From a virus: a stretch of 26,091 nucleotides of DNA. The position numbers and the translations under genes were made by a program. The DNA is taken from IMG/VR virus record IMGVR_UViG_3300030101_004043, positions 307 through 26,397 of that record, one strand, 5' to 3'. The notes beneath the pieces were generated by a model that did no database searches, was not told the origin of the DNA, and was given only the letters and a program-made list of their open reading frames with translations. Of this stretch, positions 1-26,091 are shown piece by piece (position 1 is the first letter of the stretch; every line of letters starts with the position of its first letter).

Positions 1-246
1 CGGTAGTGTATGTGCTCCAGCAAACACATTAGGAGCTGTTACGTGAACATCTCTTCTAATATGTGCCTCTGTTGTTTCTGTTTCAGGATTGTCAATATCA
101 GCCTGACACTCCTCATGTGAATCATATTCTTGACCTGTTTTAGTGTTTGTGATGGTGGTTTCTACTTTAGCACTGTAAACAGGGACTTTTTCACCATCAA
201 TCATGTCATAACGCAAGATTTTAGGTTCGTCTACAATTTTCGCCAT
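1..246 (-). CDS. Conserved-type phage protein, 3' end cut by window edge
   Basis: An open frame of 82 codons starts with ATG at 246 (MAKIVDEPKILRYDM...) and runs off the left edge without a stop. The visible part is acidic and beta-strand-like, with the segments MIDGEKVPVYSAKVETTI and KTGQEYDSHEECQADI. No catalytic motif or membrane segment is visible. There is no clear Shine-Dalgarno. The 39 bases separating it from the oxygenase gene upstream in transcription contain a small CTATA-gttt-TATAG dyad just before the start. Its place at the end of the tail/virion block suggests a late protein, but I do not recognise its function. Confidence 0.7.
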   Translation of the reverse strand, partial: MAKIVDEPKILRYDMIDGEKVPVYSAKVETTITNTKTGQEYDSHEECQADIDNPETETTEAHIRRDVHVTAPNVFAGAHTLP

Positions 247-285
247 ACTATAGTTTTATAGGCGAAAAACTAATAAATCAACCGA

Positions 286-873
286 TTATTGAAAACCTAT
301 ATTACCTGAAATTGATATTCTATATTCATCAGAAGTATAAAAAGGATAGACTTGATGATTCAAAGATGCAGGAAATAATGCCATTTTACCTTCCCATTCT
401 TTATCAGCGGGAATTGCGTGAGACACGATTTGCCCCATATCATTATTCATTATGAAAACAAAATGTCCTGCTCTTATTTCATCTTCTTTCATGTGAGGAA
501 ACCTAGCTTTTTCATCAGCCATGTTAAAAGGAATTTTTTGCCAAATGACAAAACTAAACAAACCGTCATGCACATGAATAGGATTGAACTCATGTTTACC
601 TTGATAATTTACCCAGAGATTGTGTAGCTCTAAATGAAATTTTTTAGTTTTATGCATACCACTTATTCTAGCGTAATAACCAGGATATTTATCAAAATGT
701 GCTTGTATACACTTGTCAATTAAAGGCCAAACGACAGGTTTACCTTCTGGTATCATAAATTCTTTTTGAATATTACCTGCTAAATCGTGATTTGCTTTTT
801 CGGTATGTTTTTTATTAATTACTTCGTCTAGTTTTTTTGTTATGTCATCAGGGACACTTGTTATTAAATACAT
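286..873 (-). CDS. 2OG-Fe(II) oxygenase-like protein (prolyl-hydroxylase type)
   Basis: 195 residues, a full-length single-domain protein of the small 2-oxoglutarate/Fe(II) oxygenase family common near tail genes of marine phages. Seen in the sequence: a beta-strand block LHNLWVNYQGKHEFNPIHVH followed by D103 (H100, H102 and D103 supply the N-terminal metal-ligand cluster), then F168-P-A-S-L-N-H173 as the distal histidine and R185 in EYRISISGNIGF as the expected 2-oxoglutarate salt-bridge residue. Such enzymes hydroxylate proteins or small molecules; the substrate is unknown here. The start ATG at 873 overlaps the TAA of the upstream gene (TAATG), indicating coupled translation. It lies apart from the oxygenase/glycosyltransferase cassette at 3240-5784, separated by three virion-type genes. 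Confidence 0.8.
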   Translation of the reverse strand: MYLITSVPDDITKKLDEVINKKHTEKANHDLAGNIQKEFMIPEGKPVVWPLIDKCIQAHFDKYPGYYARISGMHKTKKFHLELHNLWVNYQGKHEFNPIHVHDGLFSFVIWQKIPFNMADEKARFPHMKEDEIRAGHFVFIMNNDMGQIVSHAIPADKEWEGKMALFPASLNHQVYPFYTSDEYRISISGNIGFQ

Positions 874-1229
874 TATTGTTGTTGTTTGACCTCTAATAAA
901 GATACTTCTATCATCGCTCTTGATGCTGCGTTCGCTTGCACTTTCATTTTGTCTCCTTCTTGATACACCATACTCGTGCTTATAGTATTTGTGTCAGATG
1001 CTGATACATCTACTTGAAATATTTGAAAATCAGCAGAACCATCATGATGATCAATATTTACTGTCACGGCACTAGAACCATCATAATTATGTGTATTAAT
1101 AGATTTAACTATAAATGTTGACACAGGTGTTGGCGGTGTTGCTGCGACATTAGCCGTAGGCACCGTGAATACAGTTGTTAAATCCGTTGTTGTTAGATTT
1201 GCAATAAATCTTTTAAAAACGTCAGCCAT
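873..1229 (-). CDS. Small virion-associated protein, beta-rich (function unknown)
   Basis: 118 residues, rich in Thr, Val and Ala with alternating beta-strand pattern, no signal peptide or membrane segment. The C-terminal pattern (MVYQEGDKMKVQANAASRAM then IEVSLLEV) resembles small beta-sandwich head or tail surface proteins of marine phages. This is remembered similarity, not a search result. It ends in three glutamines whose last codons run into the ATG of the next gene. It overlaps the preceding 57-residue gene by 8 bases. It sits directly downstream of the gp10-like tail gene, so a structural role is likely. Confidence 0.65.
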   Translation of the reverse strand: MADVFKRFIANLTTTDLTTVFTVPTANVAATPPTPVSTFIVKSINTHNYDGSSAVTVNIDHHDGSADFQIFQVDVSASDTNTISTSMVYQEGDKMKVQANAASRAMIEVSLLEVKQQQ

Positions 1230-1395
1230 TATTTAAAAACCACGATCTTCTTGTGGATTCCTCTTGTGTGTCTTGAGTATATTGAGTATTTAATTGTTGA
1301 ACAAGTTCTTCCAACTGTCTAATTAGTTCTGCTTGTTGTTCTCTTTGATATTCATCTCTAGGATCAGGGAATCTTGTTAAAGTTAGTTTTGCCAT
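1222..1395 (-). CDS. Small conserved phage protein, helical
   Basis: 57 residues from ATG at 1395 (MAKLTLTRFPDPRDEYQREQ). A longer frame reaching 1446 exists, but the ATG at 1395 forms a TAATG overlap with the stop of the upstream tail gene, so I take 1395 as the start. The middle (residues about 17-40) is Gln/Glu/Leu-rich and probably helical or coiled coil. The C-terminus reads EESTRRSWFLNNG, a motif I remember from small proteins next to tail genes of marine phages. Function unknown; possibly a small tail component or assembly factor. Confidence 0.7.
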   Translation of the reverse strand: MAKLTLTRFPDPRDEYQREQQAELIRQLEELVQQLNTQYTQDTQEESTRRSWFLNNG

Positions 1396-3221
1396 TATCT
1401 TCTGCCGTCTGGTTGTATGTCGAATCTTTGTGTTCCTAATCTCCAAGCTGTGCCGGTTGTGTTAGAAACAACATTAACTGTAAACTCTCTACCTCTTCCA
1501 CGCAAACTTACAAACTCTGTAGCGTCAGTAAAGGTCGCTGTTTTAATAGTGCTTGTGCTAGTGTTTGGATAATTTTTAAACTCAAGCTTTGCATTTAAAG
1601 TTCCCTCTTGATTCTGCACGTCAGGTATGAGTTTTTGCACAAACAACATATCATTACCGTCTCCTATTTCTACTGATCCAGACTTAACAAAAGCAATCAT
1701 GGCTTCACCATCTGCATCATTGCCTGTTTCATGTAAAAACATTTGAGTTGCTCCATCTGTTAATCCTAAAATTGTTTCATTGTTGGCTGTGGTCGTTGGT
1801 AAGTAGTCAGAGGCTACAGGATTTTCGTACACTTCTCTATCAATCCAAGTCGTTCTATCTAAAGTTCCTATCCACCAAGTTTGCTCTAAATAATTGTATG
1901 CCACTACTGCGTTGATAGTGTCAGATCCTGTTCTAGGATAAAACCACATTATTTCATTGAACTCACCATTGTGCCCTGCAAAAGCATTTTCTGCTCCCGT
2001 TATATTAATATTATTAAAAACAAATTGTTCCACGGTGCAAGGTAGTTTTTTAACTGTACCATCGAATAGAAAGAATGAGTCTTGGGACATCCAATAGGCG
2101 ACACCATTTAAATCAAGTCCTGCGTGAATACCTATGATACCACAGTTTTGACCTAGTTGTCGTAGTCCAAAAGTAAATGGTGGTCCAATAAATTGCATAG
2201 AATGTAATGATGTATCTGTCCATACAAGTATCTGACCTCTTGATCGCTCTGCGGCTACGATACGTGATCCGTCAGCAATACGAAGTGAGCCTGCTGTATT
2301 TTCAGCGGTTGGTTGATACGTAGTAATATTTTCCTGATCAGAAAATCTAATTAATAAATCATCCTGCGAGCCTGTTGTTCCAATCGTATTTTCTGTGCCC
2401 ATAAATACTAAATGTCTATCGGGTGTTGATACTAAGCTTAATCGTGAGGCAGTTGGTGCTCCTGATATTGCTGTAGCTCTTGTGCTAACACCAGAAGACG
2501 TATCCCATTGAAAGGCGCCACCATTTAAAACTGTTGCAATTAAATCTTCACCGAAGTTATCTAGTGACCATTGTCTTGCTTCTAATGTTACATTGGATGT
2601 AGTTGAGGGCGATCCCCAACCTCCTGCGCCCCAAGTATCTGTGCCCCAACCGAAAGCTGAAGTGGATATCTCAGGACCGATTGATATTTGATATTTAGCA
2701 TTACCTGTTCCTCCACCTCCTGATGTAGAACCTGAGGCTGCGCTTGTGTGAGTCACCACATAAGCATCACTGTTTGCGACCGAAGTAATCTCAAATTCTT
2801 TGTTCATGTCTAATCCATCAATTGCTGAAAAAGAATCAAAAGTCACAAAATCACCTTTTTGTGCGCCATGTGATGTATCAGTAACAACCACTGAGACTGT
2901 AGCATTGGTGGTGAAAGGATTGGTTAAAGCCTGTGTTTCTCTTATAGGAGTGATGTCATAAGCCAGACCCTCCTCTATAACGTAAAGTTTTCTATCAGTC
3001 CCTACAGCATTATATCTCGTGCCATCTAAAGCGACCCAAGCATGTTGATCACGTGCAACCCCCACCAAAGTGGTTGAGATAAACTTCTCCCACCCTTTTA
3101 TCTTTTGTGGCAATCCTTGAAAAAAGCGTACGTTATCACCGTCTGTCCACTTGCCTTCGCCTGTGTAGTCGGTTACTTCTTTATTGATGCCGGGTGCTGG
3201 TCTAAAATTAACTAATGGCAT
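1395..3221 (-). CDS. Tail/nozzle-type structural protein, P22 gp10-like (probable)
   Basis: 608 residues. The start MPLVNFRPAPGINKEVTDYT followed by GKWTDGDNVRFFQGLPQKIK is characteristic of a widespread phage tail family placed near connector genes. Repeated aromatic beta-blade-like segments follow (WVALDGTRYNAVGTDRKLYV, GAFQWDTSSGV, GVAYWMSQDSFFLFDGTV, NYLEQTWWIGTLDRTTWIDR), consistent with a beta-propeller like the P22 packaged-DNA stabilisation protein gp10. A Gly/Ser linker (ASGSTSGGGGTGN) lies near residue 170. The fold assignment is an inference from pattern. No strong Shine-Dalgarno precedes the ATG. The gene follows the glycosyltransferase by 18 bases, and its stop is coupled to the next small gene. 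Confidence 0.7.
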   Translation of the reverse strand: MPLVNFRPAPGINKEVTDYTGEGKWTDGDNVRFFQGLPQKIKGWEKFISTTLVGVARDQHAWVALDGTRYNAVGTDRKLYVIEEGLAYDITPIRETQALTNPFTTNATVSVVVTDTSHGAQKGDFVTFDSFSAIDGLDMNKEFEITSVANSDAYVVTHTSAASGSTSGGGGTGNAKYQISIGPEISTSAFGWGTDTWGAGGWGSPSTTSNVTLEARQWSLDNFGEDLIATVLNGGAFQWDTSSGVSTRATAISGAPTASRLSLVSTPDRHLVFMGTENTIGTTGSQDDLLIRFSDQENITTYQPTAENTAGSLRIADGSRIVAAERSRGQILVWTDTSLHSMQFIGPPFTFGLRQLGQNCGIIGIHAGLDLNGVAYWMSQDSFFLFDGTVKKLPCTVEQFVFNNINITGAENAFAGHNGEFNEIMWFYPRTGSDTINAVVAYNYLEQTWWIGTLDRTTWIDREVYENPVASDYLPTTTANNETILGLTDGATQMFLHETGNDADGEAMIAFVKSGSVEIGDGNDMLFVQKLIPDVQNQEGTLNAKLEFKNYPNTSTSTIKTATFTDATEFVSLRGRGREFTVNVVSNTTGTAWRLGTQRFDIQPDGRR

Positions 3222-3239
3222 TGTGCCAATATATATAAA

Positions 3240-4040
3240 TTAGTCTTTTTTAGCAACTAAAGACCCAACATGTCCTCTAAATGCTCTATTACCAAAATGC
3301 GTTAATGGCATCGCTAAATCTGCCCATATCTCTCCATCACACTCTTGCCATAGTCTTGAAAAATAATAGTCTTCTGATAAGTATCTAATCTGTCCTTTAG
3401 TTTCATAAGGTCCAACGGCAAATAAATCATAACAATTATCAGAACTATAAGATAGACCATTTACTATCTGATCAGATTTATATTTACGTTCTGGAAACTT
3501 TTTCATCATTGTACGAAACACTTCTCTTTTAACTAGCATCATACCTGTAGCTGCTTCATTAACTCTAAAAAAACCGTTCTCTCCTTTTATTAATTCTGGA
3601 TTATCAAAATTAACATTATATCCTAAGGCTCTGGCCTCTAACTCATCTAGGGGCACGTTAGGATCTTCTTCTAATATTTTTTTTACTTTTTCTAAGTAAA
3701 TATGTTTTCTAGGGTAAATGCCACAAACAATATCTTTATCGGCGCATAATAATCTTTCAATGTTTTGCCAATGAAAACCTATATCAGCATCAATAAATAA
3801 TAAGTGAGTAGCTGCAAAATCTGTTTGGTCTAACATCATAGAAACAATAGTGTTACGTGCTCTTGTTATTAAACTTTCATTACCCATAGTTTGTACCCTC
3901 ATTTTAATACCACTATTTGCAGTCCAGTTTTGTATTTCTAACAATCCATGCAAGGTAGCCTCCGATAGCATTCCACCATACATAGGCATACCTAAAAATA
4001 TTTTAAAATTCTTATCTTTTAATTCTTCTGGCTTTATCAT
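3240..4040 (-). CDS. GT-A-fold glycosyltransferase-like protein
   Basis: 266 residues. Seen: an N-terminal Rossmann-like strand (FKIFLGMPMYGGMLSEATL, about 12-30), R60-A-R-N-T in the nucleotide-binding region, and the metal-binding DxD motif in HLLFIDADIGFHW (D84, D86). C-terminal acidic and histidine residues typical of GT-A enzymes follow (LSEDYYFSRLW with E223/D224, THFG with H248). No membrane segment, so it is cytoplasmic. It would transfer a sugar from a nucleotide donor; the acceptor is unknown. The start overlaps the stop of the preceding 2OG-Fe(II) oxygenase gene by ATGA. That coupling suggests sequential action: hydroxylation, then glycosylation of a virion or host target. DNA here is visibly more AT-rich than the capsid region. 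Confidence 0.75.
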   Translation of the reverse strand: MIKPEELKDKNFKIFLGMPMYGGMLSEATLHGLLEIQNWTANSGIKMRVQTMGNESLITRARNTIVSMMLDQTDFAATHLLFIDADIGFHWQNIERLLCADKDIVCGIYPRKHIYLEKVKKILEEDPNVPLDELEARALGYNVNFDNPELIKGENGFFRVNEAATGMMLVKREVFRTMMKKFPERKYKSDQIVNGLSYSSDNCYDLFAVGPYETKGQIRYLSEDYYFSRLWQECDGEIWADLAMPLTHFGNRAFRGHVGSLVAKKD

Positions 4041-4648
4041 TTGTTTTCTCTTAATTTATAGGGCTCTTCAAAACTATACCACCCTGTCAAAATATATTTT
4101 TCACTTTTTTCAGATATCATTCCTCGGTGAGTGTGTGTCCAACCAGCAGGCCAAATTAAAGTAAGTCCTTGTTCAGCACTATTTTGTATGTTTGGATATT
4201 CTTTAAATTCTGTGCCAGCATTTTCAACATCATTTAAATATGTCATAAAAACTAAATGTCTGTGGTAACTATTTAAATTACCAGTATTTTCAAAATGCCA
4301 CTCTTTAAATCCTTGATTAGGCTCATAATATTGAAGATTAAAATCTGTCATAATATTAAATCTTTCCGTTAATCCTGAATTTGGATATTTTTTTATGTAT
4401 TGTTCAAGCATACTTTGAAGTAATGCTCTGTATAATCCTATTATATTATCAAAGTTTCCAGAGGATATACTTAAATCTGTGCTCTTTTTAAAATTTTCAT
4501 TTATACCTCCTAATGTTTTTCCTGGGACGGCATATTTTTTATTATAATTAAAATAATCAATTAATTCTTCACAAACATTTTTTTCTATGTACCACCCTCC
4601 AAAAAATGTGCTTGAGTCAAAATGTTTTTCTTTTATTTGAAATTTCAT
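4037..4648 (-). CDS. 2OG-Fe(II) oxygenase-like protein
   Basis: 203 residues from ATG at 4648; a frame reaching 4675 is open, but the 4648 start gives a TAATG junction with the upstream oxygenase stop. Fe-binding candidates are H118 and E120 in KEWHFENTG and H172/H174 in WTHTHRG; K184 in SEKYILTGWYSF may bind 2-oxoglutarate. The strand pattern HLVFMTYLNDVENAGTEF is typical of phage prolyl-hydroxylase-like proteins. The first acidic ligand is Glu rather than the usual Asp, which I also remember from related phage proteins. Middle gene of the coupled oxygenase-oxygenase-glycosyltransferase cassette. Substrate unknown. Confidence 0.8.
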   Translation of the reverse strand: MKFQIKEKHFDSSTFFGGWYIEKNVCEELIDYFNYNKKYAVPGKTLGGINENFKKSTDLSISSGNFDNIIGLYRALLQSMLEQYIKKYPNSGLTERFNIMTDFNLQYYEPNQGFKEWHFENTGNLNSYHRHLVFMTYLNDVENAGTEFKEYPNIQNSAEQGLTLIWPAGWTHTHRGMISEKSEKYILTGWYSFEEPYKLRENK

Positions 4649-5784
4649 TATTTTAAATAAGGGCCCGCTAACCAAGCTACGATTGATCTTCTTGTACCAC
4701 TAATAATAGGTTCAACGCCATGAAGTAAAAAAGAAGGAAAAATAATTACATTTCCAGAGCTAGTATCAGGATAAATTTTATCTCTGCCTAGTTTTAGATA
4801 AAGTCTTCCTCCCTCATAGTCATCATTTAAGAAAGCGATAATTGTTAATTTTCGCATCTCATTTTCATTCTCAAATGATCTGTCAAAACGAGAATCTATA
4901 TGATCAGTAAATACACCATCTTTATCATAACGAAGATATTCACATTGATTACAATGTGTAACATTAAATTTCCACTGTTCATTATTTGCAGCTAATCCTA
5001 TACCTGTTAAAGTCGCCCCTATACCTCTATCTGTAAAAGTTAATATTTTTTTTGTATCTCTTATTGTTCTATCTAAAACATTTCCAATTAATAAAGCATC
5101 AATTGCCACCTCTTCATAATTTTTTTCAAATTGTTCTATTATTTTTTTACAAGAACCTTGTGAAAAAGAATTTCTTTGTATTAAAAAAATATCTCTTTTA
5201 TCTTCATTAACTTTATGATGAGCAAGTTTTCTTCTTTTATCAAATTTCCATTCTTTATTAGGTCCATCTGCATCAACATAGTGTACAAAAACCTGTGCCT
5301 GCCACTGACCTTCAACATACTTTTCTCTCCAATGAAATATTTGCTCTCCTTTGTAAATGACCGCATCTCCCACATTCATATTTATTTGTTTGGCATCACT
5401 TTTATCTAGATTATTACCAACATAGATAGGCCATTGCCCGCCTTCAAAACCTAAAGTAATTGTTGCACTTATTTCACAAGCTGGTCTATCCTTATGTATT
5501 TTTAATTCATCACCGGGAGCATACCATCTAGCATATGCGTAAGTAGGATATAGTTTTTTACCTGTGACGGTTTGCATGTGAGGAGTTAACTGTTCTAAAA
5601 GAGAATCAAATAAAGGAGTGTGCCCCAGAGATAGAGAAAGAGGACATTGAGGATCTTTTTTACAAAGTCCTTGATCAATTAGTTTTTTAAATTCTGCAAC
5701 GTATTGTTGACAATTTTCATTGTCTAAAAATTCATTTAAGTAAACATAATTATTTTCTTGAAAAAATAATTTCTTTTCTTCCAT
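4648..5784 (-). CDS. Tandem (two-domain) 2OG-Fe(II) oxygenase
   Basis: 378 residues carrying two oxygenase domains. Domain 1 (about 1-175) has H97-K-D99 in LKIHKDRPACEISATI, a distal H151 in EQIFHWREKY, and WQAQVFVHYVDADGP. Domain 2 (about 195-378) has H295-I-D297 in FTDHIDSRFD, distal H355 in FLLHGVEPI, and R365/R366 in SGTRRSIVAWLAGP, the classic prolyl-4-hydroxylase arrangement with NDDYEGGRLYL before it. Both metal triads appear intact, so both halves may be active. Start ATG at 5784 has no good Shine-Dalgarno; the AT-rich 48-base leader contains a TATAAT-like box on the minus strand, so the cassette may have its own promoter. Its stop is fused to the next oxygenase start. Confidence 0.8.
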   Translation of the reverse strand: MEEKKLFFQENNYVYLNEFLDNENCQQYVAEFKKLIDQGLCKKDPQCPLSLSLGHTPLFDSLLEQLTPHMQTVTGKKLYPTYAYARWYAPGDELKIHKDRPACEISATITLGFEGGQWPIYVGNNLDKSDAKQINMNVGDAVIYKGEQIFHWREKYVEGQWQAQVFVHYVDADGPNKEWKFDKRRKLAHHKVNEDKRDIFLIQRNSFSQGSCKKIIEQFEKNYEEVAIDALLIGNVLDRTIRDTKKILTFTDRGIGATLTGIGLAANNEQWKFNVTHCNQCEYLRYDKDGVFTDHIDSRFDRSFENENEMRKLTIIAFLNDDYEGGRLYLKLGRDKIYPDTSSGNVIIFPSFLLHGVEPIISGTRRSIVAWLAGPYLK

Positions 5785-5832
5785 TCTAAATAAGAATTTA
5801 TCTTAACAAATTATAAATGTAAAGGATATTTA

Positions 5833-6105
5833 CTATGAAGGATAATCTGCATTAACTAGTTGTTTGATTGTCGAATCAGAAGTGTCATAATAATACGCAC
5901 TGGTATTGACTGATGTATTGCAGTCGACCCACAATAAAGCTGTTGGGTTTACTTCAAACTCATTTTCTTCAATCTGACAAATTCTTGCAGAGTTAGGAAT
6001 AACTTCCTTAACTGGGTAATGAGTATCAACTCCATCCACAGTTTTTGTAGTCCAACTAGCTATTCTAAGTAAATCTGTTGATTGTAAATCTATTAAAGCT
6101 TTCAT
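5833..6105 (-). CDS. Small conserved phage protein (fibre-associated?)
   Basis: 90 residues, MKALIDLQSTDLLRIASWTT at the start. The core (EVIPNSARICQIEENEFEVN, then ALLWVDCNTS) resembles short beta-rich proteins that I remember beside fibre genes in marine phages, with the aromatic/acidic C-terminal half TSAYYYDTSDSTIKQL. No membrane segment. It lies one base downstream of the glycine-rich fibre stop, so the two are probably co-translated. It might be a fibre chaperone or a small tail component; no function can be read from the sequence. Confidence 0.65.
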   Translation of the reverse strand: MKALIDLQSTDLLRIASWTTKTVDGVDTHYPVKEVIPNSARICQIEENEFEVNPTALLWVDCNTSVNTSAYYYDTSDSTIKQLVNADYPS

Positions 6106-6106
6106 G

Positions 6107-7456
6107 TTAACTTAAATACTCCTCTACTAAAACAAAACCATCTCCGCCAGGACCACCAGAAGTTCCACCAGCATTAACTCGACCTGCTGCTCCACCTCCA
6201 GAACCAGCTATTCCAGTCTTACCATTAGAAGCAGGAGCGGCTATTTCGTCTTCGCCTTGTGCTCCACCTTGAGCATATAAACTACCACCACCTTGAGGAT
6301 ATCTTCGAGAGTGCCCACCTGTGATTCCATCTTGGTTGTAATCACCACCAGAACCAGATCCACCTGCACCGCCATCTGATCTACCGCCAGGTTGTGCTCC
6401 TACTCCAGCGCCACCACCAGTAGCAGAGCAAAAAGAACCAAAACTGGAAGTTGATCCATTATTACCATTATTACCGTTAGTGTTACCACCGTTACCCCCG
6501 TTACCACCACTACCAACAGTGACTGAAACAGGTCCCGGAATACTGGAAACAGGAATGGCTTCGATTGCGGCACCGCCACCACCACCACCGCCTGGAAATT
6601 CATTTGTTGAAGATCCACCTGCACCGCCACCACCACCTTGAACAGTGACTTTTACACTTTTTAAAGAAGCGGGAGGTGAATATGTGCCGGGGCTATTAAA
6701 GACAACTAAATTGTATCCACCAAAACCAGCAGCAGCAGCAAATTCAAGCGCTGATCCACCAGAGTTAACTGTTAAAACTTCTCCAGCAGAACCAAGAGAA
6801 GTTAAACCTGTACCACCTTTACTTGTTGGTACGGTTGGTAATCGAGCATCTGCTAAAGTTCCTGAGGCAATGTTAGTTGCATTTAAATCTGTCAAAGCAG
6901 ATCCGTTAAGTGCGGGTAAAGTTGCAGGGAATCTTGCGTCAGGTAAAGTTCCTGAAGCAACATTACTTGCATTTAAATTTGTTAAATTAGCACCAGAAAC
7001 TTGTGGAAGTGTTCCAGTTTGAGAACCTAGATCTGTAGATGATGCAATCTCTACATTAAAATTCGAAGAGCCATCACAATATACGGTTGTCTTTGCGCCT
7101 TGTGTAATTTGTGTACCATTAGCTGTATGCCCTGTAGCTGCAATTGTTAAGGTTTGTGAACCTGTAGTATTATTAAAAAAAGTATAATTACTTTCAACAG
7201 CAGGAATAAATACGACAATATCTCCTGTAAGAGCACCAGTGAGTTCAATTACTTTATTTGACGCCTCCGCAGTGTCTGAAGCATTAGCTGTTGTAAGAGT
7301 AATATTAGCAGAACCCGCAACTGATTTAGATAAATAACCTGCTGAAAAAGCATCAATAACATCTAAATTGTTGTTGGTATTTGTACCCCATGTATTGGCA
7401 TTAGCGCCAGTAGCCATGAGTTCTAGTTTAAGTCTATCTGAAAATGTGCTTGCCAT
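6107..7456 (-). CDS. Tail fibre / receptor-binding protein with glycine-rich tip
   Basis: 449 residues. The N-terminal part (about 1-140, MASTFSDRLKLELMATGANA, then NTWGTNTNNNLDVIDAF) is a virion-attachment type domain found in many marine phage fibres. Two near-identical shaft repeats follow at about 149-176 and 180-207, pattern LPxxxGxxLTxLNAxNxASGTL, then a GGTGLTSLGSAGEVL hinge (214-228). The C-terminal domain (about 270-449) is packed with polyglycine stretches (QGGGGGAGG, PGGGGGGGAAI, GSGGNGGNGGN) and ends GDGFVLVEEYLS. It recalls polyglycine-sandwich adhesin tips of phage receptor-binding proteins. Shine-Dalgarno GAGG lies eight bases before the ATG. Likely determines host range. Confidence 0.8.
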   Translation of the reverse strand: MASTFSDRLKLELMATGANANTWGTNTNNNLDVIDAFSAGYLSKSVAGSANITLTTANASDTAEASNKVIELTGALTGDIVVFIPAVESNYTFFNNTTGSQTLTIAATGHTANGTQITQGAKTTVYCDGSSNFNVEIASSTDLGSQTGTLPQVSGANLTNLNASNVASGTLPDARFPATLPALNGSALTDLNATNIASGTLADARLPTVPTSKGGTGLTSLGSAGEVLTVNSGGSALEFAAAAGFGGYNLVVFNSPGTYSPPASLKSVKVTVQGGGGGAGGSSTNEFPGGGGGGGAAIEAIPVSSIPGPVSVTVGSGGNGGNGGNTNGNNGNNGSTSSFGSFCSATGGGAGVGAQPGGRSDGGAGGSGSGGDYNQDGITGGHSRRYPQGGGSLYAQGGAQGEDEIAAPASNGKTGIAGSGGGAAGRVNAGGTSGGPGGDGFVLVEEYLS

Positions 7457-7508
7457 GTTTTTACCTCATTAAAATATATCTTTTTTTGTTATTCGAGCAA
7501 CATTTTTT

Positions 7509-8294
7509 TTATGCTGCATTTACCTCTGTCCACGTATTACTTGCTCCAGTAACCACGTTTGCCCATGGTGTAGAGAAAGGATTACCTGTTACTATTGATA
7601 AGTCAAGTCCTGTTAAATTTACCAATACACTTCCTGTGACTGTTTCTGTTCCCGTTGCAAAACTCATTGCAACAGTAGAAACGCTTACAATTACACCAGT
7701 TCCTACCTCAACAGTTTCTGTTCCTGTGGCGAATGATGATGATAAGCTACCTAGAGTTACTAAGGCATCTGCCTCTGCGACTGCGGTTCCGAGAGTAGCA
7801 GTCATCGTAACTGGCACAGGATCTACCTGTGTAAAGATATCAATTGTGGTAGTTCCTATAGCAAAGTCTAATTGATCAGAAGGTGCTATTATAGCGACAC
7901 TACCCTCACCTGATACCGTCGCTCCTGAAAGAGCAACACCAACTGAAAGACTGTCAAGAGTTTCAACTGCTGTTCCTATTTGTGATGTGGTGCCTAAAGC
8001 ACCTGTTATTGCAAGACCTGTTGGTGAAACAATAACACCTGTACCAATTTCTTGAGTTGTCGTACCAAGAGTGGTAGTCATCGTCACTCCTGTGACATCT
8101 ACCTCTTGTGTTACGTTATTATTCCATGCAAAAGAACCCCAGGTTGATCTACCCCAACCTGTTGCTATTTCAGCTTCAACTGATTCAGTGCCTACTGCAA
8201 ATGATGTGGATAGTCCAGTTAAACTTATGGTAACCGAGCTTTGTTGACCCCATGCGCCTTCGCCCCAATTATTTTCACCCCAAGCATCTGCCAT
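7509..8294 (-). CDS. Repeat-rich virion structural protein (WG motifs plus beta repeats)
   Basis: 261 residues. The N-terminus has WGENNWGEGAWG and a second block GWGRSTWGSFAWN near residue 45. The rest is roughly eight degenerate units of about 22-24 residues around the pattern TGLxxSxATGTETVEVGTG, e.g. VSTVAMSFATGTETVTG and LSSSFATGTETVEVGTG. Composition is almost only small, beta-forming residues with very few Lys/Arg, typical of phage shaft or surface proteins. GGAG lies before the start. It precedes the fibre gene in transcription order, suggesting a tail or fibre-network component. No enzyme motif. Confidence 0.65.
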   Translation of the reverse strand: MADAWGENNWGEGAWGQQSSVTISLTGLSTSFAVGTESVEAEIATGWGRSTWGSFAWNNNVTQEVDVTGVTMTTTLGTTTQEIGTGVIVSPTGLAITGALGTTSQIGTAVETLDSLSVGVALSGATVSGEGSVAIIAPSDQLDFAIGTTTIDIFTQVDPVPVTMTATLGTAVAEADALVTLGSLSSSFATGTETVEVGTGVIVSVSTVAMSFATGTETVTGSVLVNLTGLDLSIVTGNPFSTPWANVVTGASNTWTEVNAA

Positions 8295-8311
8295 GGTAAT
8301 GCTCCACTAAA

Positions 8312-8755
8312 TTAAGAAAGTCTTAAAATAGCACTGTCTTTATCGTTAGTTGGGAATGCGATTGTGAATGTACCGTTTGTTGATGTCTTTACACTTCCAA
8401 AATCAAGAACTGCAATAGCTGCATTAGTAGCGGCTGATGATCTATTGTAGATCAATGCTGCTTGAGCAGATATAGTTGCTGATGTAAAACTTGCGTTTGC
8501 AAAATCAACGAATGCTGTTGATGCTGTGACGCTTGTTGCTGTTAATCCAACAGTAGCGCCTGTTAAAGTTACTCCACCTGCTGCATATGTTCCTGAATTA
8601 CCTACTTCGTTTGTGGCTGAGTAGGCTGTTGTGTTTCCATTTAAGGTCGCAGAATCTGTATAAAGGGCAAGATTGATAGTGTCATTATCAATGTCATGAT
8701 CCCCTTGAAGCAACTGCTGTTTAAAGGAAGCACAGACTGCTTGATTTATTGCCAT
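8312..8755 (-). CDS. Probable structural protein, beta-rich
   Basis: 147 residues beginning MAINQAVCASFKQQLLQGDH. This N-terminus, followed by a Thr/Ala/Ser-rich beta region (NLALYTDSATLNGNTTAY, GVTLTGATVGL, SAQAALIYNRSS) and ending KDSAILRLS, is characteristic of small structural proteins common in marine phage tail regions. Translation uses a strong AGGAGG at 8765-8770 that lies inside the last codons of the upstream adaptor gene. Function beyond the virion cannot be assigned. Confidence 0.65.
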   Translation of the reverse strand: MAINQAVCASFKQQLLQGDHDIDNDTINLALYTDSATLNGNTTAYSATNEVGNSGTYAAGGVTLTGATVGLTATSVTASTAFVDFANASFTSATISAQAALIYNRSSAATNAAIAVLDFGSVKTSTNGTFTIAFPTNDKDSAILRLS

Positions 8756-8757
8756 TT

Positions 8758-9453
8758 TTAACTACCTCCTGGGTCTACTGATCTTAAGGGGAGTCGTAAT
8801 ACACCGTCTGCATACTCGTCCCTACGTTTACGTCCCATCTGCTCTTGTGCAAATAATTGCAGAGCTTGCTGAAACTTCTGATCGTATAATTGCATATCTT
8901 GTGTATTTTTCAAGTATGAATATGCTTCAGCAACAGTGCCATACAAAAGAACCTCGGGTGCGTTGTTAGATAGAAATGTTGTAGTGGTGGTTGTCCCCGA
9001 ACCATTACCAATTCTTTGTGGAGTTTCGTCGTACCACATTTCAACTGTATAGGCCACATTTGGAGTGGGTGCCACTATTAATGTTGTTGCATCCCAGTTG
9101 CCCCAATACTTTGGCTTGCCTGTAAAAGTAGTATCGGTGGTGGATCTTTCAACGGAGTACTCGTCCATAAATGTAGCATCTTTTTGTTGTAGCCAAGTTC
9201 TTGTGCCATCCGTCTCGACAAGTTGTAATCCTCTTGCAAAACGAAAACCACCCTCAGGACCACTGACATCTAAGAAAGCATTGTTAGCTTCAAAAGTTGT
9301 TGTTGCGTATCTTCTCTGATCATCGGAATCAACTTCTCTTGCTACTTTGTTTTCTACATTTGTGATGAAAACATTAATGACAGAGTTTGATAAAACATCA
9401 GAAGTAACCTCTGTGTAGTTTCTTACATTGTCTAAAAGTTCAGAATAGTTCAT
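8758..9453 (-). CDS. Head-tail adaptor/connector protein (SU10 adaptor type)
   Basis: 231 residues. The N-terminal helical part MNYSELLDNVRNYTEVTSDV, then VFITNVENKVAREVDSDDQR, leads to a beta portion with TTFEANNAFLDVSGPEGG and PKYWGNWDATTLIVAPTPNV. The C-terminal helix LFAQEQMGRKRRDEYADGVL ends LRLPLRSVDPGGS. This helix-beta-helix arrangement matches phage adaptor proteins that sit under the portal, such as the podovirus SU10 adaptor and related proteins in marine phages. The assignment is from memory. Start overlaps the zinc-ribbon gene stop as ATGA. The terminal PGGS codons contain the Shine-Dalgarno of the next gene. Confidence 0.7.
   Translation of the reverse strand: MNYSELLDNVRNYTEVTSDVLSNSVINVFITNVENKVAREVDSDDQRRYATTTFEANNAFLDVSGPEGGFRFARGLQLVETDGTRTWLQQKDATFMDEYSVERSTTDTTFTGKPKYWGNWDATTLIVAPTPNVAYTVEMWYDETPQRIGNGSGTTTTTTFLSNNAPEVLLYGTVAEAYSYLKNTQDMQLYDQKFQQALQLFAQEQMGRKRRDEYADGVLRLPLRSVDPGGS
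8765..8770 (-). promoter_or_regulatory. Strong Shine-Dalgarno inside the end of the adaptor gene
   Basis: AGGAGG on the minus strand spans the Pro-Gly-Gly-Ser codons that end the adaptor gene and lies nine bases from the ATG at 8755. The same PGGS-stop design recurs before 9779 (GGAGG at 9786-9790), showing that the C-terminal residues double as a ribosome site. Confidence 0.75.
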
Positions 9454-9779
9454 GATATCACCACAGTCACTGTACCAACTGCTGAGGACATTATCAAGTC
9501 ATCTCTAATTGGAGCAGGTTGCATACCAACACTTTCAAAAGGTGTGCTATTAGGAAAACCAACATCAACTATAAGTGGCTCTACTCGATCGGGTCTAGGG
9601 TTTCGCAGTGCTTCAGGGTCGGGTCTTGAATATGGTGGTTCTAATTGTGGGTGTTTAGGTTCGTAACACTCTGGACAAACCAACAAACCGTTCCATTCTT
9701 TTCTTAATTCTAAGTAAGGATACTGATAGCCACAACGATCACAAATAGCTTGTGATTTTACGCCAACTGCAAAAGACAT
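9450..9779 (-). CDS. Zinc-ribbon protein of connector region
   Basis: 109 residues. Two CxxC knuckles, C13-D-R-C16 and C35-P-E-C38, enclose KEWNGLLV and are followed by YEPKHPQ, a treble-clef or ribbon-type zinc site. The middle is proline/arginine-rich (LEPPYSRPDPEALRNPRPDR) and the end is beta-like (AVGTVTVVIS). The gene lies between two connector-type genes, overlapping both (shared base at 9779, ATGA at 9450-9453), an arrangement I remember from podovirus-like marine phages. Probably a minor virion or assembly protein; exact role unknown. Confidence 0.7.
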   Translation of the reverse strand: MSFAVGVKSQAICDRCGYQYPYLELRKEWNGLLVCPECYEPKHPQLEPPYSRPDPEALRNPRPDRVEPLIVDVGFPNSTPFESVGMQPAPIRDDLIMSSAVGTVTVVIS

Positions 9780-10450
9780 TAACTACCTCCGGGAAAATAA
9801 TTTTGAGGAACAAGATGAACAGAAGTTCTTTGTCCGTCTTCTGTTAGTGCTCTTTGTAGCTCATCTTCATAATACATTTTCATTTCCTGCACTCTTCCAG
9901 GATTATGTTTTTGTGATAAGTAAAATGATAAGCCAGAAACCATGCAAGGTAAAAATCTGTAAGGCGCATCAGGAGTGGCTGTGTATTTTCCTGCGTCCTC
10001 TATCCTTGCAACATAAAAATAATTAATTTGAGTGTCAGTTGTATTAGGAGTTAAATATAAATTAATTTCAACATTAGATAAATTTCTTCTGACATAGTAT
10101 TGAGTCGGTGTTCCTTGTGAGGATTTATTTGGTATTGCTTGATATTGAGATCTTGAAACTTTTGTCATGGTGGTATCTGTATCACCATTTCTAAAAACTG
10201 CTTCTAACACATCACTTGTGTTTGCAGGCGCAGTATATGTTGTAGTTCCTGCAGTTAAATTTTGAGTATGATTAGTAACTTTCCAGAGGTGAACTCCTCT
10301 GTTGCCCCACTCAGATAACAACAGATTTAAACTTCTTCTAGCTGACTTTAAATCATATCCAGTTCTGACTTGCCTTCCGATTCTTTCAAAAGACTCCTCA
10401 ATAACTTCGTCAATATTTAAGTTAAAATCTGTTGTACCTGATGTAGCCAT
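9779..10450 (-). CDS. Head-tail connector / tail accessory protein (probable)
   Basis: 223 residues. N-terminal helices (IDEVIEESFERIGRQVRTGY, then DLKSARRSLNLLLSEW) are followed by a beta domain (LWKVTNHTQNLTAGTTTYTA) and a C-terminal helical segment (CMVSGLSFYLSQKH, MKMYYEDELQRALTEDGQR). The layout resembles P22 gp4-like accessory and SU10-type connector proteins. It and the adaptor at 8758-9453 both end in PGGS, whose codons hold the next gene's Shine-Dalgarno. Function is inferred from fold pattern and position. Confidence 0.65.
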   Translation of the reverse strand: MATSGTTDFNLNIDEVIEESFERIGRQVRTGYDLKSARRSLNLLLSEWGNRGVHLWKVTNHTQNLTAGTTTYTAPANTSDVLEAVFRNGDTDTTMTKVSRSQYQAIPNKSSQGTPTQYYVRRNLSNVEINLYLTPNTTDTQINYFYVARIEDAGKYTATPDAPYRFLPCMVSGLSFYLSQKHNPGRVQEMKMYYEDELQRALTEDGQRTSVHLVPQNYFPGGS

Positions 10451-10456
10451 TTCAAA

Positions 10457-10633
10457 TTACTTCTTTTTCATCATTCCGCCGCCACGTTTTTTCATGACTT
10501 GTTTTTTCTTAGCCATACCGCCGCCCATCATTCTTTTAGCTGCCATACCGCCACCACGCTTCTTCATGACTTGTTTCTTCTTCTTCATCATGCCTCCGCC
10601 TCTTTTTTTGATTACTTGCTTTTTTTTCATCAT
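10457..10633 (-). CDS. 58-residue Lys/Gly/Met repeat peptide
   Basis: A short gene of 58 codons from ATG at 10633 to TAA at 10457. The peptide consists of three copies of a KKxQV(M/I)KKRGGGM unit plus a variant AAKRMMGGGM insert, so almost every residue is Lys, Arg, Gly, Met, Gln or Val. A Shine-Dalgarno GAGG lies nine bases upstream, and the frame fits exactly between neighbours (six-base gap to the connector start, five to the 191-residue gene), supporting real translation. Strongly basic; nucleic-acid binding is plausible but unproven. Repeats are also visible at DNA level. Confidence 0.65.
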   Translation of the reverse strand: MMKKKQVIKKRGGGMMKKKKQVMKKRGGGMAAKRMMGGGMAKKKQVMKKRGGGMMKKK

Positions 10634-10638
10634 GGTAA

Positions 10639-11214
10639 TTACCTCTTCTTATTTAGTTGTTCATACGTACGTTGCCTTTCAGCCACCACTTCTTCGTAGT
10701 AGTCCTTAGGCCATTTTTTATAATAACCTATCTTATGTAGTTTGCAACTTGCTTCATACAACTGCTTAAACTTTTGTATTAGCATCATAGAATATTCTAA
10801 ATCTCCATGAGAAACAGGTTCGTCAGTGGGATCACATAAAAACTCTTGTTCTTCTGGATCAGCGGGAGTTTCAGGGTGAAAGCCCATAAAATACACATCT
10901 CGTCTATTGTAGGTTTTATTATAAAAATCTATTTTGTCTTGAAATTGCTCAGGACTATATTGTTCAAAAAAAGGATCACAATAGATAATTATATCATGTT
11001 GTTTTTTGTTCCAAGATTTAATAACTGAAGTTAATTGTTTTTCGTATTTAGATTTATCCATACGAACTTCAATTCGTACTTTATTATCTTTTCTCCACTT
11101 AGCTGCAAAAGGACAGGCTGGAAAACCTATGTGCTTATTAACTGGTTCTAAGACAGTCTTAGACCAATTAATTACATCAAGCTTTATTTTTTCTGCTTGT
11201 TTTTTTCTTGACAA
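10639..11214 (-). CDS. Conserved phage protein of unknown function (CPFA motif)
   Basis: 191 residues. The only available upstream start in frame is TTG at 11214, giving (M)SRKKQAEKIKLDVINWSK; an in-frame TGA lies just before it. Conserved-looking features are EPVNKHIGFPACPFAAKW, a strand DIIIYCDPFF, RRDVYFMGFHPETPADPEEQ and a C-terminal helical part ending YEEVVAERQRTYEQLNKKR. I remember this type from marine cyanophage and pelagiphage genomes, without known activity. It overlaps the upstream basic protein by 38 bases and has no obvious Shine-Dalgarno, so translation is probably coupled. Confidence 0.65.
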   Translation of the reverse strand: MSRKKQAEKIKLDVINWSKTVLEPVNKHIGFPACPFAAKWRKDNKVRIEVRMDKSKYEKQLTSVIKSWNKKQHDIIIYCDPFFEQYSPEQFQDKIDFYNKTYNRRDVYFMGFHPETPADPEEQEFLCDPTDEPVSHGDLEYSMMLIQKFKQLYEASCKLHKIGYYKKWPKDYYEEVVAERQRTYEQLNKKR

Positions 11215-11458
11215 ATGTTTTCACGTTAGTGGGTTTAGGTCCCACGTTACCTGCTGCTCGTTTTCTAGATACTGCTGATTTAATTTGCCCCTTAGTCATT
11301 CTTGCAGCTTTTGCTGCGGGGACACACTTAGGATACTTTCGTTTAGCGTCTCTTTTTTGTTTTGTTCTACCGCACTTGGCAAAACTACCATCTTTTCTTC
11401 TGGTGCTAATATCTCGCCAGTCTTGTTTAAACCACTCTTTTAATCCTGGTTTAGCCAT
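11177..11458 (-). CDS. Small basic Cys-containing protein (CGR...YPKC type)
   Basis: 93 residues, highly basic. MAKPGLKEWFKQDWRDISTR is followed by KCGRTKQKRDAKRKYPKC, then AARMTKGQIKSAVSRKRAAG and PKPTNVKTFVKKKTSRK. The 'WF..DW.DI...CGR...YPKC.P..KA..MT..Q..SA..RKR' pattern recurs, from memory, in short proteins of marine phages and large algal viruses (DUF5872-like). The two cysteines could bind metal or form a disulfide. ATG follows the upstream gene's TAA directly. Function unknown. Confidence 0.7.
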   Translation of the reverse strand: MAKPGLKEWFKQDWRDISTRRKDGSFAKCGRTKQKRDAKRKYPKCVPAAKAARMTKGQIKSAVSRKRAAGNVGPKPTNVKTFVKKKTSRKNKA

Positions 11459-11758
11459 TTAAATAATTTTTGTAGTTTTTCTTTTGTTTGCCATAACCGC
11501 TCCACATCCTCTGGCTATGCCACCCTTATTAAATTTTGAAACTTTCTTACGGTCTTGTGATATTTTATTAAAATCTATGATACCACCATCAGCTTTTCCT
11601 GAGGGTTTAGGTCCTCTAAAATCTTTTCTCTTTACACCGCTTGGATCTTTAATCTTACCCGCACAAATTTTTGATGCATAGGCGTTTGCATATGCTGAGG
11701 GATAAACTTTGAATTTACGCTTTGCGGCGGCTTTTCCTCTTGGGCATAGTTTTGTCAT
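11459..11758 (-). CDS. Small basic Cys-containing protein (LCPRGKAAAKRKFKVYPSAYAN type)
   Basis: 99 residues. The N-terminal signature LCPRGKAAAKRKFKVYPSAY followed by ANAYASKICAGKIKDPSG is a motif I remember from short proteins of marine phages and nucleocytoplasmic algal viruses. The C-terminal half (GGIIDFNKISQDRKKVSKFN, then KGGIARGCGAVMANKRK) contains a third cysteine and a Gly-rich turn. Net charge is strongly positive, suggesting nucleic-acid or capsid contact. The neighbouring gene on the left encodes another protein of the same general class, immediately adjacent, so the pair is co-expressed. Confidence 0.7.
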   Translation of the reverse strand: MTKLCPRGKAAAKRKFKVYPSAYANAYASKICAGKIKDPSGVKRKDFRGPKPSGKADGGIIDFNKISQDRKKVSKFNKGGIARGCGAVMANKRKTTKII

Positions 11759-11772
11759 TTTTCTTTTTCCTT

Positions 11773-11910
11773 TTAATCCTTCCCGGCTTCATCACCTGTT
11801 GTCTCATCTGGGCTCGGCTGATCGTCATGCACGCACCTCGGACACTCGCACATACATGGTGTCCCTAAAGAACAGTGACAAGAACATCCACATATCTGAC
11901 ATTGTTTCAT
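11773..11910 (-). CDS. Metallothionein-like cysteine-rich mini-protein
   Basis: 45 codons, ATG at 11910 to TAA at 11773. The first 26 residues contain nine cysteines (C4, C7, C9, C11, C13, C19, C21, C23, C26) in CxxCxCxCxC and CxCxCxxC arrays, with one His inside (H12) and one just after (H28), and no aromatic residues. The rest is an acidic hydrophilic tail (DDQPSPDETTGDEAGKD). Such density of CxC and CxxC motifs is characteristic of metallothioneins binding Zn, Cd or Cu clusters. Start overlaps the stop of a 19-codon frame as TAATG, so translation is probably coupled. No family can be confirmed without a search. Confidence 0.6.
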   Translation of the reverse strand: MKQCQICGCSCHCSLGTPCMCECPRCVHDDQPSPDETTGDEAGKD

Positions 11911-11969
11911 TAATGAATTGTACCAATTTCGAAGTCTGGTTCAAATACAATATCCAATTCATCTTCCAT
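11910..11969 (-). CDS. Possible 19-residue acidic peptide upstream of metallothionein-like gene
   Basis: A 19-codon frame (MEDELDIVFEPDFEIGTIH) with AAGGA six bases before its ATG at 11969, which overlaps the stop of the membrane protein gene (TAATG). Its own stop overlaps the metallothionein-like start in the same way. The double TAATG junction and the good ribosome site suggest it is translated, either as a peptide or as a leader that feeds ribosomes to the Cys-rich gene. It is too short for homology arguments by eye. Confidence 0.4.
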   Translation of the reverse strand: MEDELDIVFEPDFEIGTIH

Positions 11970-12199
11970 TAGAATTCCTTATAGTTTTTAATTAAAAACT
12001 CTTCCATCCAAGCCATCTTGTCATCCATTGACTTAAGCTCAGATTTAATAACAGCAATGTCCTGTTGCATTTTTGCAACACTGTCTGCCTTCTTTTCCAC
12101 AGCGTTCAAGCGTTCAGACCACATACCCCATGTCATAATCATAGTTCCGATTAGAACTAAATAAGGTAAAACTGTTTTAATATCTATCTTAATCGACAT
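11969..12199 (-). CDS. Small membrane-anchored coiled-coil protein
   Basis: 76 residues from ATG at 12199 (MSIKIDIKTVL); a TTG two codons earlier is open but less likely. One membrane segment (about 10-27, VLPYLVLIGTMIMTWGMW) follows a short charged N-terminus. The remaining 48 residues are a charged heptad-type helix (ERLNAVEKKADSVAKMQQDI...). Layout resembles the 119-residue protein at 12458-12817 and phage membrane proteins of the holin or spanin class, but no lysis motif identifies it. The start lies inside the overlapping 15-codon Cys-rich frame. Confidence 0.65.
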   Translation of the reverse strand: MSIKIDIKTVLPYLVLIGTMIMTWGMWSERLNAVEKKADSVAKMQQDIAVIKSELKSMDDKMAWMEEFLIKNYKEF

Positions 12200-12231
12200 A
12201 TACAATCCGCATCTGTTTTACAATCACACAT
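12184..12231 (-). CDS. Possible 15-residue cysteine-rich micropeptide
   Basis: Frame MCDCKTDADCICRLR, ATG at 12231, TAG at 12184. A strong Shine-Dalgarno (AAAGGAG, six bases before the ATG) has no other obvious start to serve, since the next gene's ATG at 12199 is 32 bases further on. Four of fifteen residues are cysteine (CxC ... CxC), echoing the metallothionein-like gene 270 bases away. It overlaps the start of the membrane protein gene by 16 bases, so it may also act as a translational leader. Confidence 0.4.
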   Translation of the reverse strand: MCDCKTDADCICRLR

Positions 12232-12249
12232 GGTTAGCTCCTTTTTTCA

Positions 12250-12468
12250 TTATTTAACTTTACTCAAAGATCTGATAAATTCAACACCTTCTATGGTTTC
12301 TATTTGTGCTTCTACTTTTGCACAAGATATTCGAACTGTATCAGACATATTTCGTTCCATAATTCTTTTCTTTTCAAGGCAATCTTTTACACCCTCAGTG
12401 ACAGTATGTTCAAGCATAGTGCCCTGTGAAGAAAATAATAATAATGCTATAATAACTTTAGTAACCAT
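12250..12468 (-). CDS. Small exported protein with two cysteines
   Basis: 72 residues. The first 15 (MVTKVIIALLLFSSQ) form a short signal-peptide-like segment. The mature part is charged and helical, with C30 and C49 spaced to allow a disulfide (EGVKDCLEKKRIMERNMSDT, VRISCAKVEAQIETIEGV). A periplasmic or envelope location is inferred. Start ATG at 12468 has AAGGGG five bases upstream and overlaps the previous gene's end by 11 bases. Sitting between two membrane-coiled-coil genes, it may act in envelope disruption, but nothing proves this. Confidence 0.6.
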   Translation of the reverse strand: MVTKVIIALLLFSSQGTMLEHTVTEGVKDCLEKKRIMERNMSDTVRISCAKVEAQIETIEGVEFIRSLSKVK

Positions 12469-12817
12469 TTACACCCCTTATCTTATCTTTTAATTCTTCA
12501 ATGTCACTAAGTGCTTTTTCCATATCGGTTTGTAATCTTGTTATATTAACTTTGTTATGTGCCATGTTTTCTAAATCCTCTGACATACCCTCAACTTGCC
12601 CAGATACAAATTCAAGTAGCATATACTGTTCTTGATCTATAGGAGTTTGATCTGCATTTTTAACAAGATCAGCTTCAAATAGAGTAGCTCTTGTTTCTAT
12701 GTTATTTAGTCTTTCAATTACTCCAAAGTAAGCCCAAACACCCACTGCTGTGGCTCCCAATATACTAATGAGATTTCTCATGGGCATTGAGATTGATGTA
12801 TTTTCTGAAATCTTCAT
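12458..12817 (-). CDS. Membrane-anchored coiled-coil protein, unknown function
   Basis: 119 residues. Basic/neutral N-terminus MKISENTSISMPMRNLISIL, membrane segment about 13-32 (ILGATAVGVWAYFGVIE), then a long charged helix with heptad pattern (ERLNNIETRATLFEADLVKN, YMLLEFVSGQVEGMSEDLEN, DIEELKDKIRG). I remember this architecture and the MKISE(N/G)T...P(M/I)(R/K)NLI start from marine phage genomes. Function unproven; a role in the host membrane during late infection is plausible. Its Shine-Dalgarno GGAGG (12824-12828) is formed by the last Trp-Arg-Cys codons of the preceding gene. Confidence 0.65.
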   Translation of the reverse strand: MKISENTSISMPMRNLISILGATAVGVWAYFGVIERLNNIETRATLFEADLVKNADQTPIDQEQYMLLEFVSGQVEGMSEDLENMAHNKVNITRLQTDMEKALSDIEELKDKIRGVNGY

Positions 12818-13093
12818 CTAGCACCTCCATCTCTTTCTTGCTTGTCTTAATCTTGAATTAGGATCTTTTGCTGCTTTAGGAAATTTTTTCATTTGACCAG
12901 CAGATCTAGCACAGAAAGATTTTCTACGTTTTGCAGCTTTACTACCTTTCTTTACTTTACCTGTGACTGCTGTTTTTAATTTGGAACCTGGGTTATCTCG
13001 TCTGTAACGAGCAACACCAGCTTTAGTCATCCCCGCCCCACTTTTGGTGGAGCGGAAATATTTTTTAGTTTTTGGTGGCTGTTTGTCTGCCAT
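12818..13093 (-). CDS. Small basic protein ending RKRWRC
   Basis: 91 residues from ATG at 13093, chosen because it forms TAATG with the stop of the upstream gene; the frame is open to 13108. Motifs in order: KKYFRSTKSGAGMTKAGVAR, YRRDNPGSKLKTAVTGKVKK, then AAKRRKSFCARSAGQMKKFP and RLRQARKRWRC. This pattern (GMT..G...YRR.NPGSKL.TAVTG...GS.AA.RRKSFCARS...RW.C) is remembered from short proteins in marine phages and algal viruses (DUF6321-like). The two cysteines flank a basic helix. Possibly a packaged nucleic-acid-binding protein; unproven. Confidence 0.7.
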   Translation of the reverse strand: MADKQPPKTKKYFRSTKSGAGMTKAGVARYRRDNPGSKLKTAVTGKVKKGSKAAKRRKSFCARSAGQMKKFPKAAKDPNSRLRQARKRWRC

Positions 13094-13365
13094 TATCCGA
13101 AGATGCAAGTCAGTGAAGTTACATTAGTTAGTGTGGCGTGAATATTGTTTTGAAATCTCAAACCAGTGTCACCAATGTAAGTTTCAATTACTGCTGTAGC
13201 TGAGCCTGGAGTATCAAGATCTAGCAAAGTTGCACCAGTGCTAGAGTCTTTTAGAACAATACTTCCTGCGGATCCTGCACAGACAGCGTGTATAGCTATC
13301 AGTCTTGCGGGACCAGCGGAAACATTTCCCGTAGCAGTTACTTTAGCCGATCTATAGTTAATCAT
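13093..13365 (-). CDS. Small beta-rich virion protein (probable)
   Basis: 90 residues. MINYRSAKVTATGNVSAGPA begins a beta-only sequence with LIAIHAVCAGSAGSIVLKDS, ATLLDLDTPGSATAVIETYI, then LRFQNNIHATLTNVTSL. The Gly/Ala/Thr composition and alternation resemble small head-surface or tail sandwich proteins of marine phages. AGGAG lies six bases upstream of the ATG. Lies next to the 173-residue structural candidate, downstream of the capsid terminator. Role inferred only from pattern and place. Confidence 0.6.
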   Translation of the reverse strand: MINYRSAKVTATGNVSAGPARLIAIHAVCAGSAGSIVLKDSSTGATLLDLDTPGSATAVIETYIGDTGLRFQNNIHATLTNVTSLTCIFG

Positions 13366-13374
13366 AACTTACTC

Positions 13375-13896
13375 CTAACTTAATTTAGGTAAGCCTTCAC
13401 CTGGTTGACCTTGATCTACTACATAATAATAAAGAACACCTGTGATAGTACCACCAGTTGCTGCGGATGAACCTTTACCACCGACAATTTTAATTTTTTC
13501 AGTTGAAGGTGTATCTAAATCACCGAGAACTGCACCTGAGCCTGAGTCACCACCCCAAATGGTTGTAACGCCTCCTGCATCTGCATCGCCCTCATTGATT
13601 AATCCATCAGTGTCTACAAAGTTTGTACCACCATCGAAATCGGTAAATCCAATATCAATAGTAGGATTAGTTCCACCTGTTGCATCTGGATTAAATGCTA
13701 CACCTGTAATAACACAGTTTTTTGGTAAAACTACTTTTCTTGTGTCTGTTGCGGATACTTGAACATCAGTTCCTGCATCTGCTGTTGGCAAAAAATAAAA
13801 CTGTGCTGCCATTACCATGGAACCAGCGTAAGTTTCTCTTTTGTTGTCTCCACCGTTAGATCTTACGATCCCAGTGAATGTTGTTCTATTCGCCAT
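13375..13896 (-). CDS. Virion structural protein, possible head decoration
   Basis: 173 residues, acidic, Gly/Thr/Asp-rich beta protein. Segments in order: MANRTTFTGIVRSNGGDNKR, YAGSMVMAAQFYFLPTADAG, RKVVLPKNCVITGVAF, IDIGFTDFDGGTNFVDTDG, and a C-terminal strand pair TGGTITGVLYYYVVDQGQPG. No membrane or enzymatic motif. Strong AAAGGAG before the ATG. The leader between the MCP terminator and this start can form CCTC-TTCG-GAGG, a UUCG-tetraloop hairpin. Position directly after the MCP suggests a head-surface protein; a tail role is possible. Confidence 0.65.
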   Translation of the reverse strand: MANRTTFTGIVRSNGGDNKRETYAGSMVMAAQFYFLPTADAGTDVQVSATDTRKVVLPKNCVITGVAFNPDATGGTNPTIDIGFTDFDGGTNFVDTDGLINEGDADAGGVTTIWGGDSGSGAVLGDLDTPSTEKIKIVGGKGSSAATGGTITGVLYYYVVDQGQPGEGLPKLS

Positions 13897-13950
13897 GTCT
13901 TACTCCTTTTGTAAGTCCTCCGAAGAGGTCATGTTTATAAAATTGTATTC

Positions 13951-13990
13951 TAAAATAAAAAAAGGGCGGATACAACCGCCCTTTTGTTTT
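13951..13990 (-). terminator. Intrinsic terminator after major capsid gene (near-symmetrical)
   Basis: A 9-bp perfect stem, AAAGGGCGG (13961-13969) with CCGCCCTTT (13976-13984), and a six-base loop. On the minus strand it is followed by a T-rich run (complement of 13951-13960), and T-rich sequence also flanks the other side, so it could act in both directions. It lies 24 bases beyond the capsid stop and would reduce leftward read-through. Confidence 0.85.
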
Positions 13991-14007
13991 TTGATATTTA
14001 TTGAAGA

Positions 14008-14931
14008 TTATGCACCTGAGGTACCAAATACACATCTAGGATCTGAGAATCCAAATGAATATCTCTCTCTAGCTTTGTATCTGACGTTTCCTGTATCAAA
14101 ATCACCTTCCATAGAAGTTCTGATTGGTGAACGATTGAAGAACTTAAAACCGTTCGGTACATCAGTTTTGATATAGAACGCATTGATATCATTCAAGAAG
14201 TGGTTAACTGTGTAACCTTCAGGAATCATACCCATGTTTCTCATAGCATTTACATCATTATCTGCTGTCCCTGGTCTTAGGGCAGAGTTCATTAGTCTGT
14301 CAGCAGTAAACTGTAATTCTTTTGGAATGATAAGTTTTCTACCTTGAGCAGCAATCTTTAAACCTCTCTCGTCTACGAATGCAGCGATGTCGATTAATGA
14401 TTGCTCTAGTGATGTTTCATTCAAATCAGCGTCTGTTGCTAATCTGTTTGAGAAGTTACCACCTTGTGCTAATGGGTGCTCTGTGTTGATAAGTGATACA
14501 CCGTCACCACCTGGATTTGATCCTGCGGCACCTGCAGCTGCAAAAGCGTTGTTTAAAACATCAGCGCCTTTTACTTGCTTTGTGTTTGCCATTGATCTTG
14601 CAAGAGCTCTTGTGTATCTAGCGGCTAGTCTATCATAAAGATTATCTTCGATAGCTTCCTCTGTGATTGCAAATGCTAATGCAATGGTGTCGTGTGTGTA
14701 ACGTGCAGTAAATGCTTCGGTTGCTGTATCAAATGATACACCAGCACCTTCTGATTTAGTTGGTGCAGAACCGAATCCTGATAACATTACCTCTTCTTCG
14801 AAAGCACGATCTGAACTCTCTTCATCGAAGATTTCTGCGTGTTCATTTTCGTATCTTCCGTACTCCAAGCCAAACAGTGCGTTTAGACCTGGTTCTAACT
14901 CTTTAACGAGTTGACTTCTAGATATAGCCAT
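14008..14931 (-). CDS. Major capsid protein (HK97-fold type)
   Basis: 307 residues. MAISRSQLVKELEPGLNALF starts the protein, then FGLEYGRYENEHAEIFDEES in the N-arm, FTARYTHDTIALAFAITEEA (E-loop/spine region) with EDNLYDRLAARYTRALARSM, RGLKIAAQGRKLIIPKEL, and a C-terminal strand region NGFKFFNRSPIRTSMEGDFD to RYSFGFSDPRCVFGTSGA. Length and pattern fit HK97-fold capsid proteins of marine phages with Mu gpT-like features; exact family from memory. GGAG overlaps the final codons of the upstream gene. The following terminator (13961-13984) implies dosage control. GC is visibly higher here than in the 3.2-5.8 kb cassette. Confidence 0.85.
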   Translation of the reverse strand: MAISRSQLVKELEPGLNALFGLEYGRYENEHAEIFDEESSDRAFEEEVMLSGFGSAPTKSEGAGVSFDTATEAFTARYTHDTIALAFAITEEAIEDNLYDRLAARYTRALARSMANTKQVKGADVLNNAFAAAGAAGSNPGGDGVSLINTEHPLAQGGNFSNRLATDADLNETSLEQSLIDIAAFVDERGLKIAAQGRKLIIPKELQFTADRLMNSALRPGTADNDVNAMRNMGMIPEGYTVNHFLNDINAFYIKTDVPNGFKFFNRSPIRTSMEGDFDTGNVRYKARERYSFGFSDPRCVFGTSGA

Positions 14932-14934
14932 AGT

Positions 14935-15513
14935 CTATACTCCTGTTGTATCAGTGTACTGGTGTTTGTTAATTCTAACAAGAATGTTAGCGTTAGCAGA
15001 ACTGTAGTCACTGTTATCTGGGTCTGTTGATAAGTCATATACAGCGAAGTTAGAACCATTAGATGTTCCAAATGTAGTACCGTCTAATGCAACGTTTGAA
15101 ATACCTGATTTGGTAGATCCTGCACTGTATGTTGCGATGTTAGCTGTTGAACCAACCTGTGCTCTTCCACCGTTCGTATCATCCACTTTGACTGCGAATA
15201 TTACGTCTGGATCACTGATTACTTGTGCAACAATATCACTTGCTACAATGCCACCAGGATAATGGTTTGAGAAAGTTGGTTTTTGTGTAGTTGGGTCTGT
15301 ATAGAAACAACCGTTGAAAACACCAACAAGCTCAGCACCGGCTGCTCCGCCACGAGAGATTGATCCGTTTGCGTTTAGCACAACGGGGTCACCCATAAAG
15401 ATGGAGTTTGTCTCGTTGCTAGCGATGGTCATCTGTTGTTGACCTTGTCCCTGATATGCGGAACCCATCATTAGCACTGGACGAAATCCAAAGTTACCGT
15501 TTTGATTTGCCAT
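14935..15513 (-). CDS. Probable capsid decoration protein
   Basis: 192 residues, immediately upstream of the MCP. MANQNGNFGFRPVLMMGSAY is followed by a beta domain with SIFMGDPVVLNANGSISRGG, ELVGVFNGCFYTDPTTQKP and FAVYDLSTDPDNSDYSSAN, ending LVRINKHQYTDTTGV. This protein type, found beside MCP genes in marine phages, looks like a head-surface protein. AAGGAG precedes its ATG. Its last codons (GGA GTA TAG) provide the MCP ribosome site. Confidence 0.7.
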   Translation of the reverse strand: MANQNGNFGFRPVLMMGSAYQGQGQQQMTIASNETNSIFMGDPVVLNANGSISRGGAAGAELVGVFNGCFYTDPTTQKPTFSNHYPGGIVASDIVAQVISDPDVIFAVKVDDTNGGRAQVGSTANIATYSAGSTKSGISNVALDGTTFGTSNGSNFAVYDLSTDPDNSDYSSANANILVRINKHQYTDTTGV

Positions 15514-15571
15514 TGTTTTACTCCTTAAAAGTAAGTTATTAAAATGTAACTAACAATGGCCTGTAAAAAAC

Positions 15572-16030
15572 TTATTCAGTCTTTTGTGAGCCACCGAAAG
15601 TCACCCTGCTTTGCCTATCAGGTTTGCTGATTGGCATACTGGGATGAGCATCCTTTAAGAGATCATTGTCAACAGCTTGCATCTGATCATCAGTCAAGCC
15701 TTTGTAATATTCATTACGTTGAGCAATAAGCTCCTCTGGAATACGAGCCAGCAATAAGCCACCTACTCCAATAACTCCTGCGTTTTTTCCGTCTTCTATA
15801 GTTGGTAATTGCCAGTCTGGGTATTCGTCCGCTCTTACTAATTCATAACCTTCACGAAGACGGTTAATCACGTTCTTAGTGTCCTGGAATCCCTGGACTT
15901 CTGCTCTTATCCAACGATGGATATATCCATCAGGCGCAGGTGGTGCATCGAGTGATGACGGTCTCTGCCAAACACGTTTACGTTGAGTTTTTTCCCGCGT
16001 GTCAGCAGTTCTTGAGGTTTTAGTTGTCAT
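15572..16030 (-). CDS. Conserved head-region protein (assembly accessory?)
   Basis: 152 residues. Basic disordered N-terminus (TTKTSRTADTREKTQRKR), then the conserved-looking core YIHRWIRAEVQGFQDTKNVI, REGYELVRADEYPDWQLPTI, and NAGVIGVGGLLLARIPEELI, finishing with a charged C-terminus. I remember similar proteins between scaffold and capsid genes in marine phages; no activity is known to me. Its start overlaps the scaffold stop as ATGA, and AGGAGG (16037-16042) lies within the scaffold's last codons (KGGQA), giving strong coupled translation. Confidence 0.65.
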   Translation of the reverse strand: MTTKTSRTADTREKTQRKRVWQRPSSLDAPPAPDGYIHRWIRAEVQGFQDTKNVINRLREGYELVRADEYPDWQLPTIEDGKNAGVIGVGGLLLARIPEELIAQRNEYYKGLTDDQMQAVDNDLLKDAHPSMPISKPDRQSRVTFGGSQKTE

Positions 16031-16968
16031 GCTTGACCTCCTTTGTTTGCGTACTTTGCGTACTCTGTTAGTGGCACACCGAGCTTCTTAGCAATAGCGA
16101 CCTGTGAAGGTGTGAGTCTCACGGTCTTGCTGCGTGCAGTTTTAGATTGTGAACGGTTTGCACTGGCTACAGCCTGCACGGGTCTGTCGTCAGTAGACAC
16201 ATTCACATCAGCCTCATGACTGAATTTATGAGGAAACTCTTTTTTCATACGTTTATCTATCTCACTATAGTATTCATCTGAGTTCGGGTCAAATCCTTCT
16301 TCTGATACGAGCTTTTTATGAATTGAAAAAACAGTGTATGTCATTGGCTCATCTGAACCAAACCAAGGGTTCTTTTGAGCCCAAGCTTCTGCTTTTGGAT
16401 CTGGTTTTTTCTGTTCAGTGGCTTTGGGTGCTTCAGCTGCTTTTACTTCAGTGCCCTCTTCAGGTTCTTTACTTTGACGAGCTTGTGTTGCTCTTAACCT
16501 CTCAGCATCTATTGTTAGTCTAGTTAATTCTTCTTGAGCTTCAACCTGAGCTTTTACATCTCCTGCTTGCACTGCTTTTGCATACTTATCCTGCAATGCT
16601 GTTTTGGAAACTTCAACTCTGTTTTTAAACTCGTTTAAATAACCATCATCAAGTTTTTTGTATTTAGTATCAAGATCAGAATATTGCTTCTTTAATCCTT
16701 CTGCATACTCAAGAGCTGCTTGCTCTCTACGTTCTGCTTCACGCATTTTAGCAGTAAGCTTGTCAATACGTTTTTGAACTTTATCAGAATGATCATCCAA
16801 CTCAGAATCTTCTTGTGGTTGATCTGATTTGACTTCTCGAACAGAAGTATCCTGTTGTTCTTCTTGAACTGCTACTTCGTCTTGTAGTTGTTCTTCTTCT
16901 TTTGTTTCGATATCTACATCAACAGGATTGCCTGATGTGTCTATATCTACCATTTTTTGTTCCGGCAT
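16027..16968 (-). CDS. Capsid scaffolding-like protein
   Basis: 313 residues, very acidic N-terminus (about 1-60, many Glu/Asp/Gln), long charged coiled coil (about 62-160, VQKRIDKLTAKMREAERREQ onward), Ala/Lys/Pro-rich linker (about 165-195), WAQKNPWFGSDEPMTYTVFS motif (about 195-215), and a C-terminal helical tail LTPSQVAIAKKLGVPLTEYA ending YANKGGQA. This architecture and position, between portal-region genes and the MCP, match phage scaffolding proteins whose C-terminal helix binds the capsid protein. Cleavage or virion retention cannot be judged. Confidence 0.75.
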   Translation of the reverse strand: MPEQKMVDIDTSGNPVDVDIETKEEEQLQDEVAVQEEQQDTSVREVKSDQPQEDSELDDHSDKVQKRIDKLTAKMREAERREQAALEYAEGLKKQYSDLDTKYKKLDDGYLNEFKNRVEVSKTALQDKYAKAVQAGDVKAQVEAQEELTRLTIDAERLRATQARQSKEPEEGTEVKAAEAPKATEQKKPDPKAEAWAQKNPWFGSDEPMTYTVFSIHKKLVSEEGFDPNSDEYYSEIDKRMKKEFPHKFSHEADVNVSTDDRPVQAVASANRSQSKTARSKTVRLTPSQVAIAKKLGVPLTEYAKYANKGGQA

Positions 16969-16988
16969 GGGCCATGACCTCCATGAGT

Positions 16989-17399
16989 CTATTTATATGT
17001 TGCATGTAATATGTCTTCCGGATCCTCTATAACTGCCAAGACCTCATCATCATTCAAAAGTCTCAACTCCCCACCGTCGATCTTAATCCTAGAGCCAGCA
17101 TATTTAGCAAAAAGAACCCAATCTTTTTCTTTACACCAGGCTCCTTCAGGAAACCTATCACTATCTTTATACGCATCTGGTCCAACTTTCAAGACTAATC
17201 CTACATTAGTTGTCAATTGAATTTCTTCTTGCGCTTTGTCTGTAAGGTGAACTCCACCCTTTGTTTTTCTAACGCCAGTGTGTGGCATAATCAAAAGTCT
17301 CCAACCAGTTGGTTTAGGAAGCTTTTGCATATCAGTCATTTCTTTAGCTTTTTCTTCTTTCTTTGCCAAATAATCAGGCAGTATTAATGTTTTATTCAT
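16989..17399 (-). CDS. GroES-like co-chaperonin (Cpn10 family)
   Basis: 136 residues from ATG at 17399; a TTG at 17408 is also open. After an N-terminal extension of about 30 residues (rich in Lys/Glu), the Cpn10 fold is recognisable: GWRLLIMPHTGVRKTKGGVH at 32-51, including the mobile loop that contacts GroEL (about 44-56), GLVLKVGPDAY at 67-77, WCKEKDWVLFAKYAGSRIKI at 88-107 and GGELRLLNDDEVLAVIED at 109-126. It should cap the host GroEL, as T4 gp31 does, and help fold the capsid protein. The nearby capsid genes support this. Overlaps the upstream gene by eight bases. Confidence 0.85.
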   Translation of the reverse strand: MNKTLILPDYLAKKEEKAKEMTDMQKLPKPTGWRLLIMPHTGVRKTKGGVHLTDKAQEEIQLTTNVGLVLKVGPDAYKDSDRFPEGAWCKEKDWVLFAKYAGSRIKIDGGELRLLNDDEVLAVIEDPEDILHATYK

Positions 17400-17583
17400 T
17401 GTCTTCAAACCTCTTCATTGTTTCTTGCATTTCTGCTTTTGTTGATCTTATTCCTTCTAACTTACCTGTCAAATATTTATATTCGTCCCAGTCTTTACAG
17501 CCTCCTGCTATCGTAGAAAGAATACCTTCTTCTCTTTCTTCTATCTGTTTTTTAAACAGAGTGAATAATTGAAATACGTCCAC
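17392..17583 (-). CDS. Small conserved helical phage protein
   Basis: 63 residues with a GTG start at 17583 that overlaps the TAG of the basic 35-residue gene (TAGTG). Helical, acidic: LFKKQIEEREEGILSTIAGG followed by CKDWDEYKYLTGKLEGIRST. I remember the GGCKDxxEYKYLTG motif from small proteins next to portal and chaperonin genes in marine podoviruses. Function unknown; the single Cys sits in the conserved motif. Confidence 0.65.
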   Translation of the reverse strand: MDVFQLFTLFKKQIEEREEGILSTIAGGCKDWDEYKYLTGKLEGIRSTKAEMQETMKRFEDNE

Positions 17584-17690
17584 TATTTTTTTCTAATGAC
17601 TTTTTTCAATGTTTTAGCTTGTTTGGCATGTAACTTTGAGGCTTTCTTTAAACCTTTAATTACTCCCTTTATTGCTTTTGTTTTTTTCAT
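17583..17690 (-). CDS. 35-residue lysine-rich peptide
   Basis: ATG at 17690 overlaps the holin stop as ATGA; TAG at 17583-17585 overlaps the next GTG start as TAGTG. The peptide starts MKKTKAIKGVIKGLKKASKL and ends KKVIRKK: about 16 of 35 residues are Lys or Arg, and it could form an amphipathic helix. The exact fit between coupled junctions on both sides supports translation. Probably nucleic-acid- or membrane-active, by composition only. Confidence 0.6.
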   Translation of the reverse strand: MKKTKAIKGVIKGLKKASKLHAKQAKTLKKVIRKK

Positions 17691-18100
17691 TGTGTAATTT
17701 TCTTACTTTTTTCGAAGCTGCGGAGGCCGGCCATTCCGAGCAAGGCCGTGACGAGCGGGAATAAAGTCGACATGTCAAGCTCAGGTAAAGGTGCATGATC
17801 TACACTAAATGCAGCTAAACCAAACATAATAAATTGTTTTAGTACATATTCCCAAAGTATTGCAAGAGCACAACTCATTCCAATAAGAGGTCGCCAGCTG
17901 CGTTGCAGGATACCGCCAATACCAGTGGCAGTGGACTTAGCATCAGCTAAGTTAATGTCCATTTGTTTAGAATTTATTTCGTTCTCTAATTCTTTGAGCT
18001 TGTTTCTTGCGGCAAGCTTTTCCTCTTCTGAGGTATGGACACTGTCGATAACTTTACCGACAGTGTCTACTAAAGATCCGCCTAATAATTTAGATAACAT
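17687..18100 (-). CDS. Holin, three-TM (GTA/phage 3TM holin type)
   Basis: 137 residues. N-terminal charged helix (SVHTSEEEKLAARNKLKELE, about 21-40) followed by NLADAKSTATGIGGILQRSW with R70-P-L-I-G, then membrane segments at about 70-86, 87-100 and 112-128 (LFPLVTALLGMAGL), and a short basic tail. The 'E...A...L..LE..IN..DAKS...SWRP..G...A' pattern matches the three-TM holins found in gene-transfer-agent release modules and marine phages. It would permit endolysin release at the inner membrane; no endolysin gene is visible here. Linked to two tiny genes by overlaps. Confidence 0.8.
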   Translation of the reverse strand: MLSKLLGGSLVDTVGKVIDSVHTSEEEKLAARNKLKELENEINSKQMDINLADAKSTATGIGGILQRSWRPLIGMSCALAILWEYVLKQFIMFGLAAFSVDHAPLPELDMSTLFPLVTALLGMAGLRSFEKSKKITQ

Positions 18101-18103
18101 TAA

Positions 18104-18199
18104 TTAGATAACTTGAGCAGCTGCCCAACCAATTACTAGACCTACGATTAACCATTTCTTTTTTGGATGGTCGTTCCAAAGTTTTTTAATCATATCCAT
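18104..18199 (-). CDS. 31-residue membrane peptide next to the holin
   Basis: ATG at 18199, TAA at 18104, strong AAAGGAG seven bases upstream of the start. Sequence: charged N-terminus MDMIKKLWNDHPKKK, then one membrane segment WLIVGLVIGWAAAQVI to the C-terminus. Its start overlaps the upstream small gene's stop (TAATG) and it ends four bases before the holin. Size and place suggest a holin partner or regulator (pinholin/antiholin-like), an inference from context. Confidence 0.6.
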   Translation of the reverse strand: MDMIKKLWNDHPKKKWLIVGLVIGWAAAQVI

Positions 18200-18342
18200 T
18201 AGAATACTCCTTTAAATGGTACCTTCTTCACTTGCACTGCTTTTTGACCCTGAGTCTTAGATTTAGCAGGATCTGTTGCAGGAAGTTTGTAAGGGACTTT
18301 TTTACCGTCAATAACGGTACTATTATCTGTAGCTTTGTCCAT
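18199..18342 (-). CDS. 47-residue basic protein, unknown
   Basis: ATG at 18342, TAA at 18199-18201. The peptide MDKATDNSTVIDGKKVPYKL continues with ATDPAKSKTQGQKAVQVKKV and ends PFKGVF. Hydrophilic, Lys-rich, no membrane segment or cysteine. A purine-rich GGAAGGGGA upstream can serve as ribosome site and coincides with the last codons of the preceding 99-residue gene. Coupled downstream to the membrane peptide. No function recognised. Confidence 0.6.
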   Translation of the reverse strand: MDKATDNSTVIDGKKVPYKLPATDPAKSKTQGQKAVQVKKVPFKGVF

Positions 18343-18344
18343 TA

Positions 18345-18644
18345 CTATTTCCCCTTCCTTTTTTTAATCAAAGGACTAGTGCCCTTTATCTGTGCTCCGC
18401 ATTTAACCAACTTGCCTGATTTGGCTTCTAACATTGGTCCACCAGGACCAAACATGCGAAGTTTATCTTTAGGTGAAAGTCCTATAGGACGATCAGGTTC
18501 TTTATAAATTTTCTCCATCAACTTCTGCATTCTGTCGACGTTTTTTAGAGCGTCTTCTTCATCTTTTTTAAACTTAGCATCTAAATCTTTTTGATTTTTC
18601 TTTTCTCTTTTTGCTTGATCTTTTGCTAATTGTTGTACAGCCAT
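18345..18644 (-). CDS. Lys-rich protein with GTSPLIKK C-terminus (99 aa)
   Basis: Charged helical N-terminal half (MAVQQLAKDQAKREKKNQKD onward), a middle part EPDRPIGLSPKDKLRMFGPG, then MLEAKSGKLVKCGAQIKG and the C-terminal TSPLIKKRKGK. The last 10-12 residues match the C-terminus of the next upstream protein, and the DNA is also repeated (18361-18392 vs 18654-18685). Translation uses AAAAGAGG immediately before the start, inside the final KKR codons of that neighbour. Function unknown; basic virion or assembly protein by context. Confidence 0.65.
   Translation of the reverse strand: MAVQQLAKDQAKREKKNQKDLDAKFKKDEEDALKNVDRMQKLMEKIYKEPDRPIGLSPKDKLRMFGPGGPMLEAKSGKLVKCGAQIKGTSPLIKKRKGK
18361..18392 (-). 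repeat. Direct repeat copy 1 encoding KGTSPLIKK
   Basis: 32 bases match 28 positions of the copy at 18654-18685, including 17 consecutive identical bases at one end. Both copies encode the C-terminal peptide of their gene. The match includes synonymous differences, consistent with a duplicated coding tail kept by selection or recent duplication. Confidence 0.7.
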
Positions 18645-18646
18645 GA

Positions 18647-18955
18647 TTACCTCTTTTTAATCAAAGGACTTGTGCCTTTCATTTGCATACCGACCTTGGC
18701 TTTTTTAATTACACCACGACCAATGAGAACATCTTTCATTGTTACTTTGCCGTCATTATTTAAGTCTGGAAATTTTTTCTTTTTCTTCTTTTTCATTTGA
18801 CCACCTTTTTTTGCTTTTTTATCAACCAGGTCAAGTTTACGAATTGCATTTTCATATGCTTCTTGTGAGAGAGTTTTGTTATCTAATGACTTTTTTAAAA
18901 TAGATTCAATAAGTGGTCTCATCGAAGGACCTAGTTTTTTTGGTTCAGTAGCCAT
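18647..18955 (-). CDS. Lys-rich protein with EF-hand/dockerin-like loop (102 aa)
   Basis: 102 residues. Helical N-terminus (PSMRPLIESILKKSLDNKTL), a run of seven lysines (residues 55-61), then FPDLNNDGKVTMKDVLIGRG. D64, N66, D68, K70 and D75 occupy the 1, 3, 5, 7 and 12 positions of a Ca-binding EF-hand or dockerin loop. The C-terminus KVGMQMKGTSPLIKKR repeats that of the neighbouring gene. It may bind Ca2+ weakly; its role in the phage is unknown. The final KKR codons supply the next gene's ribosome site. Confidence 0.65.
   Translation of the reverse strand: MATEPKKLGPSMRPLIESILKKSLDNKTLSQEAYENAIRKLDLVDKKAKKGGQMKKKKKKKFPDLNNDGKVTMKDVLIGRGVIKKAKVGMQMKGTSPLIKKR
18654..18685 (-). repeat. Direct repeat copy 2 encoding KGTSPLIKK
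   Basis: Partner of 18361-18392 (28 of 32 positions identical by eye). On the minus strand it ends in AAAAGAGG-like purines that also act as the Shine-Dalgarno for the gene starting at 18644, so part of this repeat may be preserved for translation rather than for protein function. Confidence 0.7.
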
Positions 18956-18980
18956 ACAAAAAAATTACATTATTTTTATT

Positions 18981-19304
18981 CTAATGCAAGTCGTTCCTTT
19001 TGAAGTTAGGGTCCATATTCATCTTAGCCCACTCGAATAATGCGTCAGCCTCATGTTTACTTAAATACAACATGTAAAGTTGTCGAACTATTGACAGGTA
19101 TGCGCTCGCAACTATCAACGGATCGAACTCTTCTGTGATATATGCTAGGCTATTTGTGGTTTGTTCACGTATTACAGTTTGCAAATCCTCCATTTGCGAA
19201 GGAGTAATCGCTTTTAGCTGATGCTTAAGCCCTTTTGGAACGAGTTTTTCCTGCTTTTGAGAGGGCGATTGCAACTTTTTGTTTTTCTGCTCTTTTTTTG
19301 CCAT
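18981..19304 (-). CDS. Unknown helical phage protein (107 aa)
   Basis: Lys/Gln-rich N-terminus (MAKKEQKNKKLQSPSQKQEK), then helical segments ITPSQMEDLQTVIREQTTNS, AYITEEFDPLIVASAYLSIV and RQLYMLYLSKHEADALFEWA, ending MDPNFKRNDLH. No metal or nucleotide motif. The first 80 bases overlap the preceding basic-protein gene in another frame, with no clear Shine-Dalgarno, so expression may depend on translation of the upstream gene. Conserved-looking, but I cannot name a function. Confidence 0.6.
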   Translation of the reverse strand: MAKKEQKNKKLQSPSQKQEKLVPKGLKHQLKAITPSQMEDLQTVIREQTTNSLAYITEEFDPLIVASAYLSIVRQLYMLYLSKHEADALFEWAKMNMDPNFKRNDLH

Positions 19305-19530
19305 ATTTTTTTGCCGTTTTGCTTAAAACTTTAGGTGGGTTCTTTTTTACCTCTTTAAAGGCCGCTGTGACAGACATTTTTCCGCCATTTTTTGCTCTCA
19401 AAGCTAAATTTTTCATTAAAGCTGCTTTATAGTTATCAGGAGACAGTCTTTTTTGACGAGATTGGTTCTTTACAAGCTTTTGAATCTGTTGAATCTGTTT
19501 TCTAGACAGTTTTGTTGGATTACGACCCAT
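19225..19530 (-). CDS. Small basic protein with QKVAIALSKAG tail
   Basis: 101 residues from ATG at 19530; an ATG two codons earlier at 19536 forms ATGA with the portal stop and is equally possible, but GAGG is six bases from the 19530 start. Motifs: PTKLSRKQIQQIQKLVKNQS, LSPDNYKAALMKNLAL, then NGGKMSVTAAFKEVKK and KKYGKKRAEKQKVAIALSKA. The last motif resembles the 'QAIAIALSEAG' tail of short Lys-rich proteins widespread in bacteria and phages (DUF6496-like, from memory). Strong positive charge; probably a DNA- or virion-associated protein. Confidence 0.65.
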   Translation of the reverse strand: MGRNPTKLSRKQIQQIQKLVKNQSRQKRLSPDNYKAALMKNLALRAKNGGKMSVTAAFKEVKKNPPKVLSKTAKKYGKKRAEKQKVAIALSKAGKTRSKRA

Positions 19531-19532
19531 GC

Positions 19533-21917
19533 TCATCCTCTACCTGCCTTCAATTGATCACGTTTAATAGCCATTTCCTGCCTATATTCTGTCAAATCCT
19601 CTTGGCTTTGCAACTTATTTTCGGCTAGACTTCTGTCTTGATCTAATTTTTGCTGATCCATTTGGAATTGCATCATGGACTCTTGAGCTTTTCTTTGAAT
19701 TTCAGCTGCTCTTAAGTCTAGTTCTTTGTTTTTTAATTCAATAATTGGATCTTGAGCTTGTTGAGACATACCTTCTGTTTCTTCTTGCACCATTTTGTTT
19801 GTTATAACAGCAACAATTTGTGCTACTTGAGATTCCGCCTCATTCATAATCTGTTGTTGTACCTGCTGAGGTATTTGACCTCCATACTGTTCTGACAATT
19901 GAGCGATCTGTTGTTGTACAACTTGCATGATTGATGCTCTTGCAGCTAAAGACACGTGCTCTGAAACGTGTCCTTGTAAGATCGCAAGTATTGCTACCTG
20001 AGATCTTACAAGTTGAGAGGACATGAACGACCTATGAGCCTCTATATGAGCATCATGGTTTTGTTGAGGAAAAGCTTGTAACTGACTACCTTTGAGTGCC
20101 TTTGAGTTTTCAACTCCAGGATCCTCAGGTTGAGGTTGTGGAGGCACAGGTAATAGAGTTTCAATTTGTTGCACACCTAAAGCTTCATACATTCTACGAT
20201 ATGCTTCATATAAATTGTGCATTTGTGGATTGCTCTGAGCTAATTGTAATTGCATTTGAGCCATCGTTACTCTTTGTGAAATTGAAAAAATATTAGGATC
20301 AGAAACTGGAAGAACATCAACTCTTTCATCAAAGTCCTGTTGCTTTACAAAGTTATCTCCGTTTGATGTCATGTACGGATAATTAGGTGGTAAGTAAGAA
20401 GAAAATATTTTTGATAATAATTTAAATTCTATTCTTTGAGCGTTATGTAATCTTTTGTGAATAGCTGACATAACTTTTGTTCCCCGCTCAAGAAGAGCCA
20501 TTGTTGTTCCAACAGGCATCTCTGAACCACCCTCAGGCATTTTCATATCAGCAATAGCTGCGAACCGTCTGCCAGCATCAACGCAGAACCCTAATAACTG
20601 AAATAATGTGCCAGACGGTTCTTTGTAGGGTAAGGGAAGAAGTGAGTCCCTTAGTACACCGTTAGGTGCATCTACATCTCTAAACTCTCCTGGTTGAATC
20701 GGTTGATCATCATCTCTTATTCTAAAACCACGAGACTTGAACCCAGCAGGTAAATTTGACAATGTTCCCGCATCAAGCAACTGACGTAAAGAGGCAGTCG
20801 CAGTTCGTGTGAGACCACCCAACATATGAATAAGACCAAAGCCATAAAAACCAAGACCGGGTAAAAATTTGTAATGAACGAAATACTGAGTTTTCTTTTT
20901 GAGAGGATCACCTCTACCAAAGTTTCTATAAATTGATAAAACTTTCCCTGAACCTTCATCAATAGTGACAATATAAGGAACTTTAATTCCTGTCGGTTCA
21001 CCATTTTGATTAACGTCTTCAAAGCCCTCTAAGTCTAACAAAACGTGCATTTCTAACAAAGTATAATCTTGATAGTTTTCTTCTTTTTTTGTCCCTTCAA
21101 GTTCATCATACTTTTCTTGAATGTCGTCCTCAACTTCGTAAGGATTGATTTTTACATCTCTATAAAAACCTGAGACTTGTTGTTTTCTAATTTCATTTTG
21201 TGTCATCTTAACAATGTGAGTGACACGCTCAGCAGATTCTAGGTCTGCTGTCATGTAAGGTACAATAAGATCTTCGGCAGCAACAAACTTTGATACCGCT
21301 CTGTTCATAGCTCCGTCGTAATAAACTTTTTTAAATGCAGAGCCTGCTAAAGGTAAGTGAAACAACATTTGATCCATCTCAGGATCATACTCCTCCATTA
21401 CATTTGTAATGTAATAATTCATAAACTCTTTGACTCTGTCTGCTTGTGCTTCCGACTGAGGAGTTCGTACACCAACTAACTGTGTTCGAACAGGACCTCC
21501 AGCAGGTAACATTTCTTTATAAGCTTGTGCTTGAAACTGAACCACTGACTCTGAGAGTAACGGATGATAAACTCCACTGGCTCCATCAAAAGGTCTACTT
21601 CTTTCCTCGTACTTAAAACCAAGAAGGTCTAACCCTTTGGTATAACCTAGTTCCCATTCTTCACGAGAAACTTTATCTTGTTCGTATTCACTTTGTAATT
21701 CATTTGACAACGTGTCCAACTGACCGTCTTCCATGAACTCTGCAAGGTTAGAACCAAAGTCTACCTCCTCTTGTATCTGTTCAGGATTGATGACGGCAGA
21801 ACCGTCCTCTTCAATTAAAAATCTTTCATCTGTTGCAGGACCATCCATTTGAACTTCTGTTCCAACTTTTGCAACTTCAATTGTTTCGTTTTGATTTATG
21901 CCTTTATCTATCGCCAT
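19533..21917 (-). CDS. Portal protein
   Basis: 794 residues, large as in podovirus-type portals. Key segments: RPFDGASGVYHPLLSESVVQ (about 108-127), EYDPEMDQMLFHLPLAGSAF, then KKVYYDGAMNRAV, EDLIVPYMTADLESAERVTH, YRNFGRGDPLKKKTQYFVHY, LPGLGFYGFGLIHMLGGLTR and AGTLSNLPAGFKSRGFRIRD, all of which fit the marine-phage/SU10-like portal family as I remember it. The C-terminal 200 residues are Gln-rich and helical (barrel or crown region, IMQVVQQQIAQLSEQYGGQI). Forms the dodecameric DNA gate of the head. Overlaps the upstream polyvalent-type gene by 14 bases, with AGAGG inside it. Confidence 0.85.
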   Translation of the reverse strand: MAIDKGINQNETIEVAKVGTEVQMDGPATDERFLIEEDGSAVINPEQIQEEVDFGSNLAEFMEDGQLDTLSNELQSEYEQDKVSREEWELGYTKGLDLLGFKYEERSRPFDGASGVYHPLLSESVVQFQAQAYKEMLPAGGPVRTQLVGVRTPQSEAQADRVKEFMNYYITNVMEEYDPEMDQMLFHLPLAGSAFKKVYYDGAMNRAVSKFVAAEDLIVPYMTADLESAERVTHIVKMTQNEIRKQQVSGFYRDVKINPYEVEDDIQEKYDELEGTKKEENYQDYTLLEMHVLLDLEGFEDVNQNGEPTGIKVPYIVTIDEGSGKVLSIYRNFGRGDPLKKKTQYFVHYKFLPGLGFYGFGLIHMLGGLTRTATASLRQLLDAGTLSNLPAGFKSRGFRIRDDDQPIQPGEFRDVDAPNGVLRDSLLPLPYKEPSGTLFQLLGFCVDAGRRFAAIADMKMPEGGSEMPVGTTMALLERGTKVMSAIHKRLHNAQRIEFKLLSKIFSSYLPPNYPYMTSNGDNFVKQQDFDERVDVLPVSDPNIFSISQRVTMAQMQLQLAQSNPQMHNLYEAYRRMYEALGVQQIETLLPVPPQPQPEDPGVENSKALKGSQLQAFPQQNHDAHIEAHRSFMSSQLVRSQVAILAILQGHVSEHVSLAARASIMQVVQQQIAQLSEQYGGQIPQQVQQQIMNEAESQVAQIVAVITNKMVQEETEGMSQQAQDPIIELKNKELDLRAAEIQRKAQESMMQFQMDQQKLDQDRSLAENKLQSQEDLTEYRQEMAIKRDQLKAGRG

Positions 21918-24189
21918 TAATAACCTCTTCTATTGAAACTAAACTAGGACTTCCTACTTGTCCACCTTCTTTGTATGACGGAAAGTTGTTTAAGTTAATC
22001 CCACCTAATTGTTTTTTCTGACCTTCGTTTAAGGATTCTATCATAGGTGTGAAGTCTATGAAAGCATAACCCTCTTTCAAATTAGGGTTTTTACCTTTTG
22101 TTTGGTTTTGTGAGAGCATAGGTTGATTCTCATATTCTCTGCCCGAGCCAAACTGATCCCCTTGAAGATTAAAAAATTTATTACCTTGTGCATAAAGAAC
22201 AGGAGATTCATAGTTCTCCCACCCCAAGATCTCCGCCATTTTATCGTATTTCTTAACTACGTTTTCTGCAGCTTTGTACATTGTATTGTTTTCAGGATTC
22301 TTTGCTGAACCATAAAAGTTGTAGTGTCCTTGAGCTTGTTTTCCATATTTTTCTAAAACTTCTTCTGTGTTGGCAAAGTTAGTACCACCACCGCCTCCGT
22401 GTTGAATTTGAGTTTGAACTTCTCCAGGTAACCAAGATACATAGTTTATTCCTCTGTTTAAAGAATCTAAAGATGTTTGCCATATGGCTTGCTCTGCGTA
22501 AACCAAAGGATTAGATGCGTAAGGAATGTTGACGCTATATTCTCCTCCTGATTTTTTCTGCACATTGTACAATTGATTTTTCAAACTGTAGAGAGGTTTG
22601 ATTCTTTTATAGAAACGATATATCTCATCTCTCTTGGTCTTATCAATATTACCCTCTAATTGAGACTTCGCTAAATATTCATTTATATATTTATCAAAAC
22701 TAGGTAAGTTTGTTATTTTACCTGTGCCTTCTTTGACTGCATCTTGAAACTCGCTCATCATCTTTCCATATTGAAATTCTATTTCTCGTAAAACATTTTG
22801 ATCAATATTTCTTTTATCCATTTCAGCTAAAACAGTGTTTTGAGTGTAGTCTTGTATTTCTTTTTGAATCCTATTAATTTTTAGATCTGCTGATGGATCT
22901 TGAAAGCTTCTTGATTTTCTTCGACGCTCTTCTTGATCAGACTGAACCTCTTGTATGATTGTCGTATCTAAACCTGATATATCTTTGTAGTCCGCACTTC
23001 TAACATGAAAGGAGTCTAAATTTTTAAACTGACTAGAAAAGTGAGTGCTCTGTGATACCCCCTCCATAAATCCAGGAACATCTCTTGGATTAAAAGTTAA
23101 TCCTTTAACTTGATAGTTTCTCCCGCCACCCAAGCTGTAGTTACTTTGTCCTGCTGATAGATATTGTTGAACAGGTGTATCAAACCCTGTGTTCTCAGCC
23201 ATACCTCTTACGACAGATAATAAACTATTAAGCTCTTGATTTTGTGTTTCTAAATATGCAATGTCTCTGTTTCTTGCTACTCTGTTAAAAGGAAGAACAC
23301 CTTGAGAAAGTCTTTTAATTTTTTTTGAATTTGCTTTAATTTGATCATAGATCGGTTGACCTATGTCGCCGATCTGCTTACCAACATAAGATGCCTTGTC
23401 TTGATCATCAGGAATGCCTCTTAAAGTATCATTTAAATTTTTAAATTGATTTTCTAACAGTTCACTCATTTGAAATTTAAAATCTTTAAATTCTTTTGTG
23501 CCTCCTTGTTGAGCTTGTAAGTTTTCCAAACCGACACGGTAGTTTTGTAGTAAAGCATCTGTTGATGATATCCTACCTTCAAAGCCTTGATACTTTGTTT
23601 TAGGATCTGTTTGATCAAACATGCTTAAAAATTCAGTTGTGGTCATAGCTGAATTAGGATCTTGATTAATCATTTTCATCAGTGAAAATTCAAAACCTGA
23701 TTCTCTTAATTCTGCTGGATTGTAAAATTTACCAAAAGGAGTCTCGTTATATTTATCTGTACCTAATCTTCTTAACTCACCCAAGAGGTCTGCTGTTTTA
23801 ATTTCTTGATTGCCAGGAAGCATGTTTAGATAAGCACGGATATTGGAAAAGTTTGAGTCAAGTGATGCCCCTGCATCTAGATACTGATCATTATTGTAAG
23901 AATTTTTTTTGTATGCTTCGTTGTCTAAAGCAGATAACCAATTGATTACTTCAGGTAGATTTGGACCACCACCACCTGGATCTTTCTTAGGTTCATCGTC
24001 ATCAATTTTTGCAGGTAGCTTTTCTTTCTCATCATCTTTCTGTTGTGAGAACGCAATGAGGTCTTGTGATGTAATCTCTGCGTTGGCTACAGGAGTTGAT
24101 CTCAAAGCTGTGCCGACTGCTTGTACAACAGGATTCAATCTTAAAAACTGTAATGCTTTTTTACCGACCCCCGAGTTTATATCTACCAT
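21904..24189 (-). CDS. Large polyvalent-type phage protein, putative ejected virion protein
   Basis: 761 residues between terminase and portal. N-terminus contains a hydrophobic stretch (ALQFLRLNPVVQAVGTALRS, 12-31) and an acidic/Gly linker (about 51-76). In the centre I see, in the right order, the signature I know from large polyvalent phage proteins: NYQVKGLTF (358-366), THFSSQF...FHVR (382-397), TTIIQEVQSDQEERR (409-423), then AIWQTSLDSLNRGINYVSWL at 568-587 with PGEVQ, a KKYDKMAEILGW element (646-657) and AFIDFTPMIESLNEGQKKQL (709-728). This parallels 'EEIQSD.' and 'W..LALKR.L..A...GY..IAWTPGE.Q' blocks. The activity of that domain is not established to my knowledge; co-ejection with DNA is inferred. 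Confidence 0.6.
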   Translation of the reverse strand: MVDINSGVGKKALQFLRLNPVVQAVGTALRSTPVANAEITSQDLIAFSQQKDDEKEKLPAKIDDDEPKKDPGGGGPNLPEVINWLSALDNEAYKKNSYNNDQYLDAGASLDSNFSNIRAYLNMLPGNQEIKTADLLGELRRLGTDKYNETPFGKFYNPAELRESGFEFSLMKMINQDPNSAMTTTEFLSMFDQTDPKTKYQGFEGRISSTDALLQNYRVGLENLQAQQGGTKEFKDFKFQMSELLENQFKNLNDTLRGIPDDQDKASYVGKQIGDIGQPIYDQIKANSKKIKRLSQGVLPFNRVARNRDIAYLETQNQELNSLLSVVRGMAENTGFDTPVQQYLSAGQSNYSLGGGRNYQVKGLTFNPRDVPGFMEGVSQSTHFSSQFKNLDSFHVRSADYKDISGLDTTIIQEVQSDQEERRRKSRSFQDPSADLKINRIQKEIQDYTQNTVLAEMDKRNIDQNVLREIEFQYGKMMSEFQDAVKEGTGKITNLPSFDKYINEYLAKSQLEGNIDKTKRDEIYRFYKRIKPLYSLKNQLYNVQKKSGGEYSVNIPYASNPLVYAEQAIWQTSLDSLNRGINYVSWLPGEVQTQIQHGGGGGTNFANTEEVLEKYGKQAQGHYNFYGSAKNPENNTMYKAAENVVKKYDKMAEILGWENYESPVLYAQGNKFFNLQGDQFGSGREYENQPMLSQNQTKGKNPNLKEGYAFIDFTPMIESLNEGQKKQLGGINLNNFPSYKEGGQVGSPSLVSIEEVINGDR

Positions 24190-25655
24190 TAATAATATTC
24201 CCTTTTTCGTTTGCCTACTGGCTCGTCCTTAAAATCGTCTTCCAACGCTACCCAGTGACCTTGTCTAAATCGCATCAAGGCTTGGGTCGTTGAGTCAACA
24301 AGGTCGTCATACTCTCCATAAGGAAAAGCTGCACACTCCTCGATTAACTCCTCCGCCCAAGCTTCCCCTTCTGGGTACCATACGACCCCAGATTGAAATA
24401 GAGGGGCTACTGAGTTTACTCTGCTCAACTTATCATTGCCTTTGCTTGGTGTAAAGTTGATAACAGGAATACCACGCATTCGTAATTCTTGCGTTAACGG
24501 CGTACCTGATGCTTTTGCTTCGATGACCACGGACTCCGGTTCCCAATACTTGTAGCTGTCATAGGCTATCTCTTTCATCTCAGGAAAGTCCCACCGACCT
24601 TTCTTCACGTCTAACAAAATTATATTCGGCGTTTTTTCGTCAGGACAAAAGACTCCCCATGTAGTGATAGCGGAATAGTCCGCCGTTTCTTTTTTACTAA
24701 ATGCTGTATCGTAAGATTGTATCACGTGTGCTAGACCAGGCATCTTAGGACTCTCCCACGGTTGCCACCATTCACGTTTGATAATAGCACCTTCTTCGGC
24801 TGTGGGATTCTGTTGCCACTGAGCATTCCATTTAGCAAGAGAGATCGAAGCTTTGACAGATTCTAATTCTTCTTTTTGCCAATACTCAGGCCATACAGGT
24901 TTATCTGACGGCATAATAGCTGGAAACTCTATCACGTCCCATTGGTCCGCTTTCGGTTGTCCTTGGGCCTTGATCAGTTCTCCAGTGATATCTTTTGTAT
25001 TCCAACGAGTCATCACGATGACAATCGAACCACCTGGTTGTAAACGCTGACGAGGACCTGATGAATACCACTCCCACGCATTCTCTAACGCCGTGGCGCT
25101 CAAGGCATCTTGCTCGGAATGTGGGTCGTCGATAATTAACAGATCAGCACCACGCCCTGTTATTGCTCCACCGACACCCGCAGAAAAATATTCGCCTCCT
25201 TGATTTGTTTCCCAACGACCTGCTGCTTTGGAGTCCGCCGATAATTCCATGCCAGGAAAAATATTTTGATAGTCTTCGGTGTCAATTAAGTTTCTGACTT
25301 TACGACCGAAGCGTTGTGCAAGTTCCGCTGTGTGAGAGGTTTGAATTATCTTGAGCCTTGGTTCACGGCCCATCATCCATGCAGGAAATAAATAAGATGC
25401 AAATTCAGATTTCGTGTGTCGTGGAGGCATGTTGACAATAAGTCTCTTAATTTTCTTGGAGGCGATAGCCTCAAATTTTTTTGCAATAATTTTATGGTGT
25501 CGTCCAGCAATAAACTCTGGCCACACAGATTTTACAAAGGTCAAGAAATCTTCTTTCTGATCTTTTTGTAGTTCTAAAATTTTTTTTCTCAAGAGGAGTT
25601 TCTTTAATGTCTCTTCTTGTTCTAAGGGGGTCAGCCCCTCAATATTAATTCCCAT
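24189..25655 (-). CDS. terL: Terminase large subunit
   Basis: 488 residues. ATPase half: deviant Walker A N75-MPPRHTKS (K82), Walker B LLIIDDPH (172-179, D176/D177), coupling-motif region MTRWNTKDITG (215-225). Nuclease half: D316 in QSYDTAF, E379 in VVIEAKASG, and D450/D451/D454 in YDDLVDSTTQ, the three acidic positions expected of the RNase H-like headful nuclease. Powers and cuts DNA during packaging through the portal. No Shine-Dalgarno precedes the ATG, and a candidate promoter places the transcript start at or next to the ATG, suggesting a leaderless mRNA. No small terminase subunit is recognisable in the window. Confidence 0.93.
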   Translation of the reverse strand: MGINIEGLTPLEQEETLKKLLLRKKILELQKDQKEDFLTFVKSVWPEFIAGRHHKIIAKKFEAIASKKIKRLIVNMPPRHTKSEFASYLFPAWMMGREPRLKIIQTSHTAELAQRFGRKVRNLIDTEDYQNIFPGMELSADSKAAGRWETNQGGEYFSAGVGGAITGRGADLLIIDDPHSEQDALSATALENAWEWYSSGPRQRLQPGGSIVIVMTRWNTKDITGELIKAQGQPKADQWDVIEFPAIMPSDKPVWPEYWQKEELESVKASISLAKWNAQWQQNPTAEEGAIIKREWWQPWESPKMPGLAHVIQSYDTAFSKKETADYSAITTWGVFCPDEKTPNIILLDVKKGRWDFPEMKEIAYDSYKYWEPESVVIEAKASGTPLTQELRMRGIPVINFTPSKGNDKLSRVNSVAPLFQSGVVWYPEGEAWAEELIEECAAFPYGEYDDLVDSTTQALMRFRQGHWVALEDDFKDEPVGKRKREYY

Positions 25656-25661
25656 TGACTT

Positions 25662-25690
25662 TGTATAGCAAATTGGGTCCCCTTTTTCAA
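25662..25690 (-). promoter_or_regulatory. Candidate sigma70-like promoter for terL operon
   Basis: On the minus strand, TTGAAA (complement of 25685-25690), a 17-base spacer and TATACA (complement of 25662-25667). Expected start is around 25655, the A of the terminase ATG, which would explain the absent ribosome site. The -10 lies within an 11-base sequence that is repeated in inverted orientation at 25746-25756. Confidence 0.45.
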
Positions 25691-25723
25691 AACTTTTTGT
25701 GGGAAGTTCTGTATGTGCAAATC

Positions 25724-25752
25724 TTGGTCTTTAGCTGCTTCTGTACTATACA
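25724..25752 (+). promoter_or_regulatory. Weak candidate rightward promoter
   Basis: TTGGTC at 25724-25729, 17-base spacer, TATACA at 25747-25752, within the inverted CTATACAAAGT copy. It would drive a short rightward transcript through the dyad region, opposite to all recognised genes. The -35 is a poor match, so this is speculative. Confidence 0.25.
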
Positions 25753-25885
25753 AAGTAGTAAAGGGGGGTGTGGGGTGCAAAAAAAGGCGTTTTGAGTTTT
25801 GCAACCCAATGGGACTACTAGATGTAGTATAAGCGTTCTATGATGTGTGGATATATAGTGGTGGGGATTTGATGATGGTACTACC

Positions 25886-25916
25886 TACCTGTGCAGGTGG
25901 AATACCAGCACAGGTA
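25886..25916. repeat. Inverted repeat TACCTGTGC ... GCACAGGTA
   Basis: Perfect 9-base arms at 25886-25894 and 25908-25916 with a 13-base spacer. The left arm also pairs locally (ACCTG-tg-CAGGT, 25887-25898), so two alternative stems compete. This suits an operator for a dimeric regulator or an RNA switch; nothing in the window identifies the binding factor. Confidence 0.55.
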
Positions 25917-25925
25917 AAAATTAAA

Positions 25926-25968
25926 CATGGTGGGAATTGAAAAGAATAGGAATAAATAACCCACCATG
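25926..25968 (-). terminator. Possible terminator after the upstream partial gene
   Basis: Perfect 9-base arms CATGGTGGG (25926-25934) and CCCACCATG (25960-25968) with a 25-base loop. On the minus strand the stem lies seven bases past the stop at 25976 and is followed by TTTAATTTTT, as in an intrinsic terminator. The long loop makes it less certain. Confidence 0.45.
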
Positions 25969-25975
25969 CTGAAAG

Positions 25976-26091
25976 TTAATTGTTAAGATGTCTGTCTAAC
26001 TGTTGCATTACTTGTTCTGTAATACTGTCAGATTGATCTGTTGGTTTGTTCTGAATGATAGTCATAAGAGTTTTAATAAACTCTTGCTTTG
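25976..26091 (-). CDS. 3' end of an upstream gene (partial)
   Basis: An open frame enters from the right edge and stops with TAA at 25976-25978. Visible residues: KQEFIKTLMTIIQNKPTDQS, then DSITEQVMQQLDRHLNN. Hydrophilic, helical, acidic/Gln-rich. It precedes the regulatory gap and terminase, a place where small terminase or DNA-metabolism genes may lie, but too little is present to assign it. An internal ATG could also start a shorter peptide. Confidence 0.55.
   Translation of the reverse strand, partial: KQEFIKTLMTIIQNKPTDQSDSITEQVMQQLDRHLNN

Follow-up and report, generated by a model that had tools for sequence, protein, structure and literature searches.

The closest described systems in which a 2-oxoglutarate (2OG) oxygenase and a GT-A transferase serve a structural protein are the collagen lysyl hydroxylases and glycosyltransferases of Mimivirus and animals (L230, LH3 and COLGALT1). 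The phage locus analysed here is like these in that a virus encodes both kinds of enzyme, putatively for a structural protein, and the nearest PDB folds of its glycosyltransferase (GT) include LH3 and COLGALT1, with TM scores below 0.5. Unlike them, it has separate genes, no Gly-X-Y collagen substrate and fibre tips depleted in Lys-Gly. A likeness to bacterial prolyl 4-hydroxylase (3itq/5hv0) is also evident from the sequence, as the C-domain of the oxygenase OxyA (residues 201-373) aligns with it end to end in a profile search of the PDB (E 2.8e-7); OxyA differs in having one more oxygenase domain and in being encoded next to a phage fibre.

Virion glycosylation is also found in mycobacteriophages, which are different phages from that of the window, and we know of no oxygenase partner in them. 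The GT of those phages is taken to modify a virion protein, according to the accessible text of PMC11256854; the role of the window GT is putative.

With respect to fibre tips, the accessible text of PMC9608196 states that Pam3 gp24 and S16 gp38 bind the receptor through a tip formed by their Gly-rich domain, and that in Pam3 an adjacent gene encodes the chaperone that folds this tip. The window resembles Pam3 gp24/gp25 and the S16 gp38 type in that a small gene comes after a Gly-rich C-terminal tip, and Gly makes up about 39% of the Pam3 tip according to that text versus, by sequence, 39 of the richest 100 residues of the window fibre. Unlike in the window, no oxygenase is described for the Pam3 and S16 tips in the same text (PMC9608196), and the small window gene, g5833, is without detectable similarity to solved chaperones. 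Finally, the HTVC023P-type oxygenase and 'ferrochelatase' partners (PMC9599517) are the same genes in the same phage group, in split form; that study reads them as metabolic, with heme chemistry, whereas both are taken here as oxygenases tied to fibre-tip cassettes.

Gene layout and the oxygenases

The window, i.e., the whole stretch of DNA analysed (26,091 nucleotides, positions 307-26397 of a 31,554-base IMG/VR record), encodes a terminase 63-68% identical to those of HTVC023P and HTVC027P, two cultured Pelagibacter phages, and of two relatives. Therefore, the window phage is a relative of the HTVC023P-type podoviruses, and its host, we infer, is probably a SAR11 bacterium. The loci counted below come from metagenomic contigs and are redundant, with ORFs called by a simple script and families assigned via profiles built in this analysis, and locus counts do not equal independent events. 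On the minus strand, the genes appear in the order fibre, g5833, oxyA, oxyB, GT and gp10-like tail protein, with oxyC further on:

6107..7456, minus strand: tail fibre, 449 aa, the proposed substrate (Gly_rich_2, 5.9e-13; phrog_863, tail fibre)
5833..6105, minus strand: g5833, 90 aa, a small gene between the Gly-rich tip and oxyA (upstream of 25 of 26 fused oxyA)
4648..5784, minus strand: oxyA, 378 aa, a fusion of two 2OG-Fe(II) oxygenase domains that both have the full iron-binding triad
5200..5784, minus strand: N-domain of oxyA, residues 1-195, phrog_2954 (jelly-roll model; H97, D99 and H151 invariant)
4648..5199, minus strand: C-domain of oxyA, 2OG-FeII_Oxy_3 (H295, D297, H355 and R365 invariant)
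4646..4650, minus strand: TAATG stop-start overlap of oxyA and oxyB, read in the sequence
4037..4648, minus strand: oxyB, 203 aa, a single 2OG-Fe(II) oxygenase (Pfam 2OG-FeII_Oxy_3, 4e-7; phrog_61; HxE...H motif)
4037..4040, minus strand: ATGA start-stop overlap of oxyB and GT, read in the sequence
3240..4040, minus strand: GT-A glycosyltransferase, 266 aa, phrog_1574 (DxD D84-D86, E223-D224, H248; GT-A model)
1395..3221, minus strand: gp10-like tail/stabilization protein, adjoining the GT (phrog_3287, E 3.6e-86)
286..873, minus strand: oxyC, an additional 2OG-Fe(II) oxygenase, within a second variable slot (Pfam 2OG-FeII_Oxy_5, about 2.3e-8; phrog_81)

Both junctions by which a preliminary description of this DNA had joined the three enzyme genes, TAATG and ATGA, are thus present, and the domains that it had assigned (a double oxygenase, a second oxygenase and a DxD-containing GT-A enzyme) were found to be real by Pfam, catalytic triads and models, as was the further oxygenase at 286-873, whose Pfam score lies above the curated cut-off. 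Regarding the flanking genes, the gp10-like protein does adjoin the GT and resembles genes annotated 'stabilization protein', but the fibre is not directly beside oxyA, as g5833 lies between them. The start of oxyB was taken as the ATG at 4648, a 212-aa ORF from the TTG at 4675 being a mechanical extension.

The C-half of OxyA matches Pfam 2OG-FeII_Oxy_3 (E 2.8e-14, above the curated cut-off), and a Pfam search with the N-half gave no significant match. The HxD/E...H iron triad is present in both domains, and that of the N-domain is invariant across the 43 aligned sequences from which a 2OG oxygenase jelly-roll was modelled (pLDDT 96.6). The fold nearest to this model is the prolyl-4-hydroxylase of P. 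putida (4j25, E 2.6e-9), with likeness also to the small-molecule oxygenases SnoN, SnoK and HygX and to AlkB oxygenases. One of the best PDB matches of the C-domain is deposited as procollagen-proline dioxygenase, and the oxyA profile also gave a weak match to a prolyl 3-hydroxylase (0.0071). The OxyB match exceeds the curated Pfam cut-off as well, and the HxE...H motif is present in most members of its family. A double-stranded beta-helix is assigned to the OxyA N-domain by model, and to its C-domain, OxyB and OxyC by Pfam. At the 2OG-anchoring position after the second His, the OxyA C-domain has the invariant R365 and the OxyB family, by motif, a Lys; in the N-domain, no such Arg or Lys was picked out with confidence.

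The N-domain family, phrog_2954, carries the name 'ferrochelatase', and calls made under it underlie two recent ocean studies (PMC9599517, PMC11561400). A ferrochelatase Pfam profile matched none of 43 phrog_2954-type members, which together with the oxygenase fold and the invariant iron ligands makes the label doubtful. A ferrochelatase identity was rejected, as the modelled fold is an oxygenase jelly-roll and not a chelatase fold; to judge by the model and the alignment, the name looks wrong. A GTDB scan with oxyA yielded a single phage-like contig, in which a tip-like ORF lies upstream, along with single-domain relatives in bacterial MAGs, whose adjoining genes gave no clear lead.

The glycosyltransferase and its neighbours

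Residues D84, D86, E223, D224 and H248 of the GT, corresponding to DxD, xED and the C-terminal His, are invariant in 42 aligned sequences, and its model (pLDDT 90.8) has a GT-A fold. Against the PDB, the nearest structure was Mnn9, followed by LH3 and COLGALT1, which are collagen hydroxylysine transferases; the Foldseek E values for the LH3/COLGALT type were 2e-7 to 3e-6 but with TM scores of 0.41-0.49, and Pfam prefers Anp1, which distant members of the GT family match at 8.4e-6.

In a scan anchored on gp10, the GT was present in 52 of 52 complete fibre-gp10 intervals, and on distant podoviral contigs GTs of 43-51% identity were found directly before gp10 or amid other tail genes. Therefore, the GT belongs to the backbone of the tail block, and it is a core gene of the HTVC023P-like lineage. 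More remote relatives, with about 31-37% identity, belong to clusters of DNA-replication or DNA-metabolism genes: in the T4-like phages phiM12, Cr30, DLP_6 and OC they are flanked by gp46/47-region genes on one side and the sliding clamp on the other, and in two spring phages they are found amid nucleases or DNA methylases. Most likely, the window GT glycosylates a protein of the tail or fibre; for the substrate being a virion protein we allow slightly less than an even chance.

The preliminary description had supposed that oxyA, oxyB and GT might form a unit conserved beside tail genes. Among 80 loci with distinct GTs and a complete fibre-GT interval, this exact order was present in one, the window itself, an outcome which that description had named as speaking against its proposal, and the trio as a conserved unit was rejected. 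An oxygenase pair lies within 74 of the 80 intervals, split in most and fused as oxyA in 5, and an oxygenase-like gene is immediately 5' of the GT in 61 of them. As a 4- or 8-nt overlap at the oxygenase-GT junction recurs in many relatives, this junction is not due to chance. Around the GT, more than 20 oxygenase-like families come and go, plus sulfotransferases and a carbamoyltransferase, and fused oxyA outside the HTVC023P-like lineage was found without GT.

Linkage of the oxygenases with the fibre tip

The window fibre consists of a conserved N-terminal attachment part and a Gly-rich C-terminal tip (about 6107-6709) ending in FVLVEEYLS. A PDB sequence search with the tip returned no match, and neither did tblastn in cultured phages, a search limited by low-complexity filtering. 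With g5833, there was no match in Pfam or by tblastn in cultured phages and nothing useful in a PDB sequence search; 13 of 17 of its relatives match phrog_1787, of unknown function. By its position g5833 is chaperone- or adaptor-like, and it is probably an assembly partner of the tip.

In the tips, Gly averages 31% and Pro 6%, Lys is rare, and at least one Pro-Gly is present in each. This dipeptide is mildly enriched (187 observed versus 148.5 expected), whereas GPP is depleted (3 versus 9.1 expected) and Lys-Gly likewise, making a collagen triple helix and hydroxylysine unlikely in the tips. Thus, the collagen-type modification suggested earlier is echoed in the prolyl-4-hydroxylase and LH3/COLGALT1 folds (the latter with TM below 0.5), but not in the tips, and a collagen-like Gly-X-Y substrate with hydroxylysine is unsupported.

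The association of oxyA with its neighbours was followed in 26 distinct fused oxyA from several phage backbones; a scan anchored on oxyA alone added fused forms of 45-52% identity from phages without GT. A Gly-rich ORF was located within four genes upstream in 25 of the 26, compared to a background of 148 in 3510 ORFs; in the only exception the contig end cuts there, and the remaining fragment is itself Gly-rich. Similarly, 25 of the 26 have a relative of g5833 within three genes upstream, the exception (L177) having it two genes downstream. OxyB is encoded 3' of oxyA in 12 of the 26. Fibre N-termini and backbones vary, and tip, g5833 and oxyA remain together, i.e., the three are transferred jointly. 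In the reverse direction, a scan anchored on the single protein g5833 regained oxyA in all cases where the contig was long enough to show it; this set is a single group of related phages and thus not an independent sample.

A tree of the N-type domain was built for 82 loci of the lineage, with cassettes of types g5833, c43, c15 and c10/c11. Cassette type changes 3 times on the oxygenase tree, the minimum possible, versus 18 times on the GT tree for the same loci, indicating that the oxygenases are swapped along with the fibre cassette and the GT stays, a contrast that is partly expected from linkage alone. More weight falls on the fact that tip, g5833 and oxyA persist together across backbones. 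Overall, the tie of the oxygenases to the fibre is borne out by the Gly-rich neighbours, the reverse scan and the trees. In the lineage of the window, c10/c11 cassettes form the majority, and their fibres are not Gly-rich; therefore, the rule is that tip type goes with oxygenase type, and not always with a Gly-rich tip.

Among cultured phages, the split pair is beside a Gly-rich protein (35-52 Gly per 100 residues) in P-RSM4, S-CAM8, HTVC008M, HTVC023P and HTVC033P, which span myoviruses and relatives of the window phage, and HTVC027P has neither Gly-rich tip nor oxygenase pair. In ACG-2014f and S-T4 the fused version is away from Gly-rich or fibre genes, and in S-SCSM1 the pair adjoins a tail fibre that is not Gly-rich.

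Possible roles of the cassette

The region may be an exchangeable cassette for fibre-tip maturation, placed among the late genes of a pelagiphage-like podovirus, a reading to which we give about an even chance. The Gly-rich C-terminus of the fibre would be the receptor-binding tip and g5833 its assembly partner; OxyA, helped by OxyB where present, would act during assembly, hydroxylating residues in either the tip or g5833 and drawing on host 2-oxoglutarate, iron and oxygen; and the GT, a separate backbone gene, would glycosylate a protein of the tail or fibre, possibly at the hydroxyls so formed. Substrate, residue, order of steps and the link from hydroxylation to sugar are what we infer here. 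That the oxygenases act on the tip or its partner we consider evenly balanced: their association with the tip suggests a possible chemical modification of the host-recognising part of the virus, whereas adjoining genes co-travel even without functional contact. Placement of sugar on the new hydroxyl is possible because the GT is usually directly behind an oxygenase, but this step is weaker, and on the whole unlikely, because fused oxyA occurs without GT and T4-like relatives of the GT are in replication clusters. A search of open-licence PMC papers for phage hydroxyproline, or for a prolyl hydroxylase acting on tails, gave nothing on point.

In the published reading for cyanophages and pelagiphages (PMC3037559, PMC9599517), such oxygenases are auxiliary metabolic genes that target host metabolites or else the balance of 2-oxoglutarate and iron, with the 'ferrochelatase' acting on heme. 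Roles in 2OG/NtcA and in DNA repair were put forward by Sullivan 2010 (PMC3037559), Wittmers 2022 takes eight nonorthologous oxygenases and the 'ferrochelatase' as partner auxiliary genes (PMC9599517), and the similarity in fold to SnoN, SnoK and HygX also fits a small-molecule enzyme. However, the 'ferrochelatase' itself has an oxygenase fold with no ferrochelatase profile match, and an enzyme for metabolism need not travel with one tip type across phage lineages, so that we regard this role as rather improbable. A similarly low probability is given to a cargo hotspot, where a recombining fibre region gathers morons and linkage is mechanical. The turnover of oxygenase families in the same slots, together with sulfotransferases and a carbamoyltransferase, is what such a hotspot would produce, and these enzymes and the GT may then alter host surface glycans, for example in superinfection exclusion, which is again not probable. 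Against it, oxyA, g5833 and tip are constant while other cargo varies, and the oxygenase pair is retained in most fibre-GT intervals.

A DNA hypermodification in the manner of JBP/TET, in which the oxygenase hydroxylates a base and the GT then adds sugar, would agree with the GT relatives located near replication genes or amid nucleases and DNA methylases, and with the AlkB-type folds and sub-threshold matches to TET-like structures (E 0.2-0.4) of the OxyA N-domain. Nevertheless, OxyA reached 12.7 bits against Tet_JBP, with a cut-off of 34.9; a Tet_JBP search of 9 genomes gave no match, which is weak evidence as the control genomes were silent too; in two relatives, the larger ORFs of the replication regions included no base-hypermodification enzymes; and fused oxyA is found without GT. 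We consider it very unlikely.

With regard to the tip-maturation cassette, it is possible, though on balance doubtful, that each kind of fibre tip goes with its own pair of 2OG oxygenases, as a widespread and unrecognised class of phage tail-fibre hydroxylation that would diversify host recognition chemically and not by sequence alone, with some lineages then adding a sugar, sulfate or carbamoyl group. Tip modification can be tested directly, as HTVC023P, HTVC033P, HTVC008M, P-RSM4 and S-CAM8 are in culture. For more than a decade, the 2OG-Fe(II) oxygenases of marine phages, which rank with the most frequent of their unexplained genes, have been interpreted as serving host metabolism. If they do modify the tip, a large group of genes now presumed metabolic would move to the machinery of host recognition, and very abundant ocean viruses could be tested for proteins hydroxylated by phage enzymes.

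Genes adjoining the oxygenases, fibre and glycosyltransferase, and a conserved methyltransferase

The variable slots adjoining the fibre and the GT-A glycosyltransferase gene were also taken by sulfotransferases and a carbamoyltransferase:

L010:6199-7008, L058:7252-7884 and L042:4970-6331, sulfotransferases and one carbamoyltransferase

In P-RSM4 and S-CAM8, a carbamoyltransferase gene separates the oxygenase pair from the Gly-rich tip. A Methyltransf_24/TylF-like methyltransferase, perhaps one that O-methylates sugars or hydroxyl groups, was conserved in two relatives and in the record containing the window:

L319:3132-3770 (outside the window), L321:481-1110 and L323:923-1555, methyltransferase

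The c1-c2 oxygenase pair was often followed by a DUF6065 protein (cluster c14; L021:4520-5233 and about 20 other loci), and in four loci (L028, L035, L036 and L055) three tandem fibre paralogues with the N-terminal part in common lay upstream of a single oxygenase pair. In HTVC008M, an annotated tryptophan halogenase adjoins a PhyH-type oxygenase, both between terminase genes (L087:18764-20158).

Relatives and annotation of the oxyA N-domain

Single-domain relatives of the oxyA N-domain were found on long bacterial MAG contigs (L326, L330 and L333), with no obvious phage context. The domain belongs to phrog_2954:

Window 5200-5784, phrog_2954 member
L082:11302-11922, phrog_2954 member

This family is annotated as 'ferrochelatase' in cyanophages and pelagiphages, HTVC023P gp67 among them, despite a predicted fold that is that of a 2OG oxygenase. 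Ecological conclusions based on this label may need revision.

Follow-up and report, generated by a model that had tools for sequence, protein, structure and literature searches.

Does a reading frame of 45 codons, crowded with cysteine codons and lodged in the late region of a phage genome, encode a protein, and would such a protein handle metal? The question arose in a window of 26,091 nucleotides (the whole stretch of DNA analysed here), which is part of a 31,554-base IMG/VR record from an HTVC023P-like podovirus. The portal protein of this phage shares 54% identity over 93% with that of Pelagibacter phage HTVC023P, and membership of the HTVC023P type was further indicated by related portal and terminase families and by a GroES-like late block, the GroES-like gene being Cpn10 in the window and GroES in HTVC023P. 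The reading frame and its immediate neighbours, in the order of transcription, are as follows.

12184..12231, minus strand: micro-ORF of 15 aa with four Cys, MCDCKTDADCICRLR, preceded by a strong Shine-Dalgarno sequence; overlaps the start of the next gene
11969..12199, minus strand: small protein (MSIKIDIKTVLPYLVLIG...) containing a hydrophobic segment; the start was taken as 12199 (TTG at 12205 in the ORF list)
11910..11969, minus strand: 19-aa ORF MEDELDIVFEPDFEIGTIH, with a TAATG overlap with the 45-aa gene
11773..11910, minus strand: gene for a 45-aa Cys/His-rich, metallothionein-like microprotein, ATG start
11715..11828, minus strand: overlapping 37-aa basic gene (MTISRAQMRQQ...), downstream; its ATG takes in the second and third bases of the His28 codon and the base after them (C-ATG)
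11459..11758, minus strand: 99-aa small basic gene, downstream (phrog_27331), used as query for syntenic relatives

Identification of the reading frame

Translation of the 45-aa frame gives MKQCQICGCSCHCSLGTPCMCECPRCVHDDQPSPDETTGDEAGKD, with nine cysteines between residues 4 and 26 (positions 4, 7, 9, 11, 13, 19, 21, 23 and 26), histidines at positions 12 and 28, no phenylalanine, tryptophan or tyrosine, and an acidic C-terminus. This confirmed the nine-cysteine array free of aromatics that the sequence-only reading had described. No other among the 272 ORFs of the window that are 25 aa or longer reaches nine cysteines within 26 residues, the next best having six, and none of 300 dinucleotide shuffles of the window produced an ORF with nine (one shuffle reached eight). 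The 45-aa ORF is real. No break of the frame was seen in seven of seven close relatives, a weak test because these relatives had themselves been found through the ORF or its motif.

Relatives and ligand pattern

Homologues of the 99-aa gene at 11459, of a 119-aa gene and of the capsid gene gave access to 239 distinct loci among the matches listed (best 80 each), a few of them from one contig, and a relative of the Cys gene was carried by 17 of these 239. Viral contigs were also scanned twice with DNA patterns; each scan returned at least 120 stretches, and many further members were gained in this way. A total of 475 sequences contained 194 motif ORFs, of which 178 passed a filter and 161 were distinct nucleotide sequences, the window's own included. 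The 16 ORFs left out by the filter comprised six judged to be members with another start choice or spacing and ten judged to be chance or low-complexity matches. This unnamed phage family of at least 161 distinct sequences is absent from the annotation libraries searched.

The core of the 161 sequences reads CxxCx[C/H]xCHC-x(3-11)-C-x(1-5)-CxCxxCxH and offers 11 potential ligands. Because the pattern scans fixed C11, H12, C13, C19, C21, C23, C26 and H28, and the filter fixed C4 and C7, the constancy of these ten positions was built into the set. No search pattern or filter restricted position 9, and it is His in 122 sequences, Cys in 39 and nothing else in any of the 161, a Cys/His exchange typical of zinc ligands. 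The 17 neighbour-fetched members have Cys at this position in 11 cases and His in six (by-eye count); exceptions among them are locus L084, where Cys replaces the last His, and L186, which is devoid of C19. Codons for Cys and His are mixed synonymously (TGT/TGC, CAT/CAC) in all ten ligand columns counted, and, where free columns were counted (at offsets 1, 2, 4 and 6 relative to the first Cys), no residue exceeds 71 of the 161 sequences. Aromatic residues are missing from 134 of the 161 cores. Small, Cys-rich, built on CxC and CxxC arrays and with few or no aromatics, the proteins display the sequence traits of metallothioneins in the broad sense.

Since 11 Cys/His positions are packed into about 25 residues, with one strict Cys-or-His position and variable residues between the ligands, the product was read as a putative metal-thiolate cluster peptide, and binding of metal appears likely. 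The earlier proposal of a metal-binding, metallothionein-like peptide is supported at sequence level by the 11-ligand pattern, by the restriction of position 9 to Cys or His and by the purifying selection that acts on the core (see below).

An N-terminal four-Cys extension, MC[ED]GCDxLCxKCE, is fused in frame to the core in nine of the 161 sequences, once with a GTG start; the carriers of this module are L184, L341, L343, L362, L426, L435, L454, L464 and L468. In L034, L035 and L231, small proteins such as MLKKIKNKICEIFCKLFGIIPCMCDHECDCKKDKK have a cationic segment first and a Cys cluster last.

Selection along the gene

The gene was divided into two parts for the analysis of substitutions.

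11827..11910, minus strand: conserved core, residues 1-28 (C4 C7 C9 C11 H12 C13 C19 C21 C23 C26 H28), dN/dS 0.12
11773..11826, minus strand: acidic tail, dN/dS 0.93 in the frame of the Cys gene, inside the overlap with the next gene

Both values were obtained from the same eight close sequences, in which the core has a pS of 0.61 and a pN of 0.14, two of the eight having been fetched by pattern and being touched by the fixing of ligands. Within five spacing classes, core dN/dS was between 0.145 and 0.345, values lowered by the search-fixed ligands. When the overlap was read in the frame of the 37-aa gene, dN/dS was 0.16, and it was 0.90 in the remainder of that gene, constraint alternating between frames. 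Homologues of the 37-aa gene also occur without a Cys gene directly upstream. Because the tail is unconstrained in its own frame, the overlap is constrained in that of the 37-aa gene, and the latter also occurs with no Cys gene just before it, the acidic tail is most plausibly a by-product of overprinting. An acidic C-terminus is indeed present, as had been noted, but these values contradict its being a functional feature, and a tail acting as a functional part of the protein was rejected. In subfamilies having such an overlap, the last His codon is itself partly fixed by the other gene because of the overlapping C-ATG start. Tails differ among subfamilies: 49 of the 161 members have an LDEF/LDDF-type tail and 15 a Trp/Lys-rich one, and 49 members end with at most six residues after the last His.

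Neighbouring genes and translational coupling

An ORF similar to the 19-aa one precedes the Cys gene in L038, L040, L045 and L336. The gene had been described as part of a coupled chain with clear start signals; this is true of the TAATG coupling only, because no Shine-Dalgarno sequence of its own was seen before the ATG of the 45-aa ORF. Downstream, the 37-aa gene (11828-11715) shares sequence with the Cys gene at one end and with the start of the following gene at the other. Neighbour clusters of family members include portal, endolysin-like and holin-like genes, and no repressor gene was recognised among the scanned neighbours. A GTA_holin_3TM-like holin is encoded in the same late block of the window (17687-18100, minus strand). 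At 9450-9779 of the window (minus strand), a 109-aa protein matches the zinc-ribbon family PF23551 weakly, below the cut-off.

Such overlaps can be expected of an ORF acting in cis as a translational attenuator or coupler, where ribosome speed over the Cys codons would set translation of the overlapping downstream gene. The TAATG coupling upstream fits this explanation, as does the C-ATG start at His28 inside the ORF, which in 34 of the 161 members opens a downstream ORF no shorter than 25 aa. Cysteine-responsive short ORFs have moreover been reported in mycobacteria, where polycysteine leader ORFs are reportedly likewise short, Cys-rich and upstream of a gene. However, sensing of codons needs neither the ligand spacing, nor His 12, nor the Cys/His rule at position 9, all of which, in distinction to the mycobacterial leaders, point to a function at the protein level. 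The core is under amino-acid-level selection and no CATG is found at that site in 101 of the 161 sequences; an attenuator is thus improbable.

A high thiol content and the endolysin-like and holin-like neighbours could also suggest a thiol/redox or disulfide-rich peptide, either a scavenger or a molecule oxidised at lysis. CxC arrays, however, favour metal binding, neither the Cys/His alternation at position 9 nor the His residues suit disulfides, and no signal peptide was seen in the window member. This explanation was considered very unlikely.

Distribution among phages and bacterial genomes

The family is accessory and is found in a minority of related phages. A Cys gene lies directly upstream of the homologue of the 11459 gene at five of the 77 loci with at least 250 upstream bases (best 80 matches listed), and profile searches detected the family in three of 20 chosen phage records searched whole, namely four named phages and 16 viral contigs that the neighbour searches had yielded. 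The isolate HTVC023P (MN698239.1, L570) has an unannotated homologue between gp44 and gp45 (E 2.8e-5 by profile). An in-frame ATG at 29014, after GAGGA and 23 codons upstream of the first core Cys, opens a 54-aa protein, MTWLQKIAIKCSIRWKKRKNKTFCFECHHDCHCDKICPKCSCYTCNNIEIKYYD, which shares DNA with the 3' part of gp44 in a different frame; its layout is a Trp/Lys-rich segment followed by the core, with Asn replacing the last His. The whole records of HTVC027P, 023Pt_psg01 and DSL-LC04 gave no family match in profile searches. The window peptide alone had no match in Pfam, in PHROGs or among 50,697 phage records; when four other members were compared with the phage records, HTVC023P was found at E 0.05, a match confirmed by profile, and the remaining matches (E 4 or worse) were disregarded.

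The Trp/Lys-rich segment ahead of the HTVC023P core, the recurrence of tail types within subfamilies, and the portal, endolysin-like and holin-like genes in the neighbour clusters would all suit a structural zinc module. Two or three Zn would then serve folding only, and the LDEFW-type or Trp/Lys-rich tail or N-terminal segment would dock the module onto a membrane or onto a protein of phage or host, modulating for instance lysis, RNA polymerase or assembly. Structural zinc fingers, however, usually have a lower ligand density than 11 positions in about 25 residues. Furthermore, the lack of aromatics in most cores and the free columns not dominated by one residue argue against such a module, as do the unconstrained tail of the window member and the 49 members with hardly any tail. 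A structural role is possible, albeit rather unlikely.

A pattern scan of bacterial genome contigs returned 95 stretches, among which a six-frame check by eye recognised one clear member (L558); most other frames listed were repeats or chance-like. L558 is a Rhodobiaceae-binned contig with a phage portal (53%) and a terminase (68%) matching those of the window, and the single match among 289 sampled Alphaproteobacteria genomes was on the same contig. Because both bacterial-genome matches are one contig with phage portal and terminase, the family was treated as phage-borne and a cellular origin was rejected. Three further candidates (L514, L537 and L563), in which the pattern's second half occurs but the CxxC half is missing, were judged to be chance matches. 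The same verdict was reached, less surely, for L552:1-132 (plus strand, Actinomycetales-binned), which combines the second motif half with a differently spaced pair of Cys, its frame running open to the sequence edge. Window proteins had no matches in L537, L552 and L563.

The window also contains three 2OG-Fe(II) oxygenase-like genes, and supply of metal to these enzymes had been put forward as a possible role. A Cys/His site of the present kind would be expected to prefer Zn(II), Cd(II) or Cu(I) to Fe(II). Among the 20 chosen phage records, three carry the family, eight carry PF13640 (seven above the curated cut-off) and two carry both, the PF13640 match being below cut-off in one of these two. 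There being no signal of co-occurrence in this set, the oxygenase link found no support. 2OG-Fe(II) oxygenases and ferrochelatases have been described for the HTVC023P-type phage group, and a word search of the main text found no mention of metallothionein, cysteine or zinc (PMC9599517).

Comparison with known metallothioneins

None of 16 family members matched the bacterial metallothionein profile PF02069 at E<=10, a setting at which HMMER filters drop most matches above 0.1. The window record had no match to it either; the same search was positive in four of 14 control genomes, one of them exceeding the cut-off. PF12809 (Metallothi_Euk2) gave no match at E<=10 with the window member or the window record and weak matches with two of the 16 members (best E 0.0019), which probably reflect composition. 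Nothing convincing was found in NCBIfam (E 0.0094 to a Cys-repeat family in two of the 16 members), in PHROGs searched with family members (best E 0.37) or in a sequence search of the PDB. An AlphaFold2 model computed with no metal had a mean pLDDT of 73.1 and a pTM of 0.40, with block means of 79-83 over residues 1-30, and Foldseek found no PDB or fold match for it. These missing fold and profile matches do not exclude a metallothionein because metal is absent from the models and the protein is so small.

SmtA has a Cys9His2 ligand make-up, and its spacing differs from that of the phage family. SmtA and BmtA (PF02069), as well as the Pseudomonas PflQ2 metallothionein, are likewise small and very Cys-rich with His ligands. 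Four Zn are bound by SmtA (PMC10612145), and PMC7387436 describes Zn3Cys9His and Cd4Cys9His clusters for the PflQ2 protein, close in count to the nine Cys and two His of the window member; the same source gives MymT as a bacterial metallothionein from Mycobacterium. In contrast to SmtA, BmtA and the PflQ2 protein, the present family is phage-borne, has its own spacing (CxxC-x[CH]x-CHC ... CxCxxCxH) and has a core of about 25 residues, as against the 51 positions of the PF02069 profile.

On balance, these peptides are probably phage-specific Zn(II)-thiolate/imidazole microproteins working like bacterial metallothioneins, their metal binding being predicted. The 25-residue core would fold around a Zn(II)-thiolate/imidazole cluster supplied by eight to ten Cys and at least two His in the 11 ligand positions, with a load that may be about 3-4 Zn(II) per molecule, Cu(I) or Cd(II) being possible instead. 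Such very small proteins, encoded in the late structural region, would capture and retain a small number of Zn(II) ions, or of Cu(I) or Cd(II), and pass them on in the late phase of infection, while host proteins are being turned over. Expression late in infection and a role in buffering are what we infer, and the weakest step is the one from binding to buffering. The lack of PF02069 and structure matches, the differences in tail among subfamilies and the carriage by a minority of phages stand against this explanation. The differing tails could have an adaptor or targeting role.

Four-Cys micro-ORFs

Even shorter Cys-rich ORFs of a similar style, 12-17 aa with four Cys, are present in this phage lineage and were encountered in the viral contigs. 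The type MC[DN]CKTDxDC[IV]CR (15-17 aa) was present in at least 119 stretches, and 36 of its 38 distinct sequences had a Shine-Dalgarno sequence; its sites, which overlap the start of a small membrane-type protein, include window 12231-12184 (minus strand), L012:496, L090:1088, L002:3753 and others. A second type, MCExC[NG]GEC[VI]CR, with Y, F, L or H at residue 4, has 12 aa and four Cys and was found in 93 stretches, L091:5954, L097:357 and L100:1066 among them. Its 34 distinct sequences have a Shine-Dalgarno sequence in 25 cases and are TAATG-coupled in 25. Most residues of these micro-ORFs were fixed by the search patterns; at the free or half-free positions of the 12-mer, residue 4 is Y or F in 32 of 34 sequences and residue 12 is R in all 34. 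The 12-mer sequences show synonymous-site variation and differing genes downstream. None of 104 loci with the 12-mer showed a larger family member in the available stretch (regular expression search).

Short Met-Cys ORFs with at least four Cys, scanned in the window and in loci up to L474 with related loci counted repeatedly, were preceded by a Shine-Dalgarno sequence in 32 of 109 cases. The same scan with another residue instead of Cys gave 1/60 for Tyr, 10/365 for Phe, 5/98 for His, 3/99 for Asn, 1/26 for Asp, 7/151 for Ser and 0/5 for Trp. The 12-mer is possibly among the smallest conserved phage genes, and the free 12-17-aa peptides, putative metal binders, could rank with the smallest gene products that bind metal. 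A broader scheme, in which marine podoviruses possess metal-handling microproteins of their own, not borrowed from hosts, is conceivable and, in our opinion, unlikely: the 11-ligand peptide, the fused four-Cys module and the free four-Cys peptides would form a Zn/Cu relay late in infection of metal-poor ocean bacteria.

Significance for phage biology

No report of a phage-encoded metallothionein was found in the literature searched, which included few subscription papers and no preprints and was covered by searches partly aimed elsewhere. If the proposed function is true, buffering of metal would join the things that phages do to their hosts (cf. PMC12753301), and the annotation libraries used would prove to overlook short genes of this kind.

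Follow-up and report, generated by a model that had tools for sequence, protein, structure and literature searches.

A large protein between terminase and portal

We asked what kind of protein lies between the terminase and portal genes in a 26,091-nucleotide stretch of viral DNA (the window; positions 307 to 26,397 of the 31.5 kb IMG/VR virus record IMGVR_UViG_3300030101_004043), and what it might do for the phage. The slot ORF (21904-24189, minus strand) starts with ATG and encodes 761 aa. Its first position shares one base with the stop of the terminase large subunit (TerL) gene and its end overlaps the start of the portal gene. Matches of the two flanks to phrog_38 (TerL, 3.9e-117) and phrog_1216 (portal, 1.2e-46) bear out the gene order given in a preliminary description of this DNA. 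The accompanying premise that TerL and portal are usually adjacent does not hold for the window lineage, where an ORF of 566-1445 aa commonly separates them. One close relative has an extra 150-aa ORF between TerL and the slot protein (L002:4288-4740). The annotated phages closest by TerL and portal are 023Pt_psg01, the Pelagibacter phages HTVC027P and HTVC023P, and DSL-LC04, and on this basis the window virus is a marine, SAR11-phage-like relative of the HTVC023P type. Such phages have been described as belonging to the most abundant phages of the sea (PMC9599517).

The same description proposed that the slot protein contains a diverged form of the EEIQSD block, which is known from large polyvalent phage proteins. 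All motifs of the claimed order were located, from NYQVKGLTF (residues 358-366) through THF (382-384), FHVR (394-397) and IIQEVQSD (411-418) to FIDFTPM (710-716). The features of the locus, all on the minus strand, are as follows.

24189..25655, minus strand: TerL, upstream of the slot ORF
21904..24189, minus strand: slot protein, 761 aa, with N-terminus (residues 1-83, disordered or variable), helical region (84-332), core (about 357-739) and GG tail
23194..23940, minus strand: helical region, residues 84-332, helices in the AlphaFold2 model
21973..23121, minus strand: EEIQSD-type core (residues 357-739), containing insertions and predicted to be GNAT-like
22936..23043, minus strand: signature H383, H395-x-R397, G406, E414-x-Q416-x-D418, which may form an active or ligand site
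22549..22896, minus strand: residues 432-547, which interrupt the core as a long helical insertion in the AlphaFold2 model
22414..22461, minus strand: LNRGINYVSWLPGEVQ, residues 577-592, helix then strand, matching canonical 'GYD.I.WTPG..Q'
22219..22284, minus strand: helix 636-657 with KKYDKMAEILGW (residues 646-657), matching canonical 'GFYDKMLPDYLNKYGK'
22042..22062, minus strand: FIDFTPM, residues 710-716, matching canonical 'I[D/P]ITPEM'
21907..21981, minus strand: C-terminal tail with the motif [FY]xxGGx[VIT] (YKEGGQV), shared by many slot proteins close to their C-terminus
19533..21917, minus strand: portal, downstream of the slot ORF

The slot protein is related to the EEIQSD block

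Single-protein searches with the slot protein returned no match in Pfam, PHROGs, NCBIfam, PDB sequences or phage records. We therefore compared families, and the HMM-HMM comparison that had been proposed as a check recovered the link. The canonical set consisted of proteins from viral contigs scanned for EEIQSDWHQ; slot proteins were collected from window relatives via the portal and fell into class A (the window family, 761-826 aa), class B (860-913 aa), class C (1248-1445 aa) and class D (566 aa; L197). Classes A and B, plainly homologous to each other (E 2e-90), aligned with 43 EEIQSDWHQ proteins at an hhalign score of 58.7 (E 1.7e-6), against 19.2 for a reversed control. Since hhalign E-values apply to single comparisons, we also ran 150 column shuffles, all of which scored lower (mean 17.6, sd 3.3, maximum 30.2). 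The remaining classes bridge the gap, matching the canonical block at E 3e-10 (class C) and E 1.7e-18 (class D). Together with the synteny of block and portal and the structural database matches described below, these comparisons uphold the proposed kinship, and the assignment of the slot ORF as a diverged, stand-alone member of the EEIQSD domain family of giant polyvalent phage proteins is solid at the level of sequence.

H383, R397, G406, E414, Q416 and D418 were identical in 59/59 aligned relatives, and H395 in 56/59. The glutamate, glutamine and aspartate are fixed by the selection pattern in canonical rows, which is not so in slot classes A-D; 22 of the 59 rows are slot proteins found via portal or window-protein searches rather than the EEIQSD pattern, and that pattern does not cover H383, H395, R397 or G406. 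The canonical WHQxGRxxGY segment that follows the ExQxD strand is absent from classes A, B and C, with QEERRRKSRSFQ in its place in the window. The window protein thus falls outside the canonical subgroup, and the segment is no defining feature of the family as a whole. A by-eye likeness between the helical region 84-332 and the helices of canonical block proteins was dropped, its hhalign score (16.9) lying below the shuffle maximum (19.3).

The window protein shares motif order, the invariant H / HxR / ExQxD residues, predicted topology and a portal-proximal gene position with the canonical block, but is highly diverged, contains a 116-residue helical insertion and lacks WHQxGRxxGY. The block has no model in Pfam or NCBIfam, and the LPD numbering of Iyer et al. 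may already include it. phrog_7348, whose profile has 2564 positions and is labelled endolysin, includes the block; we rejected this label as a sign of lysis because the match spans only the block region. With no curated model covering the block in the libraries searched, it had rightly been called uncharacterised.

Other proteins with the block also carry ART-PolyVal, PBECR5 or LPD22, in line with the combinations of ART-PolyVal, PBECR and LPD domains in polyvalent proteins (PMC5512222). The window protein resembles polyvalent proteins in its late-gene location and predicted injection with DNA; it differs from them in having one recognisable domain, the Pfam, PHROG and NCBIfam searches returning no second domain, whereas a polyvalent protein is defined by two or more domains with disparate activities in a single polypeptide. 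In class C proteins (L155-L161, 1248-1445 aa) the block is preceded by a very long stretch; Pfam found no domain there in the member tested, L155. A free block protein, initially thought remarkable, is not unusual, since stand-alone versions of about 530-1000 aa are common.

Structure prediction points to a GNAT-like core

AlphaFold2 models of a canonical fragment (L055, 411 aa; pLDDT 81, pTM 0.72) and of the window protein (pLDDT 73.9, pTM 0.62) have the same order of elements: a strand, a strand-turn-strand ending in ExQxD, a helix, the insertion, a helix, a short strand, a long helix and further strands. Foldseek against the PDB gave no significant match (canonical model, best E 0.037; window model, best E 2.0). 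On structural re-alignment, the PDB matches of the canonical model were nearly all GNAT-fold chains, the top one being the Mtb ICL2 C-terminal domain (Z 9.2, 122 aa, rmsd 3.1). This domain is GNAT-like, and acetyl-CoA activates the enzyme to which it belongs (PMC6788997). For the window model, the best PDB matches were helical bundles, and the other recurrent group comprised GNAT chains (Z 5.4-6.5). Chance alone often gives Z values below 8, and models with no true match typically reach a best Z of 7-8; the GNAT matches therefore give a moderate lead. Against BFVD, the window model matched phage proteins with E-values as low as 1.2e-9, among them some named large polyvalent. This result is partly circular: the alignment used already contained canonical rows, which ties both the models and the BFVD matches to the sequence link.

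The predicted strand-helix core resembles GNAT acetyltransferases and the ICL2 domain (Z up to 9.2, canonical member), but differs from GNAT acetyltransferases in showing no detected sequence similarity, in its very large insertions and in having no evident canonical pyrophosphate loop. The Pfam GNAT profile did not match, and no Q/RxxGxG/A loop was present in window residues 416-430; we therefore describe the window protein as GNAT-like by predicted fold and do not file it as a GNAT member. From the models we lean slightly towards a GNAT-like core, with large insertions within what is most likely a GNAT-like fold. This predicted fold, which we hold with moderate confidence, is the new, testable element beside a sequence homology confirmed with controls.

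In GNAT enzymes such as GCN5, a glutamate on the fourth strand is often the general base. Counted in order, the strand carrying the invariant E-x-Q-x-D of the block would match this fourth strand, and the canonical WHQxGRxxGY could be a variant CoA loop. Without this glycine-containing segment in the window branch, CoA binding there may differ or be lost; for this reason we rate ligand binding and catalysis by the core below the fold itself, as possible but doubtful.

The TerL-portal interval is a cargo slot

In about 19 loci of an unselected EEIQSDWHQ scan, no more than 20 bp separated the end of the block protein from a homologous portal. TerL lay <300 bp upstream of the block protein in four loci (L034, L040, L041 and L048), and a single contig (L047) carried the block protein, a phrog_1216 portal and the major head protein. 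A block gene directly upstream of a phrog_1216-like portal, as in the window, is thus a recurrent arrangement. The interval itself is a recurrent cargo slot in the HTVC023P-related lineage that is also taken by unrelated large proteins. Its content varies: HTVC027P and psg01 have two unrelated large proteins there, DSL-LC04 a PcfJ-like protein (PF14284) and HTVC023P a 201-aa protein. In CRP-901 the slot is empty, and LysM-domain and nuclease proteins follow the portal instead. In MW202675 the portal is followed by a block protein and by a protein with PF18823 inorganic pyrophosphatase, another polyvalent-type domain. The cultivated pelagiphage HTVC028P shares the block with the window in gp34 (L213:4204-7068, hypothetical, 954 aa), which is flanked by genes annotated as internal virion proteins; it lies among T7-like internal virion genes, whereas the window gene lies between TerL and portal.

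The slot gene is fast-evolving, accelerated relative to its neighbours, yet under purifying selection. The window slot protein is conserved at 66-69% in four other contigs. In comparisons with the nearest relatives, identity is 66-68% for the slot protein, 97-98% for TerL and 93-96% for the portal. The dN/dS of the slot gene was 0.21-0.31, compared with 0.04-0.06 for TerL and portal; the value for the core alone (0.13-0.19) indicates that the core is under purifying selection. The dS of the slot gene was also higher than that of its neighbours, so recombination adds to its divergence.

A candidate virion-delivered protein

The explanation that best accounts for the whole is a GNAT-like EEIQSD protein that is delivered with the virion and acts early, a reading to which we give about even weight. 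The slot protein would be made together with the late head genes, packaged inside the capsid beside the portal and ejected along with the DNA. Its core, keeping the invariant H / HxR / ExQxD site, would then act inside the cell at an early stage of infection and would probably modify a host protein or small molecule in an acyl-CoA-dependent reaction. Delivery with the virion is the step we consider fairly probable, on account of gene position, the accessory behaviour of the slot, HTVC028P gp34 and the polyvalent-protein model (PMC5512222); a literature search for virion proteomics returned no data on the slot gene. The slot protein might serve host takeover, as first supposed. Only tentatively do we extend this to the block at large, as a GNAT-superfamily acyltransferase, so far unrecognised, that is delivered with phage DNA and of which the window would represent a diverged marine branch.

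Much of the same evidence could be read mechanically. An assembly or ejection-channel protein at the portal or internal core, with the GNAT-like fold as a mere scaffold, would suit a gene that adjoins the portal in a late operon, the position of HTVC028P gp34 where T7-like phages encode ejectosome proteins, and the high helical content of the window model. We think this rather unlikely, since the slot is empty in CRP-901 and filled with unrelated proteins in relatives, unlike an essential structural part, the slot gene evolves rapidly relative to the portal, and the polar site residues are invariant. Less likely again is that the injected protein carries a non-catalytic GNAT-like domain that binds a ligand, as an acyl-CoA sensor or decoy. 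The best fold match is indeed a regulatory GNAT-like domain, that of ICL2 (PMC6788997), and the window branch is missing the glycine-containing segment; the near-invariant E-x-Q-x-D and H-x-R nevertheless exceed the needs of a decoy fold.

The preliminary description had pointed to ADP-ribosyltransferase or protease-like folds for comparison. Some block-bearing proteins do carry ART-PolyVal, but there it forms a separate domain outside the block, and the ART-PolyVal profile (PF18760) had no match in the window protein; neither fold appeared among the structural matches, which alone is no proof of absence, and the predicted fold indicated GNAT instead. We consider such a core very improbable. 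Coincidental motif resemblance, to which the lack of any match in single-sequence searches (Pfam, PHROGs, phage records) might point, is contradicted by the shuffle control, the bridging families and synteny, and its probability is negligible.

The fold hypothesis and the seven near-invariant residues give a testable activity to a block that is widespread in environmental phages and has neither a curated model in the libraries searched nor an assigned activity. Portal-side stand-alone versions are compact, making expression or deletion far easier than for 3000-residue polyvalent proteins, and their slot is the place where HTVC023P-type phages carry lineage-specific cargo. HTVC028P being cultivated, gp34 offers a convenient experimental system.

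C-terminal tails and other genes of the window

A short GGx[VIT]-like motif, noted by inspection and with no enrichment statistic behind it, occurs in almost every large slot protein, unrelated ones included, often near the C-terminus; examples are YKEGGQV, RKSGGQV, YKEGGKT, YAKGGIV and ADGGRIGY (window 21907-21981; L133, L155, L197, L209-L212). In a freshwater group (L217-L241, L039-L096), block proteins of 527-1082 aa have variable middles and a near-constant C-terminal tail, NRDTMFMELSNKKLKRK. We also asked whether the C-terminal tail of slot proteins might act as a packaging tag that moves between proteins, and rejected the idea. With a DNA pattern made for a single freshwater version, 30/32 carriers showed the block and the remaining 2/32 are cut at the locus end with block remnants present, so this version was not seen on unrelated proteins.

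Elsewhere in the window, two adjacent small proteins (18345-18644 and 18647-18955) have near-identical C-terminal tails, KCGAQIKGTSPLIKKRKGK and VGMQMKGTSPLIKKR. A 378-aa ORF at 4648-5784 resembles a ferrochelatase-labelled PHROG in its N-terminal half and a 2OG-Fe(II) oxygenase in its C-terminal half, of which Pfam backs the oxygenase half only. Genes with these two names are separate and neighbouring in HTVC023P.
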